Origin: Alphaproteobacteria bacterium
Lineage (GTDB): Bacteria > Pseudomonadota > Alphaproteobacteria > Caulobacterales > Maricaulaceae
DNA length: 45,000 bases
Direction: 5' to 3'
Assembly (NCBI GenBank): GCA_024742735.1
Contig: JANSXV010000009.1
Span: 1-45,000 of the forward strand
Under the pieces are notes generated by a model that saw only the letters and a list, made by a program, of their open reading frames with translations, had not been told where the DNA came from and made no database searches. This document shows, one piece after another, positions 1-45,000 of the stretch (the stretch's first letter is position 1; each line of letters opens with the position of its first letter). Made by a program: the position numbers and the translations under genes.

Positions 1-141
1 CAGCAGCCGGTGCATTACGATTTCCGCGCCCGCCGCGACACGCCCAACGAGCTGCGCGCCTATTTCCGCAAGCTCGGCTGGCGCAAGGTCGTGGCCTTCC
101 AGACCCGCAACCCGCTGCACCGCGCGCACCAGGAACTGACC
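1..141. repeat. Terminal direct repeat (circular overlap), left copy
   Basis: Bases 1-141 match 44860-45000 with no mismatch found on direct comparison, in the same orientation. The Sat-CysC frame runs through the join without a break (159 codons before, 411 residues after), as expected if the window wraps round a 44,859-bp circle rather than holding a true duplication. Confidence 0.95.
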
Positions 142-1236
142 TTCCGCGCCGCCAAGGAGGTGCAGGCCAACCTCTTGATCCATCCCATCGTCGGTCTGAC
201 CAAGCCCGGCGATATCGACCATTTCACCCGCGTGCGCTGCTATGAGGCGGTGCTGGACCAGTACCCGTCCGCCACCACCACGATGAGCCTGCTGAATCTG
301 GCGATGCGCATGGCCGGCCCGCGCGAGGCGGTCTGGCACGGGCTGATCCGCAAGAACCACGGCTGCACCCATTTCATCGTCGGGCGCGACCATGCCGGCC
401 CGGGCAGCAACAGCGCGGGCGAGGATTTCTACGGCCCCTACGAGGCCCAGGATCTGTTCCGCGAGTACCAGGACGAGATGGGCATCGAAATGGTGCCCTT
501 CAAACACATGGTCTATGTCCAGGACCGCGCCCAGTACGAGCCCGCCGACGAGATCAAGGACAAGGACGACGTCACGATCCTGAACATCTCGGGCACCGAG
601 CTGCGCCGCCGTCTGTCCGAAGGGCTGGAGATCCCGGAATGGTTCTCCTTCCCGCAGGTGGTGGCCGAGCTGCGCCGCTCGCGCCCGCCGCGCGCGCAAC
701 AGGGCTTCACCGTCTTCTTCACCGGCTTTTCCGGCTCGGGCAAATCCACCATCGCCAACGCGCTCATGGTCAAGCTGATGGAGATGGGCGGGCGCCCCGT
801 CACGCTTCTGGATGGTGATTTGGTGCGGAAAAACCTCAGCTCCGAGCTGGGCTTTTCCAAGGAGCACCGGGACCTCAACATCCGCCGCATCGGCTATGTC
901 GCCAGTGAGATCACCAAGAATGGCGGCATCGCGATCTGTGCGCCGATCGCGCCCTATGCCACCACCCGGCGCGCGGTGCGCGAAGAGATCGAGCAGTTCG
1001 GCGCCTTCATGGAGGTCCATGTCGCGACCTCGATCGAGGAATGCGAACGCCGCGACCGCAAGGGGCTCTACAAGCTCGCGCGCGAAGGCAAGATCAAGGA
1101 ATTCACCGGCATCTCGGACCCCTATGACGTGCCCGAAACCCCTGAGCTGCGGCTCGACACCGAACAGGTCGAGGTCGATTACTGCGCCCAGCAGGTGCTG
1201 CTGAAGCTCGAGAGCATGGGGCTGATCGCGGCCTGA
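1..1236 (+). CDS. Bifunctional sulfate adenylyltransferase / adenylylsulfate kinase (C-terminal 411 residues; gene continues from 44383)
   Basis: This is the 3' part of a gene whose 5' part lies at 44383-44859 of the circle; joined, it encodes 570 residues, a normal length for the Sat-CysC fusion. It makes APS from sulfate and ATP, then phosphorylates APS to PAPS, the sulfuryl donor for sulfotransferases. The ATP sulfurylase part shows [11 protein letters not shown] near residue 34 of this segment (the QxRNPxHxxH nucleotide-binding motif) and [11 protein letters not shown] near residue 129. The APS kinase part begins near residue 230 with the P-loop GFSGSGKST (242-250) and the DGD/RKNL region. 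The reading frame is open from base 1. With three sulfotransferases on the same replicon, and no assimilatory sulfite/PAPS reductase seen, the PAPS is more likely used for polysaccharide sulfation than for cysteine synthesis (inference). Confidence 0.95.
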
Positions 1237-1402
1237 GCGGCGCGCAGATGGGCCCCTTGGCGGATCGAAGCCCCGCCCTGGCGCCGGGGCTGACCATGCA
1301 GTTCGGAAACAATCCCTCCGCCGGGGGCTGTCTTTGCGGGACAGGGGCGCTATGCTTGCGCTGCTGGCCCGGTATGAGTGTGTCCCCGTGTGAGAGCCTG
1401 CC

Positions 1403-2383
1403 ATGACCGACCCCTCCGTCTCGCAGCGCGCTGCCGATACGTCCGAGCTGACGGTGATCATCGTCAGCTACAACACCCGTGCCCTGACGCTGAAATGCCT
1501 TGAGACGCTCTATGCCACGACCCGGCGGACGCGGTTTCACACGGTCGTCTTCGACAATGACAGCCAGGATGGCAGCGCCGAGGCCGTGGCGGAGGCCTTT
1601 CCCCAGGTGGAGCTGATACGGTCGCCCGAAAATCTGGGCTTCGCGAAGGCCAACAATGTCGTCGCGACCCGGGCCACCACCGAGTGGCTCTTGCTGCTCA
1701 ATCCCGACACGGAGGTCCATGAGGGCGCCGTCGACAGCCTGCTGGACTTCGCCAAGGCCCATCCCGAGGCCGGCATCACCGGCGGGCGGACGGTCTTTCC
1801 CGATGGCTCACTCAACGCCGCCTCCTGCTGGGCGCGGATGACGCCCTGGTCGATGACCTGCCAGGTGCTGGGGCTTGCCGCGGCCTTTCCCCGGTCCTCG
1901 CTCTTCAATCCCGAGGGCATGGGCGGCTGGGCGCGCGACAGCGAGCGCGCGGTCGATATCGTGGTCGGCTGCTTTCTGATGATCCCGCGCGCCCTGTGGG
2001 AGGAGCTGGGCGGGTTCAACCTGAAATATTTCATGTATGGCGAGGAAAGCGATCTGTGCCTGCGGGCGGCGCGCCTGGGCTACCGGCCGCGGATCACGCC
2101 GGAGGCCGAGATCATGCATCTGGTGGGCGCCTCGGCCGCCACCCGGTCGGACAAGGCAGTGCGGGTCGCCAAGGCGCGCACCACGCTGGTGCGCGACCAC
2201 TGGCCGGCCTGGCAGCAGCCCTATGCGCATCTGTGCTTCTGGCTCTGGATCGCCGGGCGCCGGACGGTGAGCGCGGCCCTGGCCCTGCTGCCGGGGCAGG
2301 CGCACAAGGAACGGGCGGCGCGCTGGAAAGCGATCTGGCAGGCGCGGCAGGACTGGATGGAAGGATATCACGATGCAGCCTGA
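1403..2383 (+). CDS. GT2 family glycosyltransferase (WbbL/rhamnosyltransferase-like)
   Basis: A 326-residue GT-A fold transferase. The N-terminal half has LTVIIVSYNTR (17-26), ENLGFAKANN (76-85) and the metal/nucleotide-sugar site LLLLNPDTE (96-104), all typical of the WbbL-like GT2 subgroup that often transfers deoxyhexoses. Further on, GEESDLCLRAARLGYR is the usual acceptor-side ED motif. No membrane segment is obvious, so it should act on the cytoplasmic face of the membrane, adding a sugar to a lipid-linked repeat unit. It lies 166 bp downstream of sat-cysC and overlaps the next gene by 11 bp, suggesting one transcript. Donor and linkage cannot be read from sequence; fucose, galactose or a uronic acid are all supplied by plasmid enzymes. 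Confidence 0.88.
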   Translation: MTDPSVSQRAADTSELTVIIVSYNTRALTLKCLETLYATTRRTRFHTVVFDNDSQDGSAEAVAEAFPQVELIRSPENLGFAKANNVVATRATTEWLLLLNPDTEVHEGAVDSLLDFAKAHPEAGITGGRTVFPDGSLNAASCWARMTPWSMTCQVLGLAAAFPRSSLFNPEGMGGWARDSERAVDIVVGCFLMIPRALWEELGGFNLKYFMYGEESDLCLRAARLGYRPRITPEAEIMHLVGASAATRSDKAVRVAKARTTLVRDHWPAWQQPYAHLCFWLWIAGRRTVSAALALLPGQAHKERAARWKAIWQARQDWMEGYHDAA

Positions 2384-4244
2384 GGCCCCCGCCCACAAGT
2401 CCCGCCTGAGCGGCCCGGCCCGCGCCCTGCGGCTGCTGGGATCAATGTTCGATCCGCGCGCCTGGGCGCATATGCTCAAGATCGTCAATTACTACAACTA
2501 TTCCCATGTCCAGCCGATGCGCCAGCTGCGCCCCGGCCCCGGCGGCGCCATCAGCCCGAACGCGTTCTTCTCCTATCCCGAGCGGATCGAGATCGGCGAC
2601 CGGGTCCGGATCTCGGCCCGCTGCCATATCTGGGCGGGTCCGTCGCGCGGGCGCATCGTGCTGTCCGACGATGTGCTGATTGCGCCGGAAGTGATGATGA
2701 CCGCGGCAAACTACCGGTTCAACGACGGCCAGCCGGTCAATGACCAGCCCATGGACGAGGCCGACATCATCGTCGGAAAGGATGTCTGGATCGGCTATGG
2801 CGCGGTGATCCTGCCCGGCGCCCGGATCGGCGCGGGCGCGATCATCGGCGCGGGCACGGTGGTGCGCGGCACGGTGGAACCCTTTGCCATCATCTCGGCC
2901 TCCGAGGCCAGCCGCCCGGTGGGGCGCCGGGTGCTGGCCGGTGCCGCCGTGACCCTGGATGCGGGCGCCAACCCGGCGGTGGCCGAGATCGTCGCCCGTG
3001 AGACGCCCCAGATCGCCGCCGCGCGCCGGGCCGGGCCGCTCGATGCCTCGGGCATCGACAGTTTCGATCTGATGACCCTGCGCGCGGCCATCGAATCCGC
3101 CACCGGGCTGCGGGTGTCCGATGCCGAATGGGGCGGGCTCGGCAGCCTCGACGATATCGCCCGGCTGCCGTCGCTGGCGGGGGCTGTGGCGGGGACAGGT
3201 ACCCTCCCGCCCCCGGCGCCCGGGCCGGCCATCGTCGCGCCCCCGCCACAAAACCTGTCACAGACCCAGCCGCAACCGCAGCCGCTCGCCCAGGCGGCCG
3301 CCATCGCCCCGCCCTCCGGAGCCATCGATCCGCCGCCGCCGCCGCCGGAGATCCCACAGGACCGCTTCACGCAGCTGACCCACGATCTGCCCGCCGGCAT
3401 GCCGGCGTCGATGGTCGAAAGCCGCCGCCCGGGCCATCTGCACCGCCGCCACCTGCTGGAGATGCCGAAGATGGCGCTGGCGGGGATGGGCGAGCCCTGG
3501 CTGTTCCGCGAGCTCGGCGATCTGCACTGGATGCTGATCCTCGATTTCCTGCAGCGCGCCTCCAGCCAGGTGACCGACGATCAGGGCGACCGGCTCTATG
3601 CCACGATCACCCGTTGCAAGATCGACTTCACGCCCAGTCTGTTCGCGTTCAAGGAAAACACGCCGCTCGACATCCGCTCCCATCTGGAGCGCTACGGCGC
3701 GGCGGTGTTTTTCTCCCAGAACGCGTTCGAGGGCATGCCGGGCATATCGGGCCACGCGACGGTCATGTCGACCTTTGCCAAATACGGCGAGCGCGGCAAG
3801 AACACCTCGCTGGTCAAGGGCACGCCGCCGCTGCCGATCCCCGAGGCGGTGCCGCCGATGGAGAAGATCTCCGAGTTCGGCTATGCCTACCGTGCGCGCC
3901 GCGCCGAGCCGCCCTATGACACCGTGCTCTACGAAACCGAATACGAGATCCAGGCCCCCCATGACATCAACGGGGTGGGACTGCTCTATTCGGCGGCCTA
4001 TCCGATGATCTACGATCTCTGCCTGGAGCGGTTCGAGGGCAAGGGCTTCCTGCGGGAGCACTCCACCCAGTCCAAGGATCTGTTCTACTTCGCCAATTCC
4101 GAACCTTCCGAGACGCTGCTTTTCCGCGTCCATGAGCGCGAGGATCTGGGCGGGGGGCGGATCCGCCATGTCTGTTCGCTGTCGCGGAAATCCGATGGCG
4201 CGCGGATGGGCGAGATGACCGGCATCAAGATCAATGTCGCCTGA
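2373..4244 (+). CDS. Fusion protein: hexapeptide-repeat acyltransferase - acyl carrier protein - LnmK-like acyltransferase/decarboxylase
   Basis: A 623-residue three-part protein. Residues about 60-185 are a left-handed beta-helix acyltransferase of the sugar O-acetyltransferase type (RIEIGDRVRI, DVWIGYGAVILPGARIGAGAIIGAGTVV spread over 136-164). Residues about 222-270 look like an acyl carrier protein: ASGIDSFDLMTL places Ser230 where the phosphopantetheine serine normally sits, followed by the expected amphipathic helices. A Pro/Gln-rich linker (275-330) leads to a C-terminal ~290-residue domain (331-623) that resembles the LnmK / Pnap_2097 family of double-hotdog enzymes; LnmK of leinamycin biosynthesis loads methylmalonyl onto an ACP and decarboxylates it. 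Inference: the LnmK part charges the tethered ACP and the beta-helix part passes the acyl group to the polysaccharide. The start has AAGGA about 8 bp upstream. The genes on both sides are GT2 transferases with overlapping ends. Confidence 0.72.
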   Translation: MQPEAPAHKSRLSGPARALRLLGSMFDPRAWAHMLKIVNYYNYSHVQPMRQLRPGPGGAISPNAFFSYPERIEIGDRVRISARCHIWAGPSRGRIVLSDDVLIAPEVMMTAANYRFNDGQPVNDQPMDEADIIVGKDVWIGYGAVILPGARIGAGAIIGAGTVVRGTVEPFAIISASEASRPVGRRVLAGAAVTLDAGANPAVAEIVARETPQIAAARRAGPLDASGIDSFDLMTLRAAIESATGLRVSDAEWGGLGSLDDIARLPSLAGAVAGTGTLPPPAPGPAIVAPPPQNLSQTQPQPQPLAQAAAIAPPSGAIDPPPPPPEIPQDRFTQLTHDLPAGMPASMVESRRPGHLHRRHLLEMPKMALAGMGEPWLFRELGDLHWMLILDFLQRASSQVTDDQGDRLYATITRCKIDFTPSLFAFKENTPLDIRSHLERYGAAVFFSQNAFEGMPGISGHATVMSTFAKYGERGKNTSLVKGTPPLPIPEAVPPMEKISEFGYAYRARRAEPPYDTVLYETEYEIQAPHDINGVGLLYSAAYPMIYDLCLERFEGKGFLREHSTQSKDLFYFANSEPSETLLFRVHEREDLGGGRIRHVCSLSRKSDGARMGEMTGIKINVA

Positions 4245-4254
4245 GGCCGCGGCG

Positions 4255-5127
4255 ATGACCCTGCCCCGCGCTGCCGTCATCATCCCGCATTACAACGATC
4301 TGGAACGGCTCGGGAAATGCCTCGATGCGCTGGCGCCGCAGGTGGCCGCGGCGGGCGATGCGGTCGAGGTGATCGTGGCCGACAATGGCTCGCCCTGCGA
4401 CATGGGTCCGGTTCAGGCCGCGTATCCCTGGGTGCGCCTCGTCACCGAGACCGAGAAGGGGGCGGGCCCCGCGCGCAATCGCGGTGTCGCGACAAGCCGC
4501 GCGCCCTGGCTGTGTTTCATCGATTCCGATTGCATCCCGGAGCCGGGCTGGCTGGCCATGGCGCTTGCGCTGGCCGGCAGCGCCGATGTCATCGGCGGGC
4601 GGGTCGATACGTTCGACGAGACCCCGCATCCACGCTCGGCCGCGGAGGCGTTCGAGACGGTCTATGCTTTTCACCAGAAGCATTACGTCGAGAACCGGGG
4701 CTTTTCGGTCACCGCCAACATGCTGACCGCGCGCGCGGTGTTCGAGGATGTGGGCGGGTTCCGCAACGGCTATCCGGAGGATATCGACTGGTGCCACCGG
4801 GCGCGCGCGAAGGGCTACGCGCTGGTCTATGCCGACGACCTGGCGGTGGCGCATCCCACGCGGCAGGACTGGCCGGCTATGGCGCGCAAGATGCGCCGGC
4901 TGACCGCCGAGCGGTTGACGCTCTTCGGCACCGGGCCGAAACGGCGGCTGCTCTGGGCGGTGCGCGCGCTCCTGGTGCCGGGCTATGCGCTGGTCCAGGC
5001 GCCCCAGGCGCTGCGCCATCCCGGGCTCAGCGCGCGTGAACGGCTGTCGGCGCTGGCCATGCTGGCGCGGATCACCGGGCTGCGCATGGTCTGGATGTGG
5101 CGCCAGGCCCTCGGTCTGCCGATCTGA
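4255..5127 (+). CDS. GT2 family glycosyltransferase
   Basis: A 290-residue GT-A transferase. It has AAVIIPHYND (6-15) at the start of the Rossmann-like fold, VIVADNGS, GAGPARNRG (69-77) and the DxD-type metal site FIDSDCIPEPGW (88-99). The acceptor-side motif is GYPEDIDWCHRARAKGY. The C-terminal ~60 residues are hydrophobic and basic, consistent with peripheral membrane binding. The ATG at 4255 is preferred because GAGG lies 8 bp upstream; an in-frame ATG at 4234 would add seven residues and overlap the previous gene by 11 bp. As last gene of the sat-cysC/GT/fusion/GT run it probably adds another sugar to the lipid-linked repeat unit. The sugar specificity is not readable. Confidence 0.88.
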   Translation: MTLPRAAVIIPHYNDLERLGKCLDALAPQVAAAGDAVEVIVADNGSPCDMGPVQAAYPWVRLVTETEKGAGPARNRGVATSRAPWLCFIDSDCIPEPGWLAMALALAGSADVIGGRVDTFDETPHPRSAAEAFETVYAFHQKHYVENRGFSVTANMLTARAVFEDVGGFRNGYPEDIDWCHRARAKGYALVYADDLAVAHPTRQDWPAMARKMRRLTAERLTLFGTGPKRRLLWAVRALLVPGYALVQAPQALRHPGLSARERLSALAMLARITGLRMVWMWRQALGLPI

Positions 5128-5225
5128 GGGCGGCCCCGCTCCTTGACCTTGCCTCAAAACCCCCGATCCCGTCATATGCCGCCAGTTGATTGTTCCGGAT
5201 TCAGCAACGAAGGAATTTATGACCC

Positions 5226-5999
5226 ATGAACCGTTTTATCCTTCCCGCCTTTCTCGCTGTGACGACCCTTTTTGCCCTTGCGGCGCTTCGGCCGGCTGAG
5301 GCCGCCACCTTCCGCGTCTCCGAGACCTACCGTTTCGAGCTGTTCAATTTCAGCTTTGACGAGAATTTCTGGGCCGGAAGCTTTCCCGATCTCACCGATG
5401 CCGCGACCCCGGTGCCGATCGAACGCGTCACCATGAGCTTTCGGGCCGACTATCTCAGCCCGGTCGCCACGGCGCTGAAATTCCGCCCGAACGCCGCAGT
5501 CGAGATCGCCTTTCTCGATTTCGAGATGGTGACCCGCGATGTGCCCGGCCTGTCGGTGGCGCAAACCCTGGGCCTGGCCGATCTGACCTCTCCGCAGTTC
5601 GTGGTGAGGCCGGACCGGGATGGCAAAACGGTGCTGGTGCTCGGCGGTACGCTCACCGGGGGCGGCGTCAGCCACAGGTTCGGCGCCAGACTGCCCGATC
5701 TGGAGCTCCTGGCCCGGGGCAGCGAGGGGCTGGGCGCCACGTTCTCGGTATTCTTCGACAGTCTGAAGTCCTTCGATGCGCCGGACTATATTGTGCGCGG
5801 CAACCGCGTCGACCTGGTCGGCGGCGTGCAGCAAGAGACGTGGCAAACCACGCTGCTGTCCCAGAGCGCTGTCCCCGCCCCGGTGCCGCTGCCCGCGGCC
5901 GGGCTGATGCTGGCCGGCGCGCTGGCGGGGCTGGGTGCCGCGGCCGCCCGGCGGACCCGGGCGCCGCTGACGGCCTGCCCTACAGGGGAAGATCGCTGA
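5226..5999 (+). CDS. VPLPA-CTERM surface protein
   Basis: A 257-residue predicted exported protein. It has an N-terminal signal peptide (MNRFILPAFLAVTTLFALAAL, cleavage probably after AEA), a beta-rich body without recognised catalytic motif, and a C-terminal sorting signal: VPLPAAG at 220-226, a short hydrophobic segment, then RR. VPLPA-CTERM signals are known from Rhodobacteraceae, where a dedicated exosortase processes them; such proteins tend to accompany polysaccharide genes. The tail after RR is longer than usual (about 17 residues) and its last 20 bp overlap the 3' end of the opposing beta-helix gene, so the extension may be recent read-through into that gene. GAAGGA lies about 10 bp before the start. 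The function of the mature domain is unknown. Confidence 0.8.
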   Translation: MNRFILPAFLAVTTLFALAALRPAEAATFRVSETYRFELFNFSFDENFWAGSFPDLTDAATPVPIERVTMSFRADYLSPVATALKFRPNAAVEIAFLDFEMVTRDVPGLSVAQTLGLADLTSPQFVVRPDRDGKTVLVLGGTLTGGGVSHRFGARLPDLELLARGSEGLGATFSVFFDSLKSFDAPDYIVRGNRVDLVGGVQQETWQTTLLSQSAVPAPVPLPAAGLMLAGALAGLGAAAARRTRAPLTACPTGEDR

Positions 6000-8697
6000 T
6001 CCAGCCGTCCGGTTCAGGGTCGAACTGGAACCTGTCCATCTGGACCTCCGCATCGAGAGACCAGGGGTCACTGCCGAGCCGCAGGTCCGAGATCGTGCCG
6101 TCGAAATAGCCCGTCCAGGCGCCGCCGATCATCCATTGCGACGCCCCGCTGCCATCCTGCCGGGTCAGTTGGACATCGTCCTCGGTGCTTGAGAACACCA
6201 GGACATCGTCGACGATCAGCTGCACCAGGTCGGTCTCTTCGTTGACATGGGCCATGATCTCATGCCGGTCGGTGTCGTTCAGGCCCAGATCGTCGATCCT
6301 GTATTGCTTGAAACTGCCATCGGCGAGACCGACCCGCAGGCTGAGCCCGTCATCCTTGGCGTCGATCGCGATGTTGTGGTGGTTCCAGATCAGCCGCGCA
6401 TAGGACCCATCTGCGATGTCGCGCTGATAGGCGAAACTCACCGTTGTTTGGGCCTCCAGCGCGGTGGCCGCACCGCCATCGAGAAAGGCCCAGCCGTCCC
6501 GCCCGGCGAGTTCCAGCGATCCGTCGGCGGCGTCGAACAGTGCCCCGCCCCAGAGCGTCAGGGCCTCCGGATCCTCCGCCAGCGCCTCGGCAAGATCGAA
6601 ATCGAACGCCATGGGGCGGGGCGGCGGGCCGAGCGGTGCCTCCGGGGTCGGTGTGTCGCGATCGAGCGACGCAAACTGGTTTTCATTGGCGCTCAGGCGC
6701 AACTCTCCGATCTGACCGGTAAAGCCGATCCCGGCCTTGAACGGGTCGCCGAGGATCATTCCGCGGCCCTCGATCCCGCCGATATGCCCGGCCACCGGTG
6801 CTTCGTCCTGGACGACCCCGTCGATGCTCAGGCGCAGCATCCCGCCGGAGAACTGGACCGAGATATCGGCCCAGTCCCCGTCGCGCAGCGCATCCTCGGC
6901 GCGCAAAACGGTTTGCTTCTCGCCCTCCGGCGAGAGGCGGAAGGTGAGGCTGCCATCGGGTCTCACGGCCATCGAGAAGGCCGTGTGCACGCGCAGAACC
7001 TCTCCGGCCCCGCTTGCCCAGTCTGCCGAATAGAGGCTGAGATCGAGCCGGAAATCCTCCGCCCCGGCGAGGGCCGCGACGGCGTCCGGCGCGATTTTGG
7101 CCTTGTCGGCATGATCGTCGAAAACGAACAGGCCCGTGCCGGTGCTGTAGGCGCCCTTGAACACCACCGGCAGGTCACCATCGGCACTCAGCTCGAACAG
7201 CTCCGGTTGCAGGACCTCGACCCGTGTCGTCGTGCGGTCGATGCTGCCATCGGGGGCGGTCACGGTCAGCGTGACCGTGTAGAGGCCCGGGGCGCTGTAG
7301 CTGTAGCTCGCGTCCGGTCCGGTGGCGGTCTGGCCGTTTCCGAAATCCCAGTGATAGAGCGCATCGGCGCCCAGCGGGCCGTCGGGCCCGGCGCTGAATT
7401 CCGACGAGAAATCGAAGCGCGCCCAGTTATCCTCGGTGCGTTCGCTCTGGATCAGGGCGGTCAGCACCTCCGGGGTGGGGTCATAGGCGAGCACCGGCGC
7501 CCCCTTGCCCTCCAGGTCGAGCGGGCTGTCCGGGCGCAGCTGGATATTGGCCAGATCGCTGCGCGTGCCCTCGGCGGGATTGATGAAGACATCGCCATAC
7601 CAGCCCGGCGCGTCGCGGTCCTCGTCCTGGACGAAGAGATTGCCGTCGATCTGCCAGTCGGACCCTTCCAGCGCCCAGCCTTCGGGTTCGTTGAAGGTCG
7701 AGATGCCCGAAACGATATTGTCGAGGATCGTGACCCCGGTGCTGGTGCCGTCCAGTTCGATGCGCGGATTGGCCAGGATCCCGTCGATACCCGGCGCATC
7801 CTCGCGCAGGATGGTATTGTTTGCGATCAGCAGCCCGTCATAGGGCCCGCCCTTGATCCCGTGCTTGTGGGCGTTGACGATCACGTTGCCGGTGATCTGG
7901 ACATTCTTGTATTCCATGTCCGCCATCCCGTCCTCGGTGACGGCGCGGTTGGACATGAAGATCGACTGGGTGTGCAGGTCGCCCTCGCCCAGCACCATGA
8001 CATTGTCGCGGATGATGATGTTCTCGGTCTGGGTCTTGGTGTTGTCGGTCCAGAACTGGATCATGTCGCGATGGTCGCTCGCATCCGGCGGCGCATCGAA
8101 ATCATGCATGTAGTTCTTTTCGATCAGCAGGTTCCTGGCCTCGGCGACGTTGAGATGGTCCATCCGCTGGTTGTGAAACTCGTTGCCGCTGACGATCCCG
8201 TCGCGGATCTGGCTGATCTGCAACCCGCGGGCGAAGCCTTCGAATTCGTTGTTCTCCACGGTCAGCCCGTCGACATTGCGCACATGCAGGCCCCGGCCAT
8301 TGCCGTAGCCCGGCGTGCCGTTGACGGTGTCGGGATCGGCCCCGATGGCGCGGTCGCCGTCGAAATGGCTGTCGCGGATCGTGACATCGGCGCTGTTGCG
8401 GACCGCAAAGGGCGAGGTGTGCAACCAGTGATCGCCCTGGGTATAGGTGTAATCGAAGGTGATGCCTTCGAATGTCAGCCCCTGCACACCGCCCAGGGAC
8501 ATGCCGGTCAGAACGGCGGGGGCGTCGGGGTCGGCCGAGCGGATGGTGACCGGCGTGTCGAAGCCGATCCCGTCCTGCCGGCTGATCTCGAGCCGGTCAT
8601 AGGTTCCGGGTGCGAGCTCTATGACATCGCCGTCTGTCGCTGTCTGGAGCGCAGTGCGAAGCTCGTCCGTGGACGAGACCGAAAATACCTGAAACAT
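5980..8697 (-). CDS. Large right-handed beta-helix protein with PKD and LamG-like domains
   Basis: A 905-residue protein starting at MFQVFSVSS; a 24-codon upstream extension looks less protein-like. Residues 1-400 form a parallel beta-helix of the pectate-lyase/chondroitinase type, with the opening APGTY and repeated NV/NT turns. It contains SDHRDMIQFW (207-216) and HTQSIF (242-247), shared with the beta-helix protein at 40781-43099. Residues 425-497 form a PKD domain (YHWDFGNGQTATG, followed by PGLYTVTLTVT). Residues 500-905 hold two concanavalin/LamG-like regions. There is no signal peptide, as in type I-secreted beta-helix enzymes, but no RTX repeats are present, so the export route is unclear. 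Likely a secreted polysaccharide lyase, hydrolase or epimerase, or a glycan-binding scaffold, acting on the plasmid-encoded polymer (inference). Its 3' end overlaps the VPLPA gene by 20 bp. Confidence 0.82.
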   Translation of the reverse strand: MFQVFSVSSTDELRTALQTATDGDVIELAPGTYDRLEISRQDGIGFDTPVTIRSADPDAPAVLTGMSLGGVQGLTFEGITFDYTYTQGDHWLHTSPFAVRNSADVTIRDSHFDGDRAIGADPDTVNGTPGYGNGRGLHVRNVDGLTVENNEFEGFARGLQISQIRDGIVSGNEFHNQRMDHLNVAEARNLLIEKNYMHDFDAPPDASDHRDMIQFWTDNTKTQTENIIIRDNVMVLGEGDLHTQSIFMSNRAVTEDGMADMEYKNVQITGNVIVNAHKHGIKGGPYDGLLIANNTILREDAPGIDGILANPRIELDGTSTGVTILDNIVSGISTFNEPEGWALEGSDWQIDGNLFVQDEDRDAPGWYGDVFINPAEGTRSDLANIQLRPDSPLDLEGKGAPVLAYDPTPEVLTALIQSERTEDNWARFDFSSEFSAGPDGPLGADALYHWDFGNGQTATGPDASYSYSAPGLYTVTLTVTAPDGSIDRTTTRVEVLQPELFELSADGDLPVVFKGAYSTGTGLFVFDDHADKAKIAPDAVAALAGAEDFRLDLSLYSADWASGAGEVLRVHTAFSMAVRPDGSLTFRLSPEGEKQTVLRAEDALRDGDWADISVQFSGGMLRLSIDGVVQDEAPVAGHIGGIEGRGMILGDPFKAGIGFTGQIGELRLSANENQFASLDRDTPTPEAPLGPPPRPMAFDFDLAEALAEDPEALTLWGGALFDAADGSLELAGRDGWAFLDGGAATALEAQTTVSFAYQRDIADGSYARLIWNHHNIAIDAKDDGLSLRVGLADGSFKQYRIDDLGLNDTDRHEIMAHVNEETDLVQLIVDDVLVFSSTEDDVQLTRQDGSGASQWMIGGAWTGYFDGTISDLRLGSDPWSLDAEVQMDRFQFDPEPDGWISDLPL

Positions 8698-8988
8698 TGC
8701 AGCGCCATCTTTGGGACATGCAGTCTCATTGCGTGTCCGGCGCCCCCACAGCAGCGCGACCGGTATCACCGGGGTCTTTTTGAAAAGATTAACGGCCGCG
8801 CCGGAGCATCCCGTAACGGGTATGAAAATTCATCAGATTTTCCAGAACTTTCCCGCCGAAGGGCCGGCCCGGCGCTGCGGGCGAACCCCTTGGCCCGGTC
8901 CTGGGCGCCGGGGGCGCGCGGCCCCCTAATGGGCGGTTAACTGCGGTGAGAGCACTGTGCGGCCCGATCGCGAGAAGGGGAACTGGCC
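8698..8988. promoter_or_regulatory. Divergent intergenic region between beta-helix and SGNH/LamG genes
   Basis: 291 bp between two divergently transcribed genes for large extracellular proteins. It must hold both promoters. The stretch around 8775-8850 is distinctly richer in A/T than its surroundings and includes TTTTTGAAAAGATTAA and a TATGAAAATTCATC stretch; no clean -35/-10 pair could be assigned. The 3' part (8870-8940) is again very GC-rich. No gene is seen. Confidence 0.4.
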
Positions 8989-11355
8989 ATGGGTCTGACA
9001 TTTGGATTTGGGATCTGGAATGCTGCCATCCGGCCCGCAGGCGGAGGCACGACGGTCCCCGGTCCGGGACCCGATGCGCTGACGCTGACGGAGTTCGGCC
9101 AGGACAATCTGGTCTTCGATACCGGAGCCGCCTTCGACCGCAATGCCGGCCGGGTGCCGCTGTCGGGGACGGCGAGCGCCGGGGCGGTGGTGCAGGCCCG
9201 CTTCGTCGAGGCCGGCGGCGCGGCCCATACCGGCTGGCAGGACGTTGCCACCGCGGACGGCACCGGCGCCTGGGAAGGTGCGCTCCAAGGTCCGCGCAGC
9301 CCCGAATGGCTGCGGGTCCAGGCCCGGCTGAAGGCAGCCCCGGCGGTGACGGCAGCGACCACGCGGGTCTGCGCGCTCGGCCATGTGATCGCGGTCATGG
9401 GACAGTCCGAGATCGACCGGGTGATGATCACCGGGGGCGGGGCCTATGAGGGGTCCATCGCCGATCCCGAACAGGTTCAGGTGGTGGTCGGCGCGGCCAG
9501 CTTTGCCGGCAACGGCAATCCCGGCAACAACGTCACCGGCTATGCCATCTCGCGCGGGTTTCTGGGCCAGATCGGGGCACCGGCGCCGAAACTGACCCAT
9601 GCCGCCGACATGATCCGGAAGGCGACCACCGACAAGGTGATGATCGTCGATCTGGCCCTGTCGGCGTCGGGCCGGTTCCAGCTTTCGGACGATGTCAGCG
9701 CCCGCCGCCGCTGGTCCGATTTCATCGACATGCTCGACGCTGCCGGTTGGCAGGAGGGCGTCCGCCCGGGTGTCATCGTCGATATGTGGACCAATGCGGA
9801 CAACCAGTTCGCCACCGATTTCATCGCGGCCTACAAGCCTTTCTACACCGGCAAGACGGCGGATGGCGCCGATTATGTGCCGGGCACGCCCTATGAGGTC
9901 GAGACCTTTCCCGGCACGCCGGGCACCGACGATCTGACCATCAAGCATGACCATGTCCTGTTCGACCTGACCGGGCGCGGACTGGGCCTGTTCGATGCGG
10001 CCGAGACCCGCATCGCGCTCTGCCATCACCGCTACGACCCGATCCTCGATCTCGACGGGGCCCTGGTCTCCACCGGCAACATCGCGGTCACCGACATGTG
10101 GGGACAGGAGATCCTGCGCGAGACCTTCTTCGGCACCATGCTGGGGGACAGCGATTTCGCGCAGATCATGGTCCGCGGCACCGAGCCTCTGAACTACGAG
10201 AACGGGACCGACACCAGTGGCATCTGGGGCGATGTCATCCATCCCGGCCAGGGGCCGGACGGGCTGCAGCTCTTTGCGCGCCACCTGGCCCATGCCGGCC
10301 TGCGCGCCCTGAAGCTCGTGCCGGACACCGTGCCGGAATTCGACAGTGCCAGCTTCGACAGCGCCGGGGCCCATGCCGATTTCTCGTGGAGCGGCGGGCC
10401 GGTCACAACGACGCGCAAGCTGCGCGGCATCGCCGATCTGGACGGATCGCAACCCCATTGGACGGATGTCTTCGGGTTCGAGTTCAACGGTCGGCCGGTC
10501 GAGCGCGCCGAGCTGCAGGGGGACGGATCGGTCCGGGTCCATGTGCCGGCCGGGGCCGGCTCCGGTCCGGGCGGGGTGGCCGACTGGTCGAAGGACCGGT
10601 TCTTCTTCGGCCGCGGCGGGGCGACCGGCTTCGTGAAGGAACAGGACGATCCGCTGAACCGGGGCTGGATGAACTATCCGGTGATCGACGCCGATGCGGC
10701 AGGCGTGCCGGGGCTCTATGACGACACGCTGGTCTCGGCGGGGGGCATCGCGGTGCGTCCGCTGCCGTCGGATAGTGTCATGGCGCCGGCGGCCTACCGG
10801 GCGGCGGCCGTCGCGACCCGCGGCGTGCGCTTCACCGATCCCCAGGGGATCCGGGACGCGGCAGGCGGTGTCCTTGCCACCCAGGTCCGTGCCGAATGGC
10901 GCGGGGCGCTGCTGTCCACCCAGGACCCGGTGACGCTCTTCAGCGTCGGTACCCGCTTTACCGTCATCGTCAGCCGCGGGCTGCAGCTACGGGTCGCCTT
11001 CTGGGCCGGCGGCGGCAGCCAGCAATCCGACGGGGTCGCGCTCGTCCCCCGGGTGCGCGCGGATGTCGTGGTTACGGCCGATCTGGTGGCCAACAGCTGC
11101 AGCGTGACGGTGGATGGCCAGAGCGTCCTGACCCATACGATCAACGGCACGCGCAACAGCTTCGTCAATACCGACAAGCTCTCGTTCCTGGGCCAGCCGG
11201 GCGGGCAGACGGCCGCGTTCGAGTTCGAGCGTGCCGCAGTCTGGATCAACGATCTCGCCGGGACCGGCGCGCCCTACAAGGACCTGCGCGGCTCTGATGG
11301 GGCCGCCGCGCTCAACGCCGATCCCTGGCGTGTGGGGGACGGCACGGTCACCTGA
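8989..11355 (+). CDS. SGNH-type hydrolase with beta-sandwich N-terminus and LamG-like C-terminus
   Basis: A 788-residue protein. An N-terminal beta-sandwich region (30-125) precedes an SGNH/GDSL-like catalytic domain: nucleophile block VMGQSEID with Ser140, and the closing block GDVIHPGQ with Asp415 and His418 in the D-x-x-H spacing of SGNH enzymes. The GQS form resembles sialate O-acetylesterases and related carbohydrate esterases. The C-terminal ~140 residues (about 640-780) look like a concanavalin/LamG carbohydrate-binding fold. No signal peptide or RTX repeat is visible, the same puzzle as for the divergent neighbour. Probable role: removing acyl or other ester groups from the extracellular polysaccharide (inference). 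It converges on the fucosyltransferase gene with a 44-bp gap holding a strong hairpin. Confidence 0.75.
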   Translation: MGLTFGFGIWNAAIRPAGGGTTVPGPGPDALTLTEFGQDNLVFDTGAAFDRNAGRVPLSGTASAGAVVQARFVEAGGAAHTGWQDVATADGTGAWEGALQGPRSPEWLRVQARLKAAPAVTAATTRVCALGHVIAVMGQSEIDRVMITGGGAYEGSIADPEQVQVVVGAASFAGNGNPGNNVTGYAISRGFLGQIGAPAPKLTHAADMIRKATTDKVMIVDLALSASGRFQLSDDVSARRRWSDFIDMLDAAGWQEGVRPGVIVDMWTNADNQFATDFIAAYKPFYTGKTADGADYVPGTPYEVETFPGTPGTDDLTIKHDHVLFDLTGRGLGLFDAAETRIALCHHRYDPILDLDGALVSTGNIAVTDMWGQEILRETFFGTMLGDSDFAQIMVRGTEPLNYENGTDTSGIWGDVIHPGQGPDGLQLFARHLAHAGLRALKLVPDTVPEFDSASFDSAGAHADFSWSGGPVTTTRKLRGIADLDGSQPHWTDVFGFEFNGRPVERAELQGDGSVRVHVPAGAGSGPGGVADWSKDRFFFGRGGATGFVKEQDDPLNRGWMNYPVIDADAAGVPGLYDDTLVSAGGIAVRPLPSDSVMAPAAYRAAAVATRGVRFTDPQGIRDAAGGVLATQVRAEWRGALLSTQDPVTLFSVGTRFTVIVSRGLQLRVAFWAGGGSQQSDGVALVPRVRADVVVTADLVANSCSVTVDGQSVLTHTINGTRNSFVNTDKLSFLGQPGGQTAAFEFERAAVWINDLAGTGAPYKDLRGSDGAAALNADPWRVGDGTVT

Positions 11356-11369
11356 GAGCCGGTCCGCCC

Positions 11370-11395
11370 CCGGCCGCGCGCGATGGCGCGGCCGG
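11370..11395. terminator. Strong hairpin between convergent genes (possible bidirectional terminator)
   Basis: CCGGCCGCGC and GCGCGGCCGG form a perfect 10-bp stem with a 6-nt loop in the 44 bp between the 3' ends of the SGNH and fucosyltransferase genes. There is no T-tract on either side, so it may slow or stop transcription only together with other factors, or protect mRNA ends. Confidence 0.4.
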
Positions 11396-11399
11396 CGCC

Positions 11400-12389
11400 C
11401 TAGAGGTAATCCTGCACGAAGCGCTTGGCCATGATCCTGGGGCTGAAGCGGTCGACATTGACCAGCCGGTCGGCGGGCAGCCCGCCGATCAGCGCCGAGG
11501 TCCCCGAGAAGGTCGAGTTGCGCGAATAGATCAGCCAGTCGCACGCCCCGAGCGCCCACATGTCGATCATCGCGTTCTCGGCCTCGACCACCGGATCGAC
11601 GCTGTCATGGAGCAGATGCAGCCGGCCGCCATCCTCGGGCAGGTATTTCTCGGTCACATGGAGATTGCCGAAGGTCGCGCGGATATCCTCCTGCGCCTCG
11701 AAGCTGTCGGTGGCCAGAAAGATCGGCGCGTCGGGCATCTTGGCGCGCAGCCGCGTCAGCCCGGCCTTCACCTTGTCCAACGGGCCGGCCATGTCGGTAT
11801 AGCGCAGATGGGCCCCGATCACCGGCCTTTCGAGCCCGGCGAAGACCGCGTCCACCGCCCGCTGCACCCGGTCGTTGGGTGAAAAATAGCGGGTGAGATA
11901 ATCGCAGACGATTTCGGTCCGGCTGCGCCCGGCAAAGCGCGCGTCCCGCGCCATCAGGCGGCGCAGGCGTGGCACCTTGGGCACATAGGACCAGAAGACC
12001 GCCACGTCGGCATCGTGATCGGTCCGGGTGATGTCGATGCAGGATTTGCGGTAGACCAGCGCGCCGTTGTGCTCGCCTTCGACGATCTTGACGGGATGCT
12101 CGGCCATCCGCCCCTGCCATTTTGCCGGGGCCACGTCGGGGCGGGCATCGAAGAGCGCCGGGTCGGGCATGTCGGGTGCTGTGAAGAGCAGCGGATAGGC
12201 GTTGACGCCCGGGGCCGCATAGATCCCGTCGCGCCAGTCGATGACCGGCACCCGGCCGCAGAGATCGGCATAGATCAGCCCGGTGACGGCCGAGAGCATC
12301 CGGTTGCCCAGACCCCCCTTGGCCTTGATCAGCAGCACCCGGTCCGGCACGGGCGCGGCTGGGGGCGGTGCGGCGGCGGGCTCAGCCAT
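11400..12389 (-). CDS. NodZ-like (GT23) fucosyltransferase
   Basis: A 329-residue protein resembling NodZ-type alpha-1,6-fucosyltransferases, which use GDP-L-fucose. The key features are KGGLGNRML (24-32) at the N-terminus, [10 protein letters not shown] (191-200), which matches the HxRxTD donor-binding motif, and a C-terminal stretch [13 protein letters not shown] that is typical for the family. The first 15 residues are Ala/Pro-rich and may be dispensable. It overlaps gmd by 8 bp, so the enzyme making the GDP-sugar precursor and the enzyme using the final sugar are translationally linked. Predicted to transfer L-fucose to the lipid-linked repeat unit in the cytoplasm; the acceptor is unknown. 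Another 6-deoxyhexose donor derived from the Gmd product is possible but less likely because GDP-fucose synthase is also present. Confidence 0.82.
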
Positions 12390-13446
12390 GGCGGTCGCGC
12401 CGGGTCCGCTCGGCCTCGATCACACCGATATCGGCGGCGACCATCTCGGCGACCATCTCGGGCAGGGTATAGGTGTGCGTCCAGCCCAGTTTCTCGCGCG
12501 CCTTGGTCGGATCGCCGATCAGCAGATCGACCTCGGTGGGCCGGAAATAGCTCGGATCGACCTCGACCAGCAGATCGCCGGTCTCGGCATTGTAGCCCTT
12601 TTCCTCGACCCCCTCGCCGCGCCAGTCCATCTTGATCTGCACCTCGGCGAAGGCGGCATCGACGAAGCTGCGCACGGTATGGGTCTCGCCGGTGGCCAGC
12701 ACGTAATCGTCGCCCTCGTCGGCCTGCAGGATGCGCCACATGCCCTCGACATAATCCTTGGCATGGCCCCAGTCGCGCCGCGCGTCGAGATTGCCCAGAT
12801 AGAGCCGGTCCTGCAGCCCCAGATGCATCGCCGCCACGGCGCGGGTGATCTTGCGGGTGACGAAGGTTTCGCCCCTGAGCGGGCTTTCATGGTTGAACAG
12901 GATCCCGTTGGAGGCGTGGATGCCATAGGCCTCGCGGTAATTCACCGTGATCCAGTAGCCATAGAGCTTGGCCGCCGCATAGGGCGAGCGCGGATAGAAG
13001 GGCGTGTCCTCCTTCTGGGGGACCGCCTGGACCAGCCCGTAGAGCTCCGAAGTGGAAGCCTGGTAGAAGCGGCAGGTCTTTTCCATGCCCAGGATCCGCA
13101 ATGCCTCGAGAATGCGCAGGGTGCCTATCGCATCTGCATTGGCGGTATATTCCGGCGTGTCGAAACTGACCTGAACATGGGACTGCGCGGCGAGGTTGTA
13201 GATCTCGTCGGGCTGCACCTCCTGAATGATTCGGATCAGGTTGGTGCTGTCGGTCATGTCCCCGTAATGCATGCGGAACCGGACGTCTTTCTGGTGCGGG
13301 TCCTGGTAGAGGTGATCGACTCGTGCCGAGTTGAAGGACGAGGACCGGCGTTTGATGCCGTGAACGTCGTAGCCCTTTTCGAGAAGCAGCTCGGACAGAT
13401 AGGCTCCGTCCTGACCGGTGACGCCGGTGATGAGTGCGCGTTTCAA
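12382..13446 (-). CDS. gmd: GDP-mannose 4,6-dehydratase
   Basis: Converts GDP-D-mannose to GDP-4-keto-6-deoxy-D-mannose, the first committed step to GDP-L-fucose. The 354-residue short-chain dehydrogenase shows the NAD(P) motif [10 protein letters not shown] near the N-terminus, the catalytic [12 protein letters not shown] (YxxxK) and [14 protein letters not shown], all diagnostic for Gmd. The start is chosen as TTG at 13446, giving the family-typical MKRALITG; AGGAAGG lies about 10 bp upstream, and the longer in-frame extension back to 13578 has no homology-like character. The overlap with the fucosyltransferase gene indicates a shared transcript. GDP-fucose synthase (32911-33861) completes the pathway elsewhere on the plasmid. 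Confidence 0.95.
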
Positions 13447-13604
13447 GATCGTTACGCCTTCCTGACTATGTACCACCCACGTCTCTCGCGCAGCAGGCGC
13501 CAAGCCGTCAATGTGATATCGAAACGCAGCCCCGGCGTTGTGCTGCATTGTCTCCATGTTCTGCCGCGGGCCCGGCACCGGCGGACGGGGTCACCAGGGC
13601 CGCC

Positions 13605-15389
13605 TCACCAGGGGTCTGATACCCAGCCCCAGTCCACCGGGTCGTCGCCGGGCTCTGTGGCCACCGCACCGGTCCCGGGCGGCACCCGCCCCGGCTTTGG
13701 CCGGGCCAGGGCCACCGCATCCTGGGGTGTTCCCGGCATCAGCGTCGGACCCGGAAGGGCCGCGAAATACCGGCCCGCATCCTGGCCGCGCGGGCGCAGC
13801 AGGACATTGGCGGACTGTTCCGCCCCGCTCTTGCGGGCGGGCGGGCCGCCGGAGATGGTGTTGTGCACGGCCAGATCGCGGCCGTTCTGCAGCACCACGC
13901 GGCTGGTCGGAAAGCGCATATTCACCCCATCCAGCACGGTGTTGGCCTGACCATCGCCGTCGCGGTCCCCGGGCAGCGGCTGCAGGAAGGTGTTCTGCAT
14001 CACCGTGATGCCCCGGTTGTCGGCGTCGCGGAAGGACACCGCCGCCGGGGCGGTCACCCACAGGATATTGTGACGGATCTCGACATCCTCGAACCCGGCC
14101 CCGTCGGGCAGACTGTTGGTGAAGATACCCTGCATGGCCGGCAGGGACGGGGCGGCCTTCCAGATGCCGGGCCGCTTCGGATCGCAAGTCAGCCGGACGG
14201 TCTGCCAGGGCCGGGTCAGGGCGATTTCGTGGCGGTGGGATTGTCCTTCGGCCAGCCGGTCGCCGGGGTGCGGCACCAGGCGCAGCGGCGCCGTCCCGCC
14301 GCCCTCATACGTCCCGTCGCGCTGCACGCCGATCAGGATGCGCTCCTGGGTGCAGGCGGCGGGGGGCAGTTCGCTGATGCCGGCGCCCTGCAGGATATGG
14401 AAGGCCCGGTCGCCCTCGGGCAGGCGCGCAGGCGGGGCCGAGGGCACGCGCGGGCGCACCCCGGTCGGCCGGCCGGGCTGCCACATGCCCACCCCGGGAA
14501 AGGCAAGGTTCTCGGCGATGGTAAGACCGCGGATCGAACAGCTTACGCCGGAGCTGGCGAACATGTGGATCACGTCCGGATGCAGCCGGTTGTTGGCCCA
14601 GTGGTCATAGACCATGTTGCGGGTGACCGTGACGCCTTCGGTATCGCTGCAGCCGCCGGGATGGACCTGGGGCGAGATCCGCAGCATATCCCCCCAGCTG
14701 TGGCGCATCCGGTTGCCGGTCACGGTGATGCCGGTGCCGCCGACGATGATGCCGTTGACCAGCCGCTCCAGCCGGCTGTCGCGGATGGTGACATTGCGCA
14801 GGCGCAGCCCGTTGATGCCGGTGAGGTTGCGCTCCAGCTCGGGCGCGCCCAGCCGGGCCTCGCCGAGCGAGCCACGCACCGTGAGACGCTCCAGCGTGAC
14901 ATTGCGGGTGATCCCGCCCACGCCCATCGCCACGCCGTAGCGATGGCCGCGGAACCCGGTCTCCCCCGGCGGCACTTCCGGCACATCGTCGAGCACGAAG
15001 ACCAGGTCGCGCAGGATCGCATCGCCGTTTTCGCCGCCCTCCGGGCCGGAGGCAAAGACCCAGCGGGTCAGCACCGGCGGGTCGGCGGGGTCGGCGGCCT
15101 CGAAGATGATCGGGCGGGCGGGGTCGAGCCCGGTGAACGCCGCGCGGAAATCCGGCGTCTTGAGATCATAGCGCCCCGCAGCAAGGCAGACCCGGAGGCC
15201 GGATTTCGCGTCCGCCGGCAGGGCCAGCACCGCGCGCAGTTCGGCGGTGCCGGACACCGGATGGCACGGCGGCTGGGAGGCGGCCGCCGGGACGGGGGCC
15301 GCCCCGGCCAACAGCAGGCTGGCGGCCAGAATCCCGAAGACAGGCATACATCTGCGCCGTGTCAAAATCCGTGTCATGCTCAATATCAT
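13605..15389 (-). CDS. Exported right-handed beta-helix protein
   Basis: A predicted 594-residue protein with a Sec-type signal peptide (basic TRRR, then GILAASLLLAGAAPVPAAA), so it is periplasmic or extracellular. The mature part is a parallel beta-helix with many N-x-T/I-V turn repeats (NVTLERLTV, NVTIRD, GITVTGN). It contains LHPDVIHMF (269-277) and QGIFTNS, which align with HPDMIQYW and TQSIF of the two other beta-helix proteins here. The start is uncertain: ATG at 15389 or 15377 both precede the signal peptide; neither has an ideal ribosome site. It lies between gmd and galE in a minus-strand polysaccharide run, which suggests a lyase, epimerase or assembly-associated enzyme acting on the polymer in the periplasm. 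Specific activity unknown. Confidence 0.72.
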   Translation of the reverse strand: MILSMTRILTRRRCMPVFGILAASLLLAGAAPVPAAASQPPCHPVSGTAELRAVLALPADAKSGLRVCLAAGRYDLKTPDFRAAFTGLDPARPIIFEAADPADPPVLTRWVFASGPEGGENGDAILRDLVFVLDDVPEVPPGETGFRGHRYGVAMGVGGITRNVTLERLTVRGSLGEARLGAPELERNLTGINGLRLRNVTIRDSRLERLVNGIIVGGTGITVTGNRMRHSWGDMLRISPQVHPGGCSDTEGVTVTRNMVYDHWANNRLHPDVIHMFASSGVSCSIRGLTIAENLAFPGVGMWQPGRPTGVRPRVPSAPPARLPEGDRAFHILQGAGISELPPAACTQERILIGVQRDGTYEGGGTAPLRLVPHPGDRLAEGQSHRHEIALTRPWQTVRLTCDPKRPGIWKAAPSLPAMQGIFTNSLPDGAGFEDVEIRHNILWVTAPAAVSFRDADNRGITVMQNTFLQPLPGDRDGDGQANTVLDGVNMRFPTSRVVLQNGRDLAVHNTISGGPPARKSGAEQSANVLLRPRGQDAGRYFAALPGPTLMPGTPQDAVALARPKPGRVPPGTGAVATEPGDDPVDWGWVSDPW

Positions 15390-15564
15390 CCTGTCTGGCC
15401 CATCTGTCCGGCCATATGGGTGTGACCTCCCTGGAGTCGCGGCCAGCATGCCGGGCAGGGCGGCGCGAGGACAGAGAGGATCGCCCACATCCCGTTGCGT
15501 TTGCGTAAAACCGCCGTGAGCATGGACCGGCCCCGCGCCGCCCGCATCCCGGGCGCGGAGGGCC

Positions 15565-16569
15565 TCAGCGCGCGTAGCCGGGCCTCTGGTGCCAGGCCCA
15601 GGCGGTGGAGATCATCTCTTCCAGCGTCGAATGGCGCGGCTGCCAGCCCAGGGTCTCGGCGGCCCGGCGCGAGCCCGATACCAGCGCGGCGCAATCGCCC
15701 GCCCGGCGCGGCCCGTCCTCGGCCGGCACGGCCTCGCCGGTGACACGGGCCACCGCCTCGACCACCTCGCGCACCGAAAACCCCCGCCCGGTGCCCAGAT
15801 TGAAGGCCGCCGGCGCGCCGCCCCTGAGCAGATACTCGAGGCCCAGCAGATGCGCCGCAATCAGATCGGTGACATGGACATAGTCGCGCACGCAGGTGCC
15901 GTCGGGGGTCGGATAATCCTGGCCGAAGACCGTCAGCCGGTCGCGCCGCCCGCGCACCGCATCCAGCGCCAGCGGAATGAGATGCGTCTCGGGGCGGTGG
16001 AACTCGCCGATGCGCGCGCCCGGATCGGCGCCCGCGACATTGAAATAGCGAAAGAAGACATGGGCCAGATCCGGCCCCGGCCCCGCCCTCGTCATGGCGG
16101 CGAAATTGGCGATCATGTCCTCGACGGCCCGTTTGGAGGCGCCATAGGCGTTGAGCGGCCGCTGCGGGCAGGTCTCGTCCAGCATCACCCCGTCCTGCTC
16201 GCCATAGGTGGCGCAGGTCGAGGAAAACACCAGATGGCGCACGCCATGGGCCGCCATCGCCTGGAGCAGCCGCAGCGAGCCGGTCAGGTTGTTGTCCCAG
16301 TAGAGCCCCGGGTCGGTCGAGGCCTCGCCGACATTGCTCAGCGCCGCGAAATGCATCACCGCCACCGGTGCATGGCGGGCCATCACCGCATCCAGCCGGT
16401 CGGCATCGCGCAGATCGCCTTCCTCGAGCGGGCCGAACTGCACCGCCTCCCGCCAGCCGGTGACGAAACTGTCGTAGGTGACGGGGACATAGCCGGCCTC
16501 GGCCAGGGCCTTGCAGGCATGGGAGCCGATATAGCCGGCCCCGCCGGTGACCAGAACGCTGTCGCCCAT
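15565..16569 (-). CDS. galE: UDP-glucose 4-epimerase
   Basis: Interconverts UDP-glucose and UDP-galactose, supplying UDP-Gal for the polymer. The 334-residue extended short-chain dehydrogenase shows TGGAGYIGSHA near the N-terminus, SSTCATYGE, the catalytic YGASK and RDYVHVTDL. The ATG at 16569 is chosen because GAAGAGG lies 9 bp upstream; a TTG six codons earlier overlaps that site. The gene is followed by the exported beta-helix protein and preceded by the resolvase, all on the minus strand. UDP-GlcNAc or UDP-xylose epimerase activity cannot be excluded from sequence alone. Confidence 0.92.
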   Translation of the reverse strand: MGDSVLVTGGAGYIGSHACKALAEAGYVPVTYDSFVTGWREAVQFGPLEEGDLRDADRLDAVMARHAPVAVMHFAALSNVGEASTDPGLYWDNNLTGSLRLLQAMAAHGVRHLVFSSTCATYGEQDGVMLDETCPQRPLNAYGASKRAVEDMIANFAAMTRAGPGPDLAHVFFRYFNVAGADPGARIGEFHRPETHLIPLALDAVRGRRDRLTVFGQDYPTPDGTCVRDYVHVTDLIAAHLLGLEYLLRGGAPAAFNLGTGRGFSVREVVEAVARVTGEAVPAEDGPRRAGDCAALVSGSRRAAETLGWQPRHSTLEEMISTAWAWHQRPGYAR

Positions 16570-16638
16570 CGCAATACACCTCTTCAACCCGCGAACCGCC
16601 GCATATCTAGCATGCCGCCGCCGTTTGGGACCACAATG

Positions 16639-17178
16639 CTAGGCGCGGCGCACGGTTTTCACGCTGACCCGGAAGAGCTGGGCGATCTCGGTCAGCCGCC
16701 GGCCCTCGTCGTCGCGCATCCGGCGCACTTCGGCCTTCTGCGCCGGTGACAGCGCGGGGGGGCGCCCGCCCACCCGGCCGCGTTTCCGGGCAGCCTCCAG
16801 CCCCTCGCGCGTGCGCTCCGAGATCCGCTCGCGCTCGAACTGGGCGATGGAGGCGAAGACATGGAAGACCAGCCGCCCGGCCGGCGTGGTGGTGTCGATA
16901 TCCTCGGCCAGCGACCGGAATCCCGCGCCGCGGTCGCCGATCGCCTCGACGATCTCGAGCAGATCCTTCAGCGAGCGCGCCAGCCGGTCATATTTGGTGA
17001 CGGTGACGACATCGCCGGGCCGCAGCTGATCGAGCATCCGGTCGAGCTCGGGGCGCGCCCGCGTCGACCCGCTGATCCGGTCGGCAAAGAGCCGCGCCGC
17101 CCCGGCCGCGCTCAGCGCGTCGGTCTGGGCATCGAGGCTCTGGTCGTCGGTCGAGACGCGGGCATAGCCGAGGATCAT
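16639..17178 (-). CDS. Serine recombinase (resolvase/invertase family)
   Basis: A 179-residue small serine recombinase. The catalytic domain begins ILGYARVSTDDQ with the nucleophilic serine in ARVST; SGSTRARPEL, KYDRLARS and the long E-helix region TPAGRLVFHVFASIAQFERE follow, then a C-terminal helix-turn-helix (TEIAQLFRVSVKTVRRA). This is the full-length resolvase architecture. On a low-copy plasmid it most probably resolves multimers; a role as a transposon remnant or invertase is the alternative. The start is uncertain: ATG at 17178 gives the family-typical N-terminus but lacks a good ribosome site; an in-frame ATG at 17241 adds 21 residues. The upstream 17179-17322 gap contains nested dyads suited to a res site. 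No transposase or inverted-repeat ends were seen. Confidence 0.88.
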   Translation of the reverse strand: MILGYARVSTDDQSLDAQTDALSAAGAARLFADRISGSTRARPELDRMLDQLRPGDVVTVTKYDRLARSLKDLLEIVEAIGDRGAGFRSLAEDIDTTTPAGRLVFHVFASIAQFERERISERTREGLEAARKRGRVGGRPPALSPAQKAEVRRMRDDEGRRLTEIAQLFRVSVKTVRRA

Positions 17179-17230
17179 GGGGGGAGACGTGCCGAAAACC
17201 TCCCAAAACCGCAAGGGTTTTGTCTCGGGG

Positions 17231-17286
17231 GTTTTGTCCATGCCAAGGCATTGGTTTCGCGTGGCGGGCCGCGACGGGACAAAAAC
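17231..17286. promoter_or_regulatory. Nested inverted repeats upstream of the resolvase (candidate res site/operator)
   Basis: GTTTTGTCC (17231-17239) and GGGACAAAAAC (17276-17286) form an imperfect outer dyad; directly inside is the short inverted repeat ATGCC-AA-GGCAT (17240-17251). GGGTTTTGTC also occurs just before (about 17215-17224) in direct orientation. The arrangement lies about 50-110 bp upstream of the recombinase start, where res sites of plasmid resolvases usually lie. Assignment is by position only. Confidence 0.35.
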
Positions 17287-17322
17287 GACCGTTTGTTGTC
17301 CGGGATCCGGCGGCGCCGGGGG

Positions 17323-18864
17323 TCAGCCCCGGCGGGGCCGTCTGTCGCCGGGCGGGCGGGCATAGGGGGCGCGGCGGCGCACAGGGGGGTCCGTCGTGCC
17401 GGCCTCCGGGGAGCTCTGCTCCGGTCCGTCGTCCGGGCTCTCCTCCGGCGCGGCGTCGCGGCGGTTGCGCGACAGGGTCTGGCGGCGGCGGGAAGGCGGT
17501 TCGGTCCGATCCCGTCCGGGCCGGTCCGCGGGGCCTTCCTGCACGGGCTCTGCCGCCGCCGCGTCCTCCGGCTCGGCCGCGTCCATCAGCCAGGCGCCGG
17601 CGCCAAAGAGGAAAAAGCACAGCACGAAGGGGGGGCCCCAGACATCCACGGTGCAGAGCGTGAAGGTCATCGAAACGATCGTGAAGAGCCAGGCCCGCCG
17701 GGCCCAGTAGAGATCGCTGCCCTCGGTCAGCGGGCGCTTGGCCACGATCCAGATCTGCCCCAGCCAGGCCACCGACATCAGCAGGAACGAGGGCAGCCCG
17801 TGGCGCATCGTGTTCAGCAGCCAGAAATTGTCGACGCTGGGATGGATCATCCAGAACGGGCGCACCCAGTCGTTCAGCCCGATGCCGAAGAGCGGATTGG
17901 CCCAGACATTGTCCATGCCGTAATTGAAGATCAGCACGCGGTTGAAGGCCGTGGCGGCACTGAAGGTCGCGTAGCTGAGGAACACCATGATGCCCGAGCG
18001 GTCCGAGAAGACCTCGATGACCGTGTAGAAGACCGCAGCGATGGCAAAGAGGATCCACCAGCGGATCGTGATCCCGCGGGTCATCCGGGCCCAGGCCAGA
18101 AACCCGATCTGAAAGACCACCGCCAGGAAGGCGCCCGAGGACAGCGACAGGAACGAGCACAGGAAAATGGCGCCGCCCACCACCAGCCGCTTGGCGAGTC
18201 CCCACAGGTTCTGGTGCGCCACCGTCACCAGGCAGAGCGCCAGCGCGGCGAACAGCCCGTAATGGATCGGCGTCGGCATGGTGAACTGCGCACGGTACAG
18301 GCCGAGCCGCGGCGCAGTGGTGATCTCGCGGGCGCTGAAGACCACCGGCAGGCCATTATAGACCCGCAAGAGCAGCGACTGCCCGGTGATCCCCTCATAG
18401 AGCGCAAAGGGCAGCGACAGCAGCACCAGGCCTGCGAAGAGCCGCGCCATGCGCCGGAACTGATGGATATTGCGGATGCAGCAGCGCCCGATCAGATAGC
18501 CGCCGAGCAGCTCCAGCGAGGTCGAGCCGCTATACTGCACCACCGCGGCCGGATTGTTGATCCCGATCGTCAGGGTGGCCCAGAGCAGATAGAGAAAGAT
18601 CGCCCAGTCGATGAAGCGGATGCGCCCGTAATCGCCCGAGATGAACCGCATCGCGACGGGAAAGATCGCCACCATCAGCACCACCCGCTGGGTGGTCAGC
18701 ACCAGCGGGCCGGCAAAGACGTTCAACGGCACCAGAAGCGCCAGCAGCACGATGGGCACGGCCCAGAAGAGCCGGCTGTCGCCGGCGGTCGCGGGCCCGG
18801 GCGCAGGGTCTGCCCTGCCCCGCTGCCGCGCGGGGCGGCCGGACATCTGCTCAGCGAGCGCCAT
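17323..18864 (-). CDS. Wzy-like polysaccharide polymerase (O-antigen ligase/polymerase family membrane protein)
   Basis: A 513-residue polytopic inner-membrane protein with roughly ten hydrophobic segments between residues 30 and 425. The long periplasmic-type loop before the last segments includes NPLFGIGLNDWVRPFW and HNxxL-like NFWLLNTMRHG, a pattern of the Wzy/WaaL (O-antigen polymerase) family. The first ~28 residues are Arg/Pro-rich and cytosolic. The last ~80 residues are an acidic/basic, Pro/Arg-rich disordered tail that is unusual in length. It should polymerise flipped repeat units in the periplasm, partnering the Wzx-like protein at 21786-23219. WaaL-type ligase activity is an alternative, but a polymerase fits a Wzx/Wzy locus that has no lipid A core genes. 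The next start downstream would be only 7 codons in (18843). Confidence 0.75.
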   Translation of the reverse strand: MALAEQMSGRPARQRGRADPAPGPATAGDSRLFWAVPIVLLALLVPLNVFAGPLVLTTQRVVLMVAIFPVAMRFISGDYGRIRFIDWAIFLYLLWATLTIGINNPAAVVQYSGSTSLELLGGYLIGRCCIRNIHQFRRMARLFAGLVLLSLPFALYEGITGQSLLLRVYNGLPVVFSAREITTAPRLGLYRAQFTMPTPIHYGLFAALALCLVTVAHQNLWGLAKRLVVGGAIFLCSFLSLSSGAFLAVVFQIGFLAWARMTRGITIRWWILFAIAAVFYTVIEVFSDRSGIMVFLSYATFSAATAFNRVLIFNYGMDNVWANPLFGIGLNDWVRPFWMIHPSVDNFWLLNTMRHGLPSFLLMSVAWLGQIWIVAKRPLTEGSDLYWARRAWLFTIVSMTFTLCTVDVWGPPFVLCFFLFGAGAWLMDAAEPEDAAAAEPVQEGPADRPGRDRTEPPSRRRQTLSRNRRDAAPEESPDDGPEQSSPEAGTTDPPVRRRAPYARPPGDRRPRRG

Positions 18865-19022
18865 GGGGCCCTGCAGTGCCCGCGCCGTGCGGGCGGATCG
18901 GAAACGGGGAATGTGGCAGGCTCATCGGATCTTGCCCCTCCGGGATCGGGCGCAGCCTGGGGTCACGGGTGCCGCACAGTGAGGCACCGCACGCGGCCGC
19001 ACCAGTCCTGCACGGGCCACCC

Positions 19023-20467
19023 TCACACGCGGTTGTAAATATCCTCATACCGGATGATGTCGTCCTCTCCCAGATAGCTGCCGGTCTGCACTTCGATGAG
19101 ATGCAGATCGACCTTGCCGGGATTCTCCAGCCGGTGCACCGCGCCCAGCGGGATGTAGACGGACTGGTTCTCGCTCACCAGCGTGACCTCGTCGTCGATG
19201 GTCACCGTGGCGGTGCCGGCGACCACGATCCAGTGCTCGGAGCGGTGGACATGGGATTGCAGCGACAGTTTCTTGCCCGGCGGCACCATGATCTGCTTGA
19301 CCTGGAAGCGCTGGCCGAGCGCCAGGGTCTCGTACCAGCCCCAGGGCCGGTAGGTGCGCGGCAGCGTCTCGGCCTCGCGCACGCCGTCGGCCTTCATCCG
19401 CTTCACCGCGTCCTTGACCGCCTGCAGATCGGACATGTCCGCGACCAGCACCGCGTCGCGCATGGCGATCGCGGCGATGCCCTTGAGGTTGACGCCCACG
19501 AGCCGCGGCCCCTCGGCCTCCGAGCGCAGCAGCGTTTCGGCGCAGCCGATCTCGGTGACATCGCCGCGCACCGACACGCCGTGTGCGTCGGGGCCCATCT
19601 CGCGCCAGACCGCGTCCCAGGCGCCCAGATCCGACCAGCCGCAGGCGACCGGCACGGTGCTGACCTCGGCGGCCTTTTCCATCAGCGCATAGTCGATGCT
19701 GTCCTCGGGCGCCCCGGCAAAGGGCTCCGGCGCCAGCCGCAGGAAATCGAGATCGCCCGCCGCCTCGGCCACTGCCGCGCGGCAGGGCGCGACCATATCG
19801 GACGCATGGGTCTCGAAGGCCGCGATCACGGTGCCTGCGCGGAAGACGAAGATCCCCGCGTTCCACAGATAGCGCCCGGAGGCGAGCATCTCCGCGGCCG
19901 CCTGCGCGTCCGGCTTTTCGACGAAGCGGCGCACCGGCAGCGCGGCCGGCGCGGCCCCGGCCTCGGGCACGGCGTCGAGCTCCAGATAGCCATAGCCCGT
20001 CTCGGCCCGGTCGGGCGTGATGCCGAGCGTCACCAGACGCCCCTGCCCCGCGGCCTCGGCCCCGGCTGGCCGACGGCGGCCAGAAAGGCCGGCACGTCGC
20101 GGATCACATGGTCCGAAGGCGCGACCACCATCACCGCATCCTCGCCCGCCCGCTCGGCCAGGCGCAGGGCGGCACAGAGGATCGCGGGGCCGGTGTTGCG
20201 GGCCTCGGGCTCCAGCAGGATCTCGGCGCCGTCTTCGGTGCCCACCGGCTGGCCGACGGCGGCCAGCTGCTCGGCCGCCAGAAAGCGAAAATCGGAATGG
20301 CTCAGCACCATCGGCGGGGCGAAGCCCGCGCCGGCAAAGCGCCGCAGGGACGCCTGAAACAGGCTCTCGCCGCCGAAAATGGGCGAGAACTGTTTTGGAT
20401 AGTCCTTGCGCGACAACGGCCAGAGGCGGGTGCCAGAGCCCCCGCACAGAATTACCGGATGAATCAT
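19023..20467 (-). pseudogene. manC: Mannose-1-phosphate guanylyltransferase / mannose-6-phosphate isomerase, frameshifted
   Basis: The bifunctional type II PMI-GMP enzyme supplies GDP-mannose for Gmd. The N-terminal frame (20467 to 20030) starts MIHPVILCGGSGTRLWPLSR and runs well to VPAFLAAVGQ, then goes out of frame and stops after 145 residues. The rest of the protein, from GRLVTLGITPDRAETGYGYLE through the cupin isomerase domain (PWGWYETL, PPGKKLSLQSHVHRSEHW, ending EDIYNRV), is intact in another frame. A single missing G near 20060-20070 (CAG-GCC to CAGCC) explains it exactly; restoring it gives 481 residues, the usual length. No other lesion is seen, so this is either a very recent mutation or a sequencing/assembly error in a GC-rich run. 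If real, GDP-mannose must come from a chromosomal manC. Confidence 0.88.
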
Positions 20468-20716
20468 GACACGGGGCCCCGGATATACTCGCAAACAGTG
20501 AGCGTCTTCATAGACGTTGGCGGACAGGAGGGAAACAGTTCTGCTGTCGCGGCGCCCAGAACGGCCGGAGATGTGGCGGAGCTGTGGCAGCGCTGTCTGC
20601 GCGGGATGCCCGGCCGGGCGGCCTGTGCGACTTCGTCGGCGCGTGCTTGCCCCCCGCATCGGTGCTAGTCTCGTCCCACGCGTCGCCTTTACCTGTGTCT
20701 TTGCCGAGTTTTTCCC

Positions 20717-21739
20717 ATGACGTCTGCTCCCGCATCCAAACCGCCCGCGTCCTCCCTGCGCACCGCCGACCCCGGCCCCCAGGCCCCCGCACAGTCCGGC
20801 ACGGCCCGGCCATTGCTGCTCCATGTCGGCTATCACAAGACGGCCACCACATGGCTGCAGAACATCGTCTTCACGCCCGAGCACGGCTTTTGCCAGGTGA
20901 TGGACCATGACGCGATCTTCGACCATGTGATCGCCCCCCACGGGCTGGCGTTCGACCCCGCCCCCGCCCGGGCGCTGATCGCCGAGGGCGCGGCCGGTGC
21001 GGCGCCCGGTGCGGCGGTCGATGTGGTCAGCCTGGAGGCGCTGAGCGGGCTGCCCTATACCGGCGGCCGCGAAAGCGATGATTACGCCCGCCGGCTCGCC
21101 GCCATCACCGCCGACCGGGGCGCGCCGGTCACCGTGCTGATGACGATCCGCGAACAGACCGCGATCCTCAGCTCGGTCTATATGCAATATCTCTACCGCG
21201 CCGGCACCGAGAGCCCGCGGCGGTTCTTCGACGAGGACACGCAGCGGGGCTTCTTCCGCTTCAGCGCGGAGAATTTCTGCTACCACCGGCTTGTCGGGCT
21301 CTATCAGGCGCTTTTCGGGCCCGAGAACGTGCTGGTGCTGCCCCAGGAGCTGATCGCCGCCGACCAGGGCGCTGCGGTGCGGCTGATGGCCGAGGTCGCA
21401 GGCAATGCGCCGCTGCTGGAGGCCGGCTGGGCGCCCCGGACCGAGCGCGGCAAGAGCTATCCGCAATATGCCGTGCCGCTCCTGCGCCGGGCGAATTACT
21501 TCCGCCGCGAGGCGCTGAACCCCTCGCCGATGATCGATCTCGGCCGGCTCGGCCAATGGGGCTATCGCGGCACCGGCTGGCTGGCGCGCCGGGCGCCGCT
21601 GCCGAAATCGCTCACCGGATCGAAACCGGTCACCGACTATATCCGCGAACGTTTCGACGGCCGCTTCGCCGAGAGCAACCGCGCACTGGCCGCCCAGCTG
21701 CACCACAAGGTCGCCCTGCCCGGCTACCAGGGGCTCTGA
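20717..21739 (+). CDS. Sulfotransferase (PAPS-dependent)
   Basis: A 340-residue protein with the 5'-phosphosulfate-binding loop GYHKTATTWLQ (38-48), the hallmark of P-loop sulfotransferases, and a later REQTAILSSVYMQYL stretch fitting the 3'-phosphate-binding (RxxxxxxxS) motif. Transfers a sulfuryl group from PAPS to a sugar hydroxyl. The first 32 residues are Pro/Ala-rich and probably unstructured. It is divergent from manC across a 249-bp gap and lies 46 bp upstream of the Wzx-like flippase in the same direction, suggesting that sulfation happens on the cytosolic lipid-linked repeat unit before flipping. It shares little with the other two sulfotransferases beyond the loop, so it probably sulfates a different position. 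Confidence 0.87.
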   Translation: MTSAPASKPPASSLRTADPGPQAPAQSGTARPLLLHVGYHKTATTWLQNIVFTPEHGFCQVMDHDAIFDHVIAPHGLAFDPAPARALIAEGAAGAAPGAAVDVVSLEALSGLPYTGGRESDDYARRLAAITADRGAPVTVLMTIREQTAILSSVYMQYLYRAGTESPRRFFDEDTQRGFFRFSAENFCYHRLVGLYQALFGPENVLVLPQELIAADQGAAVRLMAEVAGNAPLLEAGWAPRTERGKSYPQYAVPLLRRANYFRREALNPSPMIDLGRLGQWGYRGTGWLARRAPLPKSLTGSKPVTDYIRERFDGRFAESNRALAAQLHHKVALPGYQGL

Positions 21740-21785
21740 GCCCGCCAGAGCTCCCACGGGAGACCGCCCCGAAAGGAGACCATCC

Positions 21786-23219
21786 ATGGTCTTGAAAGCC
21801 ACGAGCATCATGTTCGCCAGCCAGACGGCGACGACGCTCATCCTGTTTCTGCGCAACATCCTGGTGGCCCGGCTGATCTCGGTGGAGGATTTCGGGATCG
21901 CGGCGACCTTCTCGATCCTGTTTGCCGTGATCGAGACCGCCTCGGACATGTCGGTCAAGAAGCTGCTGGTGCAGGACCGCGAAGGCGAGGATCCGCGCTT
22001 CCAGAACACGCTCCATTCGGTACAGCTGATCCGCGGGCTGGTCTCGACCGCGCTGATGCTGGCCATCGCCACCCCCTATGCCGCCTTCGTCAAGACGCCG
22101 GATCTGGTCTGGGCCTACCAGATGATGGCGGTGATCCCCCTGGCCCGCAGCCTGCTGCATCTCGACATGTTCCGGGTCCAGCGCGAGATGGATTTCCGCC
22201 CCTTCGCGATCAATATCGTGGCCTCGCCGGTGGTCTCTCTCCTGGCGGTCGGCGCGATCTATCTGGTCTATCCCGACTACCGGATCATGCTCGGGGCGAT
22301 CATCACCCAGCAGCTGACCGCGGTGGTGCTGTCCCATCTGCTGGCCCGCCGCCGCTTCGGTCTGGCCTGGGACTGGGACTATGTCCGGCGCACCTTCCGC
22401 TTCGGCATGCCGCTGCTGTTCAACGGGATGCTCCTGATGGTCATCACCCAGGGCGAACGGATGATCGTGGCCAACCAGACCGACCTGACGACGCTGGGCT
22501 GGTTCTCGGCCGCCTTCCTGCTGGCCAGCGCGCCGGGCCGCATCATGGGCCAGACCGCCAATGCGCTTTTCCTGCCCAAGCTCAGCCGCGCCCAGGACAC
22601 GCCGGACGCGTTCCGGTCAACCTCGCTGCTGGCGCTGGAGGTGACGGTCACCATGGGCATCTGGGTCGCGGTGGGGCTGGCCATCGCGGGACCCGCGCTG
22701 ATGGTGGGGCTCTTCGGGTCGGGCTACGCGCCCGGGGCGGTGGTGCTGGTGCTGCTCGGCCTCGGCCAGGCGGTGCGGATCGCGCGCACCGCGCCCAACA
22801 CGACCTCCATGGCTGCCGGGCGCACCACCGCGCTGCTCTATACCGGGATCCTGCGTGCGCTCGGCATCCTGGCCGCCTATGGCGCGCTGCTGGCGGGCTA
22901 CGGGGTGATCGGGGTGGCGGTGGCGGCGCTCGTCTCAGAGGCCGCCGCCCTGCTCTACGGGCTGTGGCTGAACGCCCGCCATCACGGGCTGCCCCTGCGC
23001 CGCACGGTATGGCCGCTCCTGGCCTTTGCGGCGGTGATCGGCCTCGTCTGCGTGGATCTCGCGATCGCGCCGCCCAGCGACGATCCGTGGGAGATGCCGC
23101 ACCGGTTCCAGCTGGTGCTGCTGGCCGCGGCCGCGCTCTCGGCCCTGGCGATGCCGCGGATGCTGGGCTGGGCCATGGGCGAGATCAGCCGGCGCCGGGG
23201 CCGCAGCCCGGCAGCGTGA
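21786..23219 (+). CDS. Wzx-like polysaccharide flippase (MOP/PST family)
   Basis: A 477-residue inner-membrane protein with about twelve to fourteen hydrophobic helices covering its length. The N-terminal LRNILVARLISVEDFGIAAT is typical of the oligosaccharide flippase (PST) family, as is the central region around GERMIVANQTDLTTLGWFSAAF. It should move undecaprenyl-linked repeat units to the periplasmic face for polymerisation by the Wzy-like protein. A strong ribosome site (GAAAGGAG) precedes the ATG. It follows the sulfotransferase gene by 46 bp. Just after its stop lies a parS palindrome, then the convergent repA gene. The substrate cannot be deduced, but the whole plasmid context points to the sulfated fucose/uronic acid polymer. 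Confidence 0.88.
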   Translation: MVLKATSIMFASQTATTLILFLRNILVARLISVEDFGIAATFSILFAVIETASDMSVKKLLVQDREGEDPRFQNTLHSVQLIRGLVSTALMLAIATPYAAFVKTPDLVWAYQMMAVIPLARSLLHLDMFRVQREMDFRPFAINIVASPVVSLLAVGAIYLVYPDYRIMLGAIITQQLTAVVLSHLLARRRFGLAWDWDYVRRTFRFGMPLLFNGMLLMVITQGERMIVANQTDLTTLGWFSAAFLLASAPGRIMGQTANALFLPKLSRAQDTPDAFRSTSLLALEVTVTMGIWVAVGLAIAGPALMVGLFGSGYAPGAVVLVLLGLGQAVRIARTAPNTTSMAAGRTTALLYTGILRALGILAAYGALLAGYGVIGVAVAALVSEAAALLYGLWLNARHHGLPLRRTVWPLLAFAAVIGLVCVDLAIAPPSDDPWEMPHRFQLVLLAAAALSALAMPRMLGWAMGEISRRRGRSPAA

Positions 23220-23225
23220 GCCGTG

Positions 23226-23245
23226 CTGTTTCGCGCGCGAAACAG
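23226..23245. other. parS partition site 1
   Basis: A perfect 20-bp palindrome, CTGTTTCGCGCGCGAAACAG, between the convergent ends of wzx-like and repA. The core GTTTCGCGCGCGAAAC recurs three more times, all within 6.3 kb around parAB, and resembles known chromosomal and plasmid parS palindromes (GTTTCACGTGAAAC). Binding by the plasmid ParB is inferred. Confidence 0.85.
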
Positions 23246-23289
23246 GCGCTGGCCGGTCGGGCCGGCGGGGAGGGTTTTCCGGGTGCGCC

Positions 23290-24312
23290 CTACCCTGCCC
23301 GCTTGGCGCAATAGGCGACGAAGGCCCGCGCGGGGCTGGTGAGCTTCGGCCGGCCGCTGGCCGCCCAGTAGCGCCGCCAGTCGGCCTCCAGCGCATAGAT
23401 GTCCCAGCCCGGGGCGGCCTCCCGCGCGGCCTCGTAGGCGGCCGCGTCGAGCCGGGGGCCCGCCTCCTCCAGGACCGCGCGCGGGCGCACCACCAGCAGA
23501 TCCCCGATTGCCACCTCCAGCGTATAGTCCGGCAGACCGTCGGCGGCGGCGATGTCCCGCACCATCTTGCGAAAGACCCGCAAGGGCGATGCCGAGCCCG
23601 ATTTCGCGCAGAGCGTCGCCATGGAGATCTGCCAGCGCCCCTGGCGTCCGCAATGTTTGCGCGCGATCTCGTAGAGCCGCCGCTCCAGCGGTTTGCGCAA
23701 GGCGAAATAGTCCCGGCTGAGGGTCAGGACCGACCGCGCCAGCACCGCCCGGTAAAGCCAGTCGCTGAGCGTCACCGACACGCTGACCATCCGGCCCGAG
23801 CGGGTGCGGCGGACGATCTCCCAGCCCTCGATCAGCCCGAAGCCGCGGGTCGTCTCGGTCTCGCCGGTGGGAATGTTGGTGGTGATCCGCGTGCCGGCCA
23901 GCCGCTCGAACGCGTCGCGCAGCCGCCGGTAGGCATCGCCGGAGGTCTCGCGCCCCGTGGCCAGCAGCAGATCGTGGGCGGTGAGCTCCAGCACGCGGGC
24001 GACGGGCCGGTCCTGGTTCAGCGCCGCCACCAGCTGGCTGATGCAGTAAATGAGAATGTCCTTGTCATGGATCGTGGCGAGCCCCTTGACGCTCGGCGTG
24101 ATCTCCACGCTGGTGCCGCGATGGGCATAGGACAGCACCCGCCGGTCGGGCCGGGTGGAGAGCGAGAAGACGGGATGCTCCATGCTCGCCATGTCGTCCT
24201 TGGGCAGCGCCGCGGCGATATCGCAGACGAAGAAATCGGCCAGTGCGGCGGCACGGCCGGAAGCGGCAGTAGGACGGTCCCGCAGGGGGCCTGCGGCGGG
24301 GATCGGGGACAT
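23290..24312 (-). CDS. repA: Plasmid replication initiator RepA
   Basis: A 340-residue initiator of the RepA superfamily (replication initiator protein A, common on Rhodobacterales plasmids). The N-terminal block PKDDMASMEHPVFSLST followed by PDRRVLSYAHRG and DKDILIYCISQL is characteristic, as is the winged-helix region RDYFALRKPLERRLYEIARKHCG. It should bind the three iterons at 24399-24458 just upstream of its own start and open the adjacent AT-rich DNA. An inverted repeat 12-24 bp upstream of the ATG is a candidate autoregulatory operator. The gene diverges from parAB, the usual arrangement for this plasmid type, and converges on the wzx-like gene. The compatibility subgroup cannot be assigned without a phylogeny. 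Confidence 0.93.
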   Translation of the reverse strand: MSPIPAAGPLRDRPTAASGRAAALADFFVCDIAAALPKDDMASMEHPVFSLSTRPDRRVLSYAHRGTSVEITPSVKGLATIHDKDILIYCISQLVAALNQDRPVARVLELTAHDLLLATGRETSGDAYRRLRDAFERLAGTRITTNIPTGETETTRGFGLIEGWEIVRRTRSGRMVSVSVTLSDWLYRAVLARSVLTLSRDYFALRKPLERRLYEIARKHCGRQGRWQISMATLCAKSGSASPLRVFRKMVRDIAAADGLPDYTLEVAIGDLLVVRPRAVLEEAGPRLDAAAYEAAREAAPGWDIYALEADWRRYWAASGRPKLTSPARAFVAYCAKRAG

Positions 24313-24323
24313 CGGGGCCTGCT

Positions 24324-24336
24324 CGACGTTTCGTCG
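24324..24336. promoter_or_regulatory. Inverted repeat directly upstream of repA (candidate operator)
   Basis: CGACG-TTT-CGTCG, 12 bp from the repA start codon. The position would let a bound RepA monomer or dimer repress repA transcription or translation. Binding is inferred from position only. Confidence 0.4.
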
Positions 24337-24398
24337 TTTTATTTACACCAGCCTAGGAAGCCGGCCTCGCGCGCTCAAGGAAAAGGGGGCGCCCGCTT

Positions 24399-24458
24399 CG
24401 GGGGTCTGGAGTCGGCGGATCGGGGGTCTGGAGTCGCGCTTTCGGGGGTTTGGAGTCG
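24399..24458 (+). repeat. Three iterons, 22-bp period
   Basis: CGGGGGTCTGGAGTCG occurs at 24399-24414 and 24421-24436, and with one change (TTTGG for TCTGG) at 24443-24458. The start-to-start distance is exactly 22 bp, two helical turns, which puts all copies on one face of the DNA as expected for initiator binding sites. They lie about 90-150 bp upstream of repA. Confidence 0.85.
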
Positions 24459-24547
24459 CGGATATCCGACGCAACAGCGGGAAAAGCCTTCTTGAACAGG
24501 GCGATACCCTGGAAGTTGTGCCGGACAGAAACGTGCGTAACTACATA

Positions 24548-24566
24548 TCTAACAGATCTCTAACAG
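24548..24566 (+). repeat. TCTAACAG direct repeats in the AT-rich part of the origin
   Basis: Two copies of TCTAACAG start 11 bp apart (24548 and 24559), one helical turn, in the AT-rich stretch between iterons and parA. This could be part of the duplex-unwinding element or a ParA/host-factor site; short enough to be chance. Confidence 0.35.
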
Positions 24567-24740
24567 CCTGCGCGCGACAACCACGCTCCGGTCGGCGCAC
24601 CGCAAGATCGGCAAGCCCCTGGTTTTGCATAGAAAAGTCTGAAACCTTCGCATTTCTCTTTGATGTGCGCTGTTTTATGGTAGTCTGAGAAAAAGACGGC
24701 ATATCAGACCGGATCATCGAGCAGCAAAGGCAGGGCACCC

Positions 24741-26159
24741 ATGTCCCTCACAGGTCCCGGAGCGGGTACCCCCCCGCCCTATTTCAACATCTCCCCCGAT
24801 GCAGCACTCGACGAGTTGGGCAGCCCTGTGGGCACCGACGGGTTCGGCGAGGCCGCGCGCATGGCCGCCCAGGGCCGGGAGGATCTGATCTCCCGCGGGC
24901 TCGACCCGGAGGGCCGCAAAAGCCTGCGGCTCTTTTCCACCTGGGAGATCACCCGCTATCTGATCCCCGTCGCCACCCCCCACTTCCGCCGCGTGCTGAA
25001 GGCCAATTCCGAGCTGCCCCAGGGCCGGTCGGAGACCGAGGGCGGGGCGAAATGGTTCACGCTCGATGAGGTGCTGCGGCTGCGCGCCTTCTTTGCCGCC
25101 GAAGGCTCCAAGGCGAAGGAATACCTACCCTACCGGCCCGAGGGCCTGCCCGCCAAGATCTGCGCGGTGGCCAATTTCAAGGGCGGGGTCGGCAAGACCT
25201 CCACCGCGGCCCATCTGGCGATGTCGGCGGCGCTCGACGGCTACCGGGTGCTGGTCATCGATCTCGACAGCCAGGGCTCCATGACCTCGATCTTCGGCGG
25301 CCGGATCGCGGATGAATGGGGCACGGTATTTCCGCTCCTCGCACGGGACTATGCCGAGAGCCTGCAGGCCGAGAACCGCGCACGCATGGGCCGGGGCGAG
25401 CCGCCCCTGCCGCTGGACGAGACCCTCGCCGAAGCGCTGAACCTTGGGGCCGCCGATCTGGCGGCCAGCACCCACTGGCCGAACATCGATCTGATCGGCG
25501 CGCAGCTCAATCTCTACTGGGCGGAGTTCCAGGTGCCCGTCTGGCGCACCGCCCATCGCGGCTGGAAGCTCTGGGACGCGCTGGCGAACCGGCTCGAGGC
25601 CGACGGGATGCTGGAGCGCTATGATGTCATCATCCTCGATACCCCCCCTGCCCTTGGGTACCTGACGATCAACGCGCTGGCGGCCGCAGACATTCTGCTG
25701 GTGCCGCTCGGTGCGAGTTTTCTGGAATTCGACAGCACGGGGCGGTTCTTCGACATGCTCCACGCCACCTTCAGCTCCATCGAGGAGGGCGAGAACCTTG
25801 CCGCCCGGGCCCTCGGCCAGCCCGAGCTGCGGTTCGAGTGGGACGCGGTGCGCGCGGTGGTGACACGGTTTAACAATGCTCAGCAGATGGAAATGGCAAA
25901 CCTGATGCAGGCCTATATCAGCCCCTTCATGTCGCCCTACCGGCAGGATTTCACCGCGCTCGTCGGCCAGGCGGGCGAGCAGGTCGCCGGCATCTACGAG
26001 GCCGATTACCGCGATTTCAACCGCGAGACCTATATCCGCGGGCGCGAGACGTTCGACGCCACCTATGCCGCCTTCAAACGGCTCCTGATCGGGGCCTGGC
26101 GGCGGGACGAGCTGGCCGCCCAGATAGCCGCCCGGACCGCCACTGAAGGAGCCGCCTGA
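24741..26159 (+). CDS. parA: Plasmid partition ATPase ParA
   Basis: A 472-residue ParA of the large (type Ia) class. The N-terminal ~135 residues carry a DNA-binding-like region (RLFSTWEITRYL, WFTLDEVLRLR); the deviant Walker A motif KGGVGKTS is at 147-154, followed by VIDLDSQGSMTSIFGG (Walker A'/B area) and YDVIILDTPPALG (Walker B). It drives segregation of plasmid copies together with ParB on parS, and the N-terminal part probably autoregulates the operon. AGGG lies 5 bp before the ATG. The stop overlaps the parB start (TGATG), so translation is coupled. Orientation is divergent from repA with the origin between them. Confidence 0.95.
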   Translation: MSLTGPGAGTPPPYFNISPDAALDELGSPVGTDGFGEAARMAAQGREDLISRGLDPEGRKSLRLFSTWEITRYLIPVATPHFRRVLKANSELPQGRSETEGGAKWFTLDEVLRLRAFFAAEGSKAKEYLPYRPEGLPAKICAVANFKGGVGKTSTAAHLAMSAALDGYRVLVIDLDSQGSMTSIFGGRIADEWGTVFPLLARDYAESLQAENRARMGRGEPPLPLDETLAEALNLGAADLAASTHWPNIDLIGAQLNLYWAEFQVPVWRTAHRGWKLWDALANRLEADGMLERYDVIILDTPPALGYLTINALAAADILLVPLGASFLEFDSTGRFFDMLHATFSSIEEGENLAARALGQPELRFEWDAVRAVVTRFNNAQQMEMANLMQAYISPFMSPYRQDFTALVGQAGEQVAGIYEADYRDFNRETYIRGRETFDATYAAFKRLLIGAWRRDELAAQIAARTATEGAA

Positions 26160-27172
26160 TGGCCCGTCGCCGCCGCCTCACCCCCGCCGTCTCCCCTGCC
26201 CCGGGCTCCGCGGTCCCGATCTCAGCGCCGGTTTCCACCGCCCCGGCGGCCGCGGCCCCCATCGCCAAGATCGCCGGCCAGTCCGCCGAGGCGGCGGCGC
26301 TGCGCGAGATCACCGCCGGGATCCAGGCCGCCCGGGACGAGGGCCGGATGGTGATCGAGATCCCGCTGGCCGAGATCGCCCCGGACCATCTGCTGCGCGA
26401 CCGACTGGCCATGGGCGCCGAGGATCTGGCCGCGCTCAAGGCCTCCATCGCTGCCCATGGCCAACGCGTGCCGGCCGAGGTCACGCCGCTGGAGGGCGGC
26501 GGCGATGGTTCGCATTACGGGCTCATCTCGGGCTGGCGGCGGTTGCAGGCGCTGACCGCGCTCCAGGCCGAGACCGGCGAGGCGCGCTTCGGGGTGCTCC
26601 GCGCGCTGGTGCGGCCCGCAGGCGCGGCGGCCGAGAGCTATACCGCCATGGTCGAGGAAAACGAGCTGCGGGTGGGGCTGAGCTATTACGAGCGCGCGCG
26701 CCTCGTGGCCGAGCTCACCGCGCGGGGGGTCTTTGCCGATCAGTCCGAGGCGCTCAGGACGCTTTTCGGCAGTGCCAGCCGGGCCAAACGCTCCAAAATC
26801 GGCAGTTTCATCGATATCCACGAGGCTTTGGGCGATCTGCTGAACCATCCGGCGGAGATTCCCGAACGGCTGGGTCTGGCGCTCGTCTCGAAGCTGCGGC
26901 TGGGGGCGCGCACGCAGATCCGCAGCGCCCTGACCAAGGCCAGGCCGGCCAATGCTGCCGAGGAACTTGCGCTGCTGGAACGGCTGGCCCGCAAGCAGGA
27001 TGTTTCGCGCGCGAAACAGGCCGGGGATCCGGGCGAGCCGCTGCGCGACGGGCTGACGCTCCAGGCCGCGCGGCGGGGGCGCACGATCACCCTGACGCTG
27101 TCGGGCGCGCGGGTGGATGATGCGCTCCTGGCCCGGCTGCAGGAGGTCATCCGCAAGGCCGAGGGCCCTTAA
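26159..27172 (+). CDS. parB: Plasmid partition protein ParB
   Basis: A 337-residue centromere-binding protein. Residues about 65-150 form the ParB N-terminal (sulfiredoxin-like, CTP-binding) domain with IPLAEIAPDHLLRDR and LISGWRRLQAL; EENELRVGLSYYERARLVAEL and the following helices form the DNA-binding HTH. A Pro/Ala-rich leader of ~45 residues precedes it. It starts at the TGATG junction with parA. The gene itself contains a parS palindrome (27001-27018) encoding VSRAKQ, so the centromere is partly inside the coding sequence. Expected to load on the four parS copies and spread along the 23.2-29.5 kb segment. Confidence 0.95.
   Translation: MARRRRLTPAVSPAPGSAVPISAPVSTAPAAAAPIAKIAGQSAEAAALREITAGIQAARDEGRMVIEIPLAEIAPDHLLRDRLAMGAEDLAALKASIAAHGQRVPAEVTPLEGGGDGSHYGLISGWRRLQALTALQAETGEARFGVLRALVRPAGAAAESYTAMVEENELRVGLSYYERARLVAELTARGVFADQSEALRTLFGSASRAKRSKIGSFIDIHEALGDLLNHPAEIPERLGLALVSKLRLGARTQIRSALTKARPANAAEELALLERLARKQDVSRAKQAGDPGEPLRDGLTLQAARRGRTITLTLSGARVDDALLARLQEVIRKAEGP
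27001..27018. other. parS partition site 2 (inside parB)
   Basis: The 18-bp perfect palindrome TGTTTCGCGCGCGAAACA lies within the parB coding sequence near its 3' end. It has the same 16-bp core as the three intergenic copies, despite also being constrained to encode protein. Confidence 0.85.
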
Positions 27173-27271
27173 CCCCGCAATTACCCCCGCAGCCACCCTG
27201 ACCCGCGTCGCCGCTGGTCCCGCGCCCCGCGATGTGCCACATCCTCCCCAACAAACGGGCAGGACAGGCGC

Positions 27272-28285
27272 ATGGGCAGAATACTGGTTACCGGCAGCGC
27301 GGGCTTCATCGGCTTTCACCTTGCCCGGCATCTGCTCGAGGCGGGCCATGCCGTCGGCGGGTTCGACAGTCTGAACCCCTATTACGACGTGACGCTGAAA
27401 CAGCGCCGCCATGAGATCCTGGGCGCCTATCCCGCGTTCACCCCCGAGATCGCCCGGCTGGAGGAAGAGGGGCGCTTTGCCGGGTTCGCCGAGACCTTCG
27501 CGCCGGAGGTGATCGTCCATCTCGCCGCCCAGGCCGGCGTGCGCTATTCAATCGAGCAGCCGCGGGCCTATCTGGAGGCCAATGTCACCGGCAGCTTCAA
27601 CGTGCTGGAGGCCGCCCGCGCCCAGGGCGTGCGCCATCTGCTGATGGCCTCGACCTCCTCGGTCTATGGCGCCAACACGAACATGCCCTACCGCGAGACC
27701 GACAAGGCCGACAGCCAGATGTCGTTTTATGCGGCCACGAAAAAGGCCACGGAATCCATGGGCCATGCCTGGGCCCATATCCACGGGCTGCCGATCACCA
27801 TGTTCCGCTTCTTCACGGTCTATGGACCCTGGGGGCGGCCCGACATGGCGCTCTTCAAATTCACCCGGGCGATCCTTCGGGACGAGCCGATCGACGTCTA
27901 TAATCGCGGCGAGATGTATCGCGATTTCACCTATATCGACGATCTGGTGCGCGGCATCACGCTGCTGATGGAGGCGGTGCCGCCGGCGCCCGATACCGAT
28001 GCCGCGCCCGTGCCGGGGGACAGCTTGAGCCCCGTGGCGCCCTGGCGGGTGGTCAATCTGGGCAATTCGACCAAGGTGAAGCTCACCGATTTCATCGATG
28101 CGATCGAGGCTGCCACGGGGCGCACCGCGACCCGCAACCTGATGCCGATGCAGCCCGGCGACGTGCCCGCGACCTGGGCCGATGCGGAGCTTCTGCGCGC
28201 GCTCACGGGCTATGCGCCGCAGACCGATCTGGCCGAGGGCGTGGCGGCCTTCGTCGACTGGTACCGGGACTATTACGGCACCTGA
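27272..28285 (+). CDS. lpsL: UDP-glucuronate 4-epimerase (LpsL/CapI-like)
   Basis: Interconverts UDP-glucuronate and UDP-galacturonate. The 337-residue extended short-chain dehydrogenase has GSAGFIGFHLARHLL, QAGVRYSIEQPRAY, the catalytic SFYAATKKATE and FTVYGPWGRPDMALFKFT, the last two being diagnostic of the LpsL/CapI group. Its substrate would come from Ugd (30683-31984). The start has AGGACAGG upstream. It lies directly downstream of parB (99 bp) and is followed by a parS site, so this metabolic gene sits within the partition segment. The product is UDP-GalA for the polymer. Confidence 0.92.
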   Translation: MGRILVTGSAGFIGFHLARHLLEAGHAVGGFDSLNPYYDVTLKQRRHEILGAYPAFTPEIARLEEEGRFAGFAETFAPEVIVHLAAQAGVRYSIEQPRAYLEANVTGSFNVLEAARAQGVRHLLMASTSSVYGANTNMPYRETDKADSQMSFYAATKKATESMGHAWAHIHGLPITMFRFFTVYGPWGRPDMALFKFTRAILRDEPIDVYNRGEMYRDFTYIDDLVRGITLLMEAVPPAPDTDAAPVPGDSLSPVAPWRVVNLGNSTKVKLTDFIDAIEAATGRTATRNLMPMQPGDVPATWADAELLRALTGYAPQTDLAEGVAAFVDWYRDYYGT

Positions 28286-28291
28286 GTGTCG

Positions 28292-28311
28292 CTGTTTCGC
28301 GCGCGAAACAG
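28292..28311. other. parS partition site 3
   Basis: A perfect 20-bp palindrome, CTGTTTCGCGCGCGAAACAG, identical to site 1, six bases after the lpsL stop codon. Confidence 0.85.
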
Positions 28312-28377
28312 ATAGTCGGCACCGCGCTGCCGGTCTAGGGTCCGGACATGACCGGAACGGCAGCAGGGACAGTATTG

Positions 28378-29436
28378 ATGACAGATTACAGATCCATCTG
28401 CGCGCGGATGGCCGTCGGGGGCAGGGCTATAGCCGCCGCCGCGCTGCTGGCATGGGGAAGCGGGGCCCAGGCCACGACTTGGCAGGATTCCTATACCGGG
28501 CTGGCGGTGATCGGCGACAGCTATGGCGATACCGGCAATGCCGCCCGGGGCGGGGGGCGGGCGGTGCTGAACCCGCTCTATTATTTCGAAAAACGCTTCT
28601 CGGACGGGCCGGTCTATTCCGATTATCTCGCCGCGCCCTTCCGCGATGCCGGCAAACCGGTGGAGGTCGTGGCCTTTGGCGGGGCGACGGTGGAGACGGT
28701 GCGCACCAACCGCTCCCGCGATCTCGACCAGCAGCTCTGGAGCCTGCGCCGCCTGGGCGATGCGCTCGGGGCCCGGCCGCTGGTGGTGGCGCTGTTGGGG
28801 GCCAATGATATCGGCCGCGCCGCGGCGGCCGGTGACACCAGCGGGTTGGGGGATCAGGCCCTGCGCCTGGTGCGCCGCCTGACGGGGCTCGCCAGGGACG
28901 GCTATGGCGATATCGTGGTGATGACCGCGCCGGATCTGTCCGTGGCGCCGATCTACGACCCGCGCTTCACCGATCCCGGTTTCGCCGCCCGCGCCGCGCC
29001 TCTGGTGGCGGAGGGCACAACGGTCTTCAATGATGCGCTGCGCGCGGCCCTGGCCGACCTGGCGGGCGGCCCGCAGATCACGCTGGTGGACACCAATGCG
29101 CTCTTTGCCGATTTCCTGGGTGCACCCGAGACCTATGGGCTAAGCGAGCTGGAGCTGCCCTGTCTGTTTCGCAATGCCACCCAGGCGGCGAGCTTCGGCC
29201 AGAGTTCGGGGCGGTTCTGCACGCCCGAAGAGGCCGCCGCGCGGCTCTGGATGGATGTGATCCATCCCACCACCGTGGCGCATGGCTTCATCGCGGGGCA
29301 GGTCGAGGGCGCGCTGGCCCCGAACGCCCTTGCGCCGGCTGCGGTCCAGATCGCACCGGTGCCGCTACCCGCGGCGGGCCTGCTGCTGCTGGCGGCGCTG
29401 GCCGGGATCGGCGGGCTGGCCCGCGCCCGGGGCTGA
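28378..29436 (+). CDS. SGNH/GDSL hydrolase with VPLPA-CTERM anchor
   Basis: A 352-residue exported esterase. The signal peptide ends about AQA-TTWQ (residues 31-36). The SGNH blocks are clear: AVIGDSYGDTGNA with nucleophile Ser48, LLGANDIG for the oxyanion Asn, and MDVIHPTT with Asp293 and His296. It resembles autotransporter-like GDSL lipases (SGNH plasmid/thermolabile haemolysin type). The C-terminus carries VPLPAAG at 328-334, a hydrophobic helix and RARG, a VPLPA-CTERM sorting signal. So it is a surface-anchored esterase that could remove acyl groups from the polysaccharide or release fatty acids from host lipids. The ATG at 28378 is preferred for its signal peptide; one at 28348 would add ten residues. 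It is flanked on both sides by parS sites. Confidence 0.85.
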   Translation: MTDYRSICARMAVGGRAIAAAALLAWGSGAQATTWQDSYTGLAVIGDSYGDTGNAARGGGRAVLNPLYYFEKRFSDGPVYSDYLAAPFRDAGKPVEVVAFGGATVETVRTNRSRDLDQQLWSLRRLGDALGARPLVVALLGANDIGRAAAAGDTSGLGDQALRLVRRLTGLARDGYGDIVVMTAPDLSVAPIYDPRFTDPGFAARAAPLVAEGTTVFNDALRAALADLAGGPQITLVDTNALFADFLGAPETYGLSELELPCLFRNATQAASFGQSSGRFCTPEEAAARLWMDVIHPTTVAHGFIAGQVEGALAPNALAPAAVQIAPVPLPAAGLLLLAALAGIGGLARARG

Positions 29437-29442
29437 CGGACT

Positions 29443-29458
29443 GTTTCGCGCGCGAAAC
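29443..29458. other. parS partition site 4
   Basis: The 16-bp core palindrome GTTTCGCGCGCGAAAC, six bases after the SGNH hydrolase stop. The outer pair seen in sites 1 and 3 is broken (CTGTTT...AAACGG), so this copy may bind ParB more weakly. Confidence 0.8.
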
Positions 29459-29547
29459 GGCGAAACCCGGTCGCAAAGGGCACAGGCTCTGCGGCCGTAT
29501 TCGCGGGATGAGCGCGCGGGGCGCGCAAGGCCCCGGCCTGAGCCCCC

Positions 29548-30018
29548 TCAGCCCGCGATGAACGTGCGCAGCCGGGCGATCAGCGCGGCGTGGGAGGGGC
29601 TGGGCGCGTCGCTGGCCGGGGTGAGGTCAGGCAGGGTCAGGAGCGGGCCCAGATCCGCGGCCTCCCAGGCGACATGGATGCCGGGCAGGCTCTCCACCTG
29701 GCGCGCGGTGGCGAGCTGATGGTCGTTGCGATGCTCGCCCAGGCCGTGGCGGCGGGGCAGGATGACGAGCGGCTTGCCCCACCGTTTGGCCGAGAGGATC
29801 GTGCCGATCCCGGCATGGGCGACGATCACGCGGGCGGTGGTGAAGATCTTCTCGAATTCCGCCGGGGTCAGCTGCCGTCGGATGTCGAGGTTCGGCCAGG
29901 TGCCCTCGGAGGCGCCGATCTGGGCGATGACCTCCTCACCGAGGTCCGGGGCAAGTGCCTCAAGCGCGTCGATCAGGCGGGGAAAGGGCAGCTGGGTGCC
30001 GACGGTGGCAAAGATCAC
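29548..30018 (-). CDS. pssE: PssE-like glycosyltransferase subunit (Alg13-like, GT28 C-terminal fold)
   Basis: A 156-residue protein starting at GTG 30018: MIFATVGTQLPFPRLIDAL. It has the UDP-sugar-binding AHAGIGTIL and PLVILPRRHGLGEHRNDHQ of the GT28 C-terminal domain. Together with PssD it forms a split transferase like Alg13/Alg14; in rhizobia PssD/PssE adds glucuronic acid to the lipid-linked glucose of the EPS repeat unit. The GTG start overlaps the pssD stop by 4 bp (GTGA), typical of this pair. A longer in-frame start at 30069 has an Arg/Gly-rich extension that is not family-like. UDP-GlcA would come from Ugd. Confidence 0.85.
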   Translation of the reverse strand: MIFATVGTQLPFPRLIDALEALAPDLGEEVIAQIGASEGTWPNLDIRRQLTPAEFEKIFTTARVIVAHAGIGTILSAKRWGKPLVILPRRHGLGEHRNDHQLATARQVESLPGIHVAWEAADLGPLLTLPDLTPASDAPSPSHAALIARLRTFIAG

Positions 30019-30464
30019 AGCACCGCCCCCGCATAGTCGGCGCCGGCCTCCTCGGCGACATGCTCCCACTGGCTCATCCAGAGATGCGCGACACGGCGGG
30101 CGAGCTTGCCCGACATCGACATCTCTTCGGCATTGGCCACGCTGTCGACCCAGACCGTGCGCGCGCCCATGGCGCGGCCTAGCGCCAGCGCGATGACCCC
30201 GGGCAGGGCGCCGGTGGAGATCACCACATGGGGGCGGAACCGGATCAGGCGGCCCGCAATCGCCGCCGTACAGCGCAGGATGGCGAATTTCTCGTCTCGG
30301 TTGCAGTCGGGCACGATCGCCGAAGGCTGGGCGCCGAACTGTTCGGGCAGGCCGGGCAGGGTGGTCAGGAAAAACACCTCATGGCCCTCGAAGGCCGGGC
30401 GCAGCAGCTGCAGCTGCTGCCAGTGGCCGCCCCCCGAGGCGATGGCGAGAATGCGCTTGGTCAT
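30015..30464 (-). CDS. pssD: PssD-like glycosyltransferase membrane subunit (Alg14-like)
   Basis: A 149-residue protein: the N-terminal IASGGGHWQQLQLL contains the SGGGH motif of the Alg14/PssD family; RFRPHVVISTGALPGVIALALGRAMGA and VDSVANAEEMSMSG are further signatures. The family anchors the PssE/Alg13 catalytic half to the membrane and supplies the acceptor side. It lies 218 bp downstream of ugd on the minus strand and overlaps pssE by 4 bp. The product is predicted to be the second sugar (GlcA) of the repeat unit, implying that a chromosomal PssA-like enzyme adds the first (inference). Confidence 0.87.
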   Translation of the reverse strand: MTKRILAIASGGGHWQQLQLLRPAFEGHEVFFLTTLPGLPEQFGAQPSAIVPDCNRDEKFAILRCTAAIAGRLIRFRPHVVISTGALPGVIALALGRAMGARTVWVDSVANAEEMSMSGKLARRVAHLWMSQWEHVAEEAGADYAGAVL

Positions 30465-30682
30465 GCTTGGGCGGCCCCCGGTTTGTCCTCAGGTCTGCAC
30501 TGCGGCCCGAACTGTGGCCCGAACGGAGCCTCGTACGGCGCGCCGACGGCCGGCACGCCCGGTGGCCCGCTTTGCCTGCCGGGCCCGAGGGGCGCGCACC
30601 CCAAGACGCCACCGCATCGGCGTTTGCCCATGGGCGTCCGCCAGAGAGGGGCGGTGGTCGGCGGGATCATGGGGCGCGGGCC

Positions 30683-31984
30683 TCAGCGGCCCACGGACAC
30701 ATAGGCGAACCCGGCGGCTTCGGCCTCTTCAGGGGTGTAGATATTGCGCAGATCGGCCATGCGCGGCGCGGCCATGGTCCCGGCCAGGCGGGGCAGGTCG
30801 AGGGCGCGGAACTCGTTCCACTCGGTCAGGATCGCCAGCGCATCGGCGCCGTCGGCGGCGGCGTAGGGGTCGGTCTCCCAGACCACGCCGGGCAGCAGTG
30901 CCGCGCCCTCCTTGTGGCCCTGGGGGTCGACCACATGGACGCGTGCCCCCGCGCCCACGAGGGCCGGCACGATGGTCAGGGCCGGGCTGTCGCGCATGTC
31001 GTCGGTATTGGGTTTGAAGGTGACACCGAAGACGGCGATCTTCTTGCCGTTGGCGTCATACTCGAGCAGCCCGAGGATCTTCTGGGTCATCGCGCGCTTG
31101 CGCGCCTCGTTGATGTCGATCACCGCCTCGACGATCCGCTGGGGCGCGGCATGTTCCTGTCCGATCCGGGCCAGCGCATTGGTATCCTTTGGAAAACAGG
31201 ACCCGCCATAGCCCGGCCCGGCATTGAGGAACTTCGCCCCGATGCGACCGTCGCGGCCCATCCCGTCGGCCACCGCCTGGACATCGGCGCCGACCTTCTC
31301 GCACAGGGTGGCGATCTCGTTGATGAAGGTGATCTTGGTCGCCAGGAACGCGTTGGCGGCGTATTTGATCATCTCCGCGGTCTCGAGCCCGGTATAGAGC
31401 ACCGGCGCGTTGCGCAACGAAAGCGGGCGGTAGATCTGGGCCATGACCTCGCGGGCGCGGTCGGTCTGGACGCCGACGACGACCCGGTCGGGGCGCATGA
31501 AATCCTCGATCGCGGCGCCTTCGCGCAGGAATTCGGGGTTGGAGGCGACGTCGAACTCGGCCATCGGCGCGGTCTCGGCCACAATGCGGGCGACCTCGCT
31601 GTTGGTGCCCACGGGGACGGTCGATTTGGTCACGATGACCGTGTAGCCGTCGAGATTTTCAGCGATCTCCTTGGCGGCGGCATAGACATAGCTCAGATCG
31701 GCATGGCCGTCGCCGCGCCGCGTCGGCGTGCCGACCCCGATAAAGACCGCGTCGGCCCCTTTCAGCGCCTCGGCCAGATCGAGCGTGAAGCTCAAGCGCC
31801 CGGCGGCGACATTGCGCTGCATCAGATCCTCGAGCCCGGGTTCGTAGATCGGCACCTGGCCGTCTTTCAGCGCCGCGATCTTGTCGGCGTTCTTGTCGAC
31901 GCAGACCACGTCATGGCCGAAGTCGGAAAAACACACGCCCGAGACCAGGCCGACATAGCCCGTACCGATCATTGCCAGTTTCAT
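30683..31984 (-). CDS. ugd: UDP-glucose 6-dehydrogenase
   Basis: Oxidises UDP-glucose to UDP-glucuronate with two NAD+. The 433-residue protein starts MKLAMIGTGYVGL (Rossmann GxGxxG), has KSTVPVGT (120-127), SNPEFLREG, and the catalytic cysteine Cys263 in GPGYGGSCFPKD. The C-terminal UDP-binding domain shows FGVTFKPNTDDMRDSP. Full length for the family. It supplies PssDE with UDP-GlcA and LpsL with its substrate. It is divergent from a VPLPA-type gene across 198 bp and upstream of pssD/pssE on the minus strand. Confidence 0.95.
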   Translation of the reverse strand: MKLAMIGTGYVGLVSGVCFSDFGHDVVCVDKNADKIAALKDGQVPIYEPGLEDLMQRNVAAGRLSFTLDLAEALKGADAVFIGVGTPTRRGDGHADLSYVYAAAKEIAENLDGYTVIVTKSTVPVGTNSEVARIVAETAPMAEFDVASNPEFLREGAAIEDFMRPDRVVVGVQTDRAREVMAQIYRPLSLRNAPVLYTGLETAEMIKYAANAFLATKITFINEIATLCEKVGADVQAVADGMGRDGRIGAKFLNAGPGYGGSCFPKDTNALARIGQEHAAPQRIVEAVIDINEARKRAMTQKILGLLEYDANGKKIAVFGVTFKPNTDDMRDSPALTIVPALVGAGARVHVVDPQGHKEGAALLPGVVWETDPYAAADGADALAILTEWNEFRALDLPRLAGTMAAPRMADLRNIYTPEEAEAAGFAYVSVGR

Positions 31985-32182
31985 GGATACCGCTCCGTCG
32001 TCGCAAACTCATACCAGACGGAGCAGGCCTGCCACGGTTTTCCTGCCAAAGCCAGACCGCGGCCGCGCGGCATGGCGAAGCGGTGTGATCGATGCAGCAC
32101 CCCAAAAACGCTCCGGGAAAATGCAGATGGTGGTATCGTCCGAAGATGGTGGACCACGCATTTTTTCCGGGGGGAACGTGCC

Positions 32183-32899
32183 ATGAAATCTTCAAACATG
32201 TTCGCAGGCGTGCTGCGGTCTTTGTCCGGGGGCGCGCTTGCGGCGGGTCTGGTTGCGGCGACACCGATGGTGACCGCGACCGGGGCAGGGGCGGCGACGC
32301 TCGAGACCGGCGCCTTTCTCGATTTCGACCAGGGGTTCTGGGATCCCGAGAGCGCCTGCTCGCCGAATCTCGCGAACGGGTTCTCCGGCAATGTCGATTT
32401 CACCGTCAGCGGCTTCGTGGGGTTCGTCTCGGCCTTTGTGGACAGCGCCGGCGGCCCGCGGTTTTCCAGCAGTACGCAGTCGGCCCAGCTGACCATCGCC
32501 AACAATTCCAACGCCACCTGCGAGATCTTCGATCTGATCGTCGATGGCGGAGCCTCCACGCTGTTGACGACCGACGGGCCGTTCCAGGAGTTCCCGAGGC
32601 TGGTCGGAGAGTCGTCCTCGCAGATGACTTTCACCGGGCCCGATGGCAGCACGGTCTTCCGGCGGAGCGCCATCTCGGAGGATTCAGACAGCCGCACGCC
32701 GCCCTATGACGACGATTATTTCGATTTCGACTCCTTCCCTTTCTTCCGCGATTTCACAGTGGCCCCCGGGGAGGTCGCGACGCTCGAGATGGAGGTTTCG
32801 GCCAGCGCCCAGGTCGTGCCGCTGCCGCCGGCGTTCCTGGCCTTCGGCAGCGGGCTGCTGCTTTTGGCGGGGCTCGCCCGGCGGCGCCGCCGTCACTAG
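32183..32899 (+). CDS. VPLPA-type CTERM surface protein
   Basis: A 238-residue predicted surface protein. The start at 32183 has GGGGGAA about 7 bp upstream; a much longer in-frame reading frame further left lies opposite ugd and is not coding. The signal peptide (GGALAAGLVAATPMVTATGAGA) is followed by a beta-rich domain with three cysteines (in SACSP and ATCEIFD and the signal-proximal region), and a C-terminal VPLPPAFL at 212, a hydrophobic helix and RRRRRH. The signal is close to the VPLPA-CTERM consensus (VPLPP). Its function is unknown. It converges on the GDP-fucose synthase gene with only 11 bp between the two stop codons. Confidence 0.8.
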   Translation: MKSSNMFAGVLRSLSGGALAAGLVAATPMVTATGAGAATLETGAFLDFDQGFWDPESACSPNLANGFSGNVDFTVSGFVGFVSAFVDSAGGPRFSSSTQSAQLTIANNSNATCEIFDLIVDGGASTLLTTDGPFQEFPRLVGESSSQMTFTGPDGSTVFRRSAISEDSDSRTPPYDDDYFDFDSFPFFRDFTVAPGEVATLEMEVSASAQVVPLPPAFLAFGSGLLLLAGLARRRRRH

Positions 32900-32910
32900 G
32901 GCAGGGGGCG

Positions 32911-33861
32911 TCAGGCGGCCTTGGCCGCGACGTTGCCCAGAAACCAGCGATACATCTCGGTCAGGCCTTCGCGCAGCTCGGTCCTGGCGGTCCAGCCGGT
33001 GGCGGCCAGCTTGGAATTGTCCATGATCTTGCGCGGCGTGCCGTCGGGTTTGGAGCTGTCCCAGACCAGATCGCCCTCATAACCCACCACGTCGCGCACC
33101 GTCTCGGCGATCTCGCGGATGGAATATTCCATGCTACTGCCTGCATTGATCATGCCGCCCGCCTCGTAGTTTTCCAGTAGATAGGCGCAGGCATCGGCGA
33201 GGTCGTCGCAATAGACCATCTCGCGCAGGGGGCTGCCGGTGCCCCAGGCCACGACCTGCGGCGCCCGGGCCAGCTTGGCCTCGTGGAAGCGGCGCATGAG
33301 CCCGGCGGCGACATGGGAATTCTGCGGGTCGAAATTGTCCCCCACGCCATAGACATTCGACGGCATCACCGTGAAAGCGTCGAAGCCGAACTGCCGCCGG
33401 TAGCTGTCGCACATGATATGGCCCGCGATCTTGGCCACGGCATAGGGCTCGTTGGTGGGCTCCAGCGGGCCGGTCAGGATCGCCTCCTCGCGGATCGGCT
33501 GTTCGGCGAATTTGGGATAGATGCAGGAGGAGCCCAGGAACAGGAAACGCTTGACCCCGGCCCGGTAGGCGCCGTCGATCACGTTGTTCTGGATCTGCAG
33601 GTTCTGGTAGATGAAATCGCCCCGGTAGGTGTCGTTGGCGAGAATGCCGCCCACCTTGGCCGCGGCCAGCACCACATGGTCGGGTTTGGCTTCGGCCAGG
33701 AACGCATTCACCGCGGCGCGGTCCATCAGATCGAGCTCGGCGCGCGTCCGGGTCAGGATATTGCCATAGCCGCGGGCGGTGAGCGCCCGGGAGATGGCGC
33801 TGCCGACCATGCCGCGATGGCCGGCCACGAAGATCTTGTCGGAGGGCTGCATCAACGCCAT
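32911..33861 (-). CDS. fcl: GDP-L-fucose synthase
   Basis: A 316-residue epimerase/reductase that turns the Gmd product into GDP-L-fucose. It has FVAGHRGMVGSAISRAL, AAAKVGGILANDTYRGDFIYQNLQIQNNVI (split across the family core), SSCIYPKFAEQPI and the catalytic EPYAVAKIAG (YxxxK), all highly diagnostic. GAAAGG lies about 11 bp before the ATG. Unlike in many bacteria it is not next to gmd but 19 kb away on the plasmid. Its product is used by the NodZ-like transferase. Confidence 0.95.
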   Translation of the reverse strand: MALMQPSDKIFVAGHRGMVGSAISRALTARGYGNILTRTRAELDLMDRAAVNAFLAEAKPDHVVLAAAKVGGILANDTYRGDFIYQNLQIQNNVIDGAYRAGVKRFLFLGSSCIYPKFAEQPIREEAILTGPLEPTNEPYAVAKIAGHIMCDSYRRQFGFDAFTVMPSNVYGVGDNFDPQNSHVAAGLMRRFHEAKLARAPQVVAWGTGSPLREMVYCDDLADACAYLLENYEAGGMINAGSSMEYSIREIAETVRDVVGYEGDLVWDSSKPDGTPRKIMDNSKLAATGWTARTELREGLTEMYRWFLGNVAAKAA

Positions 33862-33960
33862 CGCGGGGGGTACCTTTCACAAACGAAACACTGAACGCAA
33901 ACTAGCCCGCCGCCGGGGCCTGCGCAAACCCGCCCCTTGCGGCGTTTTGGTGACCTGCGC

Positions 33961-34020
33961 CCCTGAGGCGCTTGGGGCGCACACGCCTGAGGCGCCAGGG
34001 ATGCGCGCGCCTGAGGCGCG
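33961..34020. repeat. Three palindromic CCTGAGGCGC repeats, 24-bp period
   Basis: CCTGAGGCGC occurs at 33962, 33986 and 34010, spaced exactly 24 bp. In the third copy it extends to GCGCCTGAGGCGC, a perfect inverted repeat around a central G. It lies in the 232-bp divergent gap between fcl and the first Gfo/Idh gene. Similar GCGCC-GGA-GGCGC units make up the array at 38415-38560. Confidence 0.65.
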
Positions 34021-34093
34021 ATGGACCATGGGCAAGCGCGCCCGCAGCCCTTAGGCTCCCGCCCAAGCTTTGTGACAGTAAAAAGGTGCGGCC

Positions 34094-35188
34094 ATGGCCG
34101 ACAGTTCCCCCTTCCGCTGGGCCATCCTGGGCACCGGCGGCGTGTCCCGGAAATTCATCCTTGGGCTGAAGGCCGCGCCGGGCCAGAGCGCGGTGGTCTG
34201 CGCCTCGCGCAGCCCGGACAACGCGGCCCGCTTTGCCCGCGATTTCGGGCTGGAGACGGCCGAGTATGCCGGTGCCGCAGCCCACCCCGGGGTGGATGCG
34301 GTCTATATCGCGACGCCCCCCAGCGAGCATGAGGCCCAGGCGCTCCTGGCGATCGGGGCCGGCAAGCCCGTGCTGATCGAAAAGCCCTTTGCGCTGGATG
34401 CCGCGGCGGCCGGGCGGATCGCCGAGGCGGCGCGCGCGGCGGGCGTGTTCGCGATGGAGGCGATGTGGACACGGTTCCTGCCCCTGACCCGGGCGCTGAA
34501 GGCGCGGGTCGAGGCCGGCGATCTGGGGCAGCCCCGGGCCTTCGAGGCGCGGTTTTACGGCAATGACCGGCCCGATCCGGGGGCGTCGCTGTTCGATCCC
34601 GCGCGGGGGGGTGGGGCGCTGATGCACCGCGGCATCTATGGGCTGTCGCTGGCGCGCCATTTCCTCGGCCCCGTGGCCGAACTGCAGGCCATGGGCCGGC
34701 TGGGCGAGACCGGGGTCGACGAGGATTGCGCGCTGACGCTGCGCCATGAAAACGGTGCGCTATCGACGATCCGTGCGAGCCTGCGGGCCGCGGGGATCAA
34801 CGCGGCGGAGCTTTACGGCACCAAGGCCACGTACCGCATCGCGCCGCCGCTCTACCGGCCCTTCGCGGCGCGGCGCATCGCGGTGAGCCCGCGGACGGGC
34901 GGCACCAGCGGGGCGGGGAATGGAGGCGGCCGGCTTGAGGGGCTGAAGGAGGGCGGCGCGGCCCAGGGGCTGAACCAGCGGCTGGCGCGGTTGAAGGAGT
35001 TCCTCAAACCGCCGGGGCAGGGGATCTCGGCGCCTTTCGCCGGCAACGGCTATGGCCACGAGGCCGAAGCGGTGGCCGAGGCCGTGCGCGCGGGCCGGAC
35101 CGAGCACGCCGCCATGCCGCTGGAAGAAAGCGTCGAGATCATGGGCCTGATCGACCGGGCCCGGGCCAGCTGGAAGGAGGCCCCATGA
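34094..35188 (+). CDS. Gfo/Idh/MocA family oxidoreductase
   Basis: A 364-residue NAD(P)-dependent sugar dehydrogenase-type protein. It has the Rossmann start WAILGTGGVSRKF, TPPSEHEAQAL and the conserved EKP motif in VLIEKPFALD (about 94-103). The C-terminal alpha/beta domain follows, with GGGALMHRGIYGLSLARHF. The insertion around residues 265-310 is Gly-rich and unusual. Substrate unknown: family members oxidise free, phospho- or nucleotide sugars. The 4-bp overlap (ATGA) with a second, longer family member indicates that the two work together, probably making or modifying a sugar for the polymer; no sugar aminotransferase is present to suggest an amino-sugar acid pathway. Confidence 0.85.
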   Translation: MADSSPFRWAILGTGGVSRKFILGLKAAPGQSAVVCASRSPDNAARFARDFGLETAEYAGAAAHPGVDAVYIATPPSEHEAQALLAIGAGKPVLIEKPFALDAAAAGRIAEAARAAGVFAMEAMWTRFLPLTRALKARVEAGDLGQPRAFEARFYGNDRPDPGASLFDPARGGGALMHRGIYGLSLARHFLGPVAELQAMGRLGETGVDEDCALTLRHENGALSTIRASLRAAGINAAELYGTKATYRIAPPLYRPFAARRIAVSPRTGGTSGAGNGGGRLEGLKEGGAAQGLNQRLARLKEFLKPPGQGISAPFAGNGYGHEAEAVAEAVRAGRTEHAAMPLEESVEIMGLIDRARASWKEAP

Positions 35189-36498
35189 AGATCGGCATCA
35201 TCGGCTGCGGCTATGTCTTCGACCATTACATGTCCACGCTGGCGCGCCATCCCGGGCTCCGGATCGCGGGCGTGGCCGATATCGACGCGGACCGGCTGGC
35301 CCGCGCGACCGGGTTCTACGGGCTCAAAGCCTATGAGAGCGTCGCGGCCCTGCTGGCCGATCCGGACATTGCCATCGTGGCCAATTTCACCTCCATCGAG
35401 GCCCATTACGAGGTCACGCGCGCCGCGCTCGAGGCGGGCAAGCATGTCTATTCCGAAAAGCCCCTGGTCATGGAGATGGATCAGGCCCGCGCGCTGATGG
35501 ATCTGGCCGCCGAGAAGGGCCTGCACCTGACCTGCGCGCCCTCCAACGCGCTCGGCCCGACCTCCCAGACCATGTGGAAGGCGACGCAGGACGGGGCGGC
35601 GGGCGATGTGCGCCTGGTCTATGCGGAGTTCGACGACAACCCGATCTACCTGATGAGCCCCGAGGGCTGGCAGTCACGCTCCGGTGCGCCCTGGCCGTAC
35701 TTGCACGAATACGAGATGGGCTGCACCTGGGAGCATGTGGGCTATCACCTGACCTGGATGTGCGCGATCTTCGGACCCGTCCGCGCGGTGACGGCCTTTT
35801 CCAAACTGACGGTGCCGGACAAGACCGATCGGCCACTGAACCCTGCCGACACACCGGATTTCTCGGTGGCGTGCCTCGATTTCGAAAGCGGCGTGACGGG
35901 GCGGGTGACCTGCTCGATCGCGGCCCCTTACGATCACCGGATGCGGATCATCGGCAACAGGGGCATGATCCATGCCGACACCTACCGCCATTACGACTGC
36001 CCGGTGATGGTGGAGCCTTTCAGCAAGCTCAATCTCAACGCCCGCAAGGCGCGCTCCGTCCGCACCATGAGCTGGGTCGGCTGGCTCTTTGGCGTCGGCG
36101 GGCGGCGGGTGCCGCTGGTCAGAACCCCGCCGCCGGGATCCGACAGCATCCAGCCCACGGGCGGGCGCTGGTGGCACCCGAAGGATCTGCTCCAGCGCTG
36201 GAAACGCGCCGAGCTGGGCCAGCAGGACAAGATGATCGGGATTGCGGAGCTCGCCGATGCGGTGGCCACGGGCCGCGCGCCGTTTCCGAGCCCGGAGTTC
36301 ACGCTGCACCTGACGGAGCTGACGCTGGCGATCCAGGGCGCGGGGCCCGATGGCGTGCGCCATGCGCTGGAAACCCGGTTCGATCCGGTGGCGCTGCCCG
36401 CGCGCAGTACCGCGGCGCCCGATTATGCCCGCTATGCCCGTCCGGGCTGGCTGGCGCGGCAAGCCGAGGGGCTGCTCGACCGGATGCACAAGCACTGA
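35185..36498 (+). CDS. Gfo/Idh/MocA family oxidoreductase, long form
   Basis: A 437-residue family member overlapping its partner by 4 bp. N-terminal MKIGIIGCGYVFDHYM is the NAD(P)-binding start; the EKP motif is in VYSEKPLVME (about residue 92). The middle has EMGCTWEHVGYHLTWM, where the conserved His and nearby Asp/Lys shape the sugar site. The C-terminal region is extended by a Trp/Arg-rich insertion (WWHPKDLLQRWKRAE) compared with ~340-residue relatives. Probably sugar-nucleotide or sugar oxidoreductase in polysaccharide synthesis; substrate unknown. A cluster of hairpins follows the stop codon. Confidence 0.83.
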   Translation: MKIGIIGCGYVFDHYMSTLARHPGLRIAGVADIDADRLARATGFYGLKAYESVAALLADPDIAIVANFTSIEAHYEVTRAALEAGKHVYSEKPLVMEMDQARALMDLAAEKGLHLTCAPSNALGPTSQTMWKATQDGAAGDVRLVYAEFDDNPIYLMSPEGWQSRSGAPWPYLHEYEMGCTWEHVGYHLTWMCAIFGPVRAVTAFSKLTVPDKTDRPLNPADTPDFSVACLDFESGVTGRVTCSIAAPYDHRMRIIGNRGMIHADTYRHYDCPVMVEPFSKLNLNARKARSVRTMSWVGWLFGVGGRRVPLVRTPPPGSDSIQPTGGRWWHPKDLLQRWKRAELGQQDKMIGIAELADAVATGRAPFPSPEFTLHLTELTLAIQGAGPDGVRHALETRFDPVALPARSTAAPDYARYARPGWLARQAEGLLDRMHKH

Positions 36499-36549
36499 TC
36501 CCGCCCCGGGGCGGGGGCCTCGGGTAGAAAACCCGTCAGGCCAACAGAA

Positions 36550-36575
36550 AACGGGCGCCCCTGGGGACGCCCGTT
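36550..36575 (-). terminator. Rho-independent terminator of the IPLPA-CTERM gene
   Basis: AACGGGCG and CGCCCGTT form an 8-bp stem; read on the minus strand it is followed by TTTTCTGTT, a usable U-tract. It lies 25 bp beyond the stop codon of the minus-strand CTERM gene. Between it and the Gfo/Idh stop are two further palindromes without T-tracts (36500-36515, perfect 16 bp, and CGGGT-AGAAA-ACCCG at 36521-36535) that may serve the plus strand. Confidence 0.65.
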
Positions 36576-36600
36576 GAAATCTCTGTCGATCCGGGTGGGA

Positions 36601-37233
36601 TCAGGCGGCGACGGCCGCAGTCTGACGACGCCGGAGCGCGAAGAGGCCAGCGCCGGCGCCCAGCAGAAGCGGCAGGGTTGCCGGCAGCGGGATCGGCGTC
36701 ACACCGGCGATGATCTCGCCGACGGCGCAGTAGTTGCCGCAATCGCTCAGGGTGGCGCGAACGAACTGTGCCATGACCGGGCCGAAGCTGAAGACGTCAG
36801 CCGCATAGTCGGTGCGGGGGCTCCCGGGCGTGGTGAAGAGCGTGCCGATGCTGGTGTAGGTGATGCCATCGGTGGACACTTCGAACGCAACGCTTCCGGC
36901 GCCTTGGGCGTTTTCGTTGAACACGCCCAGCTTCTCGAGCTCAATGACGCTGCCGAAGCCCAGGGTCAGGACGGCCGTACCAGCGTTTACCGCGCTGAAA
37001 TACTCGGTGTCGGTCTCGAAAGAATGCAGAGCACCGGCGACATAGGCGTCGAAGTCGTCGCCTGCGGAATATCCCGGCATCAACCCGCTCTGGTTGATCG
37101 CGTTGTCGGCCGAGGATCCCAGATTAATGGCGACACTGTCGGCACTGATGGACGTGAACGGCATCAGCGTCGCAGCCGAAGCCGCCGTAGCCGCGAACAT
37201 TGTCACAGCGGCGGAAACAATAAGAGCTTTCAT
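36601..37233 (-). CDS. IPLPA-CTERM surface protein
   Basis: A 210-residue predicted surface protein. Start at ATG 37233 gives a clear signal peptide (MKALIVSAAVTMFAATAASA). The mature domain looks like a small beta-sandwich (discoidin-like wording: DFDAYVAG, FEVSTDGITYTSIGT, FVRATLSDCGNYCAVGEI) with a Cys pair (CGNYC) near the C-terminus. The last 30 residues are IPLPATLPLLLGAGAGLFAL then RRR and a short tail, a PEP-CTERM-like sorting signal of the VPLPA group. The discoidin-like fold would fit carbohydrate binding (inference). Codon use and base composition look less GC-extreme than in neighbours. It has its own terminator, and a 410-bp AT-richer region upstream, consistent with independent and perhaps high expression. 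Confidence 0.82.
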   Translation of the reverse strand: MKALIVSAAVTMFAATAASAATLMPFTSISADSVAINLGSSADNAINQSGLMPGYSAGDDFDAYVAGALHSFETDTEYFSAVNAGTAVLTLGFGSVIELEKLGVFNENAQGAGSVAFEVSTDGITYTSIGTLFTTPGSPRTDYAADVFSFGPVMAQFVRATLSDCGNYCAVGEIIAGVTPIPLPATLPLLLGAGAGLFALRRRQTAAVAA

Positions 37234-37643
37234 GGTGCACGAGTACCTTTGCGCGTACATATTCAACTGCCCTACAGTTAGCATAGCTTTCTGCAGGCGC
37301 ATAGCGCCGAATTTTACGAAAAATGATCATAATTTGAGCGGTTTTCCCGGCAGATCCGGCGGATTTTCGACAAACTTGCCCTTACGTTCCCATCACTTAT
37401 CTTCAATATTCGGTTGAGCGGCCTTGTATTGTTGCGGTGCCGGCAACGCTGGTCCACAGACCTGTCCGTCCCCCGGGTTTGGAGAGGCGTTCGAGAGGCC
37501 CCTGATTCGCCGCCGGCGCGCCCCGGTACCATGTTGACAGCGCGGTCTGTGCGTTCTCTCACTGAATGCGGTCGGTCCGGCCACGGCCCGTCCGTTGGCG
37601 CCTGTCCGCCATGTTGTATATGTTGTGTCTAGGAGTCCCCGCC
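37234..37643. promoter_or_regulatory. AT-richer divergent intergenic region
   Basis: 410 bp without a gene between the divergent IPLPA-CTERM and sulfotransferase genes. The part from 37250 to 37440 is the most AT-rich stretch outside the origin (for instance GAATTTTACGAAAAATGATC). TTGACA is present at 37534-37539 reading towards the sulfotransferase, without a good -10 at 17 bp, and TTGTATATGTT occurs near 37614. On the minus strand TATGCT near 37280 could be a -10 for the CTERM gene. Length and composition suggest regulation or insertion of foreign DNA; no mobile element ends seen. Confidence 0.4.
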
Positions 37644-38405
37644 ATGCCCATCTTCAAGGCCGCCGGGAAGCTTGTGTTCTACGCCCATGTGCCCAAATGC
37701 GGCGGCTCGGCCCTGGCCTGGTATCTGCGCGAACGGTTCGGGCTGATCGCCTTCAGCGACGACCGTTATCTCAGCCAGCCTGCGGCGCGGCGCTGGACGC
37801 GCACCTCGCCCCAGCATGTCGACCGCGCGGCCCTGGGACGGCTCTTTCCCGACGGGTTCTTCGACGCGAGCTTCACCGTGGTGCGCCATCCGGTCTCGCG
37901 TCTCGTCAGCGCCTATCATTTCCAGATGGAGGTCGAGAAGACGGTGCCGGGTCAGACCGGGTTTTCCGACTGGCTGGCCGATCTCGAGGACCGGCTGGCC
38001 GAGGATCCGTTCGTCTTCGACAACCATGTCCGGCCGATGGACCAGATCGTGCCCGAGGGCGCGCAGGTCTTTCATCTCGAACATGGCATCGATGCGCTGG
38101 TGCCCTGGTTCGACGCCCTGACCGGGGCCGCCGACGCCCCGCGCGCGATCCCGCGGATCAACGAGAAGGGCGGCGGTCCGAAGGCCGCGCGGGTGGCGCC
38201 GAGTGCGGCCGATCTGGAGCTGATCGGCCGGCTCTATGCGGCTGATTTCAAGCGGTTCGGCTATGATCTGGAGCGCCGGGATCCCGATGCGCCGGCGCCC
38301 GGAATCGGGCCCGAGCAGATCGCGGCGCGCGATGCGCTGGAGGGCCAGTTGCGTTCGCCCGTGCGCCGTCTGCGCCGCCGGATTGGCCGGGCGCTGAAGA
38401 CCTGA
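37644..38405 (+). CDS. Sulfotransferase family 2-type carbohydrate sulfotransferase
   Basis: A 253-residue protein with the PAPS-binding loop FYAHVPKCGGSAL (12-24) and the 3'-phosphate motif VVRHPVSRLVSAY (79-91). The HxPKxGGS form is typical of the heparan sulfate 2-O-/chondroitin-type (sulfotransferase family 2) group that modifies polysaccharides, often at uronic acids or neighbouring residues. The start at 37644 has AGGAG 8 bp upstream; a longer in-frame extension to 37566 is not family-like. It stands alone between the divergent region and a tandem-repeat array, so it may be separately regulated. The acceptor is inferred to be the plasmid-encoded polymer. Confidence 0.87.
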   Translation: MPIFKAAGKLVFYAHVPKCGGSALAWYLRERFGLIAFSDDRYLSQPAARRWTRTSPQHVDRAALGRLFPDGFFDASFTVVRHPVSRLVSAYHFQMEVEKTVPGQTGFSDWLADLEDRLAEDPFVFDNHVRPMDQIVPEGAQVFHLEHGIDALVPWFDALTGAADAPRAIPRINEKGGGPKAARVAPSAADLELIGRLYAADFKRFGYDLERRDPDAPAPGIGPEQIAARDALEGQLRSPVRRLRRRIGRALKT

Positions 38406-38414
38406 CGGCGTCGC

Positions 38415-38560
38415 GCCGGAGGCGCGCGCTCAAAGACCAAGCCGGAGGCGCGCGCTCAAAAAACCAAGCCGCCGGCGCGCCCTTAGAACGAGGCTGCGGG
38501 TGCGCCCTCAAGAACCAAGCCGCAGGCGCGCCCGTCAAAGGGATCGCCGGAGGCGTGCGA
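38415..38560. repeat. Tandem array of six ~26-bp GC-rich palindromic repeats
   Basis: Units starting at 38415, 38441, 38468, 38493, 38519 and 38546 (steps of 25-27 bp) follow the pattern GCCGGAGGCGCGCGCTCAAA-ACCAA, with drift from copy to copy. Each unit contains a short hairpin (GCGCC/GGCGC in the best copies). The array fills the gap between the convergent sulfotransferase and OafA-like genes and has no believable coding function. It may act in termination or mRNA stability, or be a host-specific repeat. Confidence 0.75.
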
Positions 38561-38582
38561 TGCAGGCGCCGGGCAGGGGGGG

Positions 38583-40454
38583 TCAGCTCCCCGGCAGCGC
38601 GGCCCAGTCCGCCACGAGTTGCGCCGCGGCCGGTTGGCCAAGATGGCTGGGATCGCGGAAGATCGCGTTGCCGGCCGCGTCATGGCCGGTGAAGCAGGCC
38701 CGGTCCCCGCAGCCCATGGCATAGAGCGCGCCGGCCTGGTCGATCACCTGCACCCCGGGCAGATGGGCAACCTCGGCCACCGTCCGGGCCCAGTCGGGAT
38801 GGGCGGCGAAATCCGTGGCCACGCCGATGCGCTCGATCTGCCCGGCCAGGGCGCTGCGCACCGGATCGGCGTCGAGCGTCGGCCGCGGCGCGAAAACGGT
38901 CACCTGCGGGCCGGCCTCGGCGATGCCGCGGACCAGATCGGCATAATCGAACAGCGCGCCGGCGCGGCGTTTCGGCTCCTCCTGTTCATAGAGGCCCGAA
39001 AAGCGGTTGAGCAGCAGCACATGGTCATAGGCGCCCCAGTCGGCCTCGGCCAGCGCGGCCTGGGCGCGGGCGCAATCCTCGCGCGCGCCATCGAGCCGCG
39101 TGTAGCGGCAGCCGGTATTGATCGCCAGATCGAGCCGCCAGCCCTGTGCCCGTGCCATCGCCTGCAGCGGCAGGATCAGATCCTGGGCATGGCTGTCGCC
39201 GACGAGCGCCACGCGCAAGACCGGATCGGGCGGATCGACCAGCCGGCAGAGCGCCGTGCAGCTCTGCCAGTCCGTGCCGTGGCTGGGGAAATTGGGTTTG
39301 GCCACAGAGGCATAGTAGTCGGCGGGCAGATGCGATGCGGCCGGCCGGCCCGCCGCCCCGAGGCTCAGATGCAGCGCCAGACCGAGCCCCGCGACCGCCG
39401 TCAGAACGCCGCCCGAGAGCGCCACCAGCCGGGCCGACGAAACGGTGCCGCGGCGCCGGAAAGGCGCCTCGATCAGGTGCAGCGACACCCAGCCCAGAAA
39501 GACCGACAGCGCCGCCAGCCCCAGCATCACCGCCGGTTCGGGATAATGGCCGAGCCGGACATGGGTGAAGGCGAAGAGCGGCTGGTGCCAGAGATAGGCC
39601 GAATAGCTCGCCAGCCCGACCCAGACGAAGGGACGCAGCGCCAGAAACCGTCCCGCCAGCGTGCTCGGGCCGGCATAGAGCAGGATGAGCGCCGTGCCGA
39701 GCACCGGCGGCACCGCCCAGAGCGACGGAAAGCGCAGGCCTTCATGCAGAAGCAGGATCGAGCCCACCACCAGCACCAGACCGGCTGCGGCCAGAGCACC
39801 GTTTTCACGCTGCGGGGCGCGGTGGTGGATCAGCGCGCAGAGCGCGCCGGCGCCGAGCTCCCAGGCGCGCGACGGCAAAAGGTAGAAATTCACCCCCGGA
39901 TCGATGCGGCTCAGCACCTCGGCGGTGGCCAGGCTGAGCCCCGAGATCGCGGCGATGATCCAGAACACCCGGCGCGGGCCGCTGCGCCAGATCAGCCAGA
40001 GCAGGATCGGAAAGAAGATGTAGAACTGCTCCTCGACGGCGAGCGTCCAGGTGTGCAGCAGCGGATATTCCGAGGTCTGGCCGGCGAAGTAGTCCTTGCC
40101 CCGGAAGAGGAAGTAGAAATTGGCTACGAAAAGGGCGGTGGCCAGCACGCTCTGGCCGTACCATTGCATCTCCAGCGGCGGCAGGATGTACCAGGCGGCC
40201 ACGGTCGAGACCGCGATCATCGCCACCAGCGCGGGCAGGATGCGCCGGGCGCGGCGTTCGTAGAAGCGCATCAGCGAATAGCGCCCCTCGGCCATCTCGC
40301 CGGTCAGGATGCGGGTGATCAGATAGCCGGAGATGACGAAAAAGATATCGACGCCGACGAAACCGCCCGAAAAACCGGCGATCTTCGCATGGAACAGGAT
40401 CACCGGAAGAACGGCGAAGGCCCGCAGCCCGTCGATCTCAGCCCGGTAGCGCAT
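38583..40454 (-). CDS. OafA/YrhL-type membrane acyltransferase with C-terminal SGNH domain
   Basis: A 623-residue protein. Residues 1-~370 are a ten-helix acyltransferase 3 domain: YRAEIDGLRAFAVLPVILFHA with the catalytic His, GGFVGVDIFFVISGYLIT and RFYERRARRILPAL are the classic motifs. The C-terminal periplasmic part is an SGNH domain with LRVALVGDSHAQDLI (Ser nucleophile) and DPSHLGQPAA (Asp-x-x-His). OafA-like proteins O-acetylate surface polysaccharides, taking acetyl groups across the membrane and passing them to the SGNH domain. The start at 40454 has GGGGAT upstream and matches the family N-terminus. With the LbH-ACP-LnmK fusion it gives the plasmid two different acylation routes, one periplasmic and one cytosolic. 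Confidence 0.92.
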   Translation of the reverse strand: MRYRAEIDGLRAFAVLPVILFHAKIAGFSGGFVGVDIFFVISGYLITRILTGEMAEGRYSLMRFYERRARRILPALVAMIAVSTVAAWYILPPLEMQWYGQSVLATALFVANFYFLFRGKDYFAGQTSEYPLLHTWTLAVEEQFYIFFPILLWLIWRSGPRRVFWIIAAISGLSLATAEVLSRIDPGVNFYLLPSRAWELGAGALCALIHHRAPQRENGALAAAGLVLVVGSILLLHEGLRFPSLWAVPPVLGTALILLYAGPSTLAGRFLALRPFVWVGLASYSAYLWHQPLFAFTHVRLGHYPEPAVMLGLAALSVFLGWVSLHLIEAPFRRRGTVSSARLVALSGGVLTAVAGLGLALHLSLGAAGRPAASHLPADYYASVAKPNFPSHGTDWQSCTALCRLVDPPDPVLRVALVGDSHAQDLILPLQAMARAQGWRLDLAINTGCRYTRLDGAREDCARAQAALAEADWGAYDHVLLLNRFSGLYEQEEPKRRAGALFDYADLVRGIAEAGPQVTVFAPRPTLDADPVRSALAGQIERIGVATDFAAHPDWARTVAEVAHLPGVQVIDQAGALYAMGCGDRACFTGHDAAGNAIFRDPSHLGQPAAAQLVADWAALPGS

Positions 40455-40780
40455 GCGATCCCCGCCGGCCTGTGTTGTTGCGACGGTGCCCGGCAGGCTG
40501 CGATGCGCCTGCGGGTGTGCCCTGGTCCGGCCGCCCCGGCGCCGGATATGTCTGCGTTTGACACGTTCCCGGCCGGTACCGGGACGCAAAGCGTCGTCGG
40601 GTGTCACTCATGGCAAACGCGCCCATACCTGATCTTTAACAACTACGGCCCTTGGGTACGGCGCGGCGGCCCGTGGGGTCAATCCGTCCCGCCGCCGCAT
40701 GGGGGCGGGCTGCGCGTTTCTGAATCATCGGTCCGGTGTCATTGGCCCAACGTCATCGGCCCGGGCTCACAGGCGCGATG
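40455..40780. other. Intergenic region between OafA-like and beta-helix/RTX genes
   Basis: 326 bp with no supported gene; both flanking genes read on the minus strand. It contains one hairpin (GCGGCGGC at 40663-40670 and GCCGCCGC at 40691-40698, 20-nt loop) that could end transcription from the RTX gene, though without a T-tract. A slightly AT-richer stretch at 40620-40645 may belong to the OafA-like promoter. GTCATNGGCCC is repeated near 40740. Confidence 0.4.
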
Positions 40781-43099
40781 TCACAGGCCCAGGGTGAACA
40801 TGTCGCCCCCGAGATCGGTCAGGGTCAGCAGGCGCAGGCCGTCCGAAGACGCCAGCGCCATATCGGGACGGTCGTCCAGGGCCGCGAGATCCTCCGCGCT
40901 GTCCACGGTGATGGGGGTGCTGTCGAAGAAGCGCAGCAGCAGCGTGTCGCCTTCGGCGAAATCCAAATCGGCGATGCGGTGGGCATCGCCCTCCCGGGTA
41001 AAGCGCGCATCGATGATGAAGGTATCGGGCCCGGCCCCTCCGGTGGCGGTGTCGTTGCCGAACCGGAACAGGAACGCGTCGGCGCCGGCCGCGCCCGTGA
41101 AAACATCGTCGGCATCCGTGCCGGTGAGCTTGATCGGGAGCGTGCTGGTCGCGTTGCCTGAACCCTGCCCGTCCAGGTGCAGGGAGATCTCCATGCCATC
41201 GGAGTCCGTGAAGCGCAGCGTCAGCGCGTCGGTCCTTTCAACCGCCGAGACATCGTCGCGGGCGATCAGCGCATCGAGATCCGCCTGGTCGCGCACGACG
41301 ATATGTTTGCCGGTGAAGTTGCGCAGCAGCAGATAGTCGCCCCCGGCCATATCGAAATCCGTGATGGTGTGGCTGTCGCCGTCGCTGTGAAAGCGCCAGT
41401 CGAGAATGAACTGGTCGGCGCCTGCGCCGCCGGTCGCGATGTCCTCATCCTGCCGCATCAGGATCTTGTCGTCGCTGGCGGTGCCGATCAGCACGTCGGC
41501 GCCCTTGCCGCCGATGGTCGATACCCCCGGCACGACGGGGCTGACGGCGCCGTCTTCGATCTCGACCCCGCCAAGGGTCAGGCTCAGGTCCGGGCCGCTG
41601 CCGTCCGACAGGGTCAGCGTATCATCGGTGAGGGTTACGCCCGGCCTGGCGACGAACTCTGCCAGCGCGGCCTGGGAGGTGATCCGCACGTTGCCGCCGC
41701 CGAACCCGTTGATCACCAGCTGGTCGCCCTCGTCGAAATCGAGATCGGTGATCCGGTGGGCATCGGCCGCGCCGCGCCCGGCCCAGTCGATGGTGAACCG
41801 GTCGGCCCCGTAGCCGCCGGTGGCGGTGTCACTGCCCGATCTGAGCAGGATCTTGTCGTCGCCGCCAAGACCGCGCAGCAGATCATCGTCCCCGGTGCCG
41901 GAGACGGTGATCCCGAGCTGTGACGGATCGGTGCGCAGTGCTGCCAGAAGGGCCGCGACATCGACATTGCCCCAGTAATCGGGATCGGCCGGATCGAAGG
42001 ACAGGACGCGGAAATTCTCGATGGTGATGTTTTGCGCCGCCAGCCCCCCAGGATCGCGCGGCCCCAGGGTGTCGGCGCCGAAAAACGACACCGCCGCGTT
42101 GTTGACGACATGGAAATTCTCGCTCTCGCCGGTCAGCAGCAGCTTCGGGGTCCGGCTATTTTCCACATCCGTGCCGTTTGGCAGCAACAGGTTGCCGGCG
42201 ATCAGCCCGCCCTCGACATCGCCGATGCGGATCGCGTTGGGATGTCCGTTGAGGATCAGGTTGTTCAGAATGGCGAAGTTTTCCGCCGTCACCCCGGGGG
42301 CGGGGTTCTTCATATGTCCGAAGATCGACTGGGTTCCCGACCCTTGCGGCATCTCGAAGACATTGTCGGCGATGGTGACGTCCCGGATGCCTTCGGTCGC
42401 GTTGGCGGCCCAGTACTGGATCATGTCGGGATGTTCGTGGGTGACGGGATCGTAGGCGGGGTCGGAGGTGTCGAGCCAGGGGCGGAAATCCCGGAACGTG
42501 TTGCCGGTGATTTCCAGACCGTCGATATCGGTGAAGAACAGCCCCTCGCGCACATCGTGGATGTCGGTGTTCTCGATCACCACATCGCTGGATTTGATCA
42601 GGCTGATTGCGACCCGCACCTCGGCGATATCGCTGTTGCGCAGGGTGAATCCGTCGGTCTGGGCGACCCGCAGGCCGCCGGCGCGCGGGAAGCCCTCGAT
42701 CGGGTCGCGAAAGCTCTCGATGGCCGGATCGTAGGGATCGAAGCCTTCCTCGGCGGTGGCCAGATGGCCGCGCTGGACGATGTTCTCCAAGGTGACGTTG
42801 CTCGATTTGGAAAAGCCGACCCAGTAGGCATTGGCGCTGTCGCCGAGACTGTCGGCATCGAAGGTGACGTCGGAAATCGTCAGGTCGGACACGCTGCGCA
42901 TGTCGAACTTGTCGGTGAAGACCGCCGGATTGCCGGGATCCTCGGAGCGGATGGTGACCCCGGCAGCGTCCCAATCGGCCTCGTCGCCGAAATAGACGAA
43001 GCGCCCGTAGTCCCCCGGCGCAAGGAGGATCGTCTCGCCCCCGGTGGCGGCATCGAGTGCCGCGGTCAATTGCTCTACCGTCGATACTTCCATGATCAT
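40781..43099 (-). CDS. Right-handed beta-helix protein with triplicated RTX module
   Basis: A 772-residue protein. Residues 1-~395 form a parallel beta-helix close to that of the 5980-8697 protein (both begin with a ...LTAALDAATGGETILLAPGDY-like segment); it holds HEHPDMIQYW (221-230) and GTQSIF (255-260). Residues 399-772 consist of three ~115-residue repeats, each opening with degenerate calcium-binding RTX turns (GGDDKILLRSGSDTATGG; SDDKILMRQDEDIATGG; FGNDTATGG) followed by a HxITDxDxxxGDxLxL segment. There is no signal peptide; RTX repeats imply type I secretion. The layout resembles AlgE-type mannuronan epimerases (beta-helix A module plus R modules) without showing their catalytic motif. 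Probably a secreted lyase or epimerase acting on the exopolysaccharide (inference). Confidence 0.83.
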   Translation of the reverse strand: MIMEVSTVEQLTAALDAATGGETILLAPGDYGRFVYFGDEADWDAAGVTIRSEDPGNPAVFTDKFDMRSVSDLTISDVTFDADSLGDSANAYWVGFSKSSNVTLENIVQRGHLATAEEGFDPYDPAIESFRDPIEGFPRAGGLRVAQTDGFTLRNSDIAEVRVAISLIKSSDVVIENTDIHDVREGLFFTDIDGLEITGNTFRDFRPWLDTSDPAYDPVTHEHPDMIQYWAANATEGIRDVTIADNVFEMPQGSGTQSIFGHMKNPAPGVTAENFAILNNLILNGHPNAIRIGDVEGGLIAGNLLLPNGTDVENSRTPKLLLTGESENFHVVNNAAVSFFGADTLGPRDPGGLAAQNITIENFRVLSFDPADPDYWGNVDVAALLAALRTDPSQLGITVSGTGDDDLLRGLGGDDKILLRSGSDTATGGYGADRFTIDWAGRGAADAHRITDLDFDEGDQLVINGFGGGNVRITSQAALAEFVARPGVTLTDDTLTLSDGSGPDLSLTLGGVEIEDGAVSPVVPGVSTIGGKGADVLIGTASDDKILMRQDEDIATGGAGADQFILDWRFHSDGDSHTITDFDMAGGDYLLLRNFTGKHIVVRDQADLDALIARDDVSAVERTDALTLRFTDSDGMEISLHLDGQGSGNATSTLPIKLTGTDADDVFTGAAGADAFLFRFGNDTATGGAGPDTFIIDARFTREGDAHRIADLDFAEGDTLLLRFFDSTPITVDSAEDLAALDDRPDMALASSDGLRLLTLTDLGGDMFTLGL

Positions 43100-43319
43100 G
43101 GAGACGCCCTCAGGTTTCTACGGGTTACGGGTTGTGCTGTTTGGAGGCTGGAATAAGGCAAATTACGCCTAGCAACGGCCGTTCTCGTGAACAATTCGTT
43201 AACCAAGTTGGGGCGGTCCCGGCGACAATTCGCTGGCTTCCGACCCGGGCCGGAATGGTGTAGCGCACTCCTGTCGCCTGTAACCCGTGATCCCATTACC
43301 AGACCCGAGCGAGGTCCCG

Positions 43320-44180
43320 ATGCGTCCGCTGACCCCCCGAAGACTCCGCCGCAATGCCCGCAAGATCCTCCGCGATGTCCGCCATCGCGGGCTCGGCCAG
43401 CCCTGGATGGAGGTCGAGCCGCGCGACTGTTTCCTCGCCTCTTTCCCGCGCTCGGGAAACACCTGGCTGCGCCATATCCTCTATTTCTACCTGACCGGCG
43501 CCGAGGCCGTGGACATGAGCGCCCTGGACGCGTTCTGCCCGATCATCGACGGCATCGACCTGCAGCGCCATCTCGCCGCCCATGCCGGCGCGCCCCACCG
43601 GTTCATCAAGACCCACGAGCTGGGCGCGCCCTATCTGCTGACCGGCAAGGTGGTGCTTCTGGTCCGCGACGGGCGCGACGCGACCTGGTCCTGGCACCGC
43701 TACCGGATGGCCTTCAACAACGAGACGCCCGATTTCGACCGGTTCCTGAAGGCCTGCCTGGCCGACCGCTACCGCTACCGCTCCTGGCACAGCAATGTCG
43801 GCTCCTGGATGCCGCTGACCGACAGCGACCGGGTGCTGATGCTGCGCTTCGAGGAGATGCGCGCCGACACCGAGGGCGTTTTCGCCCGGGTGCTGGCCCA
43901 TCTCGGCATTCCCGCCGATCCCGACCGCATCGCGCAGGCGGTGGCCCTGGCCACGCCGGGCAAGGTGGCCGAGACCTTCCGCAGCGAGGTGCGCGCCCGC
44001 CGGGCGACCGGCGACGGGGCGGGGCAGGGCGGCACGGTGGAACGCTGGCGCAGCCAGTACACGCCCGCGCAACTGGAGCTTTTCGAGGCCAAGGCCGGCG
44101 ATCTGCTGACGCAGCTGGGCTATCCCCTGGCCACCCGCGAGGTCCCGGGCACCGCCGCCCCGGCGCCCCTGACCGGCTGA
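43320..44180 (+). CDS. Sulfotransferase (sulfotransfer_1-like)
   Basis: A 286-residue protein with the PAPS loop FLASFPRSGNTWLR (38-51) and the 3'-phosphate site VVLLVRDGRDATWSW (111-125), the closest of the three to cytosolic/NodH-like sulfotransferases. The ATG at 43320 has GAGG 6 bp upstream; an in-frame GTG at 43287 is less likely. It lies 202 bp upstream of sat-cysC in the same direction, so enzyme and PAPS supply are adjacent, with the glycosyltransferases following. It probably sulfates a sugar of the lipid-linked repeat unit or the polymer; the position is unknown. Confidence 0.88.
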   Translation: MRPLTPRRLRRNARKILRDVRHRGLGQPWMEVEPRDCFLASFPRSGNTWLRHILYFYLTGAEAVDMSALDAFCPIIDGIDLQRHLAAHAGAPHRFIKTHELGAPYLLTGKVVLLVRDGRDATWSWHRYRMAFNNETPDFDRFLKACLADRYRYRSWHSNVGSWMPLTDSDRVLMLRFEEMRADTEGVFARVLAHLGIPADPDRIAQAVALATPGKVAETFRSEVRARRATGDGAGQGGTVERWRSQYTPAQLELFEAKAGDLLTQLGYPLATREVPGTAAPAPLTG

Positions 44181-44382
44181 CCTGCCGGGGTGTTTTCACG
44201 GTTTTCCCCGGGCCGGGCTTGTGACCGGCGGGGCACGGTGACCGGCCCAGGGCGGTTCCGGCAATATGTCGCTCTGTTCGGAGGCGTCCGGCTGGGCTAA
44301 AGCAGCGCCGCGCGGGGTGTCCGGTTGGTCCGGGTCCGCCCCGGATACGCGATGTCCTATTGTCTTTGTAACAGTGAGCCTC

Positions 44383-45000
44383 ATGTCGATGTCGACCTTT
44401 GCCCCCGTGCCCGAACTCTTCGTTTCCCCTGAAAGCGCGCAGAAACTCAAAGTCGAGGCCGGCACCATGGCCAGCTGGGATCTGACGGCCCGTCAGGTCT
44501 GCGATCTCGAACTTCTGATGAATGGCGGTTTCGCCCCGCTCAAGGGCTTCCTGTCCCAGGCCGATTACGAGGGCGTCGTGGACAACATGCGCCTGGCCGA
44601 TGGCAGCCTCTGGCCGATCCCGATCACGCTCGACGTCACGGAGGCGTTTTCGGAACTGGCCGAGCCCGGCACCGACATCGCGCTGCGCGACCCCGAGGGC
44701 GTGATCCTGGCGGTCATGCATGTCACCGACCGCTGGAGCCCCGACAAGGCCCATGAGGCCGAGAAGGTCTTCGGCGCCGACGACAGCGCGCACCCGGCGG
44801 TGAACTATCTGCACAACCAGGCCGGACCGGTCTATCTGGGTGGCCCGATCACCGGGTTGCAGCAGCCGGTGCATTACGATTTCCGCGCCCGCCGCGACAC
44901 GCCCAACGAGCTGCGCGCCTATTTCCGCAAGCTCGGCTGGCGCAAGGTCGTGGCCTTCCAGACCCGCAACCCGCTGCACCGCGCGCACCAGGAACTGACC
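44383..45000 (+). CDS. Bifunctional sulfate adenylyltransferase / adenylylsulfate kinase (N-terminal part; continues at base 1 of the circle)
   Basis: The 5' part of the gene completed at 1-1236. From ATG 44383 it encodes the PUA-like N-terminal domain of ATP sulfurylase ([17 protein letters not shown] is the family signature, followed by WPIPITLDV) and enters the catalytic domain, including [13 protein letters not shown] at the window end. The last 141 bases repeat the window start. A GTG three codons upstream (44374) is an alternative start; neither has a strong ribosome site. A 202-bp gap separates it from the upstream sulfotransferase; no gene or clear promoter was seen there. Confidence 0.93.
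44860..45000. repeat. Terminal direct repeat (circular overlap), right copy
   Basis: Same 141 bases as 1-141; see the left copy. Marks the point where the circular replicon closes on itself. Confidence 0.95.

Follow-up and report, generated by a model that had tools for sequence, protein, structure and literature searches.

LnmK of the leinamycin pathway (PDB 4hzn, 6x7l; TIGR04098) works with an acyl carrier protein (ACP), and the available text on LrgK/LnmK describes a free enzyme that feeds a beta-branching polyketide step (PMC9396626). The protein described here resembles LnmK in its curated family score, in its profile match and in retaining Tyr62 and the NG-loop Asn. It differs in that its LnmK-type domain is fused to a carrier and to a sugar acyltransferase, and in that Pfam's model of the LnmK N terminus is unmatched in the window. 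A comparable layout is found in MadA/YiiD (malonyl-ACP decarboxylase), where, according to the accessible part of the source, a tether links a transferase-type domain to an acyl-ACP decarboxylase of the hot dog type that has a catalytic Asn loop (PMC8666670). As described there, MadA/YiiD differs from our protein in having a single hot dog, a GNAT domain instead of a left-handed beta-helix (LbH) domain and no built-in carrier, and in that it starts fatty acid synthesis.

For glycans, the available portion of the report on the Pseudomonas syringae viosamine island (vioB, vioS, vioR, and acp) proposes an ACP route to acylated viosamine (PMC3927599), which would be a proposed precedent for carrier-based glycan acylation. 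The two are alike in that an ACP is proposed to provide the acyl group for a nucleotide sugar destined for a surface glycan; the differences, as far as that text goes, are that the genes are separate, that a KASIII and a reductase make hydroxybutyryl, that LnmK is absent and that the acceptor is an amino sugar. Propionyl is among the known glycan O-acyl groups in a review of AT3, in whose available text the term "acyl carrier" does not occur (PMC9558356). The literature that we searched, which left out most subscription journals, held no description of an LbH-ACP-LnmK fusion.

Architecture of the fusion protein and its plasmid

The window (i.e. the whole stretch of 45,000 nucleotides that was analysed) constitutes a closed polysaccharide plasmid of 44.9 kb, a relative of pRLO149_63 from R. 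litoralis, with one gene spanning the plasmid junction (Table 1). DNA matches to this plasmid are mostly with Rhodobacterales-type plasmids, along with some others (e.g. Azospirillum). A single frame opening with ATG encodes the fusion protein P0001, and glycosyltransferase genes overlap it by 11 bases at either end; the product of the downstream one is 52% identical to a glycosyltransferase on pRLO149_63.

Table 1. Features of the window, with residue numbers referring to P0001
Feature	Position	Strand	Evidence
Sulfate adenylyltransferase/APS kinase, 3' part (context)	1..1236	+	NF004040
Family 2 glycosyltransferase, overlapping the fusion start	1403..2383	+	PF00535, 2.4e-20
LbH-ACP-LnmK fusion protein P0001, 623 aa	2373..4244	+	ORF, Pfam and TIGR matches
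LbH (hexapeptide) acyltransferase-type domain, N-terminal, residues 1-195, Hexapep core 132-166	2373..2957	+	PF00132, fold match, relatives
ACP-like carrier, residues 204-263; Ser230 codon 3060-3062	2982..3161	+	PF00550, D-S motif, profile match
Pro/Gln-rich tether, residues about 275-357	3195..3443	+	Sequence
LnmK-type domain, residues 359-615; Tyr409 codon 3597-3599, Asn533 codon 3969-3971	3447..4217	+	TIGR04098, PDB profile, residue equivalence
Family 2 glycosyltransferase, overlapping the fusion end	4234..5127	+	PF00535, 6.3e-21
Sulfate adenylyltransferase/APS kinase, 5' part (context)	44383..45000	+	

The sequence-only reading had described one frame joining an LbH domain, an ACP-like segment, a tether and an LnmK-type domain, and its order, coordinates and placement of Ser230 are all confirmed. 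The boundary that it had drawn at about residue 331 for the start of the LnmK domain has to be moved: this start lies nearer 357, and the residues from about 275 up to it form the tether. Chance or a frame artefact was rejected as the origin of the fusion, given that the same three domains occur in the same order at four other loci; this recurrence also speaks against misassembly.

Over its full length, P0001 has its nearest relative in WP_148264532, encoded on pRLO149_63 of Roseobacter litoralis (485 amino acids as annotated, 487 as read in this analysis). This protein lies on a homologous plasmid and likewise joins LbH to LnmK (51% and 55% identical to those of the window, respectively), but lacks the carrier domain that P0001 has. 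It is annotated as "Pnap_2097 family protein," a name without a function, for which the loci listed in this study offer concrete proteins for assay.

Proposed route of acyl delivery

The best explanation, which we hold at slightly less than an even chance, is a donor-plus-transferase enzyme in which the LnmK-type domain loads the carrier and the LbH domain passes the acyl group to a surface sugar. Judging from the architecture, a phosphopantetheinyl transferase would add a 4'-phosphopantetheine arm to Ser230. By analogy with LnmK, the C-terminal domain would then move a carboxyacyl group from methylmalonyl- or malonyl-CoA onto the built-in carrier and decarboxylate it to propionyl- or acetyl-carrier, with the loss of CO2 rendering the loading irreversible. 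The architecture likewise suggests that the flexible tether would bring the loaded carrier to the LbH domain, which would pass the acyl group on to a sugar in the polysaccharide of the plasmid; the neighboring glycosyltransferase probably acts on this same sugar. Propionyl as the cargo is a guess. A glycan is the likely acceptor, since in 5 of 8 LbH relatives, too, the gene immediately preceding LbH is a homologue of the upstream glycosyltransferase (52-67% identity).

Acyl delivery within one protein had been put forward from the sequence, and part of this proposal holds. In its favor are the LnmK-type score, the key residues, the pairing of carrier and LnmK, the three LbH types, the polysaccharide setting (found in the window, in R. 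litoralis and in genome G932) and the kept glycosyltransferase; the R. litoralis LbH-LnmK protein, having no carrier, counts against a universal one-protein line. Close LbH relatives that have neither LnmK nor carrier, a Tyr in place of the LacA His and the lack of a PF18238 match in P0001 also count against the route. If true, this route would bring polyketide starter-unit chemistry and bacterial surface-sugar decoration together in one polypeptide, and it predicts a glycan acyl group that derives from methylmalonyl- or malonyl-CoA and not from the matching acyl-CoA.

The host genome has one ACPS-family transferase and one mutase-family gene over its cut-off. Both are common, and therefore weak evidence for the acyl route.

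LbH domain and its nearest relatives

The Hexapep model (PF00132) matches the N-terminal domain with 40.5 bits against a cut-off of 27, and a fold search retrieved galactoside O-acetyltransferase 3ftt (E 3.8e-8), with AntD at rank 10. The domain thus shows both the hexapeptide repeat and the left-handed beta-helix expected of an LbH sugar acyltransferase. It has repeat and fold in common with LacA, WbbJ, WcaF, and AntD, none of which is known to carry a fused carrier or LnmK. It differs from LacA in that the catalytic His of the latter (His115) aligns with a Tyr in the window, in R. litoralis and in all eight nearest LbH relatives; in three of these (L002, L004, and L005), a His follows within a few residues. 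Fusion as the cause of this loss was rejected, as the Tyr is also present in 8/8 relatives without LnmK.

These eight relatives, found by searching genome contigs, are 49-64% identical to the window's domain and match over LbH only. None has LnmK or a carrier of this type (the carrier judged by HMM) within up to 6 kb on either side, a span that for L004 ends with its DNA about 230 bases past the LbH match, and this LbH type can therefore do without both. Two lie in longer frames: L003 is a family 2 glycosyltransferase plus LbH of 659 amino acids, not a standalone LbH, and L002 is a 377-amino-acid frame in which no further Pfam domain was found.

That such relatives keep the same glycosyltransferase, and that an AT3-SGNH acyltransferase (PF01757) is encoded on the same plasmid, would fit two independent activities, with LbH using acetyl-CoA on a sugar, ACP-LnmK making acyl-ACP for another enzyme in trans and the fusion serving only to co-localise them. 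We consider this unlikely, as the module has fused partners of three LbH types, with a further LbH encoded by a gene that overlaps ACP-LnmK, and this recurring association suits direct hand-over better.

LnmK-type domain

The C-terminal domain scores 133.9 bits with TIGR04098 (LnmK), above the curated cut-off of 100, and 116.9 bits with TIGR04099 (Pnap_2097), below the cut-off of 125 that 6 of 8 relatives tested reach. A profile built from 13 LnmK-type domains matched the LnmK crystal structures (E 1e-41). Tyr409 and Asn533 (Tyr84 and Asn208 of the alignment) are invariant in all 13 rows and correspond to positions 62 and 216 of LnmK as indexed along the 6x7l chain, so that Tyr62, a key residue of LnmK, and the NG-loop Asn are both kept.

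PF18238 (LnmK_N_HDF, Pfam's LnmK N-terminal hot dog model) has no match in P0001 at E 0.1 and matches L074 of genome G526 at 225 bits, and the window's domain accordingly represents a divergent branch. As regards the double hot dog fold of the LnmK family, the AlphaFold model of the domain is poor (pLDDT 50, from a three-row alignment) and too weak to stand alone; its seven best Foldseek matches are LnmK entries (E 1e-9 to 2.4e-7; TM 0.34-0.36, rmsd about 15) with 18% identity to LnmK, and FatA- and TesB-type thioesterases appear lower in the list. Both this distant structural match, with thioesterases further down, and the unmatched PF18238 could reflect an LnmK-type domain that does not decarboxylate, and which instead loads, or as a thioesterase unloads, some other acyl group (either malonyl left intact or a hydroxyacyl drawn from fatty acid synthesis), thereby placing a different group on the glycan. 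The retained Tyr62 and NG-loop Asn speak against this, and we view it as improbable.

Carrier domain

The ACP-like segment around Ser230 proposed earlier is borne out, with PF00550 (PP-binding) matching at 20.2 bits, i.e. 0.6 short of its gathering cut-off of 20.8. A profile from eight carrier segments, including that of the window, matched solved ACPs with E-values down to 5e-10; helix II begins with a D-S motif that is invariant in 8/8 of these segments. For residues 1-275, AlphaFold (pLDDT 78) predicts a helix at 230-244, beginning at Ser230. The segment hence combines a D-S at the start of helix II with homology to solved ACPs, as an acyl carrier should. The carrier HMM was built from eight carriers including L069, all of which match it by construction, and the carrier of L070, absent from this training set, was matched at E 2.5e-11.

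Among the 12 genomes with LnmK over the cut-off, 7 have a carrier that is either fused to LnmK or next to it. Genome G526 has a weak candidate just after LnmK (E 0.002, carrier HMM), possibly an eighth case, and the HMM found no carrier near LnmK in G187, G596, G611, and G649, which counts against the proposed route. On the R. litoralis plasmid, no carrier was found below E 0.07 with the carrier HMM or below E 0.02 with tblastn. The R. litoralis protein, a relative of P0001 in both LnmK and LbH, would suit direct transfer from LnmK to LbH (or to the acceptor, or via CoA) with the carrier as a dispensable spacer, a reading that we find very improbable because a spacer would need no D-S motif, and R. 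litoralis may rely on a separate carrier acting in trans.

Recurrence in other genomes and in phages

Four other loci encode all three domains within a single frame, and one of these loci lies on a phage contig; among the five loci that include the window, one ends at an early stop. On a second phage contig (L089), LbH and ACP-LnmK are separate genes with a 4-nt overlap. A viral scan with the LnmK alignment returned L088 and L089, and a rescan with these two returned only themselves; scanning viruses with P0001 as query confirmed none, and the phages collection gave no match. Among plasmid records, 60 match some part of the query and one matches over 80% of it; two of the 60 were inspected (H1 and H14).

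LnmK exceeds its cut-off in 1/137 genomes of the family, 3/385 of the class draw, 7/398 of the phylum draw and 1/398 of the order draw, as well as in 3/119 genomes of G762's family and 3/396 of G762's order. These draws overlap (family, class, phylum, and order each include G000; the phylum and both G762 draws include G762), and the distinct genomes number 12. The idea that LnmK belongs to the general gene set of the lineage was rejected, since it is over the cut-off in few genomes of every draw. Many further matches below the cut-off (to E 1e-3) cover chiefly the C-terminal portion of the profile and may be MadA/YiiD-type hot dogs.

The three fused LbH types are 24-30% identical to each other, vs 40-51% for their LnmK domains. 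The LbH tree is poorly resolved, and its supported branches force at least two changes of the fused label, be they losses or gains; one ancient fusion followed by faster LbH change is also conceivable. We tentatively propose, while considering it more doubtful than not, that ACP-LnmK is a polyketide-style starter-unit module that became fused on more than one occasion to differing LbH sugar acyltransferases, with polysaccharide plasmids and temperate phages as its vehicles. It would supply surface glycans with an acyl group delivered on the carrier (propionyl or a similar one) and, when phage-borne, would alter the host surface receptor after lysogeny. Its occurrence on phage contigs makes such a receptor-modification role testable. 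In G932, ACP-LnmK lies inside a capsule-type cluster, which favors the acyl route; the neighbors of the fusion in G969 look, by eye, like housekeeping genes, which counts against it.

Domain architecture of the fusion protein

P0001 joins a hexapeptide (left-handed beta-helix, LbH) acyltransferase domain, an acyl carrier-type (ACP) domain, and an LnmK-type domain. The sequence-only reading had proposed this one-frame architecture, and it is confirmed by matches to PF00132, PF00550 (just under its cut-off), and TIGR04098, and by its recurrence elsewhere. TIGR04099 (Pnap_2097) scores 116.9 bits on P0001, below its cut-off of 125. A family 2 glycosyltransferase (GT2) flanks the frame on each side, with an 11-base overlap each. 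The parts of P0001 come from known families, and their joined form is a new variant, of which no description was found in the literature searched.

Features of the window and of related loci
Feature	Location	Strand	Details
P0001 fusion protein (G000, LbH-ACP-LnmK)	window 2373-4244	+	single open frame, 623 aa
N-terminal LbH domain	P0001 residues 132-166		PF00132
Carrier domain	P0001 residues 204-263		PF00550, 20.2 bits (cut-off 20.8)
Pro/Gln-rich tether	P0001 residues about 275-357		
LnmK-type domain	P0001 residues 359-615		TIGR04098, 133.9 bits (cut-off 100)
GT2 directly upstream	window 1403-2383		
Sulfate adenylyltransferase/APS kinase	window 44383-45000 then 1-1236		spans ends
VPLPA-CTERM sorting-signal protein	window 5226-5999	+	
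Large right-handed beta-helix proteins (two)	window 5980-8769, 40781-43099	-, -	
AT3-SGNH acyltransferase	window 38583-40607	-	
LbH-ACP-LnmK	G969 (L086)		one frame, 599 aa
LbH-ACP-LnmK	G1547 (L110)		one frame, 553 aa
LbH-ACP-LnmK	G762 (L068), 3613-5022		one frame, 469 aa, stop inside LnmK domain
ACP-LnmK	G932 (L087)		one frame
Carrier gene adjoining LnmK gene	G623 (L069)		
Carrier gene adjoining LnmK gene	G218 (L070)		
LbH-LnmK without carrier	R. litoralis pRLO149_63 (L084)		
LbH-ACP-LnmK	IMG/VR contig L088, 4053-5801		582 aa
LbH and ACP-LnmK	IMG/VR contig L089, 4243-5972		two genes, 4-nt overlap
GT2-LbH	L003, 4588-6567		one frame, 659 aa

Evidence for the LnmK-type and carrier domains

A profile of 13 LnmK-type domains matches LnmK crystal structures (E = 1e-41), and ten alignment columns are invariant. 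These include Tyr84 and Asn208, i.e. Tyr409 and Asn533 of P0001 and positions 62 and 216 of LnmK (6x7l chain index), where Tyr62 is the catalytic residue. The AlphaFold model of the domain is poor (pLDDT 50), its seven best PDB matches being LnmK entries (E = 1e-9 to 2.4e-7) with TM scores of only about 0.35, and the probable fold is assigned from the sequence profile rather than from this model. LnmK itself is described as a double hot dog in which decarboxylation proceeds via an Asn on a loop (excerpt of PMC8666670). Against this, PF18238, the Pfam model of the LnmK N-terminal hot dog, leaves P0001 unmatched at E 0.1, yet it matches L074 of G526 at 225 bits. The window's domain therefore represents a divergent LnmK-family branch, which may act on a substrate other than LnmK's.

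A carrier profile built from eight segments (the window's, six other LnmK-fused carriers, and the separate small gene of G218) matches solved ACPs (best E = 5e-10), with D-S invariant in all eight. AlphaFold modeling of residues 1-275 (pLDDT 78; 10-row alignment) gives a helix at 230-244 whose first residue is Ser230, just as helix II of an ACP starts at its Ser.

Recurrence across genomes, plasmid, and phage

Six overlapping scans revealed 12 distinct genomes above the LnmK cut-off, and 8 of 8 relatives tested exceed that of TIGR04098. The carrier is fused to or beside LnmK in 7 of the 12; G526 has a weak candidate directly after LnmK (E = 0.002), and none was found near LnmK in G187, G596, G611, and G649. 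A survey for the same fusion recovered the single LbH-ACP-LnmK frame in three further genomes (G969, G1547, and G762, the last possibly a decaying copy) and in one IMG/VR contig (L088). Neighboring genes vary: a capsule-synthesis protein, a Wzy-type ligase, a Gfo/Idh/MocA oxidoreductase, and an epimerase in G932; a GT2 facing the fusion in G1547; genes resembling, by eye, housekeeping genes in G969; and metabolic genes in G218.

L088 and L089 are phage or prophage DNA; L088 encodes an endolysin (phrog_7, 8e-61) and an integrase (phrog_1, 2e-46), and L089 three baseplate wedge proteins. Since phages are known to carry O-antigen acyltransferases, a change of receptor after lysogeny is a natural idea, and by this analogy it is possible that both cassettes serve as receptor-changing genes.

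The fused LbH domains fall into type I (window and R. litoralis, 51% identical), type II (G969 and the L088 phage, 56%), and type III (G762 and G1547, 50%), with between-type identity of 24-30% for LbH vs 40-51% for LnmK. The LnmK tree supports types I (100/100) and III (99/96) and leaves type II unsupported (54/33), and supported branches of the LbH tree require a minimum of two switches between the fused and the unfused state, losses being indistinguishable from gains. We read this as the LnmK module having been joined to, or exchanged among, LbH types more than once; a single old fusion, with LbH then changing faster than LnmK, is a viable alternative. The repeated pairing of LbH with LnmK is the strongest argument that the two halves work together.

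Glycosyltransferase partner and LbH relatives

A homolog of the upstream GT2 ends directly before LbH in five of the eight nearest relatives, matched on LbH only (L002, L006, L007, L008, and L009; 52-67% identical), and L005 has a weaker one (28%) about 2 kb before it. The L003 frame, a distantly similar GT2 (25%) plus LbH of the window's type, mirrors the window's adjacent pair. As type I LbH pairs with a glycosyltransferase, its acceptor is likely a sugar. Neither LnmK nor carrier was found in the flanking DNA examined for the eight, so the window's ACP-LnmK looks added to a pre-existing GT2-LbH pair that may ordinarily use plain acyl-CoA as its donor.

In type I LbH, the position aligned with LacA's catalytic His (His115) is occupied by Tyr, as it is in the eight relatives (L002-L009), an alphaproteobacterial LbH subfamily; three of them have a His a few residues further on. 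AntD, which is not known to need a catalytic base, ranks 10th in the LbH fold search.

Proposed route

In the proposed route, a phosphopantetheinyl transferase would arm Ser230 (the window's genome has one ACPS-family gene), and the LnmK-type domain would move a carboxyacyl group from CoA onto the carrier and then decarboxylate it. Methylmalonyl-CoA could come from the mutase family, with one gene above and one below the cut-off in this genome, and the tether would bring the carrier to LbH, which would then acylate a sugar. Among the closest analogs, as portrayed in excerpts of the sources, are LnmK with its ACP (PMC9396626), MadA, in which a tether links a GNAT domain with a decarboxylase of hot dog fold (PMC8666670), and the viosamine island of P. 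syringae, whose ACP, KASIII, and reductase are proposed as acyl suppliers (PMC3927599).

We hold this route tentatively, at slightly under an even chance, our confidence being lowered by the PF18238 non-match and by the GT2-LbH pairs that lack LnmK and carrier. The non-match also counts directly against it, as do the Tyr in place of LacA's His and the carrier-less R. litoralis fusion; on pRLO149_63, tblastn with the eight carriers found no free carrier below E 0.02, and the best HMM hit had E 0.077. Acetyl, or a group that does not undergo decarboxylation, is an equally possible cargo.

Plasmid setting

Bases 1-141 are identical to 44860-45000 and the APS kinase gene crosses the ends, which makes the window a closed 44,859-base plasmid. 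Its RepA (67%), ParA (73%), ParB (44%), APS kinase (79-91%), GalE (44%), one GT2 (52%), O-antigen ligase (40%), and AT3 acyltransferase (42%) are identical to this extent to counterparts on pRLO149_63, a plasmid described as important for cell-envelope biosynthesis (excerpt of PMC3141670). Genes for a GDP-mannose dehydratase, a UDP-sugar dehydrogenase, a NodZ-like fucosyltransferase, a flippase, and a sulfotransferase suggest that the polysaccharide is sulfated and contains fucose. No aminotransferase was seen among 40 window frames scanned (a subset of all frames), and an O-acyl target is therefore a little likelier than an N-acyl one.

The AT3-SGNH acyltransferase is a second acylation system on the plasmid. 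One of the beta-helix proteins has PKD and laminin-G domains and the other RTX-type repeats, and beta-helix genes likewise lie near the R. litoralis fusion. pRLO149_63 also encodes the exosortase XrtD and two VPLPA-CTERM proteins.
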